A stretch of 64,000 bases of DNA, from the NCBI RefSeq assembly GCF_019468465.1, contig NZ_CP080519.1:3363001-3427000 (forward strand), read 5' to 3'. The DNA is from Amycolatopsis sp. DSM 110486. GTDB taxonomy: Bacteria > Actinomycetota > Actinomycetes > Mycobacteriales > Pseudonocardiaceae. The translations under genes and the position numbers were made by a program. Every line of letters begins with the position of its first letter. The stretch's first letter is position 1. The notes beneath the pieces were generated by a model, which worked only from the letters and a program-made list of their open reading frames with translations, searched no databases and was not told the DNA's origin. Shown one piece after another: positions 1-64,000 of this stretch.

Positions 1-251
1 TCGTCGCGCACGACCTGGCACAGCTGCGGCAGGCGGCGCGTGATCACGCCCTTCCACTGCCGCAGCCGGTCGGCGCGCCCCGCGAAGCCCAGCCCGTCCC
101 ACCACTCCGCCGCCACGCGCGCCCGCTCGACCGCCGCGCGCACGTCTTCGGCGGTGTGCACCGGGTACGTGCCCACGACCTCGTCGGTCGCCGGGCTGAG
201 TGAATCGAAGGTCTCACCGACCGAGGTCGGCTTCGGCTGGACGGCGGTCAT
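1..251 (-). CDS. Aldehyde dehydrogenase family protein, N-terminal fragment (runs off window)
   Basis: Only the first 83 codons are inside the window. The reading MTAVQPKPTSVGETFDSLSP continues with SPATDEVVGTYPVHTAEDVRAAV, which is the usual N-terminal start of the NAD(P)-dependent aldehyde dehydrogenase superfamily (the 'NPATGE' region followed by the first helix). The Rossmann core and catalytic Cys/Glu lie outside, so substrate cannot be judged. The ATG overlaps the stop codon of the upstream MFS gene by four bases (ATGA), which implies translational coupling. The family call is fairly secure. Succinate-semialdehyde-type specificity would be a guess. Confidence 0.75.
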   Translation of the reverse strand, partial: MTAVQPKPTSVGETFDSLSPATDEVVGTYPVHTAEDVRAAVERARVAAEWWDGLGFAGRADRLRQWKGVITRRLPQLCQVVRD

Positions 252-1447
252 CGGCGTCTCCCCTGCTCTTCGGCGTTGTGGTTCAGGCTACGAGGTTGCT
301 GACGCAGTGCCAATAGTCGCCCGACGCTCCCGTCAGCATCGCACCTGCGGGCACCACGGGGAAAGGGTCGTCGAGACCACCCGATCGTGACCGCGGCCGC
401 GACGCCCAGCAGCGGCGCCAGCCACAACGGCAGCACCCCCACGGCCAGCGACCCGAGCCCGAACCCGCACGACTGCACCGTGACCGAGACCGAGAAGCCT
501 TCCGACCTGCGGTTCTCCGGCAGCAGTCGCTGCATGTTCACGGACGCGATCGTCACGAGCGGTCCGGTCGCGCCGCCGATCAGCACGACTCCGGTGATCA
601 AGCCCACCCAGCCGAGGTTGGCCGCGACGAGCGTCCCGCCGGCCACGAAGGCGGCGAGGAACAGCCTCGGCCCCCGATCACGGCCGCGCCACGCGTAGAC
701 CGCGCTGCCGGCGATGCTCGCGCCACACAGCAGGGCGACGACTCCCGGCGCCGCCGCGGGCGGTGCGTTGAGTCGCTCGACCAGGGGCAGCGGCGCGACC
801 TCGATCGTCGACAGCAACAGCCCGACGGTGAACTGACACCCGAGCCAGGGCAGGCAGGCTTTGAGGGGCACCTTGGTTCTTGCTTTGGTCCGTGGTTTGA
901 CGACCCGCCGGGGCACCAGACACGCGGCGGTGGCTGCCGCGCCGGCCATCGCGAACAACGGCACGAAAGGACCACTCACACTCGCCACGGCCACCAGCAC
1001 CGGCCCGGCCACCAACACCCCGTCGAGAATCATCGCGTCGACGGCGACGGCCCTGGTGAGCTGGTGTTCGTCGACGATCGCCGCCAGCAACGCCCTGAAC
1101 CCACCCGCGACCCCACCTCCTGCCAATCCCGGCAGGACCACGAGCGCGATCAGCGTTGCTTCGTTCACGTTGGCCTCGGCCGCCATCGCCACGGCGGCCA
1201 GCCCCACCGCGACCACCGCGAGCAGCGTCCTGAGGCCGCGCGCCGTCCCCACCCGATCCAGCAACCTCCCCACCGGCACCGCCCCCGCCATCTCGGCCAC
1301 GACGAACACCGCCATCAACACACCCCCGAACCGATACGACCCGGTCACCGCCGCCGCCACCGTCGTGAACGCGAGCGGCGCCATCCCTGCGGGCAACCGC
1401 GCCAACTGAACCCCTGCTGACCAGCGCCAATACGTGGTGGTGAACAT
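248..1447 (-). CDS. MFS-type efflux/transport protein
   Basis: The product is 399 residues when started at the ATG giving MFTTTYWRWSAG. The open frame extends further upstream, but that part is Pro/Arg-rich, crosses the tandem repeat and looks non-coding. About 11-12 hydrophobic segments are visible, with the MFS loop 2-3 signature region near residue 60 (GRLLDRVGTARGLR). The length fits the family. It probably moves a small molecule across the cytoplasmic membrane; the substrate is not readable. It is coupled to the following aldehyde dehydrogenase and divergent from an ArsR-type regulator, a common pairing for a regulated exporter. Confidence 0.75.
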   Translation of the reverse strand: MFTTTYWRWSAGVQLARLPAGMAPLAFTTVAAAVTGSYRFGGVLMAVFVVAEMAGAVPVGRLLDRVGTARGLRTLLAVVAVGLAAVAMAAEANVNEATLIALVVLPGLAGGGVAGGFRALLAAIVDEHQLTRAVAVDAMILDGVLVAGPVLVAVASVSGPFVPLFAMAGAAATAACLVPRRVVKPRTKARTKVPLKACLPWLGCQFTVGLLLSTIEVAPLPLVERLNAPPAAAPGVVALLCGASIAGSAVYAWRGRDRGPRLFLAAFVAGGTLVAANLGWVGLITGVVLIGGATGPLVTIASVNMQRLLPENRRSEGFSVSVTVQSCGFGLGSLAVGVLPLWLAPLLGVAAAVTIGWSRRPFPRGARRCDADGSVGRLLALRQQPRSLNHNAEEQGRRR

Positions 1448-1524
1448 GCTGCTGAGCCTGGTTCCGCGGGCGCCTTGCCGGAACTGATTCGTTTTTGGCC
1501 GAATGTTGTGGGTGGCTTCTCGAG

Positions 1525-1555
1525 TTATCCACAGGGTGTGGCGAGTTGTGGACAA
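1525..1555. other. Pair of DnaA-box-like sites
   Basis: TTATCCACA (1525-1533) matches the classical DnaA box exactly. TTGTGGACAA (1546-1555) is the reverse complement of the actinobacterial-type box TTGTCCACA. The two face each other 12 bp apart. No dnaA, dnaN or AT-rich unwinding region is nearby, so this is not an origin. It could be a DnaA titration or regulatory site, or chance. Confidence 0.4.
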
Positions 1556-1630
1556 CCAGTGGCCCGGGCGAGCCTTTTGTCCGTTTCTGTCGTCGCCACC
1601 CGATAGAATGGGTCTGGGGACGCCCCCCTT

Positions 1631-1700
1631 GGGAGGGCGGGGGTCTGTCCCGGGAGGGCGGGGGTCTGTCCCGGGAGGGCGGGGGTCTGTCCCGGGAGGG
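1631..1700. repeat. 21-bp tandem repeat, 3.3 copies, G-rich
   Basis: The unit gggagggcgggggtctgtcc(c) occurs at 1631-1651, 1652-1672 and 1673-1693 without a mismatch, followed by a partial copy (gggaggg). Each unit has two to three G-runs, so the plus strand could form G-quadruplexes. It lies between a divergent transporter and regulator. Perfect identity of the copies suggests a recent or actively slipping array. Confidence 0.9.
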
Positions 1701-1734
1701 ATGGGGCAGCGCAAGCAGCGTGTGGCCGCTGACG

Positions 1735-1750
1735 TTCGGGTATATCCGAA
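1735..1750. promoter_or_regulatory. Palindrome TTCGG-N6-CCGAA at the ArsR-type promoter
   Basis: TTCGG (1735-1739) and CCGAA (1746-1750) form an inverted repeat around GTATAT, ending three bases before the regulator ATG. A TATATC-like -10 sits in its middle, about 7 nt from the ATG, so the regulator mRNA may be leaderless. The position suits autoregulation by the winged-helix protein. Binding is inference. Confidence 0.4.
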
Positions 1751-1753
1751 TCC

Positions 1754-2680
1754 ATGGTCGAGTTGGTCCTCAGCACCGCCGGAGTCCGGTTCGCGATCTC
1801 GCCGCTCGAGGAGGTCATCGGGGTGGTGCGCGGGTGGGTGGGGAGGCGCCGGTTGCCCGGAGGGGTCGAGTGGCTGGGTAAGGAGCGGCTGGACGTGCCG
1901 GAGTTGGCGGCGGTGCTCGGGGCGCGGCACTACATCACGGAGTTCCTCTCACCACCACCGGCGACGCCCGAGACCACAGCCGACGAGCAGTTGACCGTGG
2001 TCAGGGGGACGCCGCCGGGGCAGGTGCGGGTCGAGCTGGGGATGGTGGACGCCGACCTGACGAAGCTGCCGCGGGATCCGGCCGCGGCGCGGGACCTGCT
2101 GGCGGAGCAGCTCGAGACCGTGTGGCATCACACCGTCGAGCCGGAGTGGGCGCGGATGCGGGAGGTGCTCGCGGCGGACATCGCGTACCGGACGCGGCGG
2201 CTGGGTGAGCAGGGCGTGGCGGGGGTGTTCGAGGGGCTGCACCCGAAGGTGCGGGTCACCAAGGACTCCGTGCTGGTCGACATAGCGGCACGGCAGCGAC
2301 TCACACTCGACGAGCGGGGGCTGCTGCTGGTGCCGAGCGTGTTCGCGTGGCCGTCGGTCGGGGTGGTGACCGTGGCGCCGTGGCAGCCGACGTTGTTGTA
2401 CCCCGCGAGGGGTGTGGCCGGCCTGTGGACGGAGCCGGCGGCGGCGCCGGGGGCGCTGGCCGGAGTGGTGGGGCGGACGAAGGCGATGTTGCTCACCACG
2501 TTGGACCGGCCGGCCACCACCACGGAGCTCGCCGTGCGGCTCGGGCTGGCAAAGGGGACCGTTTCCGCGCACCTCACGGCGTTGCGGGCCGCGGGCCTGA
2601 CCGCGACGACGCGCCAGGGCCACCGGGTGCTCTACCGGCGGACCGAGCTTGGCGACGCGCTCTGCGCGGGCATAGGGTGA
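1754..2680 (+). CDS. ArsR-family winged-helix transcriptional regulator (DUF5937-type)
   Basis: A 308-residue protein. Residues about 1-230 form a domain seen in actinobacterial ArsR-like regulators of this size (DUF5937 type). The C-terminal 75 residues form a winged helix-turn-helix with an ArsR-like recognition region (TTTELAVRLGLAKGTVSAHLTALRAAGL, summarised) and a wing ending RVLYRRT. No metal-binding Cys motif of the classical arsenic sensors is visible. It is divergent from the MFS transporter, which it probably controls. Effector unknown. Confidence 0.75.
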   Translation: MVELVLSTAGVRFAISPLEEVIGVVRGWVGRRRLPGGVEWLGKERLDVPELAAVLGARHYITEFLSPPPATPETTADEQLTVVRGTPPGQVRVELGMVDADLTKLPRDPAAARDLLAEQLETVWHHTVEPEWARMREVLAADIAYRTRRLGEQGVAGVFEGLHPKVRVTKDSVLVDIAARQRLTLDERGLLLVPSVFAWPSVGVVTVAPWQPTLLYPARGVAGLWTEPAAAPGALAGVVGRTKAMLLTTLDRPATTTELAVRLGLAKGTVSAHLTALRAAGLTATTRQGHRVLYRRTELGDALCAGIG

Positions 2681-2708
2681 ATGTGACCATGTGTGAAGGA
2701 GAATCCTG

Positions 2709-3344
2709 ATGCGGATCGTCCATTTCGGACACGCCTGTGTACTTCTGGAAACCGACGGCGAGCGGATCCTGATCGACCCGGGCGCGTTCTCCACCGACTT
2801 CGAGCGCGAGCGCGAGCTGTCGGCCGTCCTCATCACCCACCAGCACTTCGACCACATCGACGGCGAGCGCCTGCCGAAGGTGCTGGCGGCGAACCCGGAC
2901 GCGAAGCTGATCGTCGACCCGGGCTCGGTCGAGACCGTGCAGAAGCTGAACCTGCAGTACGAGGTCGCGAACGTCGGTGACGCCTTCGAGATCGGCGGCA
3001 CCGCGGTGAACGTGGTGGGCGGTGAGCACGCCGTCATCCACAGCGACATCCCCGTGATCCCGAACATCGGCTTCGTGCTGGACCACGGCGCCTTCTACCA
3101 CCCGGGCGACTCGTTCTTCGTGCCCGAGCAGAAGATCGACGTGCTCGGCCTGCCGACGGGCGCGCCGTGGCTCAAGGCCGGCGAGGCGGTGGACTTCCTG
3201 CGGGCGGTCGCGCCGCGCAAGTCCGTGCCGATCCACGAGGCGGTGCTGTCGAGCCCCGCGCTGCACTACGGCCTGTTCGAGAACCTCGCGCCGCAGGGCA
3301 CCGAGGTGAAGGTCGTCGAGCGCGGCGTCGCCACCGACCTCTGA
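2709..3344 (+). CDS. UlaG-like metallo-beta-lactamase-fold hydrolase
   Basis: A 211-residue cytoplasmic protein with the HxHxDH metal motif in THQHFDHIDGE near residue 48, then conserved acidic and His residues (HPGDSFF, PIHEAVL). The compact length and start MRIVHFGHAC are typical of the MBL-fold subgroup called UlaG-like or L-ascorbate-6-phosphate lactonase-like; the real substrate in actinobacteria is generally not known. An AAGGAG ribosome-binding site lies about 8 nt before the ATG. It follows the regulator by 28 bp and may share its transcript. Confidence 0.8.
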   Translation: MRIVHFGHACVLLETDGERILIDPGAFSTDFERERELSAVLITHQHFDHIDGERLPKVLAANPDAKLIVDPGSVETVQKLNLQYEVANVGDAFEIGGTAVNVVGGEHAVIHSDIPVIPNIGFVLDHGAFYHPGDSFFVPEQKIDVLGLPTGAPWLKAGEAVDFLRAVAPRKSVPIHEAVLSSPALHYGLFENLAPQGTEVKVVERGVATDL

Positions 3345-3351
3345 GGACACT

Positions 3352-3383
3352 CCGGGGTGGTGACCGACGGGTGACCACCCCGG
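3352..3383. terminator. Hairpin terminator between convergent genes
   Basis: CCGGGGTGGT (3352-3361) pairs with ACCACCCCGG (3374-3383) around a 12-nt loop. It lies between a plus-strand stop and a minus-strand stop. There is no T-run, as is common in actinobacteria. It could serve both strands. Confidence 0.55.
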
Positions 3384-3387
3384 GAGC

Positions 3388-3981
3388 TCAGGGTCGCGAA
3401 CCCACGATCTGCAGTGCGAACCGGCTGTACTCGTCGGCGACGGCGTCGGCCGGCATCGGTCCGTCGTCGCGGAACCAGCGGGCGATGCTCACGCACATCT
3501 CGCGGATCGCGAACGACGCCAGCGCGGGCGAGCCCACGTGGAACACCCCCGCGTCGACGCCACCGGCGATGATCCCGCGGAAGGCGTGCTCGTGCCGGCG
3601 GCGCCGGTCCTGGAACCGCGTGCGATGTGGTTCGCCGAGACAATCGGTGTCGCGGTTGACCACCAGCGCCTCGCGCCGGTGGGTCGCGTGGCGGAACGCG
3701 TACACGCGGGTGGCGCGCGCGAGCTGGGTTGGCCAATCGCCGTCTTCGCCGGTCACGCGCTCGAAGTCGTCGAGCACCGCGGCGGTCGTGCAGTCCACAA
3801 TGGCGCGCAGCAAGTCTTCCTTGGACCGCATGTGGTTGTAGAGGCTCGGGGTACGGATCCGCAGCACGTCGGCGATCTGGCTGAGCGCGGTGCCGTGGTA
3901 ACCGCGTTCGGCGAACAGCGTGAGCGCCGTGTCCAGCACCACTTCTTCGCTGACCGCAGCGCGCGTTTGGCCTGCCGTCAC
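3388..3981 (-). CDS. TetR-family regulator 1, last gene of the Mo-hydroxylase operon
   Basis: A 197-residue protein from a GTG (VTAGQTR) that overlaps the preceding stop as GTGA. The open frame upstream of this GTG is out-of-family and belongs to the neighbour's DNA. The N-terminal HTH includes LFAERGYHGTALSQIA and RTPSLYNHMR; the C-terminal half is a ligand-binding domain containing EMCVSIARWF. The protein is a clear paralogue of the TetR encoded at 15390-15974, with identical residues across the HTH core. It probably represses the operon promoter near 13540 through the ACTAA-N6-TTAGT operator and so autoregulates itself. Inducer unknown. Confidence 0.85.
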   Translation of the reverse strand: MTAGQTRAAVSEEVVLDTALTLFAERGYHGTALSQIADVLRIRTPSLYNHMRSKEDLLRAIVDCTTAAVLDDFERVTGEDGDWPTQLARATRVYAFRHATHRREALVVNRDTDCLGEPHRTRFQDRRRRHEHAFRGIIAGGVDAGVFHVGSPALASFAIREMCVSIARWFRDDGPMPADAVADEYSRFALQIVGSRP

Positions 3982-4580
3982 CAGTTCCTCCCCCGCACGA
4001 GCGCGCCGAAACCGGCGAACTCGGCATCCGTCAGCGGCCGGTCGACCGGGAACACGACCTCGTCCGCCACGAACTCCCGCCGCTGCGTCACCACGACGGA
4101 GCTGGTCGGCACCGGTCGGCCGAGCGCGGCGCAGCGGGCGGCCAGGTCGTCCGGTTCGCCCGGAACGTCCGTGGTCTGCCGGCACGACGCGAACTCCGCC
4201 GCCAATCGCACGGTACCCCGGCCGCCGGCCACCGTGATCGGCACCGGGCCCAGTGCCCCGAGTACTTCCTCGGCCAGGCGGGCATGCGCGGTGATCGAAC
4301 CGAACGGGCCGTCGTCGTCATCGGCCGGACGCAGCCCGAGCACGAAGCGGCCGTCGCTGAGGTACTGGACGGTCCGTGCGCCGGGCAGCACCTCCGCGGG
4401 CCGAGGCGCAACGAAACAGCAGATCTCAGCCGAGGTGGTCTCCACCGCCAGAGCCGCGCACAACGCGAGATCGCCGTCGACGTAGAAGGTCGCGCAGCCG
4501 TGGCGCTCGAGCACTCGCCACGTCTCCCGCGCGGCCGAGGCCGGCACGTCGGCCAGCCGCAGCCAGGCGGCGGTTCTCAT
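3978..4580 (-). CDS. Unrecognised 200-residue operon protein
   Basis: I do not recognise this family. The ATG overlaps the stop of the [2Fe-2S] gene by one base (TGATG), and its own stop overlaps the TetR start, so it is fully embedded in the coupled operon. The product (MRTAAWLRLADVPASAARET...) has no signal peptide, no membrane segment and no cofactor motif that I can see. It has about five Cys residues, not in metal-binding spacing, and an acidic patch (ADDDDGP) near residue 90. Codon use matches its neighbours. Its place between the small hydroxylase subunit and the regulator suggests a pathway-specific or accessory role. Confidence 0.6.
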   Translation of the reverse strand: MRTAAWLRLADVPASAARETWRVLERHGCATFYVDGDLALCAALAVETTSAEICCFVAPRPAEVLPGARTVQYLSDGRFVLGLRPADDDDGPFGSITAHARLAEEVLGALGPVPITVAGGRGTVRLAAEFASCRQTTDVPGEPDDLAARCAALGRPVPTSSVVVTQRREFVADEVVFPVDRPLTDAEFAGFGALVRGRNW

Positions 4581-5047
4581 CACGGGTTCAGCTCCTGCGC
4601 CGCGGCCTCCACCGCGTCGACGATCCCGACGTACCCGGTGCACCGGCAGATGTTGCCGGACATCTCCTCCCGGATGCGTTCCCGGCAGGGCGCGGGTTCG
4701 CGGTCCAGCAGGTCCAGCGCCGTCATCAACATGCCGGGTGTGCAGAATCCACATTGGAGCCCGTGCTTCGCGCAGAACGCTTCCTGCAACGGGTGCAGCG
4801 TGCCGTCGTCGGCCGCGAGGCCCTCGACCGTGCTGACGGAACACCCGTCCGCCTGCACGGCGAGCATCAGGCACGCGCGCACGGGCTCGCCGTCCACCAG
4901 CACGGTGCACGCGCCGCACACGCCGTGCTCGCAGCCCAGGTGCGTGCCGGTCAGGCCGAGGTCCTCGCGCAACGCGTCGGCGAGCGTCCGGCGCGGCTCG
5001 ACGTCGACGTCGTAACGGGTTCCGTTGACGCTGAACTCGGCTCTCAT
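4580..5047 (-). CDS. [2Fe-2S] small subunit of CO-dehydrogenase/xanthine-dehydrogenase-type Mo hydroxylase (CoxS-like)
   Basis: A 155-residue two-cluster electron-transfer subunit. The N-terminal plant-ferredoxin-like cluster is bound by GCEHGVCGACTVLVDG and the Cys in VRAC (residues about 38-62). The C-terminal helical cluster is bound by QCGFCTPGM and the CRCTG motif (about 98-138). Both sets are complete, so the subunit should carry electrons from the molybdenum centre to FAD. The length is normal for CoxS, CutS and NdhS proteins. The ATG overlaps the medium-subunit stop (ATGA), giving the gene order L - enoyl-CoA hydratase - M - S. Confidence 0.93.
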   Translation of the reverse strand: MRAEFSVNGTRYDVDVEPRRTLADALREDLGLTGTHLGCEHGVCGACTVLVDGEPVRACLMLAVQADGCSVSTVEGLAADDGTLHPLQEAFCAKHGLQCGFCTPGMLMTALDLLDREPAPCRERIREEMSGNICRCTGYVGIVDAVEAAAQELNP

Positions 5048-5862
5048 GCCGCGGCTCGCTTCCCGTGAGGTGCCAGGGCACGGCGGACGAACTCCGCCGT
5101 CATCGCCCGCCGGTAGTCCGACGACGCGTGGATGTCGCTCTGCGGCTGGGTTTCCGCAGCGGCGGCCGCGGCGACGGCATCGACATCGGCGCCGTCGTTC
5201 AGCAGCTGCTCGGCCTCCGCCGGACGCAGCGGTACCCCTCCGACGCCGCCGATCGCGAGCCGCCACCGACCGTCCACTTCGGCCGCGACCACGAGCACGA
5301 GCCCGAAGTCACCGTGCCGTCGGGAAAACTCGGCGAACCCCCACCTCGACGGCACCGGCAGGTCTACCGCGGTGATCATCTCGTCCTCGGCCAGCGTGGT
5401 TTCCAGTGGCCCCGCGAAAAACGAGGTCGCCGTCTCCACGCGCACACCACCTGGCCCGGCAATGTGGACGGTCGCTTCCAGCGCGGCGGCCACCACCGGG
5501 AGCTCAGCCGACGGGTCGGCGTGCGCGATGCTGCCGCCGCTCGTGCCGCGCGAGCGGATCGCCGTGTGCCCGATCCAACGTGCGGCCTCGGCGAGGAGCG
5601 GGTGGTGCGGTTGCTCGATCAGCCGCGCGTGCCGGACCAGCGCGCCGAGCCGGACGCCTTCGCCGGTGGGCGTGATCGTGGCCAATCCGGGGATCCGGTT
5701 GACGTCGACCAGGACCTGCGGGCGCGCCATGCGCAACGCGAGCACCGGCATCAGGCTCTGGCCGCCGGCGAGGATTTTGCCGTCGCCGTCGGCCTCGGCC
5801 AACGTGCGCACGGCCTCGTCGACGCTGTGCGCCCGGACGTAGTCGAACGGTGCCGGTTTCAC
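5044..5862 (-). CDS. FAD-binding medium subunit of Mo hydroxylase (CoxM-like)
   Basis: A 272-residue protein from a GTG that overlaps the enoyl-CoA hydratase stop (GTGA) and is preceded by GGGAGG. FAD-contact motifs of the family are present: AGGQSLMPVLALR near residue 35 and TSGGSIAHADPSAELP near residue 110. The C-terminal CO_deh_flav_C domain follows. It accepts electrons from the [2Fe-2S] subunit and passes them to a quinone or other acceptor. The upstream in-frame extension is the hydratase gene read in another frame and was rejected as the start. Confidence 0.92.
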   Translation of the reverse strand: MKPAPFDYVRAHSVDEAVRTLAEADGDGKILAGGQSLMPVLALRMARPQVLVDVNRIPGLATITPTGEGVRLGALVRHARLIEQPHHPLLAEAARWIGHTAIRSRGTSGGSIAHADPSAELPVVAAALEATVHIAGPGGVRVETATSFFAGPLETTLAEDEMITAVDLPVPSRWGFAEFSRRHGDFGLVLVVAAEVDGRWRLAIGGVGGVPLRPAEAEQLLNDGADVDAVAAAAAAETQPQSDIHASSDYRRAMTAEFVRRALAPHGKRAAA

Positions 5863-6533
5863 TTCGACACCTCCCGGGGCCAGCTTTCCTCGAACGCAGT
5901 GTCCAACGTGGAATCCCACGGCGCGCCTTCGAACAGCGTGTCCAGCGCCTGTTTCGAATACTTCAGAGACGATGGCGCGAACTCGGCGATCTCGGCGGCC
6001 CACTCCAACGCGGCATCGAGGTCACCCAGGCGGTCGACGAGTCCACGGTGAAAAGCAAGACCAGCGTCCAGCCGGTCACCACCCAGCAGCATCGCCCGGG
6101 CGGCCCCTCCGCCGGCCAGTAACGCCAGGCGGCGGACCGTCCATGGGTCCACGACCAGGCCGTTGCGCGCGGTCGGTACCGCGAACACCGCGGACGGCGC
6201 CGCCACCCGCAGGTCACAGGCGATCGCGAGCTGCGTGCCGGCGCCGATCGCGGGCCCGTTGACGGCCGCGAGCACGGGCACGGGCAGCGCCGCGACGCTG
6301 CGCAGCGCGCCGTACAGCGCCGTGCGGAACCCGTCGCCGTAAACGCCACCGAGGTCGGCCCCTGCGCAGAAGCTCGTACCCCGGCCGGTGATCACCAGCG
6401 CGCGCACCCGCGGGCCGACGTCCAGAACTGCTTTGCGCAGGTCGACACAGTGCTCGACGTCCAGCGCGTTGCGCCGCTCGTGCCGGTCGAGGGCGATGAC
6501 ACCGACCTCGCCGTGGATCTCGGTGGTGATCAT
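5859..6533 (-). CDS. Enoyl-CoA hydratase/isomerase family protein
   Basis: A 224-residue crotonase-fold protein. The acyl-CoA oxyanion-hole motifs are visible as GTSFCAGADLGG (about 50-60) and AAVNGPAIGAGTQLAIACDLR (about 88-108). The position of the first catalytic Glu of classical hydratases appears to be Thr/Gln (GAGTQLA), so hydration may not be its reaction; isomerase or hydrolase chemistry is possible. It is shorter than typical 255-265-residue crotonases, mainly in the C-terminal helices. It is inserted between the large and medium Mo-hydroxylase subunit genes with ATGA overlap, suggesting it acts on a CoA ester in the same pathway. Confidence 0.85.
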   Translation of the reverse strand: MITTEIHGEVGVIALDRHERRNALDVEHCVDLRKAVLDVGPRVRALVITGRGTSFCAGADLGGVYGDGFRTALYGALRSVAALPVPVLAAVNGPAIGAGTQLAIACDLRVAAPSAVFAVPTARNGLVVDPWTVRRLALLAGGGAARAMLLGGDRLDAGLAFHRGLVDRLGDLDAALEWAAEIAEFAPSSLKYSKQALDTLFEGAPWDSTLDTAFEESWPREVSK

Positions 6534-8866
6534 CGCAGTGCCTCCCAGATCGCGCCCGGCGTCAGCGGCAGGTGTGGGACCTGCACGCCGAGCGCGTCGG
6601 TGACCGCGCCCGCGAGCACCGCGTTCGGCCCGAGCGTGCCGCCCTCGCCGACTCCGCGGACGCCGAGCGGGTTGTCCGCGGGGTGCGAAAGGTGACCGAT
6701 CACGAGCTCGGGCACCTCGGCGCTGGTCGGCATGAGGTAGTCCATCAGGGTGCCCGTGGACAGGTTGCCGCCCTCGTCGTAGATCAGGTGCTCGTACAGC
6801 GCGCCGCCGATGCCCTGCGCGATCGAGCCGGCGATCTGACCTTCGACGACCTGCGGGTTGATGACCGTGCCGGCGTCCTCGACGCACACGTACTTGAGGA
6901 TCTTCAGCTCACCCGTCGCCCGGTCCACCTCGACGACCGCGGCCTGCGCGCCGGCCGCGAAGGCTCCGCGGATCGGGTCGTAGAACTGCGTGGCCTCCAG
7001 TCCCGGCTCGATGCCCTGCGGCAACCGGTTGGACTCCAGGTACGCGACGCGCGCCAGCTCGGCCAGCGTGCCGACGGGTTTGGCCTCGCCAGCGACGCGC
7101 ACGTCACCGTTCACGAGGCCGAGATCGTCTACATTGGCCTCGTACAGTTCGGCCGCGAGCCGGAGGATCTTCTCCCGCACGGTGACCGCCGAGCGGTGCG
7201 CCGCACCACCGCCGATCACGGCCTGCCGCGAGGAGAACGCACCGAAGCCCCACAGTGATTCGTTCGTGTCGCCGATCCGGACGTCGACGTCCGCATAGGA
7301 CACTCCGACGGCGTCCGCGACGATCTGTGCCACGGTCGTCTCGAGTCCCTGCCCCTGCGACGTCACGCCGGACAGCACGGTCACCCGGCCGTCGGGGTTC
7401 ACGCGCACGGTGCACGCGTCGTGGCCGGTGCGGAAGGGCATCCGCGGGCCGGCCGCGGCCGCGCGGCCCAAGCCGGTGAGCTCGTTGTAGCAGGCCAGCC
7501 CGAGACCGATCGGGTTCTCGCCGGCCGACCGACGCCGGGCTTGTTCCGCGCGGAAGTCCTCGTACCCGATGGACTCCACGGCCTTCTCCAGGCACTCGCC
7601 GTACCAGCCGGAGTCGTCGACCAGCCGCGACGGCATCCGGTACGGGATCTCCTCCGGCGTGATCAGGTTCCGCCGTCGAATGTCCAAAGCGGACATCCCG
7701 AGCTCGGCCGCCGCCGCGTCGAGCACCGACTCCATCGCGAACACGCTCGCCGGCCGTGCGACACCCCGGTAGGGCCCGGACGGCGCCGTGTTCGTCGCGA
7801 CCCCGCGCACGGTGCAGCGGTAGTGCTGCAACCGGTACGGCCCGGACAGCAGGCCGCCGGCCATCAGCGGCTCGATCCCCGCCGTCCACGGGTACACCGA
7901 ATATGCGCCGACGTTGCACGTCACGTCCGCATCGAGCGCCACCAGTTCACCGTCGGACCGGAACCCCGCCTTCACGACGTAGCGGTGATCACGCGCGTGC
8001 GTGGCCGCGAGCAGGTGCTCCGCGCGGTCCTCGACCCACTTCACCGGCACCCCGCGCAGCTGCCGCGCGATCAGGCACAACGCGACGTCTTCGGGATACA
8101 CCACGGCTTTCACGCCGAAACCGCCGCCGACGTCGGGCGCGATCACCCGCACGTTGCCCTCGGGGATGCCCAGCAGGTCGGCGATCATGTTGCGTGCGAT
8201 GTGCGGCACCTGCGTGCCCGACCACAGCGTGAGCCGGTCGTCCGCCGGGTCCCACTGCGCGACGCCCGCGCGGCACTCCATCGGGTTGCCCGCGTGGCGG
8301 TTGGTGATCAGCTCGCGCTCGACCACGAGGTCCGCGCCGGCCAGCGCGTCCGGCACCTCGCCGGTGTCGAAAGTGCGCTCCAGCAGGACGTTGTCCGGCG
8401 CGTCGGCGTGCAGCGGCTCGGTCGGCGGCAGCCAGGCGGTGATGTTCACCGGCAGCGGTTCGTAGTCGACGTCGATGAGCTCCAGCGCGTCTTCGGCGCG
8501 GTAGCGGTCGTCGGCGACGACGGCGGCCACCGGCTCGCCCGCGAACCGCACCTTCTCCCGTGCCAGCAAAGGCTGCTCGGTCTCCACATAGGACGGCAGC
8601 GCCGATAGCGCTCGCAATGGCACAGCGGCGAACTCCGGCTGGTCGCCGGTGAACACGTGCACGCGCGGGAGCTCGCGAGCGGCAGACGCGTCAACCCGCG
8701 TGATCCGGGCGTGGCCGAACGGGCTGCGCAGGAACGCGACGTGGCGCATCCGCGGCAGCTGCAGGTCGGAGACGTACCGCCCACGCCCGGTGATCAGCCG
8801 TGCGTCTTCCTTGCGCCGCACGACCTTCCCGACGGCGCCGGCAGGGTTCTCCTCCATGGTCGTCAC
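6530..8866 (-). CDS. Molybdopterin-binding large subunit, xanthine dehydrogenase/CoxL family (not form I CO dehydrogenase)
   Basis: A 778-residue catalytic subunit from a GTG that overlaps the SDR stop (GTGA). It has the N-terminal a/b hammerhead domain (VVRRKEDARLITGRGRYVSDLQ), the MoCo-binding loops (GGGFGVK near residue 240; SQGQGLETTVAQ near 500) and the catalytic Glu motif GEGGTLG at about 740. The active-site loop reads GPYRGVARP rather than the AYxCSFR signature of genuine CO dehydrogenases, so CO is not the expected substrate. It resembles form II or aromatic/heterocycle hydroxylases. MoCo insertion genes of the coxD/E/F type are absent from the window. Confidence 0.92.
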   Translation of the reverse strand: MTTMEENPAGAVGKVVRRKEDARLITGRGRYVSDLQLPRMRHVAFLRSPFGHARITRVDASAARELPRVHVFTGDQPEFAAVPLRALSALPSYVETEQPLLAREKVRFAGEPVAAVVADDRYRAEDALELIDVDYEPLPVNITAWLPPTEPLHADAPDNVLLERTFDTGEVPDALAGADLVVERELITNRHAGNPMECRAGVAQWDPADDRLTLWSGTQVPHIARNMIADLLGIPEGNVRVIAPDVGGGFGVKAVVYPEDVALCLIARQLRGVPVKWVEDRAEHLLAATHARDHRYVVKAGFRSDGELVALDADVTCNVGAYSVYPWTAGIEPLMAGGLLSGPYRLQHYRCTVRGVATNTAPSGPYRGVARPASVFAMESVLDAAAAELGMSALDIRRRNLITPEEIPYRMPSRLVDDSGWYGECLEKAVESIGYEDFRAEQARRRSAGENPIGLGLACYNELTGLGRAAAAGPRMPFRTGHDACTVRVNPDGRVTVLSGVTSQGQGLETTVAQIVADAVGVSYADVDVRIGDTNESLWGFGAFSSRQAVIGGGAAHRSAVTVREKILRLAAELYEANVDDLGLVNGDVRVAGEAKPVGTLAELARVAYLESNRLPQGIEPGLEATQFYDPIRGAFAAGAQAAVVEVDRATGELKILKYVCVEDAGTVINPQVVEGQIAGSIAQGIGGALYEHLIYDEGGNLSTGTLMDYLMPTSAEVPELVIGHLSHPADNPLGVRGVGEGGTLGPNAVLAGAVTDALGVQVPHLPLTPGAIWEALR

Positions 8867-9627
8867 GGCATCGTGTAGCCGCCGTTGACCGACACGATCT
8901 GTCCCGTGGTCCAGGACGAGAGCGGGGAGGCCAGCAGCAGCACGGTCGGGGTGACGTCCTCGGCGCGCCCCAGGCGGCGCAACGGGTAGGCCGACAGGAT
9001 CTTCTTCATCTTGGCGTCGTCCGCGTGTCCTGTGTGGTCGTCCAAACTGGACGTCTGAACGAGCGCGATGGAAACAGCGTTGGCGCGGATTCCGTGGCGG
9101 GCCAGCTCCTTGGCGAGCGACTTGGTGAGGCCGACCGTGGTCGAGCGCGTGGTGGCCGTGACCAGTAGCCGTGACTCGCCGACGCGGCCGGAATCGCCCA
9201 TGAGGTTCACGATGGCGCCGCCACCGCCGTCGACCATCTGCTTCGCGACGGCCTGGGTGATCCGCAGCGTGCCCTCCACCGTCACACCGATCTGTGGCGC
9301 CCAGTCTTCTTCCGTGGTCTCGAGGAACGGCTTGCTCTGCGTGGCCGCGGCGTTGTTGACCAGCACGTCGATCGAACCGAGTTGCGCCACCACGTCGTCG
9401 ACGGCCGTGCGCACCGAGTGGCCGTCACGCAGGTTCGCGCCCACTGCGATGGCCTTCACACCGAGCGCGGCCGCTTCCTTCGCTGCGGCTTCGGCGCCGT
9501 CGGAGGAGGTGTTGTAGTGGAACGCGACGTTGGCGCCTTCGCCGGCGAACGCCATCCCGATCGCGCGGCCGAGCCCCTGGCCGGCGCCGGTGACCAGCAC
9601 GTTCTTGCCGCTGAGCTTGAGGTCCAT
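8863..9627 (-). CDS. SDR-family protein with substituted catalytic motif
   Basis: A 254-residue Rossmann protein with an intact dinucleotide motif (TGAGQGLG, residues 13-20), NNAA motif near 90 and GG-terminal C-end. The usual YxxxK catalytic pair is missing: the region aligning with YxASK reads TATTR, so Tyr is replaced by Thr and Lys by Arg. The DNA reads ACG GCC ACC ACG CGC with no ambiguity. It may bind NAD(P) without classical dehydrogenase activity, use altered chemistry, or be a structural partner. It starts 10 bp after the MBL-fold gene stop and is coupled to the large subunit gene. Confidence 0.85.
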   Translation of the reverse strand: MDLKLSGKNVLVTGAGQGLGRAIGMAFAGEGANVAFHYNTSSDGAEAAAKEAAALGVKAIAVGANLRDGHSVRTAVDDVVAQLGSIDVLVNNAAATQSKPFLETTEEDWAPQIGVTVEGTLRITQAVAKQMVDGGGGAIVNLMGDSGRVGESRLLVTATTRSTTVGLTKSLAKELARHGIRANAVSIALVQTSSLDDHTGHADDAKMKKILSAYPLRRLGRAEDVTPTVLLLASPLSSWTTGQIVSVNGGYTMP

Positions 9628-9637
9628 GGGTTCCCTT

Positions 9638-10432
9638 TCAGATGAGCTCGAACCGGCGCTCGCCGGAGACGGTCACGACGCGACCGAACCGCAGGCCCGG
9701 GAAGTGCGCGCCGGCCACCGCGTCGGAGCTGTCGGTGAGCTCCTCGATCAAGCCGGCGCGCACCTTCCGCGCGGCCGTGCGGTCGACGTCGAAGATCGCC
9801 TCCCACGTCGGGTCGGTGAGCTCCACTGTGGAGTGTGCGACGTCGCCGAGCAGCAGCGCACGTTCGCCTTCGCTCGAGACCACGAAGATCGTGGAGCCGG
9901 GTGTGTGGCCGGGCACGTGCCGGGTGTCGAGGCCGGGCGCGAGCGTGGTGTCCGCTTCGAACGGTTCCAGCCGCTCGGCCAGCGGCGACAGCTTGCGCAC
10001 CGCGCCGGGTTCGGCGTCCGGGCCGTCCACGAAGTGCGCCCAGTCGGCCGCGTGCACACGGTAGGTCGCGTTCGGGAACACGACCTGGCCCTTCTTGGTG
10101 GCCCAGCCGACGTGGTCGAAGTGCAGGTGCGTGAACACGACGTCGGTCACGTCGTCGGGAGCGACGCCGTGTTCACGCAGGCTCTCGAGGAACTGCCCGC
10201 CGTGGTACTTGTCGTTGTCGATCGTGCCGACACCGGCGTCGATCAGCACCACGCGGTCGCCGGTGCGCAGCAGGAACCCGCCGAGCGTGAGGTCGAGGTC
10301 GCCGCGCTCGTCGAGAAAGTGCTCGTGACAGGCCCACGCGTCGGGCACGTCCGGACGTACGAGGACTTCCCGGGCGGGCTCGCGGCCGTAGCCGTCGTAG
10401 ACCGGTTCGATGGTGAGCGCTCCGACCTTCAT
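9638..10432 (-). CDS. Metallo-beta-lactamase-fold hydrolase (lactonase-like)
   Basis: A 264-residue protein of the AHL-lactonase-like MBL group. It has THLHFDHVGW (HxHxDH) near residue 105, HTPGS near 185, GDVAHS near 210 and a C-terminal AGAHFPGL that supplies the last metal ligand. A two-metal hydrolase opening a lactone or thioester is the likely chemistry; the pathway role would be ring opening or CoA ester hydrolysis. The ATG overlaps the alcohol dehydrogenase stop (ATGA). The preceding in-frame extension is the dehydrogenase gene and was not used. Confidence 0.85.
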   Translation of the reverse strand: MKVGALTIEPVYDGYGREPAREVLVRPDVPDAWACHEHFLDERGDLDLTLGGFLLRTGDRVVLIDAGVGTIDNDKYHGGQFLESLREHGVAPDDVTDVVFTHLHFDHVGWATKKGQVVFPNATYRVHAADWAHFVDGPDAEPGAVRKLSPLAERLEPFEADTTLAPGLDTRHVPGHTPGSTIFVVSSEGERALLLGDVAHSTVELTDPTWEAIFDVDRTAARKVRAGLIEELTDSSDAVAGAHFPGLRFGRVVTVSGERRFELI

Positions 10433-11517
10433 GCCGGCACCACCAGCGTCCGCACGCCCTGACCGGCGGCCATGTCGGCGAGCGCGTTCTCGATGTCGCC
10501 GAGTCCACCGTGGCCGGTCACCATCGCGGCGAGGTCGAGCCGTCCACTTCGGACGTCTTCGAAGTACCTCGGCAGGTCGTGGGCCGCGTCGAGCGAGCCG
10601 GCGACGCAGCCGACGAGGGTGCGGGCGAAGTGGAACAGTTCGAGCGCGCTGAACGACACGAGGTCGTCCTTGCCGCCGACACCGACCACGCACGCTGTGC
10701 CGCCGCGGCGCGTCATGCCCCACGCGTCGCGGATCGTGCGGGCGGAGCCGACGCAGTCGAACGCGTAGTCCACGCCTTCGCCGCCGGTCAGGGCGCGCAC
10801 GGCTTTTTTCGTGGTGTCGTCGGCCGGGACGAAGTGGTCGGCGCCGAGTTTCGTGGCGTAGGCCGCCTTGTCGGGGTTGCGGTCGACGGCGATGATCGTG
10901 CGGGCGCCCGCAAGCTTCGCGCCCTGGATCGCCGCCAAGCCCACGCCGCCGAGACCCACGACCAGCACCGACGAGTCCGGCTGGACGCGCGCGGTCTTGG
11001 TGACGGCCCCGACGCCGGTGGTCACGGCGCAGCCGAGCAACGCGGCGTCGGCGGAGCTGATGTCGTCGGGCACCTTCACGGCCGCGGCAGCCGGGACCAC
11101 GGTCTGCTCGGCGAAGGAACCGACAGTCAGGCCTGCGTAGACAGGGTTTCCGTCCGCGTCCGACGCGTACGGTTCGCTGCCACGCGCGGCCCCGTTGACG
11201 CACAGGTGCGCCTCACCTCGTCCACAGTGGACGCAGTCGCCGCACGGCGTGATCCACAGCAGGATCACGCGATCGCCTTCGGCCAGGTCCGTGACTTCGG
11301 CGCCGGCCTCCAGCACCGTTCCGCACGCCTCGTGCCCGAGCACGGCCGGGAGCTGCTGCTCGAGCACGCCGCGGGCCAGTGACAGGTCGGAGTGGCAGAC
11401 GCCGGTGGCGTCGATGCGCACCCGCACGTCACCCGGGCCGACATCGCGCAGGCGGATGCGTTCGACGGTCATCGGAGCGCCGGTTTCCCGGAGCACCAAC
11501 GCGTTCACTTCGGTCAC
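10429..11517 (-). CDS. Zinc-dependent medium-chain alcohol dehydrogenase (class III/NDMA-dependent type)
   Basis: A 362-residue MDR enzyme from a GTG overlapping the aldehyde dehydrogenase stop (GTGA). Catalytic zinc ligands are visible in GVCHSDLS (Cys about 40) and GHEACGTV (His/Glu about 62), and the structural-zinc Cys loop is CGDCVHCGRGEAHLC. The NAD motif is GLGGVGLAAIQGAKLAGA (about 185-200). The overall form resembles actinobacterial Zn alcohol dehydrogenases that use NAD or mycofactocin/NDMA-type acceptors. With the adjacent aldehyde dehydrogenase it would oxidise an alcohol to an acid in two steps. Confidence 0.9.
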   Translation of the reverse strand: MTEVNALVLRETGAPMTVERIRLRDVGPGDVRVRIDATGVCHSDLSLARGVLEQQLPAVLGHEACGTVLEAGAEVTDLAEGDRVILLWITPCGDCVHCGRGEAHLCVNGAARGSEPYASDADGNPVYAGLTVGSFAEQTVVPAAAAVKVPDDISSADAALLGCAVTTGVGAVTKTARVQPDSSVLVVGLGGVGLAAIQGAKLAGARTIIAVDRNPDKAAYATKLGADHFVPADDTTKKAVRALTGGEGVDYAFDCVGSARTIRDAWGMTRRGGTACVVGVGGKDDLVSFSALELFHFARTLVGCVAGSLDAAHDLPRYFEDVRSGRLDLAAMVTGHGGLGDIENALADMAAGQGVRTLVVPA

Positions 11518-12908
11518 AGCTGCACCGCCTTGATCTCGAGGACGTCGGAAATGCCGTAGTCGCCGATCTCCCGACCGATGCCCGACGCCTTGTACCCGCC
11601 GAACGGCGCGCGCGGGTTGAACGGCGCCGCATTGACGTCGACCTGACCGGTGCGGATGCGCGCGGCGTACTCCAGCGCGTGGTCCGGGTCACCGGTCCAC
11701 AGTGCACCCCCGAGGCCGTAGCGCGAGTTGTTGGCGATGGCGATGGCGTGGTCGTCGGACTCCGCGGACAGGATAGCCAGCACAGGGCCGAAGACCTCTT
11801 CCTGCGCGAGGCGGGAGTCCGGATCCACGCCACTGTAGACGGTCGGGGTGACGTAGTGGCCACGCTCTGGCAGCTCGACCGGCCCGGTGATCACGCGGGC
11901 CTCACCCGAGCCGAGGAAGCTCTCGACCTCCTTGCGCTGCCCGGCCGAGATCAGCGGCCCGAGCCGCTCGCCAGGCACGTACTTCGCGGACGCGGCGGCC
12001 GCCAGCTCCTCGACCTGCTGCAAGCGGTCGGCCGGCACGATCAGCCGCGAGAGCGCGGTGCACGTCTGGCCGCCGTTGAGGTAGCAGTTGGCCACGGTGA
12101 CCTTCACGGCCTTGGCCAGCAGCGCGTCGTCCACATCGGACAGCACGACGCTCGCGGACTTCCCGCCCAGTTCCAGCGTGACACCCTTGATCGTCTCCGC
12201 CGCCGCGGCCGCGACCTGTGCCCCCACCGGCGTCGAGCCGGTGAAGGACACGTGGTCGACGCTCGCGCTGCGCGTGAGCTGGTCACCGACGTCGCCGCCG
12301 CTGCCGGTGACCAGGTTGATCACGCCGGCCGGGAACCCCGCGGCGTCGAAGGCACGCATCAGCTCGAACGCGGTGAGCGGCGTCAGCGCGGCGGGTTTGA
12401 GCACCACGGTGCAGCCGGCCGCCAGCGCCGGGACCACCTTGACCACGATCTGGTGCAGCGGCAGGTTCCACGGCGTGATCGCGGCGACGACACCGACGGG
12501 CTCGCGCACGATCACGGAGTTGCCCAGCTTGCTCCGGAAGGGAAACTCTTCCAGCGCGTCGGCCGTCTGAGCCAGCACCGCGAGCGGAGTGTCCACATGC
12601 AACTTCCGCGCCACCGGCGGTGGCGAGCCCTGTTCGAGCGTGATGAGCTCGGCGAATCGGTCGGCGCGCTGGGTGATCACGTCGTGCAGGCGGCGCAGCG
12701 CGGCGGCCCGCTCGGCGACCGGGGTGGTGGCCCAGCCGTCGAACGCCGCGTTGGCCGAGGCCACGGCCAGGTTGACGACGGCGGGCGAGGCCTGCGTGAC
12801 GACACCCGCGAGCTCCTCGGTGGCCGGGTTCTCGACCTCGCAGTCGGTGCCACCGCCGGCGATCCACTGGCCACCGACGTAGAGGTGGGGTTCACGAACC
12901 ACGGTCAC
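11514..12908 (-). CDS. NAD(P)-dependent aldehyde dehydrogenase
   Basis: A 464-residue aldehyde dehydrogenase from a GTG (VTVVREPHLYVGGQW) that overlaps the coxG-like stop. The active-site Glu is in LELGGKSA (about 245) and the catalytic Cys in NGGQTCTALSR (about 280); FTGSTPVG and the C-terminal NPRAPFGGYKASGIGRE motif are also present. It is slightly short of the 480-500-residue norm but complete. It probably supplies the acid that the upstream ligase activates to a CoA ester. The upstream open frame is coxG DNA in another frame. Confidence 0.92.
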   Translation of the reverse strand: MTVVREPHLYVGGQWIAGGGTDCEVENPATEELAGVVTQASPAVVNLAVASANAAFDGWATTPVAERAAALRRLHDVITQRADRFAELITLEQGSPPPVARKLHVDTPLAVLAQTADALEEFPFRSKLGNSVIVREPVGVVAAITPWNLPLHQIVVKVVPALAAGCTVVLKPAALTPLTAFELMRAFDAAGFPAGVINLVTGSGGDVGDQLTRSASVDHVSFTGSTPVGAQVAAAAAETIKGVTLELGGKSASVVLSDVDDALLAKAVKVTVANCYLNGGQTCTALSRLIVPADRLQQVEELAAAASAKYVPGERLGPLISAGQRKEVESFLGSGEARVITGPVELPERGHYVTPTVYSGVDPDSRLAQEEVFGPVLAILSAESDDHAIAIANNSRYGLGGALWTGDPDHALEYAARIRTGQVDVNAAPFNPRAPFGGYKASGIGREIGDYGISDVLEIKAVQL

Positions 12909-13519
12909 TGCGCCGCCTTTCCCTTGCGCGCCTGGAGGATTACGAGCACGACGAGCAGCAGCGCGACGGCCGCGACGGGCACCGCGCGCTTGGCGACCGT
13001 GCCGCCGACGCTCGCCATCACGTCGAGCGGTTCGACGTCGTCGAGGTTCACGGGCTTGACCGGCGCGGCGCTCGCGACTTCCGCTTCCAGGCGTTGGACG
13101 AACTGGCCGAGCAGCTTGCCGGTGACGTCGGCGATCACGCCGCGGCCGAACTGCGCGACCCGCCCGGACAGCGCCAGGTCGGTGCGCACGTCGACCTTCG
13201 TCCCGCTGCCCTGCGCGGTGAGCGTGGCGGTGACGGTCGCGGCCGCGTTGCCCTGGCCGCCGGCGTCCTTGCCCTCGGCCCGCAGCACCGCGCGGTGGGC
13301 GCCGTCGTCCCTCTCGACGAAGCGCGCCGTGCCCTGGTACTTCGCGGAAACGGGGCCCACCTTGATCTTCACCGCGCCGCGGTACACGCCGTCTTCGACA
13401 CCGAGCAGGGCCGCGCCGGGCATGCAGGGCGCGACGCGTTCGAGGTCGGTCAGCACGCGCCAAGCGGCGTCGACCGGCAGGTCCACGGTGAAGGTGTTCG
13501 AGAGGTCCACGTGCACCAC
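12905..13519 (-). CDS. coxG: CoxG-family SRPBCC protein with C-terminal membrane anchor; first gene of the operon
   Basis: A 204-residue protein with a START/SRPBCC domain (residues about 5-150, including CMPGAALLG and the KIKVGPVSAKYQGTA strand) and one C-terminal transmembrane segment (about 180-197) ending in basic residues. CoxG proteins recruit or assemble CO-dehydrogenase-type hydroxylases at the membrane. Two GTG codons in tandem can start it; the first (GTG at 13519) is annotated. An AAGG sequence precedes it, and the operator ACTAA-N6-TTAGT lies immediately upstream. It heads the run of eleven overlapping genes. Confidence 0.9.
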   Translation of the reverse strand: MVHVDLSNTFTVDLPVDAAWRVLTDLERVAPCMPGAALLGVEDGVYRGAVKIKVGPVSAKYQGTARFVERDDGAHRAVLRAEGKDAGGQGNAAATVTATLTAQGSGTKVDVRTDLALSGRVAQFGRGVIADVTGKLLGQFVQRLEAEVASAAPVKPVNLDDVEPLDVMASVGGTVAKRAVPVAAVALLLVVLVILQARKGKAAQ

Positions 13520-13522
13520 CTT

Positions 13523-13571
13523 ACTAATTAACGTTAGTTCGCAGCGTAGGGGCAGGGCTCGGTACGGTCAA
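13523..13571 (-). promoter_or_regulatory. Operon promoter with TetR-type operator A
   Basis: On the minus strand TTGACC (13571-13566) and TACGCT (13548-13543) are separated by exactly 17 bp. Four to five bases past the -10 lies ACTAA-TTAACG-TTAGT (13523-13538), which would cover the transcription start. The operator shares 14 of 17 bases with the one before the ligase gene. This is the expected arrangement for TetR repression. Confidence 0.75.
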
Positions 13572-13584
13572 CCCGCGGCCGGAA

Positions 13585-15120
13585 TCAGGCGTCGACCAGG
13601 CGTTCCTGCAGGCGGAAGCGCATGACCTTGCCGGAGCCGGTGCGGGGGATGGCGTCGATTTCGAGGATTTGCTCGGGCACCTTGAAGTGCGAGAGCTCCT
13701 GCGCGCAAGCGGCGCGCAGCGTCGCCACGTCGAGGTCGCCGGGTTGTTCGGGCACGACGAACGCCACCGGCACCTCGCCGAGGTCGGCGTGCTTGCGCGC
13801 GACGACGGCGGCGTCGGCCACGCCGGGCACCTTCAACAACACGGCTTCCACCTCGGCGGGGTAGATGTTCTCGCCGCCGCGGATGATGAGCTCCTTGGTG
13901 CGGCCGGAAATCGTGAGGAAGCCGTTGGCGTCACGGCGGCCGAGGTCGCCGGTGCGGTACCAGCCGAGCCGCAGCACTTCGGCGCTGGCCTCGGCGCGGT
14001 TGTGGTAGCCCCGCATGATGTTCGGGCCGCTGACCCACAGCTCGCCCTCTTCGCCGACGCCGACGTCCTCGCCGGTCACGGGGTCAACGAGGCGCACGCC
14101 GACGCCGGGCAGCGGCAGCCCGCACGAACCGAGGACCCGTCCGCCGTCCGGGGTGTTCATGGTGACCATTGTGGACGTTTCGGTGATGCCGTAGCCCTCC
14201 AGCAGCTGCACACCGAACGCCTCCTCGAACTCGGCGTTGAGCGCCGCCGGCATGATCGCGCCGGCCGACACGCACATGCGCAGCGTGGTGCTGCGCCACT
14301 GCGTGCCGCGGACGCCGTGCAGCAGGTACTGGAACATCGTGGGCACGCCGGGCATCAGCGTGAACGGCTCTTGTTCGAGCAGTTCGAGCACGCGGGGCGT
14401 GGAGAAGCGCGGCAAGATCCGCTCCGTCGCGCCGACGGCGAAGACGCCGAGCACGCATAGATCCAGAGCGTAGGAGTGGAACAGCGGCAGCGGGCAGAGC
14501 ACCCGGTCGGCCGACGTGAGGCCCACGATCGGGGCCCAGCACGCGGCGACCACCCACAGACAGCTGCGCTGCGTGAGCAGCACACCCTTGGGGCGACCGG
14601 TGGTGCCGGACGTGTAGAGCATCCACGCGACGTCGTCGAGCCCGAGGTCGTCCCGGGGCGCGGATTTCGGTTCAGTGGTGGCGAGGTATTCGTAGTTCTC
14701 TTCGGGTGCTTCGTTTTCCGTGACCAGCACGACCAGCGCTTCCCGGCCTTCGACCATGGCGCGAACGTGCTCGACGTGCGCGTCGTCGGTGATCACGACG
14801 CGCGCCTCACTGTCGGCGAGCTGGTACGCGACCTCCGCGGGCGCGGCGTTGGGGTTCACGCACACGCCGACCGCGCCGAGCCGCGTGGTCGCGAGGTACG
14901 CCTCGGCCGTCTCGACGCTGTTTTCCAGGTAGATCAGCACCCGCGCACCCCGGGCCACGCCGCGATCCACGAGGTTCCCGGCGAGCCGTCGGGTGCGCTC
15001 GGCCAGCTCCCCGTAGGTCACCGCCCGGCGATCGTCGTAGAACGCGACCTTGCCCCCGAAGCGCGCCGCGTGCCCGACCAGCAGCTGAGGGATGGGACGG
15101 ATCAACTCGACTCTGAGCAT
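13585..15120 (-). CDS. AMP-dependent acyl-CoA synthetase/ligase
   Basis: A 511-residue ANL-superfamily enzyme. The AMP-binding P-loop YTSGTTGRPKGV is near residue 165, the A5 motif GYGITETST near 300, the A7/A8 region YRTGDLGRRD and ELIIRGGENIYPAEVE near 390-420, and the catalytic Lys in PRTGSGKVMR near 495. Three starts are in frame (GTG 15132, ATG 15126, ATG 15120); ATG 15120 is chosen because GGTGGAG sits 6 nt before it. It forms a CoA ester of a carboxylic acid and has its own promoter with operator B, tying it to the downstream Mo-hydroxylase operon. Confidence 0.9.
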   Translation of the reverse strand: MLRVELIRPIPQLLVGHAARFGGKVAFYDDRRAVTYGELAERTRRLAGNLVDRGVARGARVLIYLENSVETAEAYLATTRLGAVGVCVNPNAAPAEVAYQLADSEARVVITDDAHVEHVRAMVEGREALVVLVTENEAPEENYEYLATTEPKSAPRDDLGLDDVAWMLYTSGTTGRPKGVLLTQRSCLWVVAACWAPIVGLTSADRVLCPLPLFHSYALDLCVLGVFAVGATERILPRFSTPRVLELLEQEPFTLMPGVPTMFQYLLHGVRGTQWRSTTLRMCVSAGAIMPAALNAEFEEAFGVQLLEGYGITETSTMVTMNTPDGGRVLGSCGLPLPGVGVRLVDPVTGEDVGVGEEGELWVSGPNIMRGYHNRAEASAEVLRLGWYRTGDLGRRDANGFLTISGRTKELIIRGGENIYPAEVEAVLLKVPGVADAAVVARKHADLGEVPVAFVVPEQPGDLDVATLRAACAQELSHFKVPEQILEIDAIPRTGSGKVMRFRLQERLVDA

Positions 15121-15141
15121 CGACATCTCCACCGCGAGGTT

Positions 15142-15193
15142 AACTAATGATAGTTAGTTGATGGAGTGTAGGGAGGAGGGGCGGCGGGGGCAA
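15142..15193 (-). promoter_or_regulatory. Ligase promoter with TetR-type operator B
   Basis: On the minus strand TTGCCC (15193-15188), 17 bp, TACACT (15170-15165), then five bases and the perfect palindrome AACTAA-TGATAG-TTAGTT (15142-15159). The geometry is the same as the coxG promoter, and the operator is nearly the same sequence. Both are likely bound by one or both TetR paralogues of this locus. Confidence 0.78.
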
Positions 15194-15389
15194 GGTGCGG
15201 TCGGGTGGGGATTCGGGTGGTTTGGCCGAGGGACAGGTGCGCGGCGCGTGGCCTTCCACCCAGGCCGGTGTTGGCGGGCGAAATCGGAGTCGCGGCGCGG
15301 TCGCGCGGGGCTTGCGGTCAGGTCGCGGCACTCGCCGAAAACTCGGCGAGGTGGTCAGGCGAAGCAGGTGTGCGTCGGCGAAAGAATCC

Positions 15390-15974
15390 TCAGGCGAGGC
15401 CCGCGACGCGCAATGCGTACTCGCTGTACTTGTCCGCCACAGCCTCCGCCGACAGGGGCCCGTCTTCGTGGAACCAGCGAGCGATGCTGACGCACATCTC
15501 CAGGATGCCGAACGCCGCGAGCGTCGCGGATTCCTCGTCGGTGGGGCCGGCCTGTTCGATGAGGGTGCGGAAGGCCTGGGCGTGGCGGCGGCGCAGCTCG
15601 AGGACGGCCGTGCGGGCGGGATCTTCGAGGCTGGCGATGTCGCGGTTGACGATGAGGGCTTCGCGGCGGTGGGTGGCGTGGCGAAGGGCGTAGACGCGAG
15701 TGGCGCGGCGGAGGCGTTCGGCGACGTCGTCGATGCCGGCGACGGCGGACTCGTAGTCGGCCCAGACCTGTTCGGTGGTGTCGGCGACGATGTCGCGCAG
15801 GAGGTCCTGCTTGGCGCGCATGTGGTTGTACAGGCTGGGCGTGCGGATGCCGAGCGCCGCGGCGATCTGGCTGAGCGCGGTGCCGTGGTAGCCGCGTTCG
15901 GCGAACAGGGTGAGGGCGGCGTCGCGGACTGCCGCCGGGCTCACCGTGGTCTTCGTTTCCGCCATGCGGCCCAT
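15390..15974 (-). CDS. TetR-family regulator 2, paralogue of regulator 1
   Basis: A 194-residue protein (186-192 if a later start is used; ATG codons at 15974 and 15965 are both possible). The HTH contains the same LFAERGYHGTALSQIA and RTPSLYNHMR blocks as the TetR at 3388-3981, and the ligand domain shares RATRVYA-RHATHRREAL-VNRD and EMCVSIARWF. It is encoded directly upstream of the ligase, about 270 bp away on the same strand. Identical recognition helices predict shared operators; different ligand pockets may respond to different intermediates. Confidence 0.87.
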   Translation of the reverse strand: MGRMAETKTTVSPAAVRDAALTLFAERGYHGTALSQIAAALGIRTPSLYNHMRAKQDLLRDIVADTTEQVWADYESAVAGIDDVAERLRRATRVYALRHATHRREALIVNRDIASLEDPARTAVLELRRRHAQAFRTLIEQAGPTDEESATLAAFGILEMCVSIARWFHEDGPLSAEAVADKYSEYALRVAGLA

Positions 15975-16003
15975 GATTCCAGCCGCGGGCTTGGCGCGTG
16001 GGG

Positions 16004-16711
16004 TCAGGCGGCGGCCGCGCGGCGCAGTGAACCGTAGGTGCTGCCGAAGGCGCGGTTTTCGATGGCGACGTCGACCGCGTCGAGCAGGGCCTGGCGCAGA
16101 CCGGGGCGCGTGAGGTCGGCGGCGTCGATGCCGAGGCGCACCAGGCCGCCGCGGCGGGCGGCGCGGGCCGAGGCCAGCACGAGGGCGAAGCAGCGGACCG
16201 TCTCGGTGCGGTGCGACTGGCTCGTGAACTCCTGCACGCGGGCCCGGAGCACCTCGCCCGTCACGAGGTCACGGACGGAACCCGCGTCGGCGCAGAGCGT
16301 GAACCCGTGTTCCCGCAACGCTTGCAGCGTGCCCTGCGAGGCGAGCCAGCGCGGCGGCGCGAAGCCGTCGACGGCAACGCCGGTGGTGTCGAGCGCGGCC
16401 TTGGCGGCGATCAGGCGCAAGCGCGCCTCGTGCGCGGGCAGCGCGGCGAACTCCGCGCGACGGCCGAGCTGGACGGTGCGGTGCGTCGGCATGATGCGGT
16501 GGTCGTAGCCGTGCAGCAGCACCGAATCCCCCGCGGCGGCACGCGTGCGCACCCAGGCGGTCACCGGGCCGTCCTCGGTCCGCGCGACGTGCAGGATCGA
16601 CAGCGGCACCCGCCGCCGCTCCAGCTCCGACGCGAGGTCGGCGCAGCGGTGCAGCGTGCGCGGGGTGGCCCCGGACAGCGATACCAGCAGGCGAGCATCC
16701 ACGTGTCCCAT
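16004..16711 (-). CDS. DUF2334-type polysaccharide-deacetylase-like protein
   Basis: A 235-residue protein beginning MGHVDARLLVSLSGATPRTL. It resembles DUF2334 proteins, a divergent branch of the NodB/polysaccharide deacetylase fold: an LLHGYDHR motif near residue 66 stands where the metal-binding residues lie, followed by GFAPPRWLAS near 120, the usual substrate-loop position. There is no clear signal peptide, so it is probably cytoplasmic. Reaction unknown. It stands alone between the regulator and the FMN reductase. Confidence 0.7.
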   Translation of the reverse strand: MGHVDARLLVSLSGATPRTLHRCADLASELERRRVPLSILHVARTEDGPVTAWVRTRAAAGDSVLLHGYDHRIMPTHRTVQLGRRAEFAALPAHEARLRLIAAKAALDTTGVAVDGFAPPRWLASQGTLQALREHGFTLCADAGSVRDLVTGEVLRARVQEFTSQSHRTETVRCFALVLASARAARRGGLVRLGIDAADLTRPGLRQALLDAVDVAIENRAFGSTYGSLRRAAAA

Positions 16712-16786
16712 TGCGCCTCAGCCCGGTGGCGCCTGCCTGACAACGCCGTGAACTGCGCAGAAAGGACACATGAGAGTTGCGCGGTG

Positions 16787-17308
16787 TCAGGCTTTGGTGG
16801 CCTCCACCAACCTGCTCACGGCCATCGCGATCCGGCCCCGCAGGTCGGGGTCGGTGATGACTCCGTCGGACACGGTGTGGCGCGGGATGGGGATGCGCGC
16901 GCAGGCGTCTTCGACGATGCGCGCGCCGGCGTAGGTGAGGACTTTGCGCAGCGATTCGTGGGCATCCGCGCCGCCGGTGGGGGCCGCGACGGACGACGCG
17001 TTGATCCACGACACGGGCTTGCCGTAGATCTCACCGCCGCCGACGGTCCAGTCCAGCACGTTCTTGAACGACCCCGGCAGGCCGCCCGCGTACTCCGGCG
17101 TGCAGATCAGCACGCCGTCGGCCGCACCGACCTCCGCGCGCAACGCCACGACGGCCGGCTGCAGGGGGTCTTGGTCGTCGTCGGGGTTGAAGTGGGGGAG
17201 GTCGCCGAGGCCCGCGTAGACCTTGGACTCGGTGAACCCCGCAGCGGTCCCGATCACCGCCGCGTTCACCGAACCGCCCCGCAGACTGCCGCAGATGAGC
17301 AGGATCAC
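16787..17308 (-). CDS. NADPH-dependent FMN reductase family protein
   Basis: A 173-residue flavodoxin-fold protein. GSLRGGSVNAAV at residues 8-19 is the FMN phosphate-binding loop and TPEYAGGLPGSFKNVLDW near 70-87 is the family signature. It likely reduces FMN or quinones with NAD(P)H. The GTG start lies about 7 nt after a CAGACT -10-like hexamer, so the message may be leaderless. Confidence 0.9.
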   Translation of the reverse strand: MILLICGSLRGGSVNAAVIGTAAGFTESKVYAGLGDLPHFNPDDDQDPLQPAVVALRAEVGAADGVLICTPEYAGGLPGSFKNVLDWTVGGGEIYGKPVSWINASSVAAPTGGADAHESLRKVLTYAGARIVEDACARIPIPRHTVSDGVITDPDLRGRIAMAVSRLVEATKA

Positions 17309-17371
17309 GGACGCCAGTCTGCCAGTGAAAGTCGGGTCGGCTGCCTGTTTTCTGCCTCACTCATGAAGCGA

Positions 17372-18205
17372 TCACGACCAGACGATCTCCAAGCCCTTCC
17401 CCTGCGCCCGCCCTGCCTCGGCGGACGGGCGGCGCGTCGCCGGGTCCAGGGGGTTCTGGCCGATCGCCGCGAGGGAGGCCTCGTCGGGTTCCACCACGGC
17501 CACCGAGGAGCCGCCGGCGCGCAGCGACGCCACGACGTCCGCGAAGGGCTTCTCCGTAGGAAAGACATCGGCCGAGCCCAGGGGCATGACCACCAGCACC
17601 CGGTCGTAGCCCGCCGCGTAGTCGGCGTTGTCCGCGGACCGCACGCCGCCGTCGACGTAGCGATGGCCCTCGAGGGAGACCGGCGGCCAGATGCCCGGGA
17701 CGGCGCAGCTGGCGGCCACGGCGTCGACCAGCGACACGCCCGAGTCGTTGCGGAAGACGCGGGGCTCGCCGGAGAGCGCGTCGACCGCCACGATCGCCAA
17801 CGCGCGGGTGGGCCACTCGTGCGACGGGAGCCGCGCCTCGATCACCGAGCGGCGGCGCGACTCGGGCACCGTGGAGGCCGACAGCGCGAACTCGCCGACC
17901 GCGCGCCGGACCTCGAGAACCGAGCCGGCCGAAACCGCGGCGCCGAACTGCTCGCCGAACTTCTCCAGGTCCACCTCGACCGGGATCTCCGGGGACTGAC
18001 GCGCGGGGTCCGTCTGCCGGACGTACAGCTCGCCCAGGCTCAACCCGCTGCCGATCTGCGCGGCGACGGTGGAGCCCGCCGACGTGCCGACGATCAGGTC
18101 CGCTCCACTGACGTCACGCCCCGCGTCGGCAAGGCCCGCCAGCAGGCCCGTCATCCACGCGATCCCCGCGACCCCGCCGCCGCCCAGTACCAAAGCCTCG
18201 CTCAT
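17372..18205 (-). CDS. Patatin-like phospholipase family protein
   Basis: A 277-residue patatin-domain hydrolase. The oxyanion hole GGGGVAGIAW (residues 8-17), nucleophile elbow GTSAGS (about 43-48) and catalytic DGG (about 190) are complete, giving a Ser-Asp dyad. There is no signal peptide; it probably acts on membrane or storage lipids from inside the cell. ATG 18205 is preferred over ATG 18229 because the domain starts right after it and a CAGACT -10-like element lies 7 nt before it. Confidence 0.9.
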   Translation of the reverse strand: MSEALVLGGGGVAGIAWMTGLLAGLADAGRDVSGADLIVGTSAGSTVAAQIGSGLSLGELYVRQTDPARQSPEIPVEVDLEKFGEQFGAAVSAGSVLEVRRAVGEFALSASTVPESRRRSVIEARLPSHEWPTRALAIVAVDALSGEPRVFRNDSGVSLVDAVAASCAVPGIWPPVSLEGHRYVDGGVRSADNADYAAGYDRVLVVMPLGSADVFPTEKPFADVVASLRAGGSSVAVVEPDEASLAAIGQNPLDPATRRPSAEAGRAQGKGLEIVWS

Positions 18206-18237
18206 GTGATCCAGTCTGCCAGCGCCCACCGACAGTT

Positions 18238-19122
<885 letters not shown>

Positions 19123-19169
19123 GGCTGCACCCTAACCCGAGGCCCCGGGGACCGAGGATGATGCAGGTC

Positions 19170-19961
19170 ATGCGCTACCGCTGGATCTCGTTCACCACCG
19201 ACTACGGCCTGCGCGACGGCTTCGTCGCGGCCTGCCACGGGGTGATCGCGCGCCTGGCGCCCGACGTGCGCGTGCTCGACGTGACGCACCTCGTACCGCC
19301 GCAGCAGGTGCGCCCAGGCGCGGCGGTGCTGGCGCAGACCGTGCCGTCGCTGCCGGACGCCGTGCACCTGGCCGTGGTGGACCCCGGTGTGGGAACCGCA
19401 AGGCGAAGCATCGTCGTCGTCACCCACCGAGGCCCGCTGGTCGGGCCCGACAACGGCCTGCTCCTGCCCGCCGCGGCCGCGCTCGGCGGCGTGATCGAGG
19501 CCTACGAGATCGACGTGCCCGACCCGGCGTCGGCGACCTTCCACGGCCGTGACGTGTTCGCCCCCGCCGCCGCCCGCCTCGCGCTCGGGGCCGAACCCGC
19601 GAGCTTCGGGCCCGAGGTCGACGACCTGGTCCGGCTGCCTGAGCCGTTGATCGCCGCGTTCCCCGGGAAGCTCGTGTCGGACGTGCTGACGGTCGACCAC
19701 TTCGGCAACGTCCAGCTGGCCGCCACCCCCGCCGACCTCGAGCTGACCGGCCTGAGGGGCGGCGTCACGGTCCACAGCGAACGCGTCGCGGTGTCGGCGA
19801 CGATCGGGCGGACGTTCGGCGACGTGCCCCCAGGCACGAACCTGGTTTTCACCGACTCCGCCGGCCACCTGGCCGTCGCCGTGAACGGCGGATCCGCTGC
19901 TGCGGTGCTGAATCTGGGCGCCGCCGAGGAATGCACGATCACCGCTTCCCCCGTCGGCTGA
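19170..19961 (+). CDS. S-adenosyl-L-methionine hydrolase (DUF62/SAM hydroxide adenosyltransferase)
   Basis: A 263-residue protein of the duf62 family, which hydrolyses SAM to adenosine and methionine. ISFTTDYGLRDGFV (N-terminus), VDPGVGT and GPDNGLL (about 65-90), FHGRDVFAPAAA (about 120) and VDHFGNVQL (about 175) are the conserved blocks. ATG codons at 19158, 19161 and 19170 are in frame; the last is chosen because it leads directly into the domain and a GATGAT hexamer lies 7 nt upstream. It is divergent from purC with a very short shared promoter. Confidence 0.9.
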   Translation: MRYRWISFTTDYGLRDGFVAACHGVIARLAPDVRVLDVTHLVPPQQVRPGAAVLAQTVPSLPDAVHLAVVDPGVGTARRSIVVVTHRGPLVGPDNGLLLPAAAALGGVIEAYEIDVPDPASATFHGRDVFAPAAARLALGAEPASFGPEVDDLVRLPEPLIAAFPGKLVSDVLTVDHFGNVQLAATPADLELTGLRGGVTVHSERVAVSATIGRTFGDVPPGTNLVFTDSAGHLAVAVNGGSAAAVLNLGAAEECTITASPVG

Positions 19962-20027
19962 GCAAAACCTCGCCTTGTCAACGTCCGCACCGAGAGGCGA
20001 GTGTGGACGAAAGATGGGGAGGCACAA

Positions 20028-21272
20028 GTGGTGGCGTTGGTTTCCCACGGCAACAAGGTCATTTCCGCGGGATTCTTCCGCGACGACGAGCTCGATTTCG
20101 CCACGCGCGGAGTGCTCGGCCGCGCCGTGCGCGGGGCGAGTGAGGTCGGTGAGGTGCTGGCGACGATCGCCCGCGTCGACCGGGCGACGGACTGGGCGCC
20201 CGAATGGGAGCGGACGGCGGCCCGAGTGCAGGAAGAAGCCGCGAAGGCGCGCGAAGCCGGGCACCTGGTCAGCGCCGGCTCCCACTACCTGCGAGCGGCG
20301 ACGTACTGGGCCTGCGTCGTCGACGGACTGTCCACAGGGGACGACACGGCTGCGCTGAAGGAAGCGTTCAAGTCCCACCGGGAATGCTGGGAAGCCGTCG
20401 TGGATTGCTCCGACGGCGCCTTCCTCCGCGTCCCGGTTCCCTACGAAGGCACGGAGCTGCCCGGTTACCTCCTGCGCCCCGACGCGTCCGGCACCTCGCG
20501 CCCGACGCTGGTCATCACCAACGGCAGCGACGGCGCCCTCAGTGACCTGTGGACCTCCGCCGCGGCCGGTGCGCTGGCCCGCGGCTGGAACGCGTTCCTC
20601 TACGACGGCCCCGGCCAGCAGTCGATGCTGTTCGAGCGCGAAACCTGTTTCCGTCACGACTGGGAAGCCGTGCTGACCCCGGTCGTCGACACGCTCGTCG
20701 ACCGTCCGGACGTCGCCGAGCTCGCCGGCTACGGCATCAGCCAGGCCGGTTACTGGCTGCCCCGCGCGCTCGCGTTCGAGCACCGCCTGGCCGCCGCGGT
20801 GATCGACCCGGGCGTGGTCGACGTGTCGACTTCCTGGACGAGCCACCTGTCCAGGAGCATGCGGACCGCGCTGGCGCACGGCGAGCGCGACGCGTTCAAC
20901 CGCGACATGGGCCTGGCCGTCCGCCTGCCGGGCCTGCGCCGCACTCTGACGTTCCGGGCGCGGCCCTACTCGCACGAAGACTGGTACGACCTCTTCAAAG
21001 CCGTCGAGAAGTACCAGCTGGACGAGGAAACCGTCGCCGCCATCAGCACGCCCCTGCTCATCACCGACCCGGACGACGAGCAGTTCTGGCCCGGCCAGTC
21101 CAGCCGGCTCGCCGAGCTCGTGCGCGGGCGCGGCGGCCGCGCCGACCTGCTGCGGTTCACCGTGGAGGAGGGCGCCAACGAGCACGTGCAGCCGATGGGC
21201 CGGCTGCTCACCGAGAACCGGATGTTCGACTGGCTCGAAGAGCTGGTGCGCCCACGGCCGGGGCGAAGCTGA
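20028..21272 (+). CDS. Alpha/beta hydrolase (FrsA/DUF1100-like, 2,6-dihydropseudooxynicotine-hydrolase type)
   Basis: A 414-residue hydrolase with an N-terminal helical cap (about 1-130) and an a/b-hydrolase core. The nucleophile is in GYGISQAGYW (about 230), the acid probably in LLITDPDDEQFW (about 345) and the His in NEHVQP (about 390). GTG 20028 is preferred because GGGGAGG lies 5 nt upstream; GTG 20001 in the same frame would add nine residues. It resembles enzymes that break C-C or ester bonds in heterocycle degradation, but function is not proven. Its last 65 bp overlap the convergent oxidase gene. Confidence 0.82.
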   Translation: MVALVSHGNKVISAGFFRDDELDFATRGVLGRAVRGASEVGEVLATIARVDRATDWAPEWERTAARVQEEAAKAREAGHLVSAGSHYLRAATYWACVVDGLSTGDDTAALKEAFKSHRECWEAVVDCSDGAFLRVPVPYEGTELPGYLLRPDASGTSRPTLVITNGSDGALSDLWTSAAAGALARGWNAFLYDGPGQQSMLFERETCFRHDWEAVLTPVVDTLVDRPDVAELAGYGISQAGYWLPRALAFEHRLAAAVIDPGVVDVSTSWTSHLSRSMRTALAHGERDAFNRDMGLAVRLPGLRRTLTFRARPYSHEDWYDLFKAVEKYQLDEETVAAISTPLLITDPDDEQFWPGQSSRLAELVRGRGGRADLLRFTVEEGANEHVQPMGRLLTENRMFDWLEELVRPRPGRS

Positions 21273-22566
21273 ACACGTCACCCGGATCCCAGACGTCCTT
21301 GAGGCGCGCGAGCTCCGCGGCCGTGGCCGGTTCGTAGCAGGACGACGCGTCGGTGTGGCTCGTCGGCAGGAACGTCCTCAGTGGACCGCCGGAGCTCCAC
21401 TCCGAGACGGCTTCGTACACGTGCGACTGCGACCCGGGTGCGGCGCCGGGGTGAGCCGACGTGAACAGGTTCAGCCGCGCCGCGCGGTGCCCGACGGCGT
21501 CCGCGACCTCGGGTTCGTCGGCCAGCGCGCCGCCGAGGTGGCGCAGCTCCAGCATGAACGGCGCGCGCGGATCCACGAGCGACGGCACGACCTCCAGTGC
21601 GTCCTCGCTGGTCAGCGCGAGGCTCTCGCTGTCGACCGGCATCGGGCCCACCGGGTCGGCGTGGATCGAGCCGAGGTCGGTCATCGGCATCATCGTCACC
21701 GTGTCGAGGAACGGGCCCGCCGTGACCAGCGGCTCGACGAAGCGCCGGCCGGCGTCCGCGGCGCCGAGGTAGGCCACGCGCAGGTGGCAGCAGAACCGGC
21801 CCCGCAGCGGTTCGGGCACGCCCCGCGCGTCCGGGAAGGCAAGGAACGCGAGCGACAGGCTCAGCTCCCGCGGCGCCGTCGCCAGGCTCGACCGGAACCG
21901 CTCGATGACCACCGGGGCGCGCTCGGTGGTGAAGAACAGGCTGCCGCCGTAGAGCTCGCGCAGCGGCACCAGGCTGGTTTCCAGCGCGGTGACCGCGGCG
22001 AGGTTACCGCCACCACCGCGCAGGGCACGGAACAGCTCGGGGTGCTGCTTGGCCGTCACGGTGAGCTCGCGGCCGTCCGCCGTGACTATCTCGAAGCGGC
22101 GTACGTGGTCGGCGGCGTAACCGTGACGCCGGCCGAGCATGCCGAGGCCACCGCCGAGGCTGTAGGAGACGTAGCCGACGCCGGGTGCGGACCCGACCGG
22201 CGCGGTCAGGCCGTGTGCGGCAGTGGCGACGAGGACGTCGCGCGCCGTCGCCCCGGCCGAAACGCGCGCGACCCGCCGCCGCGGGTCGACCTCGACCCGG
22301 TTCAGGCCCCGCGTGGTGACGAGCAGGCCGCCGCCCATCGAGCGGTGCGCGCCGTGGCCGGTCGACTGCACGTCGACGGCCAACCCGTGCTCCGCGGCGA
22401 AGCGCACGCTCGCGACCAGGTCGGATTCGGCCGCGGCCGCCACCACCACCTCGGGCCGGTGGTCGAGCGCGAGGTTGAACCCGCCCCGTTCCCGGTCGTA
22501 CCCCACGTCGCCTGGAAAATAGACCCCGCCCTTGACCTGCGCGGCGAGCTCCCCGGCTCCACCCAT
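21208..22566 (-). CDS. FAD-dependent oxidoreductase, BBE/PCMH family
   Basis: A 452-residue oxidase. The FAD-binding PCMH domain carries the flavin-attaching His in STGHGAH (about 67-73) and GGGLGMLGRRHG near 145. The second covalent Cys of bicovalent enzymes is absent (VGYVSYSLGGGLG), so attachment is probably single. The C-terminal BBE segment is present (ELARLKDVWDPGDVF). Such enzymes oxidise sugars, alcohols or secondary metabolites. The gene overlaps the plus-strand hydrolase tail-to-tail by 65 bp. Confidence 0.88.
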   Translation of the reverse strand: MGGAGELAAQVKGGVYFPGDVGYDRERGGFNLALDHRPEVVVAAAAESDLVASVRFAAEHGLAVDVQSTGHGAHRSMGGGLLVTTRGLNRVEVDPRRRVARVSAGATARDVLVATAAHGLTAPVGSAPGVGYVSYSLGGGLGMLGRRHGYAADHVRRFEIVTADGRELTVTAKQHPELFRALRGGGGNLAAVTALETSLVPLRELYGGSLFFTTERAPVVIERFRSSLATAPRELSLSLAFLAFPDARGVPEPLRGRFCCHLRVAYLGAADAGRRFVEPLVTAGPFLDTVTMMPMTDLGSIHADPVGPMPVDSESLALTSEDALEVVPSLVDPRAPFMLELRHLGGALADEPEVADAVGHRAARLNLFTSAHPGAAPGSQSHVYEAVSEWSSGGPLRTFLPTSHTDASSCYEPATAAELARLKDVWDPGDVFSFAPAVGAPALRASRTSGSR

Positions 22567-22699
22567 CTCGTCGTCCTCGCTCTCGCCTCGAGCGTGAATG
22601 CGATGAAGTGCGGGGCCGAGACTACGCTCACGAACTCTCCGGTCAAGTCACCGAATTTCGTGATACGCGCGATCAATTCGGGGAAATTGCCGAGAGCGC

Positions 22700-23440
22700 T
22701 CAGAGCACCTGCGAAAGGAACTGCTGCAACCGCGGGCTGCGCGGGTTTTCGAAGATTTGGTCCGGGCTGCCCTGCTCCACGATCCGGCCGGCGTCCATGA
22801 ACGCCACTTCATCGGCGACGCTGCGCGCGAAGCCCATTTCATGCGTCACCACGATCAACGTGAGGCCGCGCGAAGCCAGGCCCGCCATCAGGTTCAGCAC
22901 GCCCTTGACCAGCTCGGGGTCCAGCGCGGAGGTGGCCTCGTCGAACAGCATCACCTCGGGGTCCATCGCCAGCGCCCGCGCGATGGCCACGCGCTGCTGC
23001 TGCCCGCCCGACAGCGCCGACGGCCGATACGGCGCCTTGTCCTCCAGGCCGACCTCGGCCAGCCGCGCCTGCGCGATCGCCGTGGCCTCCTCTTTGGACA
23101 GTCGCTTCACGCTCCGCAAAGGCAGCACGATGTTGTCCAGCACGCTGCGGTGCCCGAACAGGTTGAAGTGCTGGAACACCATGCCCACGCGCTGGCGCAG
23201 CGCGTCGGGGTTCGAGTGGATCACGCTGGTGCCGTCGAGCAGCAGGTCGCCGCTGTCGGGTTCCTGCAGGCGGTTGACGCAGCGCAGCAGCGTGGACTTG
23301 CCCGAGCCGGACGGGCCGATGACGCACGTGGTGCGGCCGCTGGCCACATTCAGGTCCACGCCGCGCAGGACTTCGAGCGTGCCGAAGCTGACGTGGATGT
23401 CGCGCAGCTCCACACTGGACGAACGCACGGCGGTGGTCAC
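22700..23440 (-). CDS. Polar amino-acid ABC transporter, ATP-binding protein
   Basis: A 246-residue ATPase with Walker A GPSGSGKST (about 41-49), Q-loop, signature LSGGQQQRVAIARAL (about 145), Walker B VMLFDEATSALDPE and the H-loop VTHEMGFA. The sequence is typical of the GlnQ/HisP/ArtP class. It starts with a GTG overlapping the permease stop (GTGA) and is the last gene of the order binding protein, binding protein, permease, ATPase. Confidence 0.95.
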   Translation of the reverse strand: MTTAVRSSSVELRDIHVSFGTLEVLRGVDLNVASGRTTCVIGPSGSGKSTLLRCVNRLQEPDSGDLLLDGTSVIHSNPDALRQRVGMVFQHFNLFGHRSVLDNIVLPLRSVKRLSKEEATAIAQARLAEVGLEDKAPYRPSALSGGQQQRVAIARALAMDPEVMLFDEATSALDPELVKGVLNLMAGLASRGLTLIVVTHEMGFARSVADEVAFMDAGRIVEQGSPDQIFENPRSPRLQQFLSQVL

Positions 23441-24207
23441 AGGCTCACCCTTTCGGTGTTCACGAGCGTCAGGCTGCTGCCGCCGCCGTCGTCGCCGGGG
23501 TCGGCGCGGACCTTGCGGCCGGTCTGCAGGCGCTTGTCGATGTAGTTCACCAGGTGTGTGAGCGGCACGGTGATCACGAGGTACACCACGCCGGCCGCCA
23601 CCAGCGGCGAGAGGTTGCCCGTGTTGGCGGCCAGGTCCTGGCCGATGCGGAACAGCTCGCGCTGCGAGGTGAGGAACCCGAGGAAGTACACCAGCGTCGA
23701 ATCCTTCACCAGCGCGATGAACTGGTTCACCAGCGCGGGCAGCACGCGGCGCACGCCCTGCGGGATCACCACCAGCAGCATCGCCTTGGTGTAGGTCATG
23801 CCCAGCGCGCGGCTGGCCTCCAGCTGTCCTTTTTCGACACTCTGGATGCCCGCGCGGAAGATCTCACCGATGTAGGCCGCCGCGATCAGGCTCAGCGCGG
23901 TGATGCCCAGCGGGTACGGGTTGTGGCCGACGATCGGCCGCGCGAGCGTGCCGAGACCCTGGCCGATCACGAGGATCGTCAGGATCGCCGGCAGGCCGCG
24001 GAAGATGTCGGTGTACACGCGCGCGGGCCAGCGCAGCCAGACCTTCTTGGACAGTCCCATCACCGCCAGCACCATGCCGAGCACGGTGCCGATGACCGCC
24101 GACACCCCGGCGAGGATCAGCGTGTTGACCAGGCCTGTCTTCAGCAGGTCGGGGAAGACCTGCCAGATGTAGTCCCAGTTGAGAAACGTGTCGAGAAACT
24201 GATCCAT
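23437..24207 (-). CDS. Polar amino-acid ABC transporter, permease
   Basis: A 256-residue His/Glu/Gln/Arg/opine-type permease with about five membrane segments. The EAA loop reads EASRALGMTYTKAMLLVVIPQGVRRVLPAL (in part; about 130-160) and YTDIFRGLPAILTIL is the other family signature. A single permease gene implies a homodimer. The C-terminal tail is longer than usual and polar. Confidence 0.95.
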   Translation of the reverse strand: MDQFLDTFLNWDYIWQVFPDLLKTGLVNTLILAGVSAVIGTVLGMVLAVMGLSKKVWLRWPARVYTDIFRGLPAILTILVIGQGLGTLARPIVGHNPYPLGITALSLIAAAYIGEIFRAGIQSVEKGQLEASRALGMTYTKAMLLVVIPQGVRRVLPALVNQFIALVKDSTLVYFLGFLTSQRELFRIGQDLAANTGNLSPLVAAGVVYLVITVPLTHLVNYIDKRLQTGRKVRADPGDDGGGSSLTLVNTERVSL

Positions 24208-24213
24208 CGTGAA

Positions 24214-24990
24214 CTACTGCCCCGTGGCGAACTCGGTGGGCACCGGCTCGTTCGGCTCGAACTGCTGATGCACCTTCTTCCAGGTGCCGTCGGCAACGGC
24301 CTTCTTGATGCCGTCGTTGAGCTTGTTCAGCAGGTCGGTGTTGCCCTTCTTCACGGCGTACCCGTGCGGGATCGTCGTGGTGATCGTCTTGGTGACCTTC
24401 AGGCCCGGGTTCTTCGCCGAGTAGTCCTCGGCCGAGGCCGCGTCGAACACCGCGCCGTCGATCGCCGACGACTTCAGTGCGCTCAGCGCCGCGGCGTCGT
24501 TCGGGAAGCGCACCGCCTGGGCCTTGGGCGCGTTGGCCGCGAGCCAGGTGTCGGAGACGGTGCCCTGCACCACGCCGATCCGCTTGCCCGCCAAGGAGTT
24601 CTCGTCGGTGATGCCCGCCGCATCCTTCGCCTCGATCCCGAGCGACTGGTAGTTGTACGGGTCGGAGAACGCCACGGTCTGCTTGCGCGCGTCGGTCTGC
24701 GCGATGCCCGCGCTGCCGATGTCGAACGTGCCGTTGGCGACCTGGCCCAGCAGCGCGGAGAAGTCGACCGCGACGAACTCGACCTTCAGGTTCTCCTTGG
24801 CCGCGATGTCCTTCAGCAGCTCGTTGTCGAACCCGGTGAACTGGCCGTTCTCCTGGTAGGCGTTGGGCCGCGAGTCGCTCAGCGTGCCGACCCGCAGGGT
24901 GTCACCACCGCTGCCGCTGCCACCGCCGCACGCGGTGAGCGTGGCGAGCAGGGCCGCCGCCGTGACGGCTGTGATCAATGTCTTCTTCAT
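24214..24990 (-). CDS. Amino-acid-binding lipoprotein (second of tandem pair)
   Basis: A 258-residue family-3 solute-binding protein. The lipobox LTAC places the lipid-modified Cys at about residue 21, followed by a Gly/Ser linker. GFDNELLKDIAAKENLKVEF and GSAGIAQTDARKQTVAFSDPY blocks are typical of polar amino-acid binding proteins. It starts about 50 bp after its paralogue, and the two share many positions, so the transporter may present two different ligands to one permease. Confidence 0.92.
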   Translation of the reverse strand: MKKTLITAVTAAALLATLTACGGGSGSGGDTLRVGTLSDSRPNAYQENGQFTGFDNELLKDIAAKENLKVEFVAVDFSALLGQVANGTFDIGSAGIAQTDARKQTVAFSDPYNYQSLGIEAKDAAGITDENSLAGKRIGVVQGTVSDTWLAANAPKAQAVRFPNDAAALSALKSSAIDGAVFDAASAEDYSAKNPGLKVTKTITTTIPHGYAVKKGNTDLLNKLNDGIKKAVADGTWKKVHQQFEPNEPVPTEFATGQ

Positions 24991-25038
24991 GTCACTCCTC
25001 AGCTTCCCGGCCGGAACCGTCGATGCAGGATAGGACAG

Positions 25039-25842
25039 TCACGCGTTCTTCACCGGCAGACCGGGACCGCCCTTGGCGAGCTCCGCGGCCACGGGCGCCT
25101 GCTTGAAGAACTGGGCGTGCAGGCGGGCGACGGTGCCGTCCGCGATGGCCTTCGCGAGGCCATCGTTGAGCTTGTTCAGCAGGTCCGGATCGGACTTCGC
25201 CACCGCGTAGGCCGAAGGCGTGTCCTTGTCCAGCACGGTGTAGCCGAACTCGAGCGGCACGCTTGGGTTCTGGTCGAGGTACTTCTGGCCGATGTCCTTC
25301 GGCACCACCCAGCCGTCGAGGCCGCCGTCGCGCAGCTGCGCGAAACCCGCGTTGTAGTCGGGGAATCGCACGACCTCGGCGCCCGCGAGCTTGCCCGCGA
25401 ACTCGTCCTGCACCGACCCCTGCACCACGCCGAGGCGCTTGCCCGAGAAAGCGCTCGCGTCGGCGAGGTTCGCGCCCTTCTTGCTGACAACGGTGGTGTA
25501 GCTGGTGTCATAGCCGTTGGAGAAAGCGACGGTCTTCTTGCGCGCGGTGGTGGCGGAGATCGTGGAGCTGCCGATGTCGAGCTGCCCGCCCGCGACCTTG
25601 GCGAGCAAGCCGGAGAACTCGGTACCGACGAACTCGACCTGGAAGCCTTCGCGCTTGGCGATGTCGCGCAGCAGCTCATTGTCGTAGCCGGTGAACTGGC
25701 CGTTTTCGAGGTAGATGCTCGGCGGCGCGTCCGTGAGGGTGCCGACGCGCAGCGTCTGGCCCGACGCGTCCGACGAGCCGCACGCGGTGAGCGTGACGGC
25801 GGAGGCGACTACGACGGCGAGAGTGCTGAGGAGCTTGCGCAT
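25039..25842 (-). CDS. Amino-acid-binding lipoprotein (first of tandem pair)
   Basis: A 267-residue family-3 solute-binding protein, lipobox LTAC near residue 20. ATG 25842 is preceded by GGAAGAAG at a good distance; the in-frame upstream GTG would add eight residues across the ribosome-binding site. GYDNELLRDIAKREGFQVEF and GSSTISATTARKKTVAFSNGY mark the ligand-binding lobes. A terminator-like hairpin lies in its 5' leader, which suggests control by attenuation. Confidence 0.92.
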   Translation of the reverse strand: MRKLLSTLAVVVASAVTLTACGSSDASGQTLRVGTLTDAPPSIYLENGQFTGYDNELLRDIAKREGFQVEFVGTEFSGLLAKVAGGQLDIGSSTISATTARKKTVAFSNGYDTSYTTVVSKKGANLADASAFSGKRLGVVQGSVQDEFAGKLAGAEVVRFPDYNAGFAQLRDGGLDGWVVPKDIGQKYLDQNPSVPLEFGYTVLDKDTPSAYAVAKSDPDLLNKLNDGLAKAIADGTVARLHAQFFKQAPVAAELAKGGPGLPVKNA

Positions 25843-25867
25843 GACTTCTTCCTGGCTCACGGACATG

Positions 25868-25899
25868 AAAAACGCCAGGCCGCGGGGTGCGGCCTGGCG
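25868..25899 (-). terminator. Perfect hairpin plus T5 in the leader of the amino-acid transporter operon
   Basis: On the minus strand CGCCAGGCCGC and GCGGCCTGGCG form an 11-bp perfect stem with a 5-nt loop (25873-25899), followed directly by TTTTT (25872-25868). It is a textbook intrinsic terminator, yet it lies downstream of a plausible promoter and 26 nt before the first binding-protein ATG. It may be an attenuator, or it may simply end the lipoprotein hydrolase transcript from 26063. Confidence 0.75.
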
Positions 25900-25918
25900 C
25901 TTCCGGGTTCTGCGTCCG

Positions 25919-25947
25919 AGATTAGGGATTTCGCCCGATCGGGTAAC
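25919..25947 (-). promoter_or_regulatory. Candidate promoter of the amino-acid transporter operon
   Basis: On the minus strand GTTACC (25947-25942), 17-bp spacer and TAATCT (25924-25919). The spacer contains the palindrome CCCGATCGGG (25934-25943, overlapping the -35 edge), a possible operator. The start would be near 25912, just before the hairpin. Confidence 0.45.
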
Positions 25948-26062
25948 TTCGTCTCAGTACGTGGACTTCGTGCCCGCGGTCACAGGAATTCGCGCCGGCG
26001 CCGGTGGAGCCGGAATCGGTTTCCCGTTAAGCGGGACTCGCCGCGCTCGTGGATGAGGTGGA

Positions 26063-27169
26063 TCACGGCATCGGGCCGGTCTCCGCGCACTGCGCTTTGC
26101 CGCCGTCGAAAGTGGATTGCAGCCACGACAGGTACAACGCGTTCGCAGCCGGCGCGGCGAGCTCCTCCTGGATCGCGTGCCCGCTGCCGGCGACCAGGTG
26201 GGTGGCGAGGCACGCGTTCGGCAGCAGCTTCTTCTCGTAGCTCTGGAACGCGGGCGCGCCACCGCACTGCGCAGTCGGTGCCGGCGGCGCGCCCACAGGA
26301 TTGCCCTCGCAGTAGTGGCGATCGAATTGGCCGACGGCGACCAGCGCCGGCACCGTGATCCGGGCCGCCTGCGCTGCCGCGGCGGCGCCCTGCGGCCGGG
26401 AGGACAGCTCGGTGTCGGAGAGGATCCCCTGGTGGGCGCCGATCACCGGCAGCGCCTTCGGGTCGGTGCCCGGGCCGTGGACGAGGCCGATCTGCTCGAC
26501 CTTGTCCGGCAGCACCGTCACGTACCCGTCGTCCAGCCCTCGCCACCGAGTCCCGACGGTCCGCGCGGGCACCTGGTAGAGCTTGTCGAGCTGAAGGGTT
26601 TCCGGGGTCACGGCGGCGCCGTACCCGGTGAGGATCAGCGCGTCGAGCACTCCGGCGTGCCTCGCCGCGACGCCGGCCAGCGTGCCGGAACCCAGCGAGT
26701 GCCCGATGCCCACGACGGTGTGCCAGGTGGTGCCGAACTGCTGGATGTCGCTGTGCAACGCCGTCGCCACCTGGTCCACAGTGGACACTTGCCCGTCGTA
26801 GGTCACCGATGTGCTCGAAGCGGGCACGGTCGAGCGGCCGGTGCCGAGCCGGTCGAGCGCGTAGGTGGCGTAGCCCTTGGCCAGGGCCGCGCGGACGAGG
26901 CTGTTGGAGCGCAGCTCGGGCAGTTCCCAGTAGTCGGCGTTCTCCCCGCCCCCGGCGACGAGCAGCAGCACGGTGCCGTTGCCGCTCGGGGGCGTGCACA
27001 AATCACCGGTGAGCTGTCCCGGCGCGGCCACGCCGGGGACCGAGACGGGGGTCTTCACCACCCGGCACGCCGGCACCGGGGCGGCCGGTGCCGGCGGCGG
27101 ACTGCTCGAACACGCGGCAGCCAGCACGGCGGTGAGCAGGAGAACCAGGGCACGGCAAGCGAGGGGCAT
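26063..27169 (-). CDS. Secreted alpha/beta-hydrolase lipoprotein
   Basis: A 368-residue protein with a lipoprotein signal (LLLTAVLAAAC, Cys about 20), a Pro-rich linker and an a/b-hydrolase domain. The nucleophile elbow is GIGHSLGSG (about 150) and the catalytic His is in GSGHAIQ (about 340). Extra Cys residues (CEGN, AQCGG, NAC, AQCAE) suggest disulfides outside the membrane. Substrate unknown; probably an extracellular esterase or lipase. Monocistronic, between purB and the amino-acid transporter. Confidence 0.82.
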   Translation of the reverse strand: MPLACRALVLLLTAVLAAACSSSPPPAPAAPVPACRVVKTPVSVPGVAAPGQLTGDLCTPPSGNGTVLLLVAGGGENADYWELPELRSNSLVRAALAKGYATYALDRLGTGRSTVPASSTSVTYDGQVSTVDQVATALHSDIQQFGTTWHTVVGIGHSLGSGTLAGVAARHAGVLDALILTGYGAAVTPETLQLDKLYQVPARTVGTRWRGLDDGYVTVLPDKVEQIGLVHGPGTDPKALPVIGAHQGILSDTELSSRPQGAAAAAQAARITVPALVAVGQFDRHYCEGNPVGAPPAPTAQCGGAPAFQSYEKKLLPNACLATHLVAGSGHAIQEELAAPAANALYLSWLQSTFDGGKAQCAETGPMP

Positions 27170-27261
27170 CGTCGACTCTCTTCTGTCGCCAGTGCCCAGA
27201 GGCTAGGAAACGGCCTCGCTCCGCAGTAGCCGGATTTTCCGTCGGGTCCTGTCAGCTCCGC

Positions 27262-28689
27262 TTACAGGATCGGCCCCGGCGCGTACTGCGCCGCGTCCGG
27301 GAAGCGCTCCAGCACGGTCTCCACGCGCCGCGCCACCTCCTCGACCTGCGCCGGCGCCACGCCCGTGAACGAGATCCGGTCGGCGAGGAGTTTGTCCAGG
27401 TCGCCGCGATCCAACGGCAAGCGCGAGTCGGCCGCCAGCCGGTCGAGCAGGTCGTTCTCGGCGCCGCGCTCGCGCATCGCCAGGGCCACGCCGACGGCGT
27501 TCTCCTTGATCGCCTCGTGGGCCGTCTCACGACCGACGCCGCCGCGCACGGCCGCCATCAGCACCTTCGTGGTGGCGAGGAACGGCAGGTAGCGATCGAG
27601 CTCACGCTCGATCACGGCCGGGAAGGCGCCAAACTCGGCCAGCACGGTGAGGAAGGTCTCCAGCAGGCCGTCGAGCGCGAAGAACGCGTCGGGCAGCGCG
27701 ACGCGGCGCACGACCGAGTCGGACACGTCGCCCTCGTTCCACTGATCACCCGCGAGCTCGCCGATCATCGACAGGTGCCCGCGCAGCACGACGGCCAGAC
27801 CGTTGACCCGCTCGCACGAGCGCGTGTTCATCTTGTGCGGCATGGCCGACGAGCCGACCTGGCCGGGCTTGAAGCCCTCGGTCACGAGCTCGTGGCCGGC
27901 CATCAGGCGAATCGTCTTGGCGAGGCTCGACGGCGCCGCCGCCAGCTGCACCAGCGTGGACAGCACGTCGAAGTCGAGCGAACGCGGGTAGACCTGCCCG
28001 ACGCTCACGAAGTGGTTGCGGAACCCGAGGTGCTCGGCGATCTTGGACTCCAGGAGGTCCAAAGTGGACTCGTCGCCCAGGAGGTCGAGCATGTCCTGCG
28101 CCGTGCCGACCGGGCCCTTGATGCCCCGCAGCGGGTAGCGCTCGATGAGGTTGTCCAGGCGGGAGAACGCGACCAGCAGCTCGTCGGCGGCGGTCGCGAA
28201 CCGCTTGCCGAGCGTGGTGGCCTGCGCGGCGACGTTGTGCGAGCGCCCGGCCATCACCAGGTCCGAGCGCTCCACGGCCAATGCGGCCAGCCGCGCCAGC
28301 ACCGCGGCGACGCGGCTGCGCATGAGCTCCAGCGACCGCAGCTGCTGCAGCTGCTCCACGTTCTCCGTGAGGTCGCGCGAGGTCATGCCCTTGTGCACGT
28401 GCTCGTGGCCGGCGAGGGCGTTGAACTCCTCGATGCGGGCCTTCACGTCGTGGCGCGTCACACGCTCGCGCTCGGCGATCGACTCGAGGTTCACGTCGTC
28501 GATCACGCGCTCGTAGTCCGCGAGCACACCTTCGGGCACCTCGACGCCCAGCTCGTTCTGCGCGCGGAGCACGGCGAGCCACAGCTGCCGCTCCAGCACC
28601 ACCTTCTGCTCGGGCGACCACAGCCGCACCAGCTCGGGCGACGCGTAGCGGGCGGCGAGCACGTTGGGAATCCGGGGCTTGTCCGTCAC
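27262..28689 (-). CDS. purB: Adenylosuccinate lyase
   Basis: A 475-residue fumarase/aspartase-superfamily enzyme acting twice in purine synthesis. The family signature GSSAMPHKMNTRSCERVNGL is intact near residue 290, with the catalytic regions AGHEHVHKGMTSRD (about 85) and AGRSHNVAAQATTLGKR (about 155). The GTG 28689 start lies 6 nt after TATCGT on the minus strand, indicating a leaderless mRNA; upstream codons are Arg/Pro-rich and non-homologous. Confidence 0.96.
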   Translation of the reverse strand: MTDKPRIPNVLAARYASPELVRLWSPEQKVVLERQLWLAVLRAQNELGVEVPEGVLADYERVIDDVNLESIAERERVTRHDVKARIEEFNALAGHEHVHKGMTSRDLTENVEQLQQLRSLELMRSRVAAVLARLAALAVERSDLVMAGRSHNVAAQATTLGKRFATAADELLVAFSRLDNLIERYPLRGIKGPVGTAQDMLDLLGDESTLDLLESKIAEHLGFRNHFVSVGQVYPRSLDFDVLSTLVQLAAAPSSLAKTIRLMAGHELVTEGFKPGQVGSSAMPHKMNTRSCERVNGLAVVLRGHLSMIGELAGDQWNEGDVSDSVVRRVALPDAFFALDGLLETFLTVLAEFGAFPAVIERELDRYLPFLATTKVLMAAVRGGVGRETAHEAIKENAVGVALAMRERGAENDLLDRLAADSRLPLDRGDLDKLLADRISFTGVAPAQVEEVARRVETVLERFPDAAQYAPGPIL

Positions 28690-28837
28690 GCGGCCACGAT
28701 ACCCGTGCAGGTCAGAGGTGGGCGGGGCCGGTGGGATCCAGACGGCTCCCACCGGTTCGGCCTCGCGAAGGCCTCGGCACCCCGTGCACCGAGCCGGCGG
28801 AGAGCCTCGCACAGCCGACGGCGGGGACGCGAGGGAA

Positions 28838-29185
28838 TTACAACGCGAAGAGCCGCTCGAAAGCCGCGGCGACCGCCTCCGGAAGCGTTTCGGGCGAACT
28901 GAAGGCCTGCGTGTAGCCGGCGTCGTAACACGCTGTCGCGACGTGGGCGGCCTGCCTCGCCACGAGCGGCGCCGCACCTTGTTCGACCAGCGCCGCGTCC
29001 AGCGCGTCGCTGTACCCGCGCTCCTTGACCAAGCTGCACGCCTGCAGCTGAGGCGTCTCGGCGATCAGCTCGGTGACGGTGACCTGGTCGAAGCCGTGTT
29101 CAGCGAACAACGCCACGGCGGCTTGGCGGATGGCTTCGCGGGTCTCCGTTCGCTTCGCCTCGCGAACCGAGCCGGCGGCCGGGTG
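28838..29185 (-). pseudogene. Internally deleted TetR-family regulator remnant
   Basis: The minus strand reads KRTETREAIRQAAVALFAEH then GFDQVTVTE, a normal TetR N-terminus, but then jumps in frame to LIAETPQLQACSLVKERGYSDALD, which belongs to the middle of the ligand-binding domain. The second half of the HTH and roughly 70 residues are missing. No ATG or GTG precedes the N-terminal part; the only GTG (29116) starts inside helix 1. The product could not bind DNA as a TetR protein. It abuts the truncated SDR gene head-to-head. Confidence 0.75.
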
Positions 29186-29190
29186 GGGCG

Positions 29191-29910
29191 TCGGGTGGGG
29201 CGCGGGCCAGCCGAGGGCTGGGTGCCGCGGCGGCCCGGCACCTCGCGGCGGTCGGCGCCGACGTCGCGTTCGCCTACGTGCAGTCGGCCGACAAGGCGAA
29301 AGCCGTTGCCGAGGAAGTGCGGGCGCTGGGCGTCGAGGGCGAGGTCTTCCAGGCCGACCAAGGCGACGTCGCGCAGGTCAACGCCATGGTCGACGCGGTC
29401 GCCGAGCGGTTCGGCCGCATCGATGTCCTGGTCAACAGCGCGGGCACGCTCATCGGCGGCACCACGGGCACCATCGCGCAGGCCGACCGCGAGCGGATCT
29501 GGGCGGTCAACGTCCTCGGCCTGGTCGCCGCCACCGAACGCGTGCTCGCCCACATGCCCGACGGCGGCCGCGTCATCAGCCTCGGCTCCATTGCCGGGGA
29601 ACGCGCCTACACCGCCGGGCTCGCCGACTACAGCGCGACCAAGGCGGCCGTGAGCGGCTACACGCGCTCGTGGGCGCACGAGCTCGCGCCGCGCCGGATC
29701 ACCGTCAACACCGTCGTGTCGGGCTTCGCCGAGACGGACATGGGCATCCCGCACGACTCCCCGCTGGGGCAGCGCGTCCTCGCGGACCTGCCCTTCGGCC
29801 GCTACACCACCGCGGACGAGGTCGCCGCCCTGATCACGTTCCTCGCCGGGCCCGCCGCCTCCTACATCACCGGCAGTGACCTGCGCGTCGACGGCGGCTG
29901 GAACGCCTGA
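29191..29910 (+). pseudogene. SDR-family oxidoreductase lacking its start
   Basis: The plus strand encodes SGGARASRGLGAAAARHLAA and the rest of a complete SDR (NSAG motif, DYSATKAAVSG catalytic YxxxK, terminal DLRVDGGWNA). No ATG, GTG or TTG precedes the Rossmann glycine motif in frame; the frame runs back into the opposing TetR remnant. The first usable start, GTG 29278, would remove beta-1 and the NAD(P) loop. The catalytic part is undamaged, so loss of the start looks recent. A CTG start or an assembly error are alternatives. Confidence 0.65.
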
Positions 29911-29914
29911 GCCG

Positions 29915-30805
29915 TCAGCCCGAAACGGTTCCGGTCACGGTCAGCGATGTCGTCTCACCGGGAGCGAGCGTGGTCAGCGGGCCGAGCGCCTCCAGCTCCA
30001 CGATGCGCGCCGGCGGATCGAGGTCGCCCAGGTCGGCGAGGGGTTCCGGCAGCGGGTGCTCCAGCCAGATCTCGAGCGGCGAACCCGCGTCGGGGTACTC
30101 CGCGGCCGGGTCGACGTCGAAGGACAGCGTGAGCGTGGTCTCACCGACGGTGCACGAGACCCGGCCCGCGGTGTCCGGCACTCCGAGCTTGCCGACGACG
30201 TCCTGCGGCGGCACCACGAGCGTGCCACCGTCCACTGTGTACTCGGGATTTCCGGTGCCTGCCACGAGCTCCACGACAGCCGGCGTGCGCATGCCCGCGA
30301 GCCCGGCCGTGACGGTGCCGCCGCCCGGGAGCTGGGTGACGTTCCACAGTGCCCAGCGCACCGGCCCCTCGGAGCAGTTCGCCGCGGTGAGCCGCAGCGT
30401 GTACGAAGCGCCGGAGCCCAGCGTCAGCTCGCGCGTGAACCGCAGGCCCGTGCGGGGTTCGACGCCACTGGTCAGGGTGACCGACAGCTCGGTGAGGCCC
30501 GAGACGGAGTAGGGGCCCGAGTCCAGCACGGGGTCCGGCGGCCCCGCCCACTGGCCGGGCCCTTCCCAGCCCTGCGGCGCGGGCCAGGTCTTGTCGCCGC
30601 CGTAGTTGACCCAGTCGCCCATCCGGCCGGAGTTCGGGGCCAGGACGTGGCCGTCGAGCGGCTGCAGGTCGGGACTCAGCAACGCCGGGTTGCGCCACAG
30701 GAGCTCGATGCCTTCGTGTGTCACCGACAACAGCCGCCCGCCCAGCGCCGGGACGACGCCGAGGCGCAGCACGCCGTTGTCGAGCCACACGACGTCGGTC
30801 ACCAT
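29915..30805 (-). CDS. Aldose-1-epimerase-like protein (DUF4380 type)
   Basis: A 296-residue beta-sandwich protein. GGRLLSVTHEGIELLWRNP near the N-terminus and WVNYGGDKTWPAPQGW near 75 resemble DUF4380 proteins, which are related to galactose mutarotases. A role in sugar binding or anomer interconversion would suit the galactonate genes upstream. The ATG overlaps the end of the galactonate dehydratase gene by seven bases; a GTG three bases later would give a GTGA overlap. Last gene of the GH27 operon. Confidence 0.65.
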   Translation of the reverse strand: MVTDVVWLDNGVLRLGVVPALGGRLLSVTHEGIELLWRNPALLSPDLQPLDGHVLAPNSGRMGDWVNYGGDKTWPAPQGWEGPGQWAGPPDPVLDSGPYSVSGLTELSVTLTSGVEPRTGLRFTRELTLGSGASYTLRLTAANCSEGPVRWALWNVTQLPGGGTVTAGLAGMRTPAVVELVAGTGNPEYTVDGGTLVVPPQDVVGKLGVPDTAGRVSCTVGETTLTLSFDVDPAAEYPDAGSPLEIWLEHPLPEPLADLGDLDPPARIVELEALGPLTTLAPGETTSLTVTGTVSG

Positions 30806-31947
30806 TCGGCGAGCCCGCCGTCGTCCAGGCGCCACACGGGCGAACGCCAGTGGTGGCCGACCTCGTCGGCGCGGCGCACGGCTTGCTCGTCGACCTCGAT
30901 GCCGAGGCCGGGCGCGGTCGGCCGCGCGGCGTAGCCGTCGGTGAAGCGGAACAGTGCGGAGTCGGTCAGGTAGCTCAGCGCCTCGGTGCCCTGGTGGTAG
31001 TGCATGCCCAGACTCTGTTCCTGGATCAGGAAGTTCGGCGTCGCGAAGGCCACCTGCATCGACGCCGCCAGCGAGATCGGGCCGAGCGGACAGTGCGGCG
31101 CCATGCTCGCGCCGTAGACCTCGGCCAGCGCGGCGATGCGCCGCAGCTCCGAGATGCCGCCGGCGTGCGACGGGTCGGGCTGCACCACCGCGACGCCCGC
31201 GTCGAGCACCGGCTTGAACTCCCAGCGCGAATACAGCCGTTCGCCGACCGCGATCGGCACCGTCGACGCGGCGACGACCGACGCCAACGCGCCACCCTGC
31301 GTCTCCGGCAGTACCGGCTCCTCGACGAACATCGGCTGGACCTCTTCGAGCATCTTCACCAGCCGGCGCGCCATCGCGGGCGAGACGCGGCCGTGGAAGT
31401 CGATGGCGAGATCGCGCTCCGGGCCCAGCGCCTCACGCGCCTCACGCGCCCTGGCCAGCGCCGCGTTGGCTTCCGCGGGTGACGCGATGGGCGCGAGCGG
31501 TCCCGCCACATTCATCTTCACTGCCGTGAAACCGGCCTCCACCTGCGCGGACACGGCGTCGAAAATGCCCGAAGGACGGTCGCCGCCCACCCACGAATAC
31601 ACGCGCACGCGGTCGCGCACGGGCCCGCCGAGCAGCTCGTGCACCGGCACCCCGTGCACCTTGCCGGCGATGTCCCACAGCGCGTGGTCGAAGCCCGCGA
31701 GCGCGCTGGAGAGCACGGGCCCGCCGCGGTAGAACCCGCCGCGGCGCAAGGTCTGCCAGTGGTCCTCGATGCGCAGCGGGTCCTGGCCGACGACGAGCTC
31801 GGCCATCTCGTGCACCGCCGCGCGCACCGTCTCGGCGCGGCCCTCGACCACGGGCTCGCCCCAGCCGGAGATGCCCTCGTCGGTGTTCACCTTCAGGAAC
31901 AACCAACGTGGTGCGACGAGGAACGTCTCGATACCGGTGATCTTCAC
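30799..31947 (-). CDS. dgoD: D-galactonate dehydratase
   Basis: A 382-residue enolase-superfamily enzyme that converts D-galactonate to 2-keto-3-deoxy-D-galactonate. The MR-type layout is clear: N-terminal capping domain with GFYRGGPVLSSALAGFDHALWDIAGK, metal ligands in DLAIDFHGRV (about 180), FVEEP (about 208) and VGERLYSR (about 234), and catalytic His in APHCPLGPIS (about 282). LGMHYHQGTE near 315 is another block shared with DgoD. Length is the family norm. It is the marker enzyme for the De Ley-Doudoroff assignment of this locus. Confidence 0.92.
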   Translation of the reverse strand: MKITGIETFLVAPRWLFLKVNTDEGISGWGEPVVEGRAETVRAAVHEMAELVVGQDPLRIEDHWQTLRRGGFYRGGPVLSSALAGFDHALWDIAGKVHGVPVHELLGGPVRDRVRVYSWVGGDRPSGIFDAVSAQVEAGFTAVKMNVAGPLAPIASPAEANAALARAREAREALGPERDLAIDFHGRVSPAMARRLVKMLEEVQPMFVEEPVLPETQGGALASVVAASTVPIAVGERLYSRWEFKPVLDAGVAVVQPDPSHAGGISELRRIAALAEVYGASMAPHCPLGPISLAASMQVAFATPNFLIQEQSLGMHYHQGTEALSYLTDSALFRFTDGYAARPTAPGLGIEVDEQAVRRADEVGHHWRSPVWRLDDGGLAEW

Positions 31948-31975
31948 CTGGCCCCCATTTCCTATGAGACGCGGT

Positions 31976-32680
31976 CTAAGCGGAATCCTTGGCAGCCGAC
32001 CAGCCGCCGTCGACGGTCAGGTCGGCGCCCGTGACGAACGAGGCCGCCGGCGAGAGCAGGAACGCGATCACCGCGGCGACCTCGCCCGGGTCGCCCAGCC
32101 GCCCGGCAGGGGTCGCCCGCGCGCTGCGTTCGATGTCCTCTTCGGTGAGCCGGTCCCACGCCTGCGTGCGCACGGGTCCGGGCAGCACCGAGTTCACGCG
32201 CACCTCGGGCGCGTACTCCACGGCGAGCTGGCGCGCCAGCGAAACCAGCGCGCCCTTGCTCGCCGCGTACGCCGGGTGGCCCGGCAGGCCGAACCGCGCG
32301 TGCACCGAAGACACCAGTACGACGGAACCCCGCCGGGCTCGAAGCGTTGGCAGGCACGCCTTCACCGCGAGGTAGGAACCGGTGAGGTTCACGTCGAGCT
32401 GGTGCTGCCACTGCTCCCGCGGCATCTCGTGCAGCGGGCCGGTCGTCGGCACGTACGCGTTGCTGACCAGGGCATCTACCTCGCCGGCCAGCTCGACGAC
32501 CTGCGCCCAGGTCTCGTCGGCGGTCACGTCGCCGCGCACGCCGGCGAGGTCGTCGGGGAGGGGGGCGAGGTCCACACCCACGACGCGGTAGCCGTCGGCC
32601 TGCAGCCGCCGCGCTGTCGCCGCGCCGATGCCTGACGCGGCACCGGTCACCACGGCCGTCGGGTTGTCTGGTGTGGACAT
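31976..32680 (-). CDS. SDR-family dehydrogenase, candidate sugar (galactose) dehydrogenase
   Basis: A 234-residue classical SDR with TGAASGIG (about 14-21), SNAY in place of NNAG, VLVSS, and YAASK catalytic pair (about 147-151). ATG 32680 is chosen because GAGGAGGA lies 7 nt upstream; the in-frame TTG 32686 is less likely. It sits between the secreted alpha-galactosidase gene and dgoD. The pathway needs an enzyme oxidising galactose to galactonolactone, and this is the best candidate in the locus. That specific role is inferred from position only. Confidence 0.82.
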   Translation of the reverse strand: MSTPDNPTAVVTGAASGIGAATARRLQADGYRVVGVDLAPLPDDLAGVRGDVTADETWAQVVELAGEVDALVSNAYVPTTGPLHEMPREQWQHQLDVNLTGSYLAVKACLPTLRARRGSVVLVSSVHARFGLPGHPAYAASKGALVSLARQLAVEYAPEVRVNSVLPGPVRTQAWDRLTEEDIERSARATPAGRLGDPGEVAAVIAFLLSPAASFVTGADLTVDGGWSAAKDSA

Positions 32681-32713
32681 CGCCAAATCCTCCTCGTGCT
32701 CAGAGCCTGGTGC

Positions 32714-34822
32714 TCAGAGCTTGTCTACGCGGACATGGTCGTCCGGACCACGCACTCCGAGCCAGACGCCATTCGCGTCAGCCGCACCGCCGAGGGTGCC
32801 CACGACGTTGCCGGACGGGTACTTCGGCTGCTTGAACCAGCCGGCCCACGTGGTGCCGTTGCGGTCGTTCTGCCACAGCGTGTAGTCGCTGGCCAGCGCG
32901 AACACCGAGACCTTGTCGCCCTGCGCCACGAGCGTGGGGCTGCTGGAGATGGTGCCGCCGATGTTCGTCCAGTCCGACCACGCGCCGCCGGCGTCGCGGG
33001 TGCGGACCCACACGCCGTCGTCCGGGGTGCGAACGGCGACCGTGGTGCCGGTCGTCGAGGTCGCGGCGCCGGGGCGGCCGTAGATCTGCGCGTCGTTGGG
33101 CGAGCCGAGCGAGGACCAGCGGCCGTCAGTGGTGCGGGTCCAGACCTTTCCGTCGGTGCCGCGGGTGTAGAGCGTGCCGTCGGCTGTCACGGACGGCGAG
33201 TCGGTGAGGTTCCCGCCGAGCCGGTGCCAGGCGCCCCAGCGCTTTCCGTCGTAGGTCAGCTGCCACACGGCGTTGTCCAGACCACGGACGTAGACGTCGA
33301 TGTTCGAGCCGTGCGCGTTGGCGGCCGGCTGGCCGAGGAACGGGCCGCCGATGACCGAGGCGCCCTTGCCGAGGCCCTGCGTCTGCAGCACGCCGAGCGG
33401 GCCACGGGTGAACGTGACGGTCTTGTCGCCGGTGCGCACCACGGCCGGGCTGGCCGAAGCGCCGCTCGCGACGCTGGTGCCGGGCACCAGGTCCGTGCCG
33501 TGCAGCTTCAGGAACGCCGTGCCGTGCGCGGGAACCGTGACGGTGTACGTGCCGGTCGCCGTGCCACGGTCGGCGCGGGCGCGCAGGTCGCGGATCGAGA
33601 CGTTGCCGGTGAGGCCGGCGTCGGCGAAGTTCAGCGTCATCTGCGTGTCCGCGTCACCGCGGTTGAGCAGCACGACCGCCCGGTCGCCGTCCTTCGACAG
33701 GCGCTTGCTGTAGGTGTCCGTGGAGCCGTTGTTGGCCACCCGGACACCCTGGATTCCGAGCTTGTCCTGGTCGACGGCGATGATCTCGGGGTTCTTCAGC
33801 GTGTCGATCATCGACTGCGGCAGCGTGCGCGGGTCGGAGCCGATGATGAGCGGGGAAGCCATTTCCGCCCACAGCACGAGCTGGGTGGTCGACTCCTCCT
33901 CGTTCATCTCGAGGGTGCCCTGCTCCGTCTTGCGCATCGGGATCAGGAAGTCGGGGTCGTTCCAGTGCCCCGGCCCGTTGGCCTCGGGGTGCGCCGCGTT
34001 GACGTCGGCGTTGCGCAGCATGTCCTTGTAGATCCCCTCGTACGGGGTTCCGAAGGCCACGTCGGTGTTGGTGCGCCACGAATCGGCCACGAGCGGGCCG
34101 AAGGTGTAGGACACGCCGGCGGTCTGGCTCGGCGTGTGCGGCACGCCCCAGTCGTCGGTCACCGGGTTGCAGATGTTCAGGATCATCTTGCGGCCCGCCT
34201 TCTGCAGGGCCGCGCTGAACTCGGTGTACGCCTTCGCCGGGTCGAGGTTGTTCGCGATGCCGCAGAGGAAGTCGACCTTGATCGCGTCGAACTTCCACGT
34301 GGCGAAGCGTTTCGTGTCCTGCTCGTAGTAGCCCTGGCTGCCCGCGGCGCAGTTCTTGCCGTCGGACGGGCCGGCGTCGGTGTAGATGCCGGCGAGCAGG
34401 CCGCGGTCGTGGATGTACTTGACCAGCGCGTCCATGCCGGAGGGGAAGCGCGCGGGGTCGGGCACGAGGTTGCCGCTCGCGTCACGCGGGTCCTTGGCGT
34501 TCCAGCCGCCGTCGATCCAGACGTACTTGTAGCCGGCCTTGGCCAGGCCGCTGGAGACGAGGTAGTCGGCGACGCCCTTCACGCCGGCCTCGGTCACGGT
34601 CGGCATGCCGAAGTAGTTGTTCCAGCCCATGTACGGCGTCTGCGCCAGACCGGAGTTGTAGTAGTCCGGGGCGCCCTGGTCGGCCGCGGTGGTCTGCTGC
34701 GGGAAGAGCGAGGCCGGGGCCGCGGAAGCGGGGGTCGCGAGCCCGAGCACGGTGGCGGCGGCCGCGGCCACCGCCGTGATCGTGAGTGCTCTGCGGGATC
34801 TGCGTGGGGAGCGCGGGAGCAT
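32714..34822 (-). CDS. Secreted GH27 alpha-galactosidase with C-terminal PLL-like beta-propeller
   Basis: A 702-residue exoenzyme. A signal peptide rich in Arg then Ala (RRSRRALTITAVAAAAA, cleavage near ASA) precedes a GH27 (beta/alpha)8 domain: TPYMGWNNYFG, the nucleophile Asp in KVDFLC and the acid/base Asp in HWNDPDFLIP. A C-terminal beta-sandwich follows to about 430. Residues about 440-700 form a propeller with repeated W-x-R/Q, T-x-DG and WSDW-type blades like the PLL lectin fold, probably for glycan binding. It should release galactose from alpha-galactosides outside the cell and heads the SDR-dgoD-DUF4380 operon. Confidence 0.92.
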   Translation of the reverse strand: MLPRSPRRSRRALTITAVAAAAATVLGLATPASAAPASLFPQQTTAADQGAPDYYNSGLAQTPYMGWNNYFGMPTVTEAGVKGVADYLVSSGLAKAGYKYVWIDGGWNAKDPRDASGNLVPDPARFPSGMDALVKYIHDRGLLAGIYTDAGPSDGKNCAAGSQGYYEQDTKRFATWKFDAIKVDFLCGIANNLDPAKAYTEFSAALQKAGRKMILNICNPVTDDWGVPHTPSQTAGVSYTFGPLVADSWRTNTDVAFGTPYEGIYKDMLRNADVNAAHPEANGPGHWNDPDFLIPMRKTEQGTLEMNEEESTTQLVLWAEMASPLIIGSDPRTLPQSMIDTLKNPEIIAVDQDKLGIQGVRVANNGSTDTYSKRLSKDGDRAVVLLNRGDADTQMTLNFADAGLTGNVSIRDLRARADRGTATGTYTVTVPAHGTAFLKLHGTDLVPGTSVASGASASPAVVRTGDKTVTFTRGPLGVLQTQGLGKGASVIGGPFLGQPAANAHGSNIDVYVRGLDNAVWQLTYDGKRWGAWHRLGGNLTDSPSVTADGTLYTRGTDGKVWTRTTDGRWSSLGSPNDAQIYGRPGAATSTTGTTVAVRTPDDGVWVRTRDAGGAWSDWTNIGGTISSSPTLVAQGDKVSVFALASDYTLWQNDRNGTTWAGWFKQPKYPSGNVVGTLGGAADANGVWLGVRGPDDHVRVDKL

Positions 34823-34886
34823 TGTGGCGACACCTTTCGTCGTCGAAACAGCGCCGAAGGGGGCCGTGATCTTCCGGCCCGCGAGC

Positions 34887-34952
34887 AGCATGCCGGGGCC
34901 GCGGAGGTCGCGTCAAGAATAAATCCTAAATTAAGATTTCACGCGGTATGCT
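34887..34952. promoter_or_regulatory. Divergent GH27/kinase control region with 13-bp operator
   Basis: The operator TCCTAAATTAAGA (34924-34936) is an 11-of-12 palindrome about a central A. For the plus strand it overlaps the -35 position of TATGCT (34947-34952), which lies 7 nt before the kinase ATG (leaderless). For the minus strand it stands just upstream of TTGACG (34916-34911), 18 bp from CATGCT (34892-34887). The same motif and geometry occur at 42827-42839. Confidence 0.7.
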
Positions 34953-34959
34953 TCCCGCG

Positions 34960-35904
34960 ATGAACGACATCGAAGTCCTCACCCTGGGCGAAGCGATGCG
35001 GCTGCTGCTCGCGGAACCCGGCGTCGCGCTGCGGCGCGCGCACACCTTCCAGGCTTCCGTGGCCGGGGCCGAAGCCAACGTGTCGGTCGGCCTCGCGCGT
35101 CTTGGCCACCGCGTGCGCTGGCTCAGCCGCGTCGGCGACGACTCGTCCGGCGCGGCCGTGCTGAGCGCGCTGCGGGCCGAGGGCGTGGACGTCTCGGGCG
35201 TCGAGGTGGACCCGGCCGGGTTCACGGGACTGCTGCTGCGCGACGACACCCCGGGCCGCGGCATCGACGTGCAGTACCACCGCGCGGGTTCGGCGGCGTG
35301 CTCGCTCTCCGCCGACTACGTCCGGGCCGCGGGCCTCGGTGGTGCGCGGCTCGTGCTGGTCTCGGGGATCACGGCGATGCTGTCGCTGTCCGCGCGCGAC
35401 GCCGTGCTGGCCTTGTTCGAGCTGGCGCGCGCGGAGGGGGCGACGATCGCGTTCGACCCCAACGTGCGGCTCAAGCTCGCGTCGCCGGCGCAGTGGCGCG
35501 AGACCGTGGGACCGCTGCTGCACCAGGCGGATCTGGTGTTCGCCGGTGAAGACGAGCTGGAACTGCTCGACGCGACGGCGCCCGAGCTGATCGCCAAGGG
35601 CGTCGGCACTGTTGTGGTGAAGCAGCGCGACAAGGTGGCGCGCGCGGTCACGGCCGAGTACGAGTGGAGCCAGGAAACCCTGGTCACGCACGTCGTCGAC
35701 CCGGTGGGCGCGGGCGACGCGCTCACGTCCGGCTACCTGTCGTCCTGGCTGCGCGGCGGTTCGCCCGCCGAGGCGCTGCTGGCCGGTGCGGTGTCGGCGG
35801 CGCTGGTCGTCGGCACGCGGACGGATCTGGAAGGACTGCCCGACCGGGCCGAACTGGCCCGCACGAGCGCCGCCCTCGGTGGCGGCGAGGAGGTACACCG
35901 ATGA
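34960..35904 (+). CDS. PfkB-family sugar-acid kinase (2-keto-3-deoxygluconate/galactonate kinase type)
   Basis: A 314-residue ribokinase-fold enzyme. GEAMRLLLAEPG, GAEANVSVGLARLG (about 36-49) and the C-terminal DPVGAGDALTSGYL anion hole with catalytic Asp (about 245) are intact. It should phosphorylate 2-keto-3-deoxygalactonate with ATP. ATG 34960 is selected because a TATGCT -10 element ends 7 nt before it; an in-frame ATG at 34948 lies inside that element. The stop overlaps the aldolase ATG. Confidence 0.9.
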   Translation: MNDIEVLTLGEAMRLLLAEPGVALRRAHTFQASVAGAEANVSVGLARLGHRVRWLSRVGDDSSGAAVLSALRAEGVDVSGVEVDPAGFTGLLLRDDTPGRGIDVQYHRAGSAACSLSADYVRAAGLGGARLVLVSGITAMLSLSARDAVLALFELARAEGATIAFDPNVRLKLASPAQWRETVGPLLHQADLVFAGEDELELLDATAPELIAKGVGTVVVKQRDKVARAVTAEYEWSQETLVTHVVDPVGAGDALTSGYLSSWLRGGSPAEALLAGAVSAALVVGTRTDLEGLPDRAELARTSAALGGGEEVHR

Positions 35905-36515
35905 GCTACCGCTGGGAGATCACGCACGCGGCCCTGCGCCAGGGAGTGGTGGGCATCGTGCGGACCGCGGATGCCGCGTCCGCCGTGGTCGCCGCTCGTG
36001 CGGCCTTGGACGCGGGCCTGCGGTCGATCGAGGTCCCGCTCACCAACTCCGGTGCACTGGCGGCGATCGAGGAGCTCACTGCCGCGTACCCCGACGCCAC
36101 GATCGGGGCGGGCACGGTGCTCGACGAGGCCTCGGCCGTGCTCGCGATCCGCGCGGGGGCGCGGTTCCTGGTGTCGCCCAACGTCGAGGCCGCCGTGATC
36201 CGCACCGGTCACCGGTACGGCGCGGCCGCGTTCCCGGGCGCGGGTTCCGTCACGGAAATCGTGCGGGCGCTCGAAGAAGGCGCCGACGCGGTGAAGGTCT
36301 TCCCGGCCACTGCGCTGGGCCCGCGGTGGGTCAAGGACGTGCGCGCGGCGCTGCCCCAGGCGCCGCTCGTGCCGACGGGTGGAATCGCTCCCGAGGACGT
36401 GCCAGAGTGGCTCGCGGCGGGCGCGGTCGCGGTCGGCATGGGTTCGGCGCTCACGCGCGGGACCGCCGAGGACATCCGCGCCCGGGTGGCCGCGATGGTG
36501 AGGGAGGGCTCGTGA
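35901..36515 (+). CDS. KDPG/KDPGal-type aldolase
   Basis: A 204-residue class I aldolase of the Eda/DgoA family. The Glu of the active site is in RSIEVPLTNS (about 38), and the Schiff-base Lys in GADAVKVFPATALGPRWVKD (about 130); TIGAGTVLD and VPTGGI are also conserved. It cleaves 2-keto-3-deoxy-6-phosphogalactonate to pyruvate and glyceraldehyde 3-phosphate. ATGA overlap with the kinase and an AGGAGGT ribosome-binding site just before. Confidence 0.93.
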   Translation: MSYRWEITHAALRQGVVGIVRTADAASAVVAARAALDAGLRSIEVPLTNSGALAAIEELTAAYPDATIGAGTVLDEASAVLAIRAGARFLVSPNVEAAVIRTGHRYGAAAFPGAGSVTEIVRALEEGADAVKVFPATALGPRWVKDVRAALPQAPLVPTGGIAPEDVPEWLAAGAVAVGMGSALTRGTAEDIRARVAAMVREGS

Positions 36516-37516
36516 CGGACGTCGTACTGGTCGGCTGCTACACCGCCGAGATGGGCGGGAAGGGCGGCGGGATCTCCACGTTCCGCCGCGATTCCGCCGG
36601 TCTTGTTCTCGACTCCACGCTGGAGCTGCGGTCGCCGTCGTGGCTGGTCAAGCACCCGACGTTGCCGGTGCTGTACACGACCAACGAGACCGACTCCGGC
36701 GCCGTCTCGTCAGTGTCGCTTGTGGACGGTGCGCTGACCGTGCTGGATTCCGAGGTGCCGAGCGGCGGCGCGCACCCGTGCCACCTCGCGGTGACACCGG
36801 ACGGCCGGTTCCTGTTGTGCGCCAACTACACCGGGGGCAGTCTCGCGGTGTTCGGGCTGTCGGCCGAAGGGCGGATCACGGGCCGGACGGATCTGGTGCA
36901 GCACAGTGGGACCGGGCCGAACGAGGTGCGCCAGGAAGCCGCTCACGTCCACATGGCGGTGCCGAGCGCCGACGGGTCCATCGTGAGTGCCGTCGACCTG
37001 GGGACGGACGAGATCCGCAGCTACACGCTGTCCGATGCCGGTGAGCTGACGCCGCTCGCCGTGTCGAAGCTACCGGCGGGCAGTGGTCCGCGGCAGCTCG
37101 TGCGGATTCCGGGCTCTGACCTGGCCTACGTGGCCTGTGAGCTGTCCAGTGCGGTGCTGACGGTCCGGGAGACGTCGCCGGGCGCGTTCGAGGTGGTCTC
37201 TTCTACACCGGCCACGCACGGTGCGCTTGAGGGCGAGAACATCGTGGCGCACCTGGAGATCCTGGACTCGGGCGTGTACCTGTCGAACCGTGGCGCGGAC
37301 TGCGTCACGTCGTTCTCCGGCTCTCCGCTCGCGGCCGTCGCGGACCAGGCTTGTGGTGCGCACCCTCGGCACTTCGCCGTGGTGGACGGGGTTTGTTACG
37401 TCGCGGCGCAGTTCGACGACGTGCTGACCGCGTTCCCGCTCGACGAGCTGGGCAAGGCCGAGGTCGTGAAGATCCCGACGGGGTCGCCGAGCTTCGTGCT
37501 GCCGCTGAGTTTCTGA
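36512..37516 (+). CDS. Lactonase family protein (7-bladed beta-propeller)
   Basis: A 334-residue protein of the 6-phosphogluconolactonase/YbhE propeller family, starting at a GTG that overlaps the aldolase stop (GTGA). GCYTAEMGGKGGGISTF, NYTGGSLAVF, HVHMAVPS and GPRQLVRIPG blocks recur about every 45-50 residues as blades. In this operon it most likely hydrolyses galactonolactone (or its phosphate) before DgoD acts. Ends at a strong bidirectional terminator. Confidence 0.88.
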   Translation: MTDVVLVGCYTAEMGGKGGGISTFRRDSAGLVLDSTLELRSPSWLVKHPTLPVLYTTNETDSGAVSSVSLVDGALTVLDSEVPSGGAHPCHLAVTPDGRFLLCANYTGGSLAVFGLSAEGRITGRTDLVQHSGTGPNEVRQEAAHVHMAVPSADGSIVSAVDLGTDEIRSYTLSDAGELTPLAVSKLPAGSGPRQLVRIPGSDLAYVACELSSAVLTVRETSPGAFEVVSSTPATHGALEGENIVAHLEILDSGVYLSNRGADCVTSFSGSPLAAVADQACGAHPRHFAVVDGVCYVAAQFDDVLTAFPLDELGKAEVVKIPTGSPSFVLPLSF

Positions 37517-37527
37517 TCGGACGCGGA

Positions 37528-37565
37528 AAACGCCCTGCCGGCCCAGTCAAGCCGGCAGGGCGTTT
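37528..37565. terminator. Bidirectional terminator between convergent galactose operons
   Basis: AAACGCCCTGCCGGC (37528-37542) and GCCGGCAGGGCGTTT (37551-37565) form a perfect 15-bp stem with an 8-nt loop, flanked by A-runs and T-runs so that it works on both strands. It separates the lactonase and GH36 stops. Confidence 0.92.
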
Positions 37566-37573
37566 CGCTGTGT

Positions 37574-39628
37574 TCAGACCTGGATGAGGACGAACACGTC
37601 TGCGTCGTGCTGCGCGGTCCACTCGACGGGCAGACCCACGTGCACGAGGTGCGCACCGGAGTACTCCACGCCGGCCTCGTCGCGGTAGGTGGCGGCCGCG
37701 TCGAGCCCGCACAGCTTGATGCGCGACGAACGGCCCGGCACGAGCGGCGTGCCCGCCAGCTGCCCGGTGCTCCAGGCGAGCACCACGGTCTGGTCGCCGA
37801 GCGTGTACTGGCTGGCCGCCGTGGGTGCCGCAGGTCCGGAAAGGATGCGGCACCGTCCGGTGTGGAGGATCGGCCGCAACTCCTTGTACCGCTCGATCAA
37901 CTCCGCGGCTTCCGACCGCTGGTCGGCATTCCAGTGCGACAGGTCGGCCCCGATGCCCAGCACGCCCGCCATCGCGAGCACGAACCGGAACCGCAGCGAG
38001 CGCGGCCGCGGGTCGAACACGCCGGGTGCGTCGGTGACCCACGAGCTCATCAGGTGCGGCGCGTGCATCAGCAGGAACCCGTCCTGGATCCGCAGCCGGT
38101 CCAGCGGCGCGGTGTTGTCGCTGGGCCACACGACATCGCTGCGCGACACCGTCGCCAGGTCCGTGCGGCCACCGCCGCCGGCGCACGACTCGACGATGAG
38201 GTCGGGGTACGTCGTGCGCAAGTGGTCGAGCAGCCGGTGGTAGTTGGCGACGTGCTCGGCGTCGAGGTCCGCCGCCGGCGCGCCGGGTCGGCCGCGTTCG
38301 GTCGGCGGGCGGTTCATGTCCCACTTGAGATAGGAGATCGGGTACGCGGTGAGCAGCTCGTCGAGCACTCCGCGCACGTATTCGAACACCTCGGTCTTGC
38401 CGAGGTCGAGCAGGAGCTGGTTGCGGATCAGCGTCGCGGGGCGGCCGTCGAGGCGGTAGACCCAGTCGGGGTGTTCCGCGTAGAGCTTCGACTTCGGGCT
38501 GATCGCCTCGGGCTCCACCCACAGGCCGAAGTCCAGGCCCAGCGCGCGCACGGAGTCGACGAACGCGCCGAAGCCGCCCTCGAACGACGACTGCTCCGGC
38601 GTCCAGTCGCCCAGGCCGCCGGTGTCGTCGTCGCGGCCGACGAACCAGCCGTCGTCCACCACGAACAGCTCCACGCCCAGGTCCGCGGCCTGCTTGGCGA
38701 GGTCGAGCTGCCGCGCGCCGTTGACCTCGAAACCGGTGGCTTCCCAGGAGTTGTAGAGCACCGGCCGGCGCTTCTCGAGCCGCGGCCCGGCAAGCTTGCG
38801 CGAGTACGCGTGCCACACGTCGGCCAGCCCGGCGAGGCCGTCCACACTGGACGCCAGTGCCAGCTCCGGAGTGGACAGTTCGGCACCGGGCTGGAGCAGG
38901 ATCGGGCCGGGATTGGCCAGCCGGCCCGCGCGCACGCGCGTGAGCCCACTCGGCTCGATCTCGGCGTCGAGCTCCCACGAACCCGACCAGGCCAGGGAAA
39001 CGCCGTACGCGGGACCGTCTGGCGAGCCCGCGTCCTGCACCGCGAGCCACGGCACGTACTGGTGACCCGGCACGCCGAAGCGGCTCTCCATGCGAAATCC
39101 GCCCGCTTCGAGCACGGTCGAGCGGCGCGTGAACTCCTGCGCCCACTGCCCGGTCAGGTAGGTCAGCCGCGCGCCGTCAGGCCCGGTCGGCACGCACACG
39201 CCCGCCGAACCGAGCCGGTCGACCTCGATGGCCGCGCCGCCGGTGTTCGTGAACTCGACCCACCGGCACAGCACATCGGTACCCGGTTCCGCGCGGTAAC
39301 ACTGCACCGCCCGCAGCCCGGTCACCTCGTCGACAAAAGCCAGCCGCAGCAACGTTTCCGTGGACTCGTCGGCGTCGAAGCGCCACCACGAATCCCCCGC
39401 CACGACGAGGTCCGCGCCCGAGAACGGTCGCAGCCCGCGCGGCGCGTACTCCACCGGAGCCGCGTCCGCGTCGGTGATGAAGTGCACGTCACCGCGGTTG
39501 GCCAGCGGCGACGGACCACGCTCGACGCCGCGCGGACCCCACGCGACGAGCTCCAGCCACCGGTTACCCGGCTCCAGCGTGACGGTGTACGAAGTGGACT
39601 CGAGTTCGAGCGTCCACTGTTGGTTCAC
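37574..39628 (-). CDS. GH36 alpha-galactosidase (cytoplasmic)
   Basis: A 684-residue enzyme from a GTG overlapping the permease stop (GTGA). The N-terminal beta-supersandwich is followed by the catalytic barrel: VLYNSWEATGFEV (about 305), LFVVDDGWFVGRDDD (about 330), nucleophile Asp in YLKWDMNRP (about 440), ESCAGGGGRTD (about 485) and acid/base region WPSDNTAPLDRL (about 510). There is no signal peptide, so it hydrolyses imported alpha-galactosides such as melibiose or raffinose. Together with the secreted GH27 it gives the locus two levels of hydrolysis. Confidence 0.93.
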   Translation of the reverse strand: MNQQWTLELESTSYTVTLEPGNRWLELVAWGPRGVERGPSPLANRGDVHFITDADAAPVEYAPRGLRPFSGADLVVAGDSWWRFDADESTETLLRLAFVDEVTGLRAVQCYRAEPGTDVLCRWVEFTNTGGAAIEVDRLGSAGVCVPTGPDGARLTYLTGQWAQEFTRRSTVLEAGGFRMESRFGVPGHQYVPWLAVQDAGSPDGPAYGVSLAWSGSWELDAEIEPSGLTRVRAGRLANPGPILLQPGAELSTPELALASSVDGLAGLADVWHAYSRKLAGPRLEKRRPVLYNSWEATGFEVNGARQLDLAKQAADLGVELFVVDDGWFVGRDDDTGGLGDWTPEQSSFEGGFGAFVDSVRALGLDFGLWVEPEAISPKSKLYAEHPDWVYRLDGRPATLIRNQLLLDLGKTEVFEYVRGVLDELLTAYPISYLKWDMNRPPTERGRPGAPAADLDAEHVANYHRLLDHLRTTYPDLIVESCAGGGGRTDLATVSRSDVVWPSDNTAPLDRLRIQDGFLLMHAPHLMSSWVTDAPGVFDPRPRSLRFRFVLAMAGVLGIGADLSHWNADQRSEAAELIERYKELRPILHTGRCRILSGPAAPTAASQYTLGDQTVVLAWSTGQLAGTPLVPGRSSRIKLCGLDAAATYRDEAGVEYSGAHLVHVGLPVEWTAQHDADVFVLIQV

Positions 39629-40518
39629 TTGATCGCCCCGATCGCGAGCCCGGAGATGAAGTGCTTCTGGAACCGCAGGAACACGGCCACGGTCGGCACT
39701 GCGGCGATCACCGAACCCGCCGCGATCACGTTCCAGTTGGACACGTACTGGCCCTGCAGGCCGAGCAACGCCGGCGTCACCGGCATCACGGTTTCGGTGC
39801 GCAGCACGGTGATCGACCACAGCAGGTCGTTGAACGTCCAGGTGAACGCCAGCGCGCCGAGCGCCGCCAGCGCCGGACGCGTCATCGGCAGGATGATGCG
39901 CCAGAAGATGGTGATCGGCCCGGCGCCGTCGATCAGCGCCGCCTGCTGGATCTCGTCCGGGATGGACCGCATGAAACCCTGCAGCACGAACGTGTAGAAG
40001 CCTAGCCCGAAGCCGACCTGCACGATGATCAGCGCGGTGAGCGTGTCGTAGATACCGAGCAGCTCGGACAGCTTCGACACCGGCACCAGCAGGATCTGCG
40101 GCGGCAGCAGATTGCCCGACAGCATCACGAGGATGATCGTGCGCCGGAACGGGATCTGGAACCGGCTCAGCGCGAACGCCGCGGCCGACGCGAGCAGCAG
40201 CGACAGCAGCACGGTCGGGATCGTGACGATGAAGCTGTTGAGCATCGCGTGGCCACCGCCGCCGACGCCCCACGCCTCACCGAACGAGCTGAGGTCGAAC
40301 GAGTGCGGCAGCGCGCCGAGGCCGTTGCTCGCGATGTCCGAAAAGGACCGGACGCTGGTCGTGATGACCAGCACGATCGGTAGCAGCCACAGGACGGACA
40401 GGCCGCCGGCCAGCAGGTGGAAGCCGAACGTGCGGCGTGCGCGCTGGTGGTTGGGCTTGGCAGGAACTCGTTCCTCCGGCGCGGCAGGGGGTGCCGGCCG
40501 GGTCGTGGTCACGCTCAC
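39625..40518 (-). CDS. Sugar ABC transporter permease 2 (MalG/CUT1 type)
   Basis: A 297-residue permease starting at a GTG overlapping the previous stop (GTGA). Six membrane segments follow a polar N-terminal tail; the EAA loop is EIQQAALIDGAGPITIFWRI in the usual CUT1 place near residue 210. Partner of the permease encoded immediately upstream; no ATPase gene is in the locus, so a shared MsiK-type ATPase elsewhere in the genome is expected. Confidence 0.92.
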   Translation of the reverse strand: MSVTTTRPAPPAAPEERVPAKPNHQRARRTFGFHLLAGGLSVLWLLPIVLVITTSVRSFSDIASNGLGALPHSFDLSSFGEAWGVGGGGHAMLNSFIVTIPTVLLSLLLASAAAFALSRFQIPFRRTIILVMLSGNLLPPQILLVPVSKLSELLGIYDTLTALIIVQVGFGLGFYTFVLQGFMRSIPDEIQQAALIDGAGPITIFWRIILPMTRPALAALGALAFTWTFNDLLWSITVLRTETVMPVTPALLGLQGQYVSNWNVIAAGSVIAAVPTVAVFLRFQKHFISGLAIGAIK

Positions 40519-41420
40519 TGGTCCTCCCGGAACGCTCGCACGAGGTAGGTCACGATCACACCGAAGGCGAGGACGAAGATCACCACGGCCAGTGCGGACG
40601 CGTAACCGAGCCGCAGCGACTGGAACGCGGTCGAGTACATGTAGGTGCTCAGCAGCTCGGACGAGTGGTACGGCCCGCCCTTCGTCATCGACCACACCAC
40701 GTCGAACGACCGCAGCGAGTCGATGATGATCACCGACAGGACCACGGAGTTGACGCTGCGCAGCTGCGGCCACGTCACGTGGCGGAACTGCTGCCACCCC
40801 GTGGCACCGTCCAATTTGGCCGCCTCGTACAGCGCGGGGTCGATGCCCTTGAGGCCGGCCAGGTACAGCACCATCACGTAACCGAGCTGGCGCCACAACG
40901 CCGGCACGAGCACCGCGTAAAGCGCGGTGTCGGGATCGGCGAGCCACGAGTGTTTCCAGCTGTCCAGACCGATCGCGCCGAGGACGTTGTTGAACACGCC
41001 GTCCGGCTGGTAGATCGCCTGCCAGATCAGAGCCGTGGCGACGAGCGAGAACACCACGGGCGTGAACAGCGCGGCCCGGTAGAACCCGACGCCCTTGCGC
41101 TCGCGGTTGAGCAGCATGGCGAGCCCGAGCCCGCCCGCAGCCGACAACCCGCCGAACAGCACGATCCAGATCACCGTGTCGAGCGCGGCCGTGCCGAAGA
41201 TGTCATCGGACAACATCTCGGCGTAGTTGTCGAGCCCCACGAACGTCGGCGCGGAGACCCCGTCCCAGTTGGTCAGCGACAGGTAGAACCCCTGCAGCGC
41301 CGGCCAGAAGACCCAGAAGCCCTCGACGGCCACGGGCACGAGCACGAACAGGAGCAGCGTCGGCGGCACGCGGCGGACCGCGCGCCGTCGACGCTTCACC
41401 GGGGCAGCGAGCACCGCCAT
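40515..41420 (-). CDS. Sugar ABC transporter permease 1 (MalF/CUT1 type)
   Basis: A 301-residue permease with six predicted membrane segments. NWDGVSAPTFVGLDNYAEML is the typical first-loop motif, and YEAAKLDGATGWQQFRHVTWP is the EAA loop near residue 200. The ATG follows the binding-protein stop by one base. Carries alpha-galactosides across the cytoplasmic membrane with the second permease. Confidence 0.93.
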   Translation of the reverse strand: MAVLAAPVKRRRRAVRRVPPTLLLFVLVPVAVEGFWVFWPALQGFYLSLTNWDGVSAPTFVGLDNYAEMLSDDIFGTAALDTVIWIVLFGGLSAAGGLGLAMLLNRERKGVGFYRAALFTPVVFSLVATALIWQAIYQPDGVFNNVLGAIGLDSWKHSWLADPDTALYAVLVPALWRQLGYVMVLYLAGLKGIDPALYEAAKLDGATGWQQFRHVTWPQLRSVNSVVLSVIIIDSLRSFDVVWSMTKGGPYHSSELLSTYMYSTAFQSLRLGYASALAVVIFVLAFGVIVTYLVRAFREDQ

Positions 41421-41421
41421 G

Positions 41422-42729
41422 TCAGGACTGCCCCTGCCAGACCTTCGCCGCGGCCGTCTGCCAGTCGCTCAGGATCGAGTCGAGCTCGTTGGGCTTCTGG
41501 ATGAAGCGGATCAGGGCGGCGTCGGCCGTCGGCTGCAGCGCGTCGGAGGAGTCGCGGTTGAAGAACTGCGTGAGCTCCTTGGCCTCGTCGAGCATCTTCT
41601 TGCCCTTCACGACCAGCGGCGTGCCGTTGTTCTTCGCCGACGGGTTCGCGGGCAGCACCGTGCCGGAGGAGTTCTTGATGTAGAGCTCCTGCGCCTCGGC
41701 CGTGGCCACGTACTTGAACCACTCCTTGACCTCGGCCACGTGCGGCGAGCGAGCGCTGGCGAAGAAGCCGTCGGTCGGGCCCTCCTCGGCGACGGGCACG
41801 CTCGGGTCGAGGATCGGGAACTGGAAGAAGTCGAGGTCGTCCAGCGCGTCCTTCGGAGCGGCGTCGGCGAAGAAGGTGCCGGTGAGCACCATGCCGGTCT
41901 TGCCCTGCAGCAGCACGGTGGTGGCGTCCTGGAACGCGAGCGCCGTGCCGTTCGGGTCGGTGTAGGGCAGCGCCTGACGCCACGGGTCGAAGATCTTCTT
42001 GACCTTCGGGTCGTCGAAGCGGCCGCGGCCGGCGAGCAGGTCCCGGTGGAACTGCGCGCCGTTGATGCGGATGTTGAGATAGTCGAACCACGCCGAGGCG
42101 GTCCACTGGGTACCGCCGCCCGCGCCGAGGCCGATGGGCGAGATGCCCTTGCCCTTCAACGTCTCGCACAGCGCGAGGAACTCAGTCCAGGTGCTCGGCG
42201 GCGTCACGCCCCACTTGGCGAAGTTGGACTTGCGGTAGAAGAAGCCCCAGAAGTAGTAGCTCGTGGGCACGAACACCTGGTGGCCCGCGCCGTCGCCGGA
42301 GAGGCTGCGCATGGCCGGGGTGTAGTTGCCCATCGTCTGCCACACGTCGCCGACGTCGAGCAGCAGGCCCTTCTTGGCGTAGCCCGACAGCAGCGAACCC
42401 GGGTACCAGGTGAAGCTGTCGGGCGGGTTCGCCGAGGTCAGGTAGCTCGGCAGCTGCGTGCGGAAGGTTTCCGACGCGACGGTGTTGACCGTCGCGGTCG
42501 CGCCGCCCTTGTCGCCGAACGCCTTGGCGAGCGCCTCGATCGCGACCTTCGCCTGCGGCGAGGAGAGGTTCGACTGGACGGTGACCGCACCGGCGGCCTG
42601 TTTCACCGGGCCGTTGGAGGCCGAAGTGGCGCATGCGGCGAGAAAGCTGCTCGAACCGAGCGCGCCCAGGCCGACGATGCCGGCGTTGCGCAGGAAATGA
42701 CGGCGGGACAGGCCTTCTGCAGTCGTCAT
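41422..42729 (-). CDS. Sugar-binding lipoprotein of the ABC importer (Tat-type signal)
   Basis: A 435-residue family-1 solute-binding protein. ATG 42729 gives a twin-arginine signal, SRRHFLRN, followed by a hydrophobic core and lipobox LAAC (Cys about 33); AAAGGGG precedes the ATG. The upstream in-frame ORF crosses the promoter and was rejected. Substrate is inferred as an alpha-galactoside from the GH36 gene in the same operon. A short CTCCCC/GGGGAG hairpin lies in the leader. Confidence 0.92.
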   Translation of the reverse strand: MTTAEGLSRRHFLRNAGIVGLGALGSSSFLAACATSASNGPVKQAAGAVTVQSNLSSPQAKVAIEALAKAFGDKGGATATVNTVASETFRTQLPSYLTSANPPDSFTWYPGSLLSGYAKKGLLLDVGDVWQTMGNYTPAMRSLSGDGAGHQVFVPTSYYFWGFFYRKSNFAKWGVTPPSTWTEFLALCETLKGKGISPIGLGAGGGTQWTASAWFDYLNIRINGAQFHRDLLAGRGRFDDPKVKKIFDPWRQALPYTDPNGTALAFQDATTVLLQGKTGMVLTGTFFADAAPKDALDDLDFFQFPILDPSVPVAEEGPTDGFFASARSPHVAEVKEWFKYVATAEAQELYIKNSSGTVLPANPSAKNNGTPLVVKGKKMLDEAKELTQFFNRDSSDALQPTADAALIRFIQKPNELDSILSDWQTAAAKVWQGQS

Positions 42730-42790
42730 CGCTGTGACCCCTTTGTCTGAATGGAGCGTCGCTCCCCTGCGGGGGAGTGACTGCTGGCAC

Positions 42791-42862
42791 AGACTTGCAA
42801 CCGGGCTGGCGGCTGTCAAGATGTATTCATAATTTATGACGTAATCGCGTCCGAGGTAGGAT
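42791..42862. promoter_or_regulatory. Divergent importer/regulator control region with 13-bp operator
   Basis: TCATAATTTATGA (42827-42839) is a perfect palindrome about a central T. On the minus strand it lies 7 bp upstream of a consensus TTGACA (42819-42814), 17 bp from AAGTCT (42796-42791), the importer promoter. On the plus strand its right half occupies the -35 position of TAGGAT (42857-42862), the regulator promoter. The motif matches the one at 34924-34936 as TCnTAAnTTAnGA. Confidence 0.75.
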
Positions 42863-42893
42863 GACTCCGCACTGCCGACTGAGGGGACCTCCA

Positions 42894-43598
42894 TTGTCCG
42901 AACACCGGCCCCGCGGTCTGCACGGACAGACCGTGGAGACGCTCGCCGCGCGGATCCTGTCCGACGAGTGGGGCGAGGGCACCGTGCTCGACCTGCCCGC
43001 GCTTCGCGAAGAGCTCGACATCAGCCTCACCGCCCTGCGCGAGGCGCTGAAAGTGCTGGCAGCCAAGGGAATGATCGACGCCCGCCAGAAGCGCGGCACC
43101 TTCGTCCAGCCGCGCGAGCAGTGGAACATGCTCGACACCGACGTCATGCGCTGGCAAACCGCGGCCAGCGACGACCCGGGCCTGCTCGACGAGCTGACCG
43201 AGGTCCGCACCGTCGTCGAACCCGCCGCCGCGCGCATCGCCGCCGAACGCGCGGATCCCGCCGACCTGGCCGCCCTGCAAGCCGCCCTCGACGACATGAC
43301 CACCGCCGGCGACGACCCCGAAGCCAGCGTCCGCGCCGATCTGACCTTCCACCGCGCCCTGATGACCGCGACGCACAACAACTTCCTCCTTCAGGTGGAA
43401 CGCGTCATCGCGATCGGCCTGGCGGAGCGGGACAAGCTGGTGCACGGGTCGGGACCGTCGGACAACCCCGTGCCGTCACACCGCAAGGTCCTGGACGCGA
43501 TCCTGGCGCGCGATCCGGGGGCGGCGGAGAGTGCGATGTTCGCGTTGGTGACGAAGTCCCGGGACGACTTGGACAAGGCGAAGAAGTCGCGGCGCTAG
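42894..43598 (+). CDS. GntR/FadR-family (FCD) repressor, DgoR-like
   Basis: A 234-residue regulator: N-terminal winged HTH (TVETLAARIL to KGMIDARQKRGTFV) and FCD ligand domain with metal-site residues (EVRTVVEPAAARIAAERA; DLTFHRALMTATHN; SHRKVLDAI). The stretch RGTFVQPREQWNMLDTDVMRW closely resembles the linker of the E. coli galactonate repressor DgoR (from memory). TTG 42894 is chosen since GAGGGGA lies 6 nt upstream, and the ATG at 42861 is part of the TAGGAT promoter element. It probably represses both operons of the locus and is released by galactonate. Confidence 0.85.
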   Translation: MSEHRPRGLHGQTVETLAARILSDEWGEGTVLDLPALREELDISLTALREALKVLAAKGMIDARQKRGTFVQPREQWNMLDTDVMRWQTAASDDPGLLDELTEVRTVVEPAAARIAAERADPADLAALQAALDDMTTAGDDPEASVRADLTFHRALMTATHNNFLLQVERVIAIGLAERDKLVHGSGPSDNPVPSHRKVLDAILARDPGAAESAMFALVTKSRDDLDKAKKSRR

Positions 43599-43601
43599 GG
43601 G

Positions 43602-44201
43602 TCAGCTTTCGGCGAGCGCGGCCTGCAACATCCTCGCCGCCGCAGCACGAGGAGCCGGGTCCACCGCGATCAAGGCGTTCACCACCGCGCCGTCGACGAG
43701 GGCCACCAGCTTCTCCAGCTCCACGCCGTCCACCGGCGTCCCCGAGCGGGTGAAGATCTCTACCAGCAGCTCGTTCAACTGGTCCGACAACGTCCGCATC
43801 AACGGCCTCAAGTACGGCCGCCGCCCGGTGGCCACCAGGCGCTCGTACCGCAGCAGCACCGCCTCCGCGTCGGCCTCCGGGTCGCCGGAAGGCGGGCCCA
43901 GCAGGAGGTCCAGCACCAGCTCCACCGTCGCCGAGACGCCGCGGTTGCGGGTCGCCAGCTCCTCCAGCTGCTGCCGCCCGTTGGCCAGCTCCACCTGCGA
44001 GTGGTGCTCGACCGCCGCGGTCACCAGGTCCTCGAGCGAGTCGAAGTAGTACGTCGTGGACGCGAGCGGCAGGCCGGCCCGCTCGGCGACGGCCCGGTGG
44101 CGCACCGCGTCGAACCCGCCTTCGGCCAGCAGCTCCGCCGCGGCTTCGACGAGGGTGGCTCGCCGGCGCTCGCCCTTCGGGGTGGTTGCTGCTGCCGTCA
44201 T
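43602..44201 (-). CDS. TetR-family transcriptional regulator
   Basis: A 199-residue regulator. The HTH (LVEAAAELLAEGGFDAVRHRAVAERAGLPLASTTYYF, in part) ends with the TTYYF recognition segment; the C-terminal domain carries LRYERLVATGRRPYLRP. A CAGAAT hexamer 8 nt before the ATG suggests a leaderless message. It converges on the GntR gene with only 3 bp between stops. No target can be assigned. Confidence 0.87.
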   Translation of the reverse strand: MTAAATTPKGERRRATLVEAAAELLAEGGFDAVRHRAVAERAGLPLASTTYYFDSLEDLVTAAVEHHSQVELANGRQQLEELATRNRGVSATVELVLDLLLGPPSGDPEADAEAVLLRYERLVATGRRPYLRPLMRTLSDQLNELLVEIFTRSGTPVDGVELEKLVALVDGAVVNALIAVDPAPRAAAARMLQAALAES

Positions 44202-44238
44202 GGCCGGTCATTCTGCCAGCCGCCCCATCAACCGCCCG

Positions 44239-44940
44239 TCAGAACCGGGGGGCCAGCGATGCGGCGAAGCGCGCCAGGTCACCGGCGTACGGCGCGGGGT
44301 GCCCGAACATCCCCGGCACACTCACCAGCACGAGGGTCCCGCCCGTACCGGTGGCGGCACGCTCAGTCACCGCACCCGCCGACTGCACCGGGTAGGTCAC
44401 CGGCGCCCCGCGCGGGAACACGGCCGCGGAGATCGAGCCGTCCGGCAGGGGGAACCCGGCTCCGCGGGCACCCGTCGTACAGATGCTGCCCTGGGAGGCT
44501 TCCGTGGCGGTGAAGTGACCTGGGAGCTCGCCAGCGAGGGCTGTGGCGAGCTCCCAGTCCACCTTTTCGCACCCAGAGGCGCCTTCGACCCGAGGGCCGG
44601 TCCTCCCGTCTCCACTGCCTCCCTGCTGAGGTGGCAGAGCCGGGAAGTTCCCCTCCCCAGTACCCAAAGGACGCGCAGCCGACGCACCGGGTTGCGCGGG
44701 AGCTTCGGCCGAATTCATGACAGCGGCGGAATCGGGCTTACCGCCCGTTCCGGTCACGAGCCCGTAGGCGCCGAAGCCCACCAAAGCCAGTACAACGGCG
44801 CTCCCACCAGCGGCAATGCGGTTGCGGCGGCGCAGCGTCAGCCGGCGCGACTCGCGGACGACGTCGTCCTTCGTGAAAGACGGAGGCGGCACCGCACCGG
44901 GCAGGCCGGAGAACAACGACTCCGCGTCATGCTCATCCAT
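44239..44940 (-). CDS. Membrane-anchored partner of the adjacent ECF sigma factor (putative anti-sigma)
   Basis: A 233-residue protein with a short cytoplasmic N-terminus (about 45 residues), one transmembrane helix (IAAGGSAVVLALVGFGAYGLV, about 42-62, in part) and a Pro/Gly-rich extracytoplasmic region ending in a small domain with two Cys (GCEKV and SICTTG) that could pair. No HxxxCxxC zinc anti-sigma motif is present. The ATG overlaps the sigma gene stop by eight bases, which supports a functional pair. Confidence 0.7.
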   Translation of the reverse strand: MDEHDAESLFSGLPGAVPPPSFTKDDVVRESRRLTLRRRNRIAAGGSAVVLALVGFGAYGLVTGTGGKPDSAAVMNSAEAPAQPGASAARPLGTGEGNFPALPPQQGGSGDGRTGPRVEGASGCEKVDWELATALAGELPGHFTATEASQGSICTTGARGAGFPLPDGSISAAVFPRGAPVTYPVQSAGAVTERAATGTGGTLVLVSVPGMFGHPAPYAGDLARFAASLAPRF

Positions 44941-45544
44941 TGGCCTCCACCTCCCGTTCCAGCACCTGTCGCAGGTTCGCCAGGCCCCGTGCGGTCTGGC
45001 TCTTCACGTTGCCCTCGCTGCAGCCCAGCGCCTTCGCCGCGGCAGTCACGTCCAGGCCCTCGAAGAACCGCAGCACGAGCACCGCGCGTTGCTTCGGCGG
45101 CACTTCCTTCAGCGCCGCCAGCAGGTCTTCCCTCGTCGCGACGCGCTCGGCCAGGCCGGGCGTGTCCGGCATCGGTTCCGGCATGACGTCGGCCTGCCAC
45201 TCCCGGCGCCACGGCCGGCGCGACTCGTCGATGACGGCGCGCACGAGCGTTTTGCGCACATACGCGTCGGTCGCGGCGCGGTCCCTGATCTTCTTCCACC
45301 TCCGGTGCAGGGCGACGAACGCCGTCTGGGCGAGGTCGTCGGCCTTGTGCCAATCGCCACAGAGCAAGTACGCGGTCCGGCGCACGGCGTCCCGCTTCGC
45401 GGAGAAGTACTCCGCGAACTCGTCTTCGTCGCGCTGGTCCACGCGGTCCGCTGCTCCGCTCTTCTGCTCATCCGTCCTCAAGGACGGAACCGGGGGCGTC
45501 CACGGTTGCACGAGACTGCCGATTCCTTCCACCCCCCGCCGCAT
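44933..45544 (-). CDS. ECF RNA polymerase sigma factor (SigE family)
   Basis: A 203-residue ECF sigma factor. Region 2 (RRTAYLLCGDWHKADDLAQTAF, in part; about 55-80) and region 4 (PPKQRAVLVLRFFEGLDVTAAAKALGC, in part; about 145-175) are intact. The first 35 residues are not typical, so a GTG at 45439 (VDQRDEDEFAEYF) may be the true start. It would direct transcription to an extracytoplasmic stress regulon; the overlapping downstream gene is its probable regulator. Confidence 0.9.
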   Translation of the reverse strand: MRRGVEGIGSLVQPWTPPVPSLRTDEQKSGAADRVDQRDEDEFAEYFSAKRDAVRRTAYLLCGDWHKADDLAQTAFVALHRRWKKIRDRAATDAYVRKTLVRAVIDESRRPWRREWQADVMPEPMPDTPGLAERVATREDLLAALKEVPPKQRAVLVLRFFEGLDVTAAAKALGCSEGNVKSQTARGLANLRQVLEREVEANG

Positions 45545-45579
45545 TGATCGCGCGGGTGGCGGTGTGATGTGATCGCGGC

Positions 45580-46599
45580 GTGACCTCGACTCCGCTCGAT
45601 TTCCGCTCCGACACCGTCACCCGCCCGGATCGGCGCATGCGGGCCGCCATGGCCGAGGCCGAGGTCGACGACAACGTGATCGGCACCGACCCGACCATCG
45701 CCCAGCTCGAAGAGCGCGCCGCCGCGACGCTCGGCATGCCCGCCGCGCTGTGGACGCCGAGCGGGACCATGGCGAACCTCATCGCGCTGTCCGTGCACCT
45801 CAAGCGCGGCGACCGCTTCCTCGCGACGCGCGGCGCCCACGTGCTCACCAACGAGCTCGGCTCCGCCGCGTGGCTCGCCGGCGGCATGCCCGACATCCTG
45901 GAGCACGACGCCGGCCCCGGCCGCCCGACGCCCGAGCTGTTGCGCGCCTCCATCGGCAACCCCGGCCCGTATTTCACGCTGCGCACCACGCTGCTGTGCC
46001 TGGAGAACACGCACAATGCGGCCGGCGGCGCCGTCACCCCGCCCGAGGAGCACGCGCGGCTGGTCGCCGTCGCGAAGGAGGCCGGGCTCAACGTCCACCT
46101 CGACGGCGCCCGCATCTGGCACGCGGCCGTCGCGCTGGGTGTGCCGCCGGCGACGCTGACCGTCGGCGTCGACAGCGTGAGCGCGTGCTTCAGCAAGGGC
46201 CTCGGCGCGCCGGTCGGCTCGGTCGTCGCGGGCAGCGTCGAGTTCGTGGAGCAGGCGCGCCGGATGCGCCAGATGCTCGGCGGCGGCGTGCGCCAGGGCG
46301 GCATTCTCGCCGCGGCCTGCCTGGTCGCGCTGGAGAACGTCGGCGAGCTGGCCGAGACCCACGAGCGGGCCCGGCGCCTGGCCGCGGGCCTGGCCGAGCA
46401 CGGCTGGGGCGTCGCCACGCCGGACACCAACATCGTGCTCGCCGAGGTCCCCGACCTGGGCGTGGCCCTGGAGTGGCTCGGTTCGCTCGGCATCCAGGCG
46501 CTGCCGATGGCCGGCAAGGTGCGCTTCGTGCTGCACCGCGATCTCGAACCCACCGCCGTCGAAGACGCGCTGCAGCGCATCAAGGCGGGCGCGCGATGA
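45580..46599 (+). CDS. ltaE: Low-specificity L-threonine aldolase family
   Basis: A 339-residue PLP enzyme (fold type I). FRSDTVTRPDRRMRAAMAEAEVDDNVIGTDPT is the family N-terminus (in part), and the PLP Lys is in SVSACFSKGLGAPVGS near residue 205. HLDGARIWHAAVALG carries the Asp that contacts the cofactor. It cleaves threonine or beta-hydroxy amino acids to glycine and an aldehyde. Starts at a GTG with a weak TGTGAT -10 element 6 nt upstream; coupled to the HAD gene. Confidence 0.9.
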   Translation: MTSTPLDFRSDTVTRPDRRMRAAMAEAEVDDNVIGTDPTIAQLEERAAATLGMPAALWTPSGTMANLIALSVHLKRGDRFLATRGAHVLTNELGSAAWLAGGMPDILEHDAGPGRPTPELLRASIGNPGPYFTLRTTLLCLENTHNAAGGAVTPPEEHARLVAVAKEAGLNVHLDGARIWHAAVALGVPPATLTVGVDSVSACFSKGLGAPVGSVVAGSVEFVEQARRMRQMLGGGVRQGGILAAACLVALENVGELAETHERARRLAAGLAEHGWGVATPDTNIVLAEVPDLGVALEWLGSLGIQALPMAGKVRFVLHRDLEPTAVEDALQRIKAGAR

Positions 46600-47174
46600 A
46601 CTGGATCGTCTTCGATTACGGCGAGGTCCTCTGCACGCGCACCACCGCGCTGCCGAAGCTCGCGGCCACGATGGGCGTGCCCGCCGAGGAGTTCGAGCCC
46701 GTGTACTGGGCGGTGCGCGAGCCGTACGACCGCGGGTCGAGCGACCTCGCGTACTGGACGTCGATCGGCGACCGCCTGGGTGCCCACGTGGACGACACGA
46801 TGTCGGAGGAGCTCACGGCCATCGACGTCGCAGGCTGGTCGAACCTGGCGCCGTCGTCGCTGGAGCTGCTCGAAGCGCTGTCGGAGGCCGGGGCCGCGCT
46901 GGCGCTGCTGTCGAACGCGCCTTCGTCGTTCGGCAAGTGGGTGCGCGAGCAGAAGTGGGCGAAGCTGTTCCGCGTCACGCTGTTCTCGGGTGACGTGAAA
47001 CTCGCCAAGCCCGACGCCGAGATCTTCCGGCTGCTGCTGGAAAAACTCGACGCGAAGCCGGAGGAGTGCCTGTTCTTCGACGACCGCGAGTCCAATGTGG
47101 AGGGAGCGCGCGCCGTCGGCATCCGGGCGCAGCTGTGGGACGGCGCCGAGGCCGCCCGCGCCGCGCTCGACTGA
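46596..47174 (+). CDS. HAD-IA family hydrolase (YihX-like)
   Basis: A 192-residue phosphatase-like protein. Motif I is FDYGEVL, with Gly in place of the second Asp as in YihX-type HADs; motif II LLSNAPSSF (about 108), motif III Lys in KLAKPD (about 135) and motif IV FFDDRESNVEGA (about 162). The ATG overlaps the threonine aldolase stop (ATGA). It contains one copy of the dispersed TCCAnnnTGGA palindrome (47091) at the codons for SNVE. Confidence 0.88.
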   Translation: MNWIVFDYGEVLCTRTTALPKLAATMGVPAEEFEPVYWAVREPYDRGSSDLAYWTSIGDRLGAHVDDTMSEELTAIDVAGWSNLAPSSLELLEALSEAGAALALLSNAPSSFGKWVREQKWAKLFRVTLFSGDVKLAKPDAEIFRLLLEKLDAKPEECLFFDDRESNVEGARAVGIRAQLWDGAEAARAALD

Positions 47175-47266
47175 GGCCTCACCTTCGCGACCCGGCCGCC
47201 CACTCGGCGTCAACTCGATCACCTAAGCTATGCGCGTCCTGACCGATCTTCTCCGGTAGGTGCACT

Positions 47267-48079
47267 GTGGCCGACCACCTCGCGCCGGTCGACTTCGACC
47301 GGCCGAGCAACGCGCGGGTGTACGACGCCCTGATGGGCGGCCGTGACCACTACGCCGCCGACCGCGCCGTGCTGCGCCAGATCCTGGAGCTCGCGCCGGC
47401 CGCGCAGACGATGGCGCAGGAAGTGCGGCAGTGGCTGGTGCGCGCGGTGCGGATGCTCACCGACCGCCTGGGTATCGACCAGTTCCTCGACCTCGGTTCG
47501 GGCTTTCCGACGGTGGAGAACACGCACCAGGTCGCCCAGCGCGTGAACCCCGAGGCGCACGTGGTCTACGTCGACCACGACCCGGTGGTGCAGGCCCACG
47601 GCCGCGCGGTGCTGGCGGAGAACGACTACACCCACATGGTCGGCGCCGACCTGCTCGACCACGAGCGCACGCTGGCGCACCCGGACGTGACGGCTCACCT
47701 GGACTTCGAGCGTCCGCTGGGCCTCATCCTGTGCGCGGTGGTGCACCACATCCCCGACTTCGCCGTGGCGCAGGCGGTGGTGAAGGCCTACGTCGACGCG
47801 CTCGCGCCCGGCTCGTACCTCGTGCTGCTGCACCAGTACAACCCCGCGGACGGCAGTGCGGCCGCCGAGCTGGCGACCTCACTGCAAGCCCGCTTCGCCA
47901 CCACCGGCCTCGACACGCTCTACCGCACGCGCGAGCAGATCACGTCGCTGTTCGACGGGCTGGAGCTCCTGCCGCCCGGCCTGACCCACCCGCACCTGTG
48001 GTGGCCGGGCGGCCCGCGCCTGGCGCCGCTCACGCCGACGAACTTCACGACGCTGGCCGGGGTGGCGCGGGTTCCTTAG
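47267..48079 (+). CDS. SAM-dependent methyltransferase, DUF574 family
   Basis: A 270-residue protein of the actinobacterial DUF574 (Methyltransf_19) family. FDRPSNARVYDALMGGRDHY is the family N-terminus; the SAM site is FLDLGSGFPTVENTHQVA near residue 75 and VVYVDHDPVVQAH near 100. Many actinobacteria carry large numbers of these; substrates are unknown. GTG start with GGTAGGTG upstream. Confidence 0.9.
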   Translation: MADHLAPVDFDRPSNARVYDALMGGRDHYAADRAVLRQILELAPAAQTMAQEVRQWLVRAVRMLTDRLGIDQFLDLGSGFPTVENTHQVAQRVNPEAHVVYVDHDPVVQAHGRAVLAENDYTHMVGADLLDHERTLAHPDVTAHLDFERPLGLILCAVVHHIPDFAVAQAVVKAYVDALAPGSYLVLLHQYNPADGSAAAELATSLQARFATTGLDTLYRTREQITSLFDGLELLPPGLTHPHLWWPGGPRLAPLTPTNFTTLAGVARVP

Positions 48080-48090
48080 TCCACTGTGGA
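48080..48090. repeat. Intergenic copy of the dispersed palindrome TCCAnnnTGGA
   Basis: TCCACTGTGGA lies in the 14-bp gap between two convergent stops. Eight more copies of TCCAnnnTGGA are inside genes at 9041, 9822, 11221, 23407, 26775, 28058, 38841 and 47091. See the matching finding. Confidence 0.7.
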
Positions 48091-48093
48091 GCG

Positions 48094-49008
48094 TCAGGCT
48101 CGCCGGAAACACGAGTCGACGAAGTCGAAGATCAGCTTTTCCACCTGGTCCTTGGTTTTGGGGTCCCGCAGCATGTCCGTGCCGTGGGTCCCGCCGGGCA
48201 GGATCTCCAGGTGCTTGTCGGCCGCGGGCGCTCCGGACGCTTCGTAGAGCTTCTTCACCTCGCCGATCATGTTGCCGCTGTAGTCGTCCGGCTCGACGGC
48301 GAAGAACGCCGGCTTGGTGACCTTGCGGATGGCCGCCACCGAGTCACCACCGCAGTTGCTCGGCGAGGACAGGATCAGCAGGCCCACGAGCTGCGGTTCC
48401 TTGGCCGCGAGCCGCGCGGCCGAGCTGCCGCCGCAAGAAGCGCCGCCCAGCAGCATCGACTTCGCGCCGCAGCGGTGCAGCTCGGCGAGCGCGGCGCTGG
48501 TGTCGGTGTCGAAGTTGCCGGTTATGGAGCCGTTGTTCTTCTGCGCCGCGCCGTGGCCGCGGTACTCGAACACCATCACGTGGTAGCCCTTGGCGGCGAG
48601 CTTCTCCGCGGTGCCCAGCCACGAGCAGATGTAGTAGCCGGACTCGTGGTCGAGGAGGATCCCGCGGTCACCGGACCCCAGCTCGATCGCCGGCAGGTGG
48701 AAGCCGTCCGAGGTGGTGAGGCTGAGCACCTGCGGGTCGAACCGGTCGGGCACACAGGTGTTGACGGGGAAACCCTGCGCGGTCTTGCGCGTACGCTCCG
48801 GCACGGTGACCTCGTACGGCGGCGGCGGGGTGGCGGGCAGCCGTTGCGTGGAGGTGACCGGCGCTGTTGTTGAGGCCTGCTGCGTCGAGGTCTGCTGCGC
48901 CGACTGGTCAGGGGCGTTGGCGGTGGCGTTGGTGTTGGCCGAGCAGGCCGTGACGGCGAGCGCACACAGCAGAGCCAGCAGCGACCCGGCGGTTCGAGTG
49001 GTGGTCAT
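48094..49008 (-). CDS. Alpha/beta-hydrolase lipoprotein
   Basis: A 304-residue protein with lipoprotein signal (ALLCALAVTAC, Cys about 22), a Thr/Gln/Ala/Ser-rich linker to about 60, and an a/b-hydrolase domain. The nucleophile is in GGASCGGSS (about 170), the acid in AVEPDDYSGN (about 235) and the His in GGTHGTDML (about 270). Two Cys (NTCVPD, CFRR end) may pair. Probably an extracytoplasmic esterase of unknown substrate. Confidence 0.8.
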   Translation of the reverse strand: MTTTRTAGSLLALLCALAVTACSANTNATANAPDQSAQQTSTQQASTTAPVTSTQRLPATPPPPYEVTVPERTRKTAQGFPVNTCVPDRFDPQVLSLTTSDGFHLPAIELGSGDRGILLDHESGYYICSWLGTAEKLAAKGYHVMVFEYRGHGAAQKNNGSITGNFDTDTSAALAELHRCGAKSMLLGGASCGGSSAARLAAKEPQLVGLLILSSPSNCGGDSVAAIRKVTKPAFFAVEPDDYSGNMIGEVKKLYEASGAPAADKHLEILPGGTHGTDMLRDPKTKDQVEKLIFDFVDSCFRRA

Positions 49009-49164
49009 CGGTCCTTCTTCGGCGGAGCGGTACGCGCTCCACGGTGGCGGACCGATGTGAGGAAGCGATGAGGATCACGTCAGGGTGCGAACACGCCGAT
49101 GCGGCGCCCAGCCGTCGTGGCCGGTCGCCGCACCGAAGGTCGGGGCCCCCTGAAGTCCGAGCTG

Positions 49165-49350
49165 TCAGCGCCCGATGCGCTTCGCGTCCTTCTTGCCGCT
49201 GATCGCGCCGTAGGCCGCGGTGCCCAGGAACACCACGCCGCCGATGATCGCGATCCACAGCACGGCCTTGAACACGAAGCCGATCACCGCGCCGAGGACC
49301 ATGAAGGCGATCCAGGCGACGATGAGCCCTCCGACGATCTTCCAGAACAT
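49165..49350 (-). CDS. Small hydrophobic membrane protein (61 aa)
   Basis: MFWKIVGGLIVAWIAFMVLG begins a 61-residue protein with two closely spaced membrane segments and a basic tail (SGKKDAKRIGR). GGAGGAG lies 4 nt before ATG 49350, which supports this start over the longer in-frame ATG at 49437. Such small proteins are common and uncharacterised in actinobacteria. No function assigned. Confidence 0.7.
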   Translation of the reverse strand: MFWKIVGGLIVAWIAFMVLGAVIGFVFKAVLWIAIIGGVVFLGTAAYGAISGKKDAKRIGR

Positions 49351-49472
49351 GGCTCCTCCATGACGTTTCCGCGCCACGCCGGCCCGGTGCTGTCCAGCGT
49401 GCCACCCGCGGCGCGAAAACTCTCTCGTCCAGGCCAACGTTCAGGGGGATATCCGGGTTCCCCCTGACCGGT

Positions 49473-50639
49473 TCACCTGAGCCATTCCCCCAGGCGGCGG
49501 ACCCCTTCGTCGACGTCCTCGGTGGCCCCCGCGAACGAGAACCGCACGAACTTCCCGCCGTCCACCGGGTCGAAGTCCACCCCCGGCGCGATGGCCACAC
49601 CCGTGTCGGCGAGCAGGCGCTGGCACCAGCTGAGGCTGTCGTTGGTGTACGCGGAGACGTCGGCGTACGCGTAGAAGGCCCCTTCGGCGGGGGCGAGCTT
49701 GTCGAGACCGATTTTCTTGAGCCCGGCGAACAGCCGATCCCGGTTGCGGCGGTAGTGCTCCACGTGCGCGTCGGCCTCCGCGTACGACTCCGGCGTGAAC
49801 GCCGCGACGGCCGCGTGCTGCGCGATCGCGGGCGGGCAGATCGTGAAGTTGCCCGTGAGCACGTCCACCGCCCGGTGCAACCGCTGCGGCACGAGCATCC
49901 AGCCCAGCCGCCAGCCCGTCATGGCGAAGTACTTCGAGAACGAGCCCAGCACGAGCGCTTCGCGGCCGTACTGCCACGCGCAGTCGAGCTGCTTCTCGTA
50001 GGAAATGCCGTGGTAGATCTCGTCACTGACCAGCTGCACCCCGTGGGACGCGCACCAGCCGGAGATGGCCGCCAGCTCCCCGGGCGGCAGGACCGTGCCC
50101 GTCGGGTTGCTGGGGCTCGCCACGATCAGCCCGTCGAGCGGCCCCAGCTCGTCGAGGAGATCGACGGTGGGCTGGAAGTTGGTCTCCACGGTCGTCGCGA
50201 ACTCCACGACCTCGCAGCCCAGGACCTTCAGCAGGTTCCGGTACGCCGGGTAGCCCGGCCGCGCCATCGCCACGCGCGCCCCGGGGTCGAACGCGCTGAG
50301 GAAGCTCAGCAGGAAGCCACCAGAGGAGCCGGTGGTCATCACCACGTCCTGCGCGGTCACGTCGACGTCGTACATCCTGCGGTAATGCCCCGCGACGGCC
50401 TCACGCAGCTCCGGAATGCCGAGCTGCTCGGTGTAGCCCAGCGTGTGCTCGTCCAACGCCGCCTTCGCCGCCCGCCTCACCGCTCCCGGCGCGGCCGCCG
50501 ACGGCTGCCCCGCCGCCAGCGACACCAGGTCCCCGTGACTGCGCTGCCTCGCCTGCGCCGCGGACAGCACGTCCATCACGTGGAACGGGGGAACACCGGC
50601 CCGCAGCGCGGGCCCACCGAAAGCACCGATGTCGACCAT
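49473..50639 (-). CDS. PLP-dependent class I/II aminotransferase
   Basis: A 388-residue aspartate-aminotransferase-fold enzyme. YTEQLGIPELREAVAGHY, ASPSNPTG (about 170), SDEIYHGI (about 198) and the PLP Lys in GSFSKYFAMTGWRLGW (about 230) are conserved, and the C-terminal Arg is in KFVRFSFA. Amino donor unknown; resembles broad aromatic/alanine aminotransferases. TAGCCT lies 6 nt before the ATG, so the message is probably leaderless. Confidence 0.93.
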   Translation of the reverse strand: MVDIGAFGGPALRAGVPPFHVMDVLSAAQARQRSHGDLVSLAAGQPSAAAPGAVRRAAKAALDEHTLGYTEQLGIPELREAVAGHYRRMYDVDVTAQDVVMTTGSSGGFLLSFLSAFDPGARVAMARPGYPAYRNLLKVLGCEVVEFATTVETNFQPTVDLLDELGPLDGLIVASPSNPTGTVLPPGELAAISGWCASHGVQLVSDEIYHGISYEKQLDCAWQYGREALVLGSFSKYFAMTGWRLGWMLVPQRLHRAVDVLTGNFTICPPAIAQHAAVAAFTPESYAEADAHVEHYRRNRDRLFAGLKKIGLDKLAPAEGAFYAYADVSAYTNDSLSWCQRLLADTGVAIAPGVDFDPVDGGKFVRFSFAGATEDVDEGVRRLGEWLR

Positions 50640-50683
50640 GCGGCCAGGCTAACCTGGGGCGGCGATGCCGTGCCTATCGCTGG

Positions 50684-52912
50684 TCAGTACCCGCGGTACG
50701 CCCCACCGTGCGCCATCGCCGCGATACCGGGCACGTTGCCCATCGACCCGTACCGGTCGAGCGAGTACCGCACCCCGGCGATGATGTTGTCGACCGGGTT
50801 GTAGATGTTGTCGTGCCCCGGCAGCTTGTGCGCCTGGAACGTCGAGTCGATGCACTGCATCAGGCCCTTGGACGGGTGCCCGGCGGCCGCGTTGGAGTTC
50901 CCGGTGAGGAACACGTGGTCGCCCTCGCGCGCGGTCCAGGTGCCGAGCTCGGTCGTCACGCACCAGACGTCGGCGCGCCCGGCCGGCTCACGGTGCAGGA
51001 ACGCCCCGGTGACCACCGGGTTGTTCGCCCGCACGGCAGCCTCGCGGCGCCACGTCTCATGCTCACCCGTGCGATCGGTGACCGACACACGCGGCCGAGC
51101 GCCGGAGAGGTAGACGGCCAGCGTGATCGCCTCGAGCACCTCGCCCGGCGCCTGGTAGATCGTGACCTTCGGCTTGGTGTACCCGGGGCGCAGGTGCCGC
51201 GTGCCCTCCGCGTCGGTCACGGCCTCCAGCCACGCTTCACGCTGCGCGGTCGACATCGCCAGAACCTGTCGCACAGCCTCGGACTTCGGATTTCCCGCGC
51301 GGTGCAACAGGTCCTGCGCGTAGTCGTAGTCGATCCGGAACTGGTGCCGGGGTCCGCAGCCACCGCGGTCGTCGACGTACACCGCGTGCGGCACGCCGTC
51401 GAGCAGCTCATGCAGCTTCGCCACCATGTCCTTTTTGGACTGTACGATCGAGATCGTCGGCCGGTGGCGGCGCGTCTCGACGTGGCCGTCACCCGCGATC
51501 CAGCCGAGGATCGCCGCCTCGCGCACCGTCACGTCGAGCGCCGAGTCCGTGTCGGCGGGTGCCGCGAGCAGGATCCGGTCACGACTGCCGACCTCGTCGG
51601 TCGTCACGAAGCGAGCTTCGTCGGCGTGGACGTTGCGCTGCGCTGCCGCGACCACACCGTGGATCTTGCTGCGGTGCACAGCCACCCCGTTCGCGGGCGC
51701 GGTGCTCGCGCGCGGTTCCCACCCGCATTCCGGGCAGACAACCAGACCGTCGTTGGCGACCGCGACCCGCGGCAGGTTCAGCCAGCGGTGGTTCGGCGTG
51801 GTGGTCGCCGCCCAGCGCGAGTTGGCCAGGGTGACGAGCGACGCGTTCTCGTGGTGGACCACGCGCGTGACACGGGTCCACTCGCTGCGCCGGGTCTGCG
51901 GGTTGTAGCCGATGGTCTCGTCGCCGACCTCGACGTCGTGGTGCTTCAGCAGCCCACGCCGCGTGAGGATGGCCGTGTCCAGCGGCACGCAGTCCCAGTT
52001 GTTGATCGCGTTGGGGTTACCGCCCGATTCGTGCTGGATGATCGCCCAGATGTTCTTGACGTCGGCTTCCGTGACGTTCACGCCGTTGGCCTGAAGGATC
52101 TTGATGGCCTCGTCGATCCACTCCTGCACGTTGCCCGGAGGCGGGGACCCGGGCGGGCCGCCACTGGGGCCGAGGCCGCCGCCCCCACCGCCACCGCCGC
52201 CTCCTCCGCCGCCCCCACCGCCGTGGTGGGAGGGGGTGTGGAGGCCGCCGGTGCTCTGGGGGACGGTGCCGTCCTTGCCGGGCAGGGGGACCTTGTCGTA
52301 ACCGCCCTCGATCTGGGTTTTCATGAGGGTCTGCGACTGGCCGATCATGGTGTTGGCCTGGGTCAGCAGTCCCTGCACTTCGCCGTCGTACTGCGTCGTC
52401 AGGTTGTTGATGTCCGTCTTCGCCGTCGCCTTGATCTGCTCGACGGTCGGGCTCGGTCCGGGCTTCTTCTCGTCTGCCGCGGTCTTGGCCGCGGCTGCCG
52501 CGGCGTTCATGTCCGTCTGGGCCTTCTGGTTGCGGGCGTTGACCGCCTTCTCCGCATCCCCGAGCTTGCCCTGAGTGACCTTGGACTTGATGTCGGCGAG
52601 GTTCTTCGCCAGGTTCGTCAGGTCGGTCGCCACGTCGCCGAGGTGGGCCTCGACCTTGGCGCCCGCGCTGCGGACGGTGCGGACGTAGTCGAAGAAACTG
52701 TCGGCCGCGCCGCCGGACCAGACGCTGCTGTCGAGCGCCTTCGTGGTGTTGTCCAGTGCCTGCGAGTGGTCGGCCGCGTCGGTGGCGGCGCCGCGGAACT
52801 GATCGGCCGCCTTGTTGATGGCGTCCACGTTGAGTTTGGCGACTTGGTCTACCTTGTCCGTGAACGCTTTCCAATTGTCCGGAGTCCCGGCACCGACCCC
52901 ATCCAAAGCCAC
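50684..52912 (-). CDS. Type VII secretion muralytic protein: WXG100-like domain + SLT transglycosylase, interrupted by an intein
   Basis: A 742-codon gene from a GTG (GGGGGAG 7 nt upstream). Residues about 1-110 form a WXG100-like helical hairpin with SSVWSGGAADSFFDY; about 110-230 are helical and Ala/Lys-rich; a run of 16 Gly (four different Gly codons) leads to a SLT/lysozyme-like domain. That domain's catalytic Glu is in IIQHESGGNPNAINNWD. An intein follows directly (residues 308-672), after which SNAAAGHPSKGLMQCIDSTF completes the fold. The mature protein would have 377 residues. Probably an exported peptidoglycan hydrolase of the ESX-like cluster upstream. Confidence 0.92.
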   Translation of the reverse strand: MALDGVGAGTPDNWKAFTDKVDQVAKLNVDAINKAADQFRGAATDAADHSQALDNTTKALDSSVWSGGAADSFFDYVRTVRSAGAKVEAHLGDVATDLTNLAKNLADIKSKVTQGKLGDAEKAVNARNQKAQTDMNAAAAAAKTAADEKKPGPSPTVEQIKATAKTDINNLTTQYDGEVQGLLTQANTMIGQSQTLMKTQIEGGYDKVPLPGKDGTVPQSTGGLHTPSHHGGGGGGGGGGGGGGGGLGPSGGPPGSPPPGNVQEWIDEAIKILQANGVNVTEADVKNIWAIIQHESGGNPNAINNWDCVPLDTAILTRRGLLKHHDVEVGDETIGYNPQTRRSEWTRVTRVVHHENASLVTLANSRWAATTTPNHRWLNLPRVAVANDGLVVCPECGWEPRASTAPANGVAVHRSKIHGVVAAAQRNVHADEARFVTTDEVGSRDRILLAAPADTDSALDVTVREAAILGWIAGDGHVETRRHRPTISIVQSKKDMVAKLHELLDGVPHAVYVDDRGGCGPRHQFRIDYDYAQDLLHRAGNPKSEAVRQVLAMSTAQREAWLEAVTDAEGTRHLRPGYTKPKVTIYQAPGEVLEAITLAVYLSGARPRVSVTDRTGEHETWRREAAVRANNPVVTGAFLHREPAGRADVWCVTTELGTWTAREGDHVFLTGNSNAAAGHPSKGLMQCIDSTFQAHKLPGHDNIYNPVDNIIAGVRYSLDRYGSMGNVPGIAAMAHGGAYRGY
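50897..51991 (-). mobile_element. LAGLIDADG-type intein (365 aa) in the SLT domain
   Basis: Block A starts at Cys (CVPLDTAILTRRGLLKHHD), block B is TTTPNHRW, block F is DVWCVTTELGTWTA and block G is HVFLTGN followed by Ser +1. The penultimate His is Gly, as in some active inteins. Between them are two LAGLIDADG-like helices (AILGWIAGDGHVE; AWLEAVTDAEGTR) of a homing endonuclease and a CxxC-x16-HxxxxH zinc-finger-like insertion (CPECGWE...HRSKIH). Removing it joins INNWD to SNAAAGHPSKG, an uninterrupted SLT motif. Confidence 0.92.
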
Positions 52913-52971
52913 TTGACGCTCCCCCTGCTTTTGTTCCCGCGAGCCTGCTTTGTCCTATTTGCGGCAGTGCC

Positions 52972-53283
52972 TCAGCTGTCGACGTGAACGGTGAGGTCGC
53001 TCTTGCCGACCTCGTCCATTTCGGTCATCAGACCGGCGGCCTTGCGCATGGCGAACGCAAGCGCGTCCATGTGCTGGCCCGCGGCGTCGAACTGGCTGTG
53101 CACACCGTTCTTGAACTCACCGACTGCGCTGTGGGCGTCCTGCGAGCCGGGCATCCCGCCGAACGGGCTGTCCTTTTCGTGGTCCATGCCGGTGAGCTTT
53201 TCCTTGGACTTCTGGTATTCGTCCTTCAGCTTCTCGACCTGTCGCGCCGCGATGGCCATCGAGTCGACGTCGTAGACAGCCAC
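52972..53283 (-). CDS. WXG100-like small protein of the secretion cluster
   Basis: A 103-residue protein, mostly helical: an N-terminal helix rich in Lys/Glu (VEKLKDEYQKSKEKL), a Gly/Pro turn (FGGMPGSQD) and a second helix (VGEFKNGVHSQFDAAGQHMDAL, in part). It has no WxG Trp, but size and position directly upstream of the WXG100-SLT gene suggest a partner or chaperone. GTG start. Confidence 0.65.
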   Translation of the reverse strand: MAVYDVDSMAIAARQVEKLKDEYQKSKEKLTGMDHEKDSPFGGMPGSQDAHSAVGEFKNGVHSQFDAAGQHMDALAFAMRKAAGLMTEMDEVGKSDLTVHVDS

Positions 53284-53426
53284 GGTCCGCTCTCCCCTTC
53301 ACGAAAACCAACATCCGACCGATCAGACGTGGGCATGACCAGGTCGGTTCCCGGCCCACTTTAAGACCTCGGCCGCACTCCCGGTACGGATCTTCGACGA
53401 ATCCACCCCGGCGTGCCAGGAACGGT

Positions 53427-54185
53427 TCACAAACCCGCCTGCAGCTCGTGCACCCGCTCCACAAGCACCGCGTTGTCCGCCGGCGTGACCGTGGCCCACG
53501 TGTGGCCGTCGGAGTCGTCGGTGAGCTGGAAGAGGTAGCGGCCCGCGTCGGTGTCGAAGAAGGCCGTGGGGTGGGGCGAGCGGCGGATAGTGCCGTCGCG
53601 GAGGGTGCGTTCGGCGGTGAACTGGCCGCGGGCTTCCTGGCCGAGCAGCATGCCGGCGAGCTCCTGGGCTTCCCACAGGGCGAGGCCGTGGTCCTCCAGC
53701 ACCGTGACCAGGGCTTTCGGGTCGCCGCCGGCTTTGGTGTCGGCGGCGACCAGGGTCGCGTGGGGCACGGACACGCTCTGGCCGACGCCTGCGGACAGCT
53801 CCCCGGCGACGGGCACGGCGGCTTCGGCCAGCGCGCCCTCGTCGGCGGGGATGAGCCAGACCTCGTCGCGGTCGACGACGGCGAGCACGGCCTGGCTGCC
53901 GCGGCTGACGGCGCGCCCGTGGATCTCGCGGTCGGCCCAGACCCAGACGTCGAGGGCGTACTGCGGGCGTGACAGCAGGTGCAGCTGGTCGAACAGCTCG
54001 CCCGACGCGCGGCGCCCGCGCGCGAGGCGGCGGCGCGAAAGTCCCTCCCATACCTGTTCGATCAACGCAGCGCGTTCGGAATGGGTGCGGCCCGGTGAGG
54101 GCACGCCGAGCGCGGCCGGGCGGCGGCCCAGCTCGAGCGACTCCCACAGGACGTCGAACTCGAGCGTCGAGAGGACGAGGTTCAC
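53427..54185 (-). CDS. ESX secretion-associated protein, EspG family
   Basis: A 252-residue EspG-like protein. LSTLEFDVLWESLELGRRP at the N-terminus and the LFDQLHLLSRPQYALDVWVW block near 65 are typical of the family, which in mycobacteria binds PPE proteins in the cytoplasm before export. GTG start overlaps the stop of the PPE-like gene (GTGA), matching a chaperone-client pair. Confidence 0.82.
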   Translation of the reverse strand: MNLVLSTLEFDVLWESLELGRRPAALGVPSPGRTHSERAALIEQVWEGLSRRRLARGRRASGELFDQLHLLSRPQYALDVWVWADREIHGRAVSRGSQAVLAVVDRDEVWLIPADEGALAEAAVPVAGELSAGVGQSVSVPHATLVAADTKAGGDPKALVTVLEDHGLALWEAQELAGMLLGQEARGQFTAERTLRDGTIRRSPHPTAFFDTDAGRYLFQLTDDSDGHTWATVTPADNAVLVERVHELQAGL

Positions 54186-55765
54186 GCGTCGTCGCCGATC
54201 ACGTCGTCGGAGACCAGGCGGGGGTCGGTGAAGAGGTCCTTGTCGTCGACGCCGAAGCGGCGCACGTGGTCCGCGTCGTCCTCGTTCTGCGTGGCCGCGG
54301 GGGCGAGGAACTTCGCGTCGCCCGAGGGCTGCTTGGGCTCGATCTGCTCGGTCTTGCGGAGCGCGATCGCCTCTTCCTCCGGCAACTCCACCGGAAGCGG
54401 ACGCACGGGGCCCTTCGATGGTGCACCACCGAAACCCCGGCCCTGCCGTTCGCGATCGCCGGCCAGCGCACCGCCGGCCACGCCCGCGCCGAGCGCCGCG
54501 GCACCCGCGCCGAGCTCACCGGCCGACGCACCCGGCCGCGGCGGCGCGGCGGGACCGCCGACGCTCTCCTCCGGCACGACGGGTGACTGCGGACCACTGC
54601 CGACCATCCGGCCCCGGCTCAACGCCGGGTCGCCACCACCGGTCCCGCCGCCAGTCCCGCCGGCCGGACCGCGGCCGAGCACAGCGTCAGGCCCGGTCGA
54701 CGAACCACCCGGCGCAGCACCACCAGAACCAGCACCACCGCCAAAACCAGGGCCGGCACCAGGCCGGCCCTCGAAACCAGCACCGAAACCGGGCCCACCA
54801 CCCCGAACCGGCCCACCGAACCCGGGCCGTCCAGGCGCCTCCGGCTGACCGCCACCCCGCGGCATTTCCCAACCAGGCGGAGGCGGTGGCGTCGAAGGCC
54901 GGCCAGAGACGGGCCGAGAAACAGGCCGACCGGGAGCCGAAGCCGGCGCTGTGTACCCAGCCGACCCACCCGATCCTCCCGAACCGGCCGACCCACCAGC
55001 GCGCGGCGGCACCGCGATCCCGTACGCCGGCGTCGGCGGATCCACCGCCACCCGGTTCGCCATGGGCTGCACCACCGACGGATCCACGTGCCGCGACTGC
55101 ACCGACGCCGAAGCCGGCCGCACGCCACCGTCCGGCGTCACGTCGACCGCCGAACCCGCCAGGTCGAGCACGCTTTTGCGCCCGTCCGGCTGCGTCATCG
55201 ACAGCGACTGCGGCTGGCTCAACGGCTCCGACGACAGCAGGTTCTCGCCGCTCTGCTGCGCGTACGCGTTCAACGCCTCGAGCGCCTGGCTTCGTGCGTT
55301 CTGCGCGGTGTCGACCGCCGTCGCGTGGTCGGTCTCGAAGCCGATGAGGCTCAGCACGGAGTCGCCGAGCGTGTAGCCGCCGGCGCCCTTCATCAGGGTG
55401 GCGGGGTCGGGCAGCTTGAACTTGGTGCGGTTGAAGGCCTCGCCCTGGGCGAAGAGCAGCTCGGCGGTGTTCGACACCTTCCGCATGGCGTCCTGGGAGA
55501 ACCCGGCCTGGTCGGTGAACACCTGCCCGGCCGCACCGCCCGCCTGGCTCTGCCACTCGACGCCGAGCTGCGTCAGCTGCGTGCGCAGCGCCTGGTCGGT
55601 CTCGGCGAGCGCGGTCGCGACGGCCTTCAGCGCGTCCACGGCCGTGCCGATGCTGCCGATGCCGTCGCCGTCGGAGAACTTCCGGATCTCGTCCGCGAGG
55701 GACGTGTCCGTCCACCCGTCGAAGCGCTGGTCGCGGATCTTGCCCGCGAGGTCGGAGATCTCCAC
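54182..55765 (-). CDS. PPE/WXG100-like type VII secretion substrate with Pro/Gly-rich C-terminus
   Basis: A 527-residue protein starting at a GTG with AGGAGG 5 nt upstream. Residues about 1-180 are helical with VEWQSQAGGAAGQVF near 75 (WxG/WxS position). About 220-440 is low-complexity Pro/Gly/Ala (FGGPVRGGGPGFGAGF-type repeats). A conserved acidic tail ends ADHVRRFGVDDKDLFTDPRLV. It probably depends on the coupled EspG gene for export. The region just upstream in frame belongs to the DUF3558 gene. Confidence 0.82.
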   Translation of the reverse strand: MEISDLAGKIRDQRFDGWTDTSLADEIRKFSDGDGIGSIGTAVDALKAVATALAETDQALRTQLTQLGVEWQSQAGGAAGQVFTDQAGFSQDAMRKVSNTAELLFAQGEAFNRTKFKLPDPATLMKGAGGYTLGDSVLSLIGFETDHATAVDTAQNARSQALEALNAYAQQSGENLLSSEPLSQPQSLSMTQPDGRKSVLDLAGSAVDVTPDGGVRPASASVQSRHVDPSVVQPMANRVAVDPPTPAYGIAVPPRAGGSAGSGGSGGSAGYTAPASAPGRPVSRPVSGRPSTPPPPPGWEMPRGGGQPEAPGRPGFGGPVRGGGPGFGAGFEGRPGAGPGFGGGAGSGGAAPGGSSTGPDAVLGRGPAGGTGGGTGGGDPALSRGRMVGSGPQSPVVPEESVGGPAAPPRPGASAGELGAGAAALGAGVAGGALAGDRERQGRGFGGAPSKGPVRPLPVELPEEEAIALRKTEQIEPKQPSGDAKFLAPAATQNEDDADHVRRFGVDDKDLFTDPRLVSDDVIGDDA

Positions 55766-55773
55766 GCGCCCTC

Positions 55774-56388
55774 CTAGGTCCGTGTCTTGAGGTACTGCAG
55801 CGCGAGGTCGGCCGCCTGCGTCGCCTGATCGCACAGCTGCTGCTGGGTGAACGCGCCGGCGGTGACCGCAAACGCTTGCGCCGCCAGCGTCTGGCCCTTC
55901 GCGACGCCGACGAGCGCCTCGCAGTCCGACGGCGTGCCGGCCGCGCGGTAGTTCGTGAGCGCCGGGTAGCCCTCGACCGCGAACGGCGCCGTGGTCATGC
56001 TGTTCTTCCGCCGCGCGCCGGTGAGCCACTCCTGCAGGTCGGCGGTGACGGTGCGCAGGTGGTACGCGTGGAACGGCTCGGTCTTGTCCGCGTCGAACAC
56101 GCACGTGGGGCCGTCCTGCGGATCCGCGGCCTTGCGCGGCACGGCGTTGACCTGCAGCTCGTCGAGCTGCGCCTGGCCCAGCAGGTCGCACGGGTCCACG
56201 CCGGTGAGCGAGAGGTCGGCCGGGCGCGACGGCAACTGGGAAGCCTTCGCTGCCTGCGAAGCCGAGCTCACCGCGGTCTGCACCGGCACAGCCGTGCCGG
56301 CATCGCCGGACGAACACCCGGCCACGCCGAGCGCGAGCACCGCGGCCGCGCTGAAAGACAGAGCGCTAGTGGATGCCGTGCGCACCAC
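55774..56388 (-). CDS. DUF3558 family lipoprotein
   Basis: A 204-residue lipoprotein; GTG 56388 or the next codon GTG starts VVRTASTSALSFSAAAVLAL and the lipobox is LGVAGC. The DUF3558 domain shows VDPCDLL, CVFDADK and SDCEALVGVA, with four Cys that could form two disulfides. The gene overlaps the preceding WXG100-like gene by 23 bp. DUF3558 genes beside PPE/EspG genes are common in Pseudonocardiales; function unknown. Confidence 0.82.
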   Translation of the reverse strand: MVRTASTSALSFSAAAVLALGVAGCSSGDAGTAVPVQTAVSSASQAAKASQLPSRPADLSLTGVDPCDLLGQAQLDELQVNAVPRKAADPQDGPTCVFDADKTEPFHAYHLRTVTADLQEWLTGARRKNSMTTAPFAVEGYPALTNYRAAGTPSDCEALVGVAKGQTLAAQAFAVTAGAFTQQQLCDQATQAADLALQYLKTRT

Positions 56389-56755
56389 GGTCCCCGAACG
56401 CCGCGGCCTTGTCGTCCTCGCTCGCCTGGTACGTCTGCGCCGCGCCCCGCAGCTGTTCGCCGAGGCGGCGCAGGTTGGCGACGTACGCCCGCGCTTCGGC
56501 CGCGTAGGAGTGATCACCTTCCGCGACGATCATGTTCCACGCCGCCACGGAGTTCACGCTCACCGCGTCGGCCGAGGGCGTGTCGATGCGCAGCTCGCCC
56601 AGGCGGGTGAGCAGCTTGTCCTCGAGCGCGTTGGCCTGCTCGTCGACGGCCTTCGCCACGTCCAGCAGTTTCTCCGGCGCCACGATGAGGTCCGCGACGC
56701 CGGGCGCGGCCGGGACGGACGACGCCAAGTCGGACAGCGGACTGCTTCCCGCCAT
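56366..56755 (-). CDS. PE/WXG100-like small type VII secretion protein
   Basis: A 129-residue helical-hairpin protein. NSVAAWNMIVAEGDH marks the turn region and the C-terminal helix ends with AAQTYQASEDDKA, which contains YxxxE, the form of the type VII export signal. It is the first gene of the cluster PE-like, DUF3558, PPE-like, EspG. A heterodimer with the PPE-like protein is likely by analogy. Confidence 0.7.
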   Translation of the reverse strand: MAGSSPLSDLASSVPAAPGVADLIVAPEKLLDVAKAVDEQANALEDKLLTRLGELRIDTPSADAVSVNSVAAWNMIVAEGDHSYAAEARAYVANLRRLGEQLRGAAQTYQASEDDKAAAFGDRGAHGIH

Positions 56756-56843
56756 AACGCTCCCCCTCGGTGATGTCTACGGACAGTGACCGTTCGGCCC
56801 CGCTACGAGGCTACCAACCGCCGGGTGATCGGGAAGCGAAAAC

Positions 56844-58109
56844 TCAGGCGTTCACCGGCATGGTGATGTCACCGTTGGCCGCTTTGAGCGCGATGTCGGT
56901 GCGGTGGTGCGAGCCCGCGAGGTGCACGCGCTCCACCGTCTCGTACGCGTGCTTGCGCGCCGACTTGAGCGACTTGCCCGTGCCGACCACGGACAACACG
57001 CGCCCGCCCGCCGACACCACGGCGCCGTCCTCGCGCCGCCGCGTGCCCGCGTGCAGCACGCCTTCGAACTCGCCGCCGGTGATCACGTCGCCGGTGCGTG
57101 GCTTGCCGGGGTAGCCGTCGGCCGCGATCACGACCGTCACGGCCGCGCCGCCCGACCACTCCAGCGGCGGCTGCTGCGCGAGCTTGCCGGTCGCCGTCGC
57201 GTGCATCAGGCCGGCCAGCGGCGTGCGCAGCAGCGCCAGCACGACCTGGGTCTCCGGGTCGCCGAAGCGGCAGTTGAACTCGATGACCTGCGGGCCCTCG
57301 GACGTCAGCGCGAGGCCGGCGTAGAGCAGGCCGGAGAAGGTGGCGCCGCGCGCGTCGAGCTCGTCGACCACGGGCTGCACGATGCGGGCGACCACGTCGT
57401 CCACCAGGCCTTCCGGAGCCCACGGCAGCGGGGCGTACGCGCCCATGCCGCCGGTGTTCGGGCCCGCGTCGTCGTCGCCGACGCGCTTGAAGTCCTGCGC
57501 GGGCAGCAGCGGGACCACGGTGCGGCCGTCGACGAAGCAGAACAGCGAGGCCTCCGGTCCGTCCAGAAAGGACTCCAGGAGGACGGGGTGGCCACCGTCG
57601 AGGAGCATCAGGGCGTGCTTGCGCGCGACCTCGACGTCCTGCGTGACGACCACGCCCTTGCCGGCCGCGAGGCCGTCGTCCTTCACGACCCAGGTGGGGC
57701 CGAAGCGCTGCAGCGCGGCGTCGAGGCGCGCCGGCGTGTCCACGACCTCGCTGCGCGCGGTGGGGACGTTCGCGGCGGCCATCACGTCCTTGGCGAACGC
57801 CTTCGAGCCCTCGATGCGCGCGGCCGTGGCCGACGGTCCGAAGCAGGCGATGCCCGCCTTCCGCACCGCGTCGGCGACGCCCGCGACCAGCGGGACCTCG
57901 GGGCCGACCACCACGAGGTCGGCCTTCCACTCACTCGCCAGGGCAGCGACCGCTTCGGGATCAGCCGGTTCGACACCCATCTGCTCGGCGACCGCGGCTG
58001 TCCCGGCGTTGCCGGGCGCGCAGGCGAGCGCAGTGACGGCGGGATCGCCGGACACCGCGAGGACAAGTGCATGCTCCCGGGCGCCGGACCCGATTACCAG
58101 TACGCGCAC
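56844..58109 (-). CDS. purD: Phosphoribosylamine-glycine ligase (GARS)
   Basis: A 421-residue ATP-grasp enzyme of purine synthesis. [13 protein letters not shown] at the N-terminus, [16 protein letters not shown] (about 140), [10 protein letters not shown] (about 225) and [12 protein letters not shown] (about 285) are the PurD signatures. GTG 58109 is chosen because the domain begins right after it; the upstream extension is not homologous. Confidence 0.96.
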
Positions 58110-58328
58110 GCCGAACAGGGTAACGGGCTCGGGTGGGCGTGGGCATTTCGCCGTCCGCGAGCGGTCTGCGCAGCACTGTCCGAAAGCGGATTCCATGCAC
58201 CGTTTACCGGCTTGTCAGCCCCTTGTCCGTCCTGTGCCGCCCGCCCGACGCTTGCGGCCGTGAGGGTGGCGCGGTAGTCGTGGCAAACCCGTCGTAAAGG
58301 ACGGATGCCCGGTAGAGAAAGGTCCTCC
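58110..58328 (+). promoter_or_regulatory. purD/GDPD divergent region with PHO-box-like direct repeats
   Basis: Three consecutive 11-nt units (58202-58212 GTTTACCGGCT, 58213-58223 TGTCAGCCCCT, 58224-58234 TGTCCGTCCTG) loosely resemble the PhoP direct-repeat unit of Streptomyces (GTTCACCCGCC). A phosphate-scavenging diesterase gene follows, which is why this was noticed. The match is weak. Confidence 0.25.
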
Positions 58329-59459
58329 ATGAAGCGCAAACGCGTGGGTGTGCTCGCCCTGTCCGGACTCGCCCTGCTCGGGGTCGCGAGCCTGGCGATC
58401 GGTCCCGCCACGGCGGCCCAGCAGCAGGTGGCGGGCACGGCGGCGCACGGGCACGATGACCCCGTGATCGTCGGACACCGGGGCGCGCCCGGCTACCGCC
58501 CGGAGCACACGCTCGCCTCCTACGAACTGGCGTTCCGCATGGGCGTGGACTTCGTCGACGTCGACCTCGTGCCGACCAAGGACGGCCAGCTCGTCGCGCG
58601 GCACGAGCCGGAGATCGGCGGCACCACTGACGTCGCGGACCACAAGGAGTTCGCCTCGCGCAAGGCCACCAAGGTCATCGACGGCGTCACGATGACCGGC
58701 TGGTTCACCGAGGACTTCACGCTCGCGGAGCTCAAGACGCTGCGCGCGAAGGAGCGGATCCCGGAGAACCGCCCGAACAACCAGCTCTACAACGGCCGCT
58801 TCCAGATCGCGACCTACCAGGAGGTCATCGACCTCACGCGGCGGCTCGGCAAGGAGCTGCACCGCACGCTGGGCACCTACCCCGAGGTCAAGCACTCGAC
58901 GTACTTCAAGTCGATCGGCAACCCGACCGAGCCGAAGCTCGTCGCGTTCCTCAACCGCAACGGCCTCAACCGCTCCGACGCGCCGGTGATCATCCAGTCG
59001 TTCGAGGTGACGAACCTCAAGGAGCTGCACAAGCAGGTGCGGGTGCCGCTGCTGCAGCTGACCGAGGCCTCCGGTGCGCCGGCCGACTTCGTGGCCGCCG
59101 GTGACAAGCGCACGTACGCCGACATCGTGACGCCGGCCGGTCTGCGTGAGGTCGCGAAGTACGCGAAGTACCTCGGCCCGGACAAGGCGCAGATCATCCC
59201 GCGCGACGCTTCGGACAACCTGGGCAAGCCGACCTCGCTGGTCGCCGACGCGCATCGCGTTGGCCTGAAGGTGCAGCCGTACACCTTCCGCAACGAGAAC
59301 CCGTTCCTGCCGGCGAACCTGCGTTCGTCCGCCGGCCCGACGGCGTTCGGCAACGTGTTCGCGGAGGAGGCGGCGTTCTTCAAGGCCGGCGTGGACGGCT
59401 TCTTCGCCGACCAGGCGGACACGGCGCTGGAGTCGCTGCACGATTTCCTGGGTCACTGA
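58329..59459 (+). CDS. Secreted glycerophosphodiester phosphodiesterase (GlpQ-type)
   Basis: A 376-residue exported enzyme. ATG 58329 (AAAGG 7 nt upstream) starts KRKRVGVLALSGLALLGVAS, a signal peptide with cleavage near ATAAQ. Catalytic block VGHRGAPGYRPEHTLASYELA has both active-site His/Arg and Glu; the usual E-x-D metal pair reads FVDVDLVPTKDG, so the first Glu is Asp. Tail FGNVFAEEAAFFKAGVDGFFADQAD supports the GlpQ group. It releases glycerol 3-phosphate from glycerophosphodiesters. A strong terminator follows. Confidence 0.92.
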   Translation: MKRKRVGVLALSGLALLGVASLAIGPATAAQQQVAGTAAHGHDDPVIVGHRGAPGYRPEHTLASYELAFRMGVDFVDVDLVPTKDGQLVARHEPEIGGTTDVADHKEFASRKATKVIDGVTMTGWFTEDFTLAELKTLRAKERIPENRPNNQLYNGRFQIATYQEVIDLTRRLGKELHRTLGTYPEVKHSTYFKSIGNPTEPKLVAFLNRNGLNRSDAPVIIQSFEVTNLKELHKQVRVPLLQLTEASGAPADFVAAGDKRTYADIVTPAGLREVAKYAKYLGPDKAQIIPRDASDNLGKPTSLVADAHRVGLKVQPYTFRNENPFLPANLRSSAGPTAFGNVFAEEAAFFKAGVDGFFADQADTALESLHDFLGH

Positions 59460-59482
59460 TTTTTCTTTTGCAGCAAAGCTTT

Positions 59483-59526
59483 CAGCAGGCCCGTTCACCC
59501 GATGGTGGACGGGCCTGCTGTTTTTT
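59483..59526 (+). terminator. Intrinsic terminator after the glycerophosphodiesterase gene
   Basis: CAGCAGGCCCGT (59483-59494) pairs with ACGGGCCTGCTG (59509-59520), with further inner pairing CACC/GGTG, and is followed by TTTTTT (59521-59526). A classic rho-independent terminator on the plus strand. Confidence 0.93.
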
Positions 59527-59554
59527 GTCGGTACGGGTTCCTACTGTTGTCGGC

Positions 59555-60541
59555 ATGGTTCTTGGGGAGGAGATCGACCGGCTGGCGCGCGACACCGGGT
59601 TTTCCGGCGTCGTGTCCGTCAGCCGAGGCAGCGAGGTGGTGCTCGCGCGTGCGTACGGCTTGGCGCACCGCGGGTACGGCGTACCGAACACAGTGGACAC
59701 ACGGTTCGCGATCGCCAGTGGTACCAAGGGTTTGACCGCTCTTGTCGTGGTGAGCTTGATCGTCGAGGGCAAGCTGGCTTTGGGCACTCGAGTGCGCGCC
59801 CTGCTGCGCGCGGACCTGCCGTTGATCGACTCTTCGGTCACGGTGGAGCACCTGCTCGCCCACCGCTCGGGCATCGGCGACTATTGCGACGAGGACGCCT
59901 TGCCACCGGCGCAACCACAGTCGTTCACGTCGGCGGCGGCGTATTTGCCTGCGCTGGAGGGGTTCCCGCAACGGTTTCCGCCGGGGTCGCAGTTCTGCTA
60001 CAACAACGGCGGGTTCGCGGTACTGGCTCTGGTGGCGGAACGGGCCGCGGGTGTGCCATTCGCGGATCTGGTTGCTTCGCGTGTCACTGCTCCCGCCGGG
60101 ATGGGGCACACGTCGTTCCTCTGGTCGGACCAGTTGCCCGGCGATGCGGCCACGGGGTACCTGGAAGACGGGCGCACCAACGTGTTCAGCCTCCCCGCGG
60201 TGGGCAGTGGTGATGGCGGGATCTACTCGTCGGCCGGAGATTTCGCCGCGTTCTGGGCCGCGCTGCATGCCGGCCGGATCGCGCCGCCGGAGTGGGTGGC
60301 CCGGATGACGGCCGTGGTCAGCGCCGAAACCTCGACCCGCGAACAGCTCCGCTACGGGCTCGGCTTCTGGCTCCCACCCGACGACACCACGGTGATGCTG
60401 GAGGGCTACGACTACGGCGTCTCGTTCCGCAGCGTCTCGCGCCCGTCCGACGGCCTGGTGTTCACCGTTGTTTCCAACACTTCCGAGGGTGCGTGGCCGC
60501 TGACCAGGTGGCTCGGAGGGCAGTTGGTGGCGGAACCTTGA
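59555..60541 (+). CDS. Serine beta-lactamase-like hydrolase (class C/PBP4* family)
   Basis: A 328-residue protein. The SxxK motif is in FAIASGTKGLTAL (about 55), the YxN motif is CYNNGGF (about 150), and the third box near GYDYGVS replaces KTG. No signal peptide is present when started at ATG 59555, so it acts in the cytoplasm as an esterase or peptidase rather than a secreted beta-lactamase. TACTGT lies 7 nt before the ATG, suggesting a leaderless transcript; the longer in-frame start overlaps the terminator. Confidence 0.88.
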   Translation: MVLGEEIDRLARDTGFSGVVSVSRGSEVVLARAYGLAHRGYGVPNTVDTRFAIASGTKGLTALVVVSLIVEGKLALGTRVRALLRADLPLIDSSVTVEHLLAHRSGIGDYCDEDALPPAQPQSFTSAAAYLPALEGFPQRFPPGSQFCYNNGGFAVLALVAERAAGVPFADLVASRVTAPAGMGHTSFLWSDQLPGDAATGYLEDGRTNVFSLPAVGSGDGGIYSSAGDFAAFWAALHAGRIAPPEWVARMTAVVSAETSTREQLRYGLGFWLPPDDTTVMLEGYDYGVSFRSVSRPSDGLVFTVVSNTSEGAWPLTRWLGGQLVAEP

Positions 60542-60579
60542 CACCCGTAGACGCGCCGGGCTAGCTTCTCCGGAACTTC

Positions 60580-60601
60580 AAAGGTCTGTCCACATACCTT
60601 T
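60580..60601. promoter_or_regulatory. Palindrome AAAGGT-N10-ACCTTT upstream of the APC permease
   Basis: AAAGGT (60580-60585) and ACCTTT (60596-60601) form a perfect inverted repeat 15 bp before the permease ATG. TAGCTT near 60561 could be the -10, which would put the palindrome just after the transcription start. Operator for an unknown repressor, or a weak hairpin in the leader. Confidence 0.4.
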
Positions 60602-60616
60602 CAGGTGGGGTGCCCG

Positions 60617-62161
60617 ATGGATGTCTCCGACCAGCAGACCGCCGAACCCGACCGCCACGACGAGGACAGCGCCCGGCTGCACGCACTGGGGTATGCGCAG
60701 GAGCTCAAGCGCACGATGTCGTCGTTCTCGAACTTCGCGGTGTCGTTCACGATCATCTCGATCCTGTCCGGATGTCTTACGCTGTACGGCTTCGGCATGA
60801 AGACCGGCGGGCCCGTGGCGATGATCTGGGGGTGGCCGCTCGTCGGCCTCTTCGTGATCCTCGTGGGGCTCGGCATGGCGGAGGTGTGCTCCAGCTACCC
60901 GACGGCCGGTGGTCTGTACTACTGGGCGGCGAAGCTGGCGACGCGCAACGGGCCGGCGTGGTCGTGGTTCACCGGGTGGTTCAACCTGATCGGCCAGATC
61001 GCCGTGACGGCGGGCATCGACTTCGGGGCGGCGCTGTTCCTGAACGCGTTCCTCGACCTGCAGTGGGGCTACTCCGCGACGCCGGGCCACACGATCCTGC
61101 TGCTGGCGATCATCCTGGTGGTGCACGGGGCGCTGAACACGTTCGGCGTGCGCGTGGTGGCGATCCTCAACAGCGTGAGCGTGTGGTGGCACCTGATCGG
61201 GGTGCTGGTGATCGTCGGCGTGCTCGTGTTCGTGCCGGCCAAGCACCAGGAAGCGTCGTTCGTGTTCGGGCACTTCGCCAACGAGACGGGCTGGAGCTCG
61301 TCGGTGTACGTGTTCGCGCTCGGGTTGCTGCTGGCGCAGTACACGCTGACCGGCTACGACGCGTCGGCGCACATGACGGAGGAGACCAAGAACGCCGCGA
61401 AGGCCGGGCCGCGCGGGATCATCAACTCGATCCTTGTGTCGCTCGTCGCGGGGTGGGTGCTGCTGATCGGGCTCACGTTCGCCATCCAGGACTACGACGG
61501 CGCCGTCAACTCGGCCACGGGTGTGCCGCCGGCGCAGATCTTCATCGACGCCACCGGCGCGGTCACGGGCAAGTTCCTGCTGCTGATCTGCATCGGCGCG
61601 CAGCTGTTCTGCGGCATGGCCTCGGTGACGGCCAACTCGCGGATGATCTACGCGTTCGCCCGCGACGGCGCCATCCCCGGCTCGAAGATCTGGCACCGCA
61701 TCAACAAGCGCACGCAGACGCCGACCAACGCCGTGTGGCTCGCGGCGGGCGGCGCGCTGATCCTCGCGCTGCCGTACCTGTGGAGCGCCACGGCGTACGC
61801 GGCGGTCACGTCGATCGCGACCGTCGGGCTGTACGTGGCGTACGTGATCCCCGTGTTCCTGCGGGTACGACGCGGCGACAGCTTCGAGAAGGGGCCGTGG
61901 AACCTCGGGCGCTGGGGCAAGCCGATCGGCATCGTCGCGACGGCGTGGGTCGTGGTGATCTTCGTGCTGTTCATGCTGCCGCAGGGCTCGCCGATCACAG
62001 TCGACTCGTTCAACTACACGCCGATCGCGTTCCTGATCGTGCTCGGCGGCGCGGCCCTGTGGTGGGTCGTGTCGGCGCGCAAGTGGTTCACGGGCCCGAA
62101 GGTGCAGGGATCCACAGCGGAACTGGAAGCCGTCGAACGGGAGCTCAAAGAACTGGGATAG
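60617..62161 (+). CDS. APC-superfamily amino acid permease (GABA/choline-permease type)
   Basis: A 514-residue transporter from ATG 60617 (AGGTGGGG upstream). About 12 membrane segments; SSFSNFAVSFTIISILSGCLTLYGFG (first segment, in part), GWPLVGLFVILVGLGMAEVCSSYPTAGGLYYWAA and TGYDASAHMTEETKNAA are the signatures of the eukaryotic-like amino-acid/GABA permease subgroup. It imports amino acids or amines by cation symport. Its stop codon is directly followed by a peptidase pseudogene. Confidence 0.92.
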   Translation: MDVSDQQTAEPDRHDEDSARLHALGYAQELKRTMSSFSNFAVSFTIISILSGCLTLYGFGMKTGGPVAMIWGWPLVGLFVILVGLGMAEVCSSYPTAGGLYYWAAKLATRNGPAWSWFTGWFNLIGQIAVTAGIDFGAALFLNAFLDLQWGYSATPGHTILLLAIILVVHGALNTFGVRVVAILNSVSVWWHLIGVLVIVGVLVFVPAKHQEASFVFGHFANETGWSSSVYVFALGLLLAQYTLTGYDASAHMTEETKNAAKAGPRGIINSILVSLVAGWVLLIGLTFAIQDYDGAVNSATGVPPAQIFIDATGAVTGKFLLLICIGAQLFCGMASVTANSRMIYAFARDGAIPGSKIWHRINKRTQTPTNAVWLAAGGALILALPYLWSATAYAAVTSIATVGLYVAYVIPVFLRVRRGDSFEKGPWNLGRWGKPIGIVATAWVVVIFVLFMLPQGSPITVDSFNYTPIAFLIVLGGAALWWVVSARKWFTGPKVQGSTAELEAVERELKELG

Positions 62162-63206
62162 ACCCGGGATCAACCCGGGAAAACCATCACCCTCACGATC
62201 TCGCGCATCGCCGGCACGAAACACCAACCGCTGGCCATCGGCCCGGGTGGGCCCGGCGGATCCGGCCTCGACCAGCCGAGCGTGTGGTCGACCACGGCCG
62301 TCGGGAAGCGGCTGCTGAGCCAGTACGACCTCATCGGCTTCGACGACCGCGGCATCGGCAACTCAACTCCAGTCCTCTGTGGACTGTCCGCGCCGACCGC
62401 GCCCCCACCCTCGCCGACCCGTACCCGGCGCCCGATGGCGACATCGGCACCAACGTCGCCTACGCCCGCCGCGTCGCCGACACCTGTGCGAAGAACGCCG
62501 TCGCCTACCTGCCGTACCTCGACACCAAGAGCGTCGCCCAGGACATGGACCGCATCCGCCAAGCACTGGGCGCGCGGCAGCTGAACTACTACCGCACGTC
62601 CTACGGCACCTACCGCGGCGCCGTCTACGCGTCGATGTTCCCGCGGAACACCGGCAAGATCGTGCTCGACAGCAGCACGCTCTGCCGCCGTTCCTCGAGA
62701 AGCCGGCGACCTACCCCGTCATCGCTACCCTGATGGCCCTCGGCGACGGCCAGGACCTGCCGTTCGGCACCACCTTCACCCAGCCGATCCCGGACAACTT
62801 CGCCAGCAACCAGTACGCCCTCCTCTGCGGTGACGCGCCCGTCTCCCGCAACCCGGCGTCGTACGCCGCCGCCGTCCGGAAGGAAGGCCAGGCCCACCCC
62901 CTCACCAACGGCATGCCCGCCGACATCTGGCCGTGCGCCTTCTGGCCGCGCGACGCCGTGCACGAGCCCGTGCCCATCACGGCGAACGGCCCGCGCAACG
63001 TCCTGATGCTCCAGAACCACGCCGACCCCTCCACGGCCTACTCCGGCGCCCTGCGGATGCGCGCCGCCCTCGGCCACCGCGCGGAGCTGACCACGATCGA
63101 CGACGTCGGCCACGGTGTGGACCTCAGCAACGCGTGCACCGCCGGGCGGCTTACCGAATTCCTCCTCGAAGATCACCTGCCCGGGCGCGACACGACCTGC
63201 CCGTGA
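62162..63206 (+). pseudogene. Degraded TAP-like alpha/beta-hydrolase (tripeptidyl aminopeptidase family)
   Basis: Fragments of one secreted peptidase-like protein appear in three successive frames: KTITLTISRIAGT...GPGGPGGSG...GFDDRGIGNSTP; then PAPDGDIGTNVAYARRVADTCAKN...RTSYGTYRGAVYASMFP; then LPPFLEKPATYPV...DPSTAYSGALRMR...DDVGHGVDL, the TAP-like C-terminus. Catalytic Ser, Asp and His are all still readable. The N-terminus with signal peptide and promoter is gone, homology starting right after the permease stop. Frameshifts lie near 62385 and near 62680, the latter with an apparent internal deletion. Confidence 0.85.
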
Positions 63207-63243
63207 CCCGTCATCCGAGATCAACCTGGGTGAAGATGCGGGC

Positions 63244-64000
63244 ATGGAGACCCTCACGCTGGTCGGAGTCCTCGCCGGCTCGCTCGGCCTGACCGCGCTC
63301 GCCCGGCGCTACAACGTGTCGGCGCCGCTGCTGATCGTCGCGGTCGCGCTGGGGGTCGCGCTGATCCCCGGCGTGCCACGGATCGAGCTGGAGCCCGAGC
63401 TGATCCTCACGGTGGTGCTGCCGCCGCTGCTCTACTCGACGTCGCTCGACAGCTCGCTCACCCACTTCCGCGCGAACCTGCGCCCGATCATCGGGCTGGG
63501 GGTGGTGCTGGTGGTGGTCACGGCCGTGGTCGTCGCGTTCGTGGTGCACCTGCTGCTGCCCGACCTGCCGTGGGCGTCGGCGCTGGTGCTCGGGGCCGTC
63601 GTGGCGCCACCGGACGCCGTGACCGCCGTGGCGATCGGGCGCAAGCTCGGCCTGCCGCGCGGGATCATGACCGTGCTGACCGGCGAAAGCCTGGTCAACG
63701 ACGCCGCCGCGCTCACGCTGTACAAGGTCGCGCTCGCCGCCGTCGCGGGCACGGCCGGGTCGATCGGCCACGGCCTGGGCGTGTTCGCGGTGGCGACGGT
63801 GCTCGGCATCGCCGTGGGCCTCGTGGCCGGGTTCGTGGTGGTGTTCATCCGCTCGCGGCTCGAAGACCCGCTGCTGGAGTCGGCGTTCGGAATCATCGTG
63901 CCGTTCGCGGCCTACGTGACGGCCGAGCACCTGCACCCGTTCGGCTCGGAGTTCAGCGGCTCGGGCGTGCTCGCCGTGGTCACGGCCGGCCTGTACCTCG
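63244..64000 (+). CDS. Na+/H+ antiporter (CPA1 family), N-terminal part, runs off window
   Basis: At least 252 residues, open to the end of the window. METLTLVGVLAGSLGLTALA begins the first of seven visible membrane segments. PPLLYSTSLDSSLTHFRANLRPI (near 60) and APPDAVTAVAIGRKLGLPRGIMTVLTGESLVNDAAAL (near 120-160, in part) carry the ND/D motif of CPA1 exchangers. It exchanges Na+ or K+ for H+ at the cytoplasmic membrane. The C-terminal half cannot be judged. Confidence 0.93.
   Translation, partial: METLTLVGVLAGSLGLTALARRYNVSAPLLIVAVALGVALIPGVPRIELEPELILTVVLPPLLYSTSLDSSLTHFRANLRPIIGLGVVLVVVTAVVVAFVVHLLLPDLPWASALVLGAVVAPPDAVTAVAIGRKLGLPRGIMTVLTGESLVNDAAALTLYKVALAAVAGTAGSIGHGLGVFAVATVLGIAVGLVAGFVVVFIRSRLEDPLLESAFGIIVPFAAYVTAEHLHPFGSEFSGSGVLAVVTAGLYL

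Follow-up and report, generated by a model that had tools for sequence, protein, structure and literature searches.

Results

A WXG100-SLT gene with a putative intein

The window, meaning the whole 64,000-nucleotide Amycolatopsis stretch analysed here, carries on its minus strand (where all features given below by window coordinates lie) a GTG-started gene at 50684..52912, stop included. The open reading frame listing and Pfam define its product as a 742-residue precursor combining a WXG100 domain (PF06013, 36.2 bits, cut-off 27.3) with an SLT domain (PF01464, 41.5 bits, cut-off 21.3) that is matched as two stretches; TIGR03930 of NCBIfam reached 35.8 bits, below its own cut-off of 44.85. The original prediction, made from the letters of the DNA, had placed a 365-residue intein at 50897..51991 inside a WXG100-SLT protein. 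The identity of the host protein was borne out by these matches and the borders proved exact, running from Cys1 to Asn365 (residues 308-672 of the precursor), followed by Ser+1.

The N-extein (residues 1-307; 51992..52912) opens with the WXG100 domain (residues 26-107); a linker that includes a Gly-rich run leads on to the first part of the SLT domain, including Glu295 of the HESGG motif (52028..52030), which we take to be the catalytic Glu of the SLT family. The C-extein (residues 673-742; 50687..50896) starts at Ser+1 and holds the rest of the SLT domain with its SKGLMQ segment. Between the Glu of HESGG and Cys1 lie twelve residues; the original prediction had the domain split just after the HES...NNWD segment.

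Every motif on which the prediction rested (Cys1, a TxxH block B, two LAGLIDADG stretches and an LTGN/Ser junction) was recovered. Cys1 (block A:1) lies at 51989..51991, and block B, TPNHRW, at 51782..51799 with Thr B:7, His B:10 and Trp B:12. A C2H2-like finger, CPEC...HRSKIH (51659..51736), which presumably binds zinc, comes next. The first LAGLIDADG stretch (51398..51520) has its catalytic Asp in AGDG (IAGDG), and the second, WLEAVTDAEGT (TDAEG; 51200..51232), was recognized by eye and by alignment. Blocks F and G, DVWCVTTELGTWTAREGDHVFLTGN (50897..50971), contain Cys F:4, Thr G:5, Gly G:6 and Asn G:7 and end at the junction LTGN/S, where the slash marks the border. The usual penultimate residue of an intein, before the last Asn, is His; here it is Gly.

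The profile search suggested alongside the prediction gave a divided answer: Pfam LAGLIDADG_3 (PF14528) matched the intein at 24.5 bits (cut-off 22.5) in one stretch, but NCBIfam intein models were silent, with none matching the precursor at E<=1. In a scan of the window's own genome (G000), the intein N-terminus model TIGR01445 likewise missed the window's intein. The same model matched this genome elsewhere, at C1:5126356-5126586 (minus strand) and C1:6532663-6532884 (plus strand), in frames of 1167 and 642 aa. As the NCBIfam intein models miss it, carriers go by names such as transglycosylase SLT domain protein, WXG100 family target or hypothetical protein.

An AlphaFold model of the intein (385 residues, 50 sequences) had a pLDDT of 90.9 and a pTM of 0.87 and resembled TliVMA, PI-SceI and PI-PfuI over almost its full length (Foldseek, VIA-align); the predicted structure is thus a high-confidence model of an intein (Hint) fold together with an endonuclease fold. 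Among solved structures, the sequence itself found little, the match noted being a bacterial intein-like domain at E 1.6; when the alignment was used instead, most matches were to WXG100 or coiled-coil structures, and a single mini-intein appeared at E 0.045.

An EspG-family gene, which gives a type VII secretion context, lies at 53430..54185 (PF14011, 220.5 bits), followed by an open frame at 54185..56317 that has weak PPE similarity (PF00823, 19.9 bits, below the cut-off of 26) and a true start that is probably further in, and by a DUF3558 gene at 55777..56517 (PF12079, 107.2 bits); a 103-aa frame adjoining the precursor gene was matched by no Pfam family. Elsewhere in the genome, three EccC genes score above the curated cut-off. 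Judged from the WXG100 domain, the EspG neighbour and these EccC genes, the WXG100-SLT protein is likely a type VII export substrate.

Filled and empty sites among related genomes

In 35 genomes of the same genus (the window's own excluded), the insert was present, whole or shortened, in 8; in 26, residues 1-307, or nearly all of them, and 673-742 were adjacent without it; and one genome (G011) had the C-terminal part only. For the proposed comparison with intein-free homologues, the junction DNA was read at 30 loci, including the window's own: 9 hold the intein and 21 are empty, all at exactly the same boundary between codons. The alternative that the 365 residues are a normal domain of the family is rejected, since orthologues are complete without them. 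G009 and G035 differ by the whole intein, with exteins that are 99.3% and 100% identical.

The distribution is patchy. Of the 80 genus genomes searched, 20 matched the intein and 60 did not, and in the family 26 of 390 genomes matched; named carriers among 13 loci include Amycolatopsis pretoriensis, A. orientalis, A. taiwanensis, A. sacchari and Qaidamihabitans albus. In an even draw across the phylum, 2 of 396 genomes matched, namely the window's own and one at 33% identity over partial length, and the plasmids searched gave no match at E 1e-5.

Where it is present, the intein looks functional in sequence. The 26 family genomes with a match gave 26 readable loci. At each of them the eight key residues read CTHWCTGN and are followed by Ser+1; both endonuclease Asp residues are retained in 25 of 26 and the four finger ligands in 21 of 26. 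For seven chosen pairs, dN/dS ranged from 0.095 to 0.188 over the splicing part and from 0.168 to 0.226 over the middle part. Shortened inteins with all splice residues occur in G081 (L058, 251 aa), G096 (L057, 279 aa), G029 (L056, 328 aa) and G001 (L055, 343 aa), and these would be natural mini-inteins of the same family; the endonuclease Asp pair of L058 does not align.

Relatives in proteins and phages

The protein search yielded 161 relatives at E<=0.001. From the window's protein and the 120 relatives among the matches listed, we used the 87 rows in which each junction could be read with five or more residues beside it, and 34 others were dropped. Residue 1 was Cys in 85 of these rows and Ser in 2. 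His B:10, Trp B:12 and Cys F:4 were each present in all 87, Thr G:5 and Gly G:6 each in 86 and the terminal Asn in 85; 84 rows combined Cys1 with the full Trp-Cys-Thr triplet. The finger ligands were CCHH in 69 rows and the endonuclease Asp pair was intact in 74. According to a pattern rule, 67 rows are inserted at SLT site a, the site used in the window, 7 at SLT site b (GLMQ/T) and 13 elsewhere. Several individual proteins deserve mention. P0053 (988 aa) has two block F/G ends of the family, LTGN/TFAAY and LTGN/SRYGI, and possibly holds two inteins. P0061 and P0062, each with an intein at site a, have a DUF4226 domain and may represent another host family of type VII type; P0061 also shows EspA/EspE and SLT matches, both sub-threshold.

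An IMG/VR scan with the intein alignment returned 49 loci, of which 48 begin with Cys and 33 have CTHWCTGN, counts that include one misaligned row (L109), several partial rows and, in distant rows, uncertain assignment of B:12. The junctions, as read, lie within cell-wall hydrolase motifs in 15 of the 49: 2 at SLT site a, 1 in the same region shifted by two residues, 3 at SLT site b, 4 at NxE/SGW (three of which look identical) and 5 at GAYGIPQ/S. The remaining loci are in genes that look by eye like DNA polymerase, methylase or other genes. In the phage frames L034-L036 and L076-L078 (1437-1481 aa), some inteins directly follow the Glu of NxE/SGW and others follow GAYGIPQ of a similar motif, which shows a preference of this group for cell-wall hydrolase motifs.

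In the six open reading frames scanned against PHROGs (L071-L076), tail length tape measure families were matched in all six, the top family of L075 being labelled endolysin and the match of L076 being weak. L071 and L072 have the intein at the same SLT codon boundary as the window, and L071 shares with it 20 identical bases, AACAACTGGGAC/TCCAACGC, that span the junction. The Gordonia phages Twinkle and Mcklovin contain a distant relative of the intein in the tape measure gene. L196, on a 17.9-kb contig of a bacterial assembly (Streptomyces albicerus NZ_VWMY01000127.1), perhaps a prophage, has the intein in a tape-measure-like protein (P0051), which also has terminase-family matches near its start. 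The IMG/VR viral contig L037 (994-aa frame, portal-like gene by eye) has a class 3-looking intein that lacks Cys1 (QHRW, VRCIT, PTCN/S), and its finger, CPECGWEP...HRARTH, closely resembles that of the window's intein, so this finger module may be common to several intein classes.

In a FastTree phylogeny of 76 inteins (310 aa or longer, from chosen sites), rooted on Twinkle as the chosen outgroup, the window's clade has 44 rows (support 0.95): the window, 39 rows labelled WXG100 by precomputed Pfam annotation, 4 unlabelled rows and no tape-measure row. This host clade adjoins L071 amid tape-measure inteins. Because the root is a chosen outgroup, and because the node that unites L071 with the host clade is absent from those listed at 0.9 or above, the direction from phage to host is an interpretation of this tree. 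Three WXG100 proteins have site-b inteins that fall elsewhere, in a group of 7 rows with phage L074 and others (support 0.97), which suggests more than one entry into WXG100 proteins. The phage tape-measure origin raised in the original prediction is supported for the intein but unsupported for the host gene, which is intein-free in 26 of the 35 sampled genomes of the genus.

Residues of two splicing classes

The window's intein has Trp B:12, Cys F:4 and Thr G:5, the triplet of class 3, in addition to the Cys1 of class 1. Class 3 inteins have these three residues and nearly always Ser or Thr at +1 (PMC5222942); PMC5050341, PMC3196547 and PMC7891396 state that they lack the N-terminal nucleophile, and the 1701 class 3 inteins of the last study were selected for absence of Cys1. 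In the wording of PMC5222942, the nucleophile is simply not required.

We compared the family with both classes by profiles in which the diagnostic residues were masked. The family profile scored class 3 DnaB inteins above class 1 inteins (medians 18.9 and 14.1 bits, with overlapping ranges). The masked class 3 profile gave 9.4 bits for the family and 0.7 for class 1, and the masked class 1 profile 20.7 bits for the family and 16.0 for class 3. By these scores, whose ranges overlap, the family would stand between class 1 and class 3, as an intermediate would. In block trees of 75 chosen inteins from three groups, which had no outgroup and so an unplaced root, ten class 1 inteins were separated from the family and eight class 3 DnaB inteins with a bootstrap of 100; without the diagnostic columns, the same split had a bootstrap of 78 and an SH-aLRT of 53.

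Discussion

We consider it highly probable that the window contains a homing intein, that host SLT genes acquired it from phage tape measure genes and that it is still spreading. For this intein, splicing, DNA cutting, their timing, export and the direction of transfer are what we infer. In the proposed scheme, the protein is first a 742-residue precursor whose intein parts the SLT segment with the catalytic Glu from the segment with GLMQ; the intein would then excise itself, presumably in the cytoplasm ahead of export, and join the halves at Ser+1 to give a 377-residue hydrolase. The LAGLIDADG endonuclease, perhaps assisted by the C2H2-like finger, would cut an empty SLT allele at the NNWD/SNA codons, and repair would copy the intein in. 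Since phage tape measures have this active-site motif in common with the type VII SLT proteins of hosts, the element could cross from phage to host, and it would keep moving among hosts. The patchy and incongruent distribution fits a mobile element.

The same patchiness might instead reflect an old, vertically inherited resident that has been lost precisely many times with little homing, an explanation that we regard as improbable. It would accord with the presence of the intein on the N-extein tree, which is unclustered (146 of 500 shuffles gave a count as low, and this count cannot separate gain from loss), with the 4 shortened inteins among the 20 of the genus, which look like decay, and with the closest pair, G000 and G028, which agree in the intein and N-extein trees. 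Synonymous divergence between G000 and G009 is 0.565 in the intein, 0.654 in the N-extein and 0.304 in the C-extein; the intein value lies between those of both exteins, so no recent transfer is visible there. For the 20 genus genomes, however, the intein tree has 8 and the N-extein tree 10 well-supported splits, which form ten conflicting pairs (the long rows of G081 and G100 being unsure in these trees), and neither these conflicts nor the retention of both endonuclease Asp residues in nearly all family loci is explained by losses alone. We had also considered as proof of transfer that intein identity exceeds N-extein identity in 299 of 325 pairs (median identities: C-extein 0.80, intein 0.70, N-extein 0.52); this was dropped, because the N-extein is fast-evolving and the synonymous divergence disagrees.

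It is quite improbable, in our estimation, that the intein acts as a regulatory switch, with redox- or zinc-responsive splicing that would make hydrolase activity or export conditional, as the original prediction suggested it might. The two active-site Cys residues (A:1 and F:4) could in principle pair or bind metal, and the class 3 DnaB intein of Mycobacterium smegmatis is blocked by zinc on the catalytic Cys according to PMC7360933 and is called an oxidative stress sensor in the title of PMC6195587. Against such a role, three quarters of the genus genomes have no intein match and most of those sampled have the gene without it; this distribution looks selfish.

How the intein splices is a separate matter. 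That it is chemically an ordinary class 1 phage intein, with Cys1 at work and no class 3-like part for Trp B:12, Cys F:4 or Thr G:5, is a reading on which we are evenly divided. The near invariance of Cys1 speaks for it, as do several parallels: Cys is generally the second commonest residue at F:4 (PMC4031507), polyphyletic class 1 inteins that have Cys F:4 are on record (PMC3196547), and Trp at B:12 is also found in class 1 (PMC7891396). The RDF-type intein of LilBib shows Cys1, Cys F:4, Thr G:5 and Gly G:6 together with Val B:12, and the Bethlehem RDF intein, treated as class 1 in PMC5050341, splices fully with a penultimate Gly. Incidental residues, on the other hand, would hardly be as constant as Trp B:12 and Cys F:4 (87 of 87 rows each) and Thr G:5 (86 of 87), and the masked family profile ranks class 3 DnaB inteins above class 1 inteins.

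As Cys1 and the triplet are common to many phage inteins, the family may be a living intermediate between the classes. We put forward, tentatively and with more doubt than belief, that this large phage group comprises natural two-nucleophile inteins whose splicing could start from either Cys, living relatives of the phage intein from which class 3 arose by loss of the first Cys; targeting a peptidoglycan-hydrolase active site common to phage tape measures and host type VII proteins, they would have crossed into host chromosomes on at least two occasions, at SLT site a and independently at SLT site b. The origin of class 3 inteins is disputed. When the triplet was grafted onto a class 1 intein, the result was mainly cleavage, and a separate evolutionary path is favoured (PMC7664689). 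An extant family with Cys1 and the triplet would make a stepwise route to class 3 testable by a few point mutants.

In the open literature searched, in which subscription journals are mostly missing, no title or abstract among those listed reports that an SLT or type VII protein harbours an intein; 'tape measure' and 'transglycosylase' do not occur in PMC9957025, nor does 'tape measure' in PMC5050341. The shared active-site motif offers a concrete route by which a phage element may reach a bacterial secreted enzyme. Beyond the original prediction, the present analysis adds that host SLT proteins and phage tape measures have an insertion site in common, that the element shows signs of still moving and that Cys1 occurs together with the triplet; among the papers that the searches listed, none describes these points.

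Several known systems can be set beside the intein. The LAGLIDADG homing inteins TliVMA, PI-SceI and PI-PfuI align with it at 11-18% identity, and it differs from them in its penultimate Gly; its own C2H2-like finger lies after block B and before the endonuclease. Unlike the class 3 inteins of mycobacterial DnaB and AceL NrdHF, it has Cys1, a residue excluded in the class 3 selection of PMC7891396, and its penultimate Gly contrasts with the His of the eight DnaB inteins compared. The class 1-type intein of the Mycobacterium phage LilBib (metallophosphoesterase/RDF) shares Cys1, Cys F:4, Thr G:5, Gly G:6 and Ser+1 with it but differs, in addition to Val B:12, in its host gene and in grouping with other phage inteins outside the SLT group. 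The inteins of Twinkle and of the viral contigs L071 and L072 belong to the same family but lie in a phage tape measure protein rather than a WXG100-SLT protein; those of L071 and L072 are at the same SLT boundary, and that of Twinkle occupies another site, TNADH/SDHVHW, and ends in TSN.
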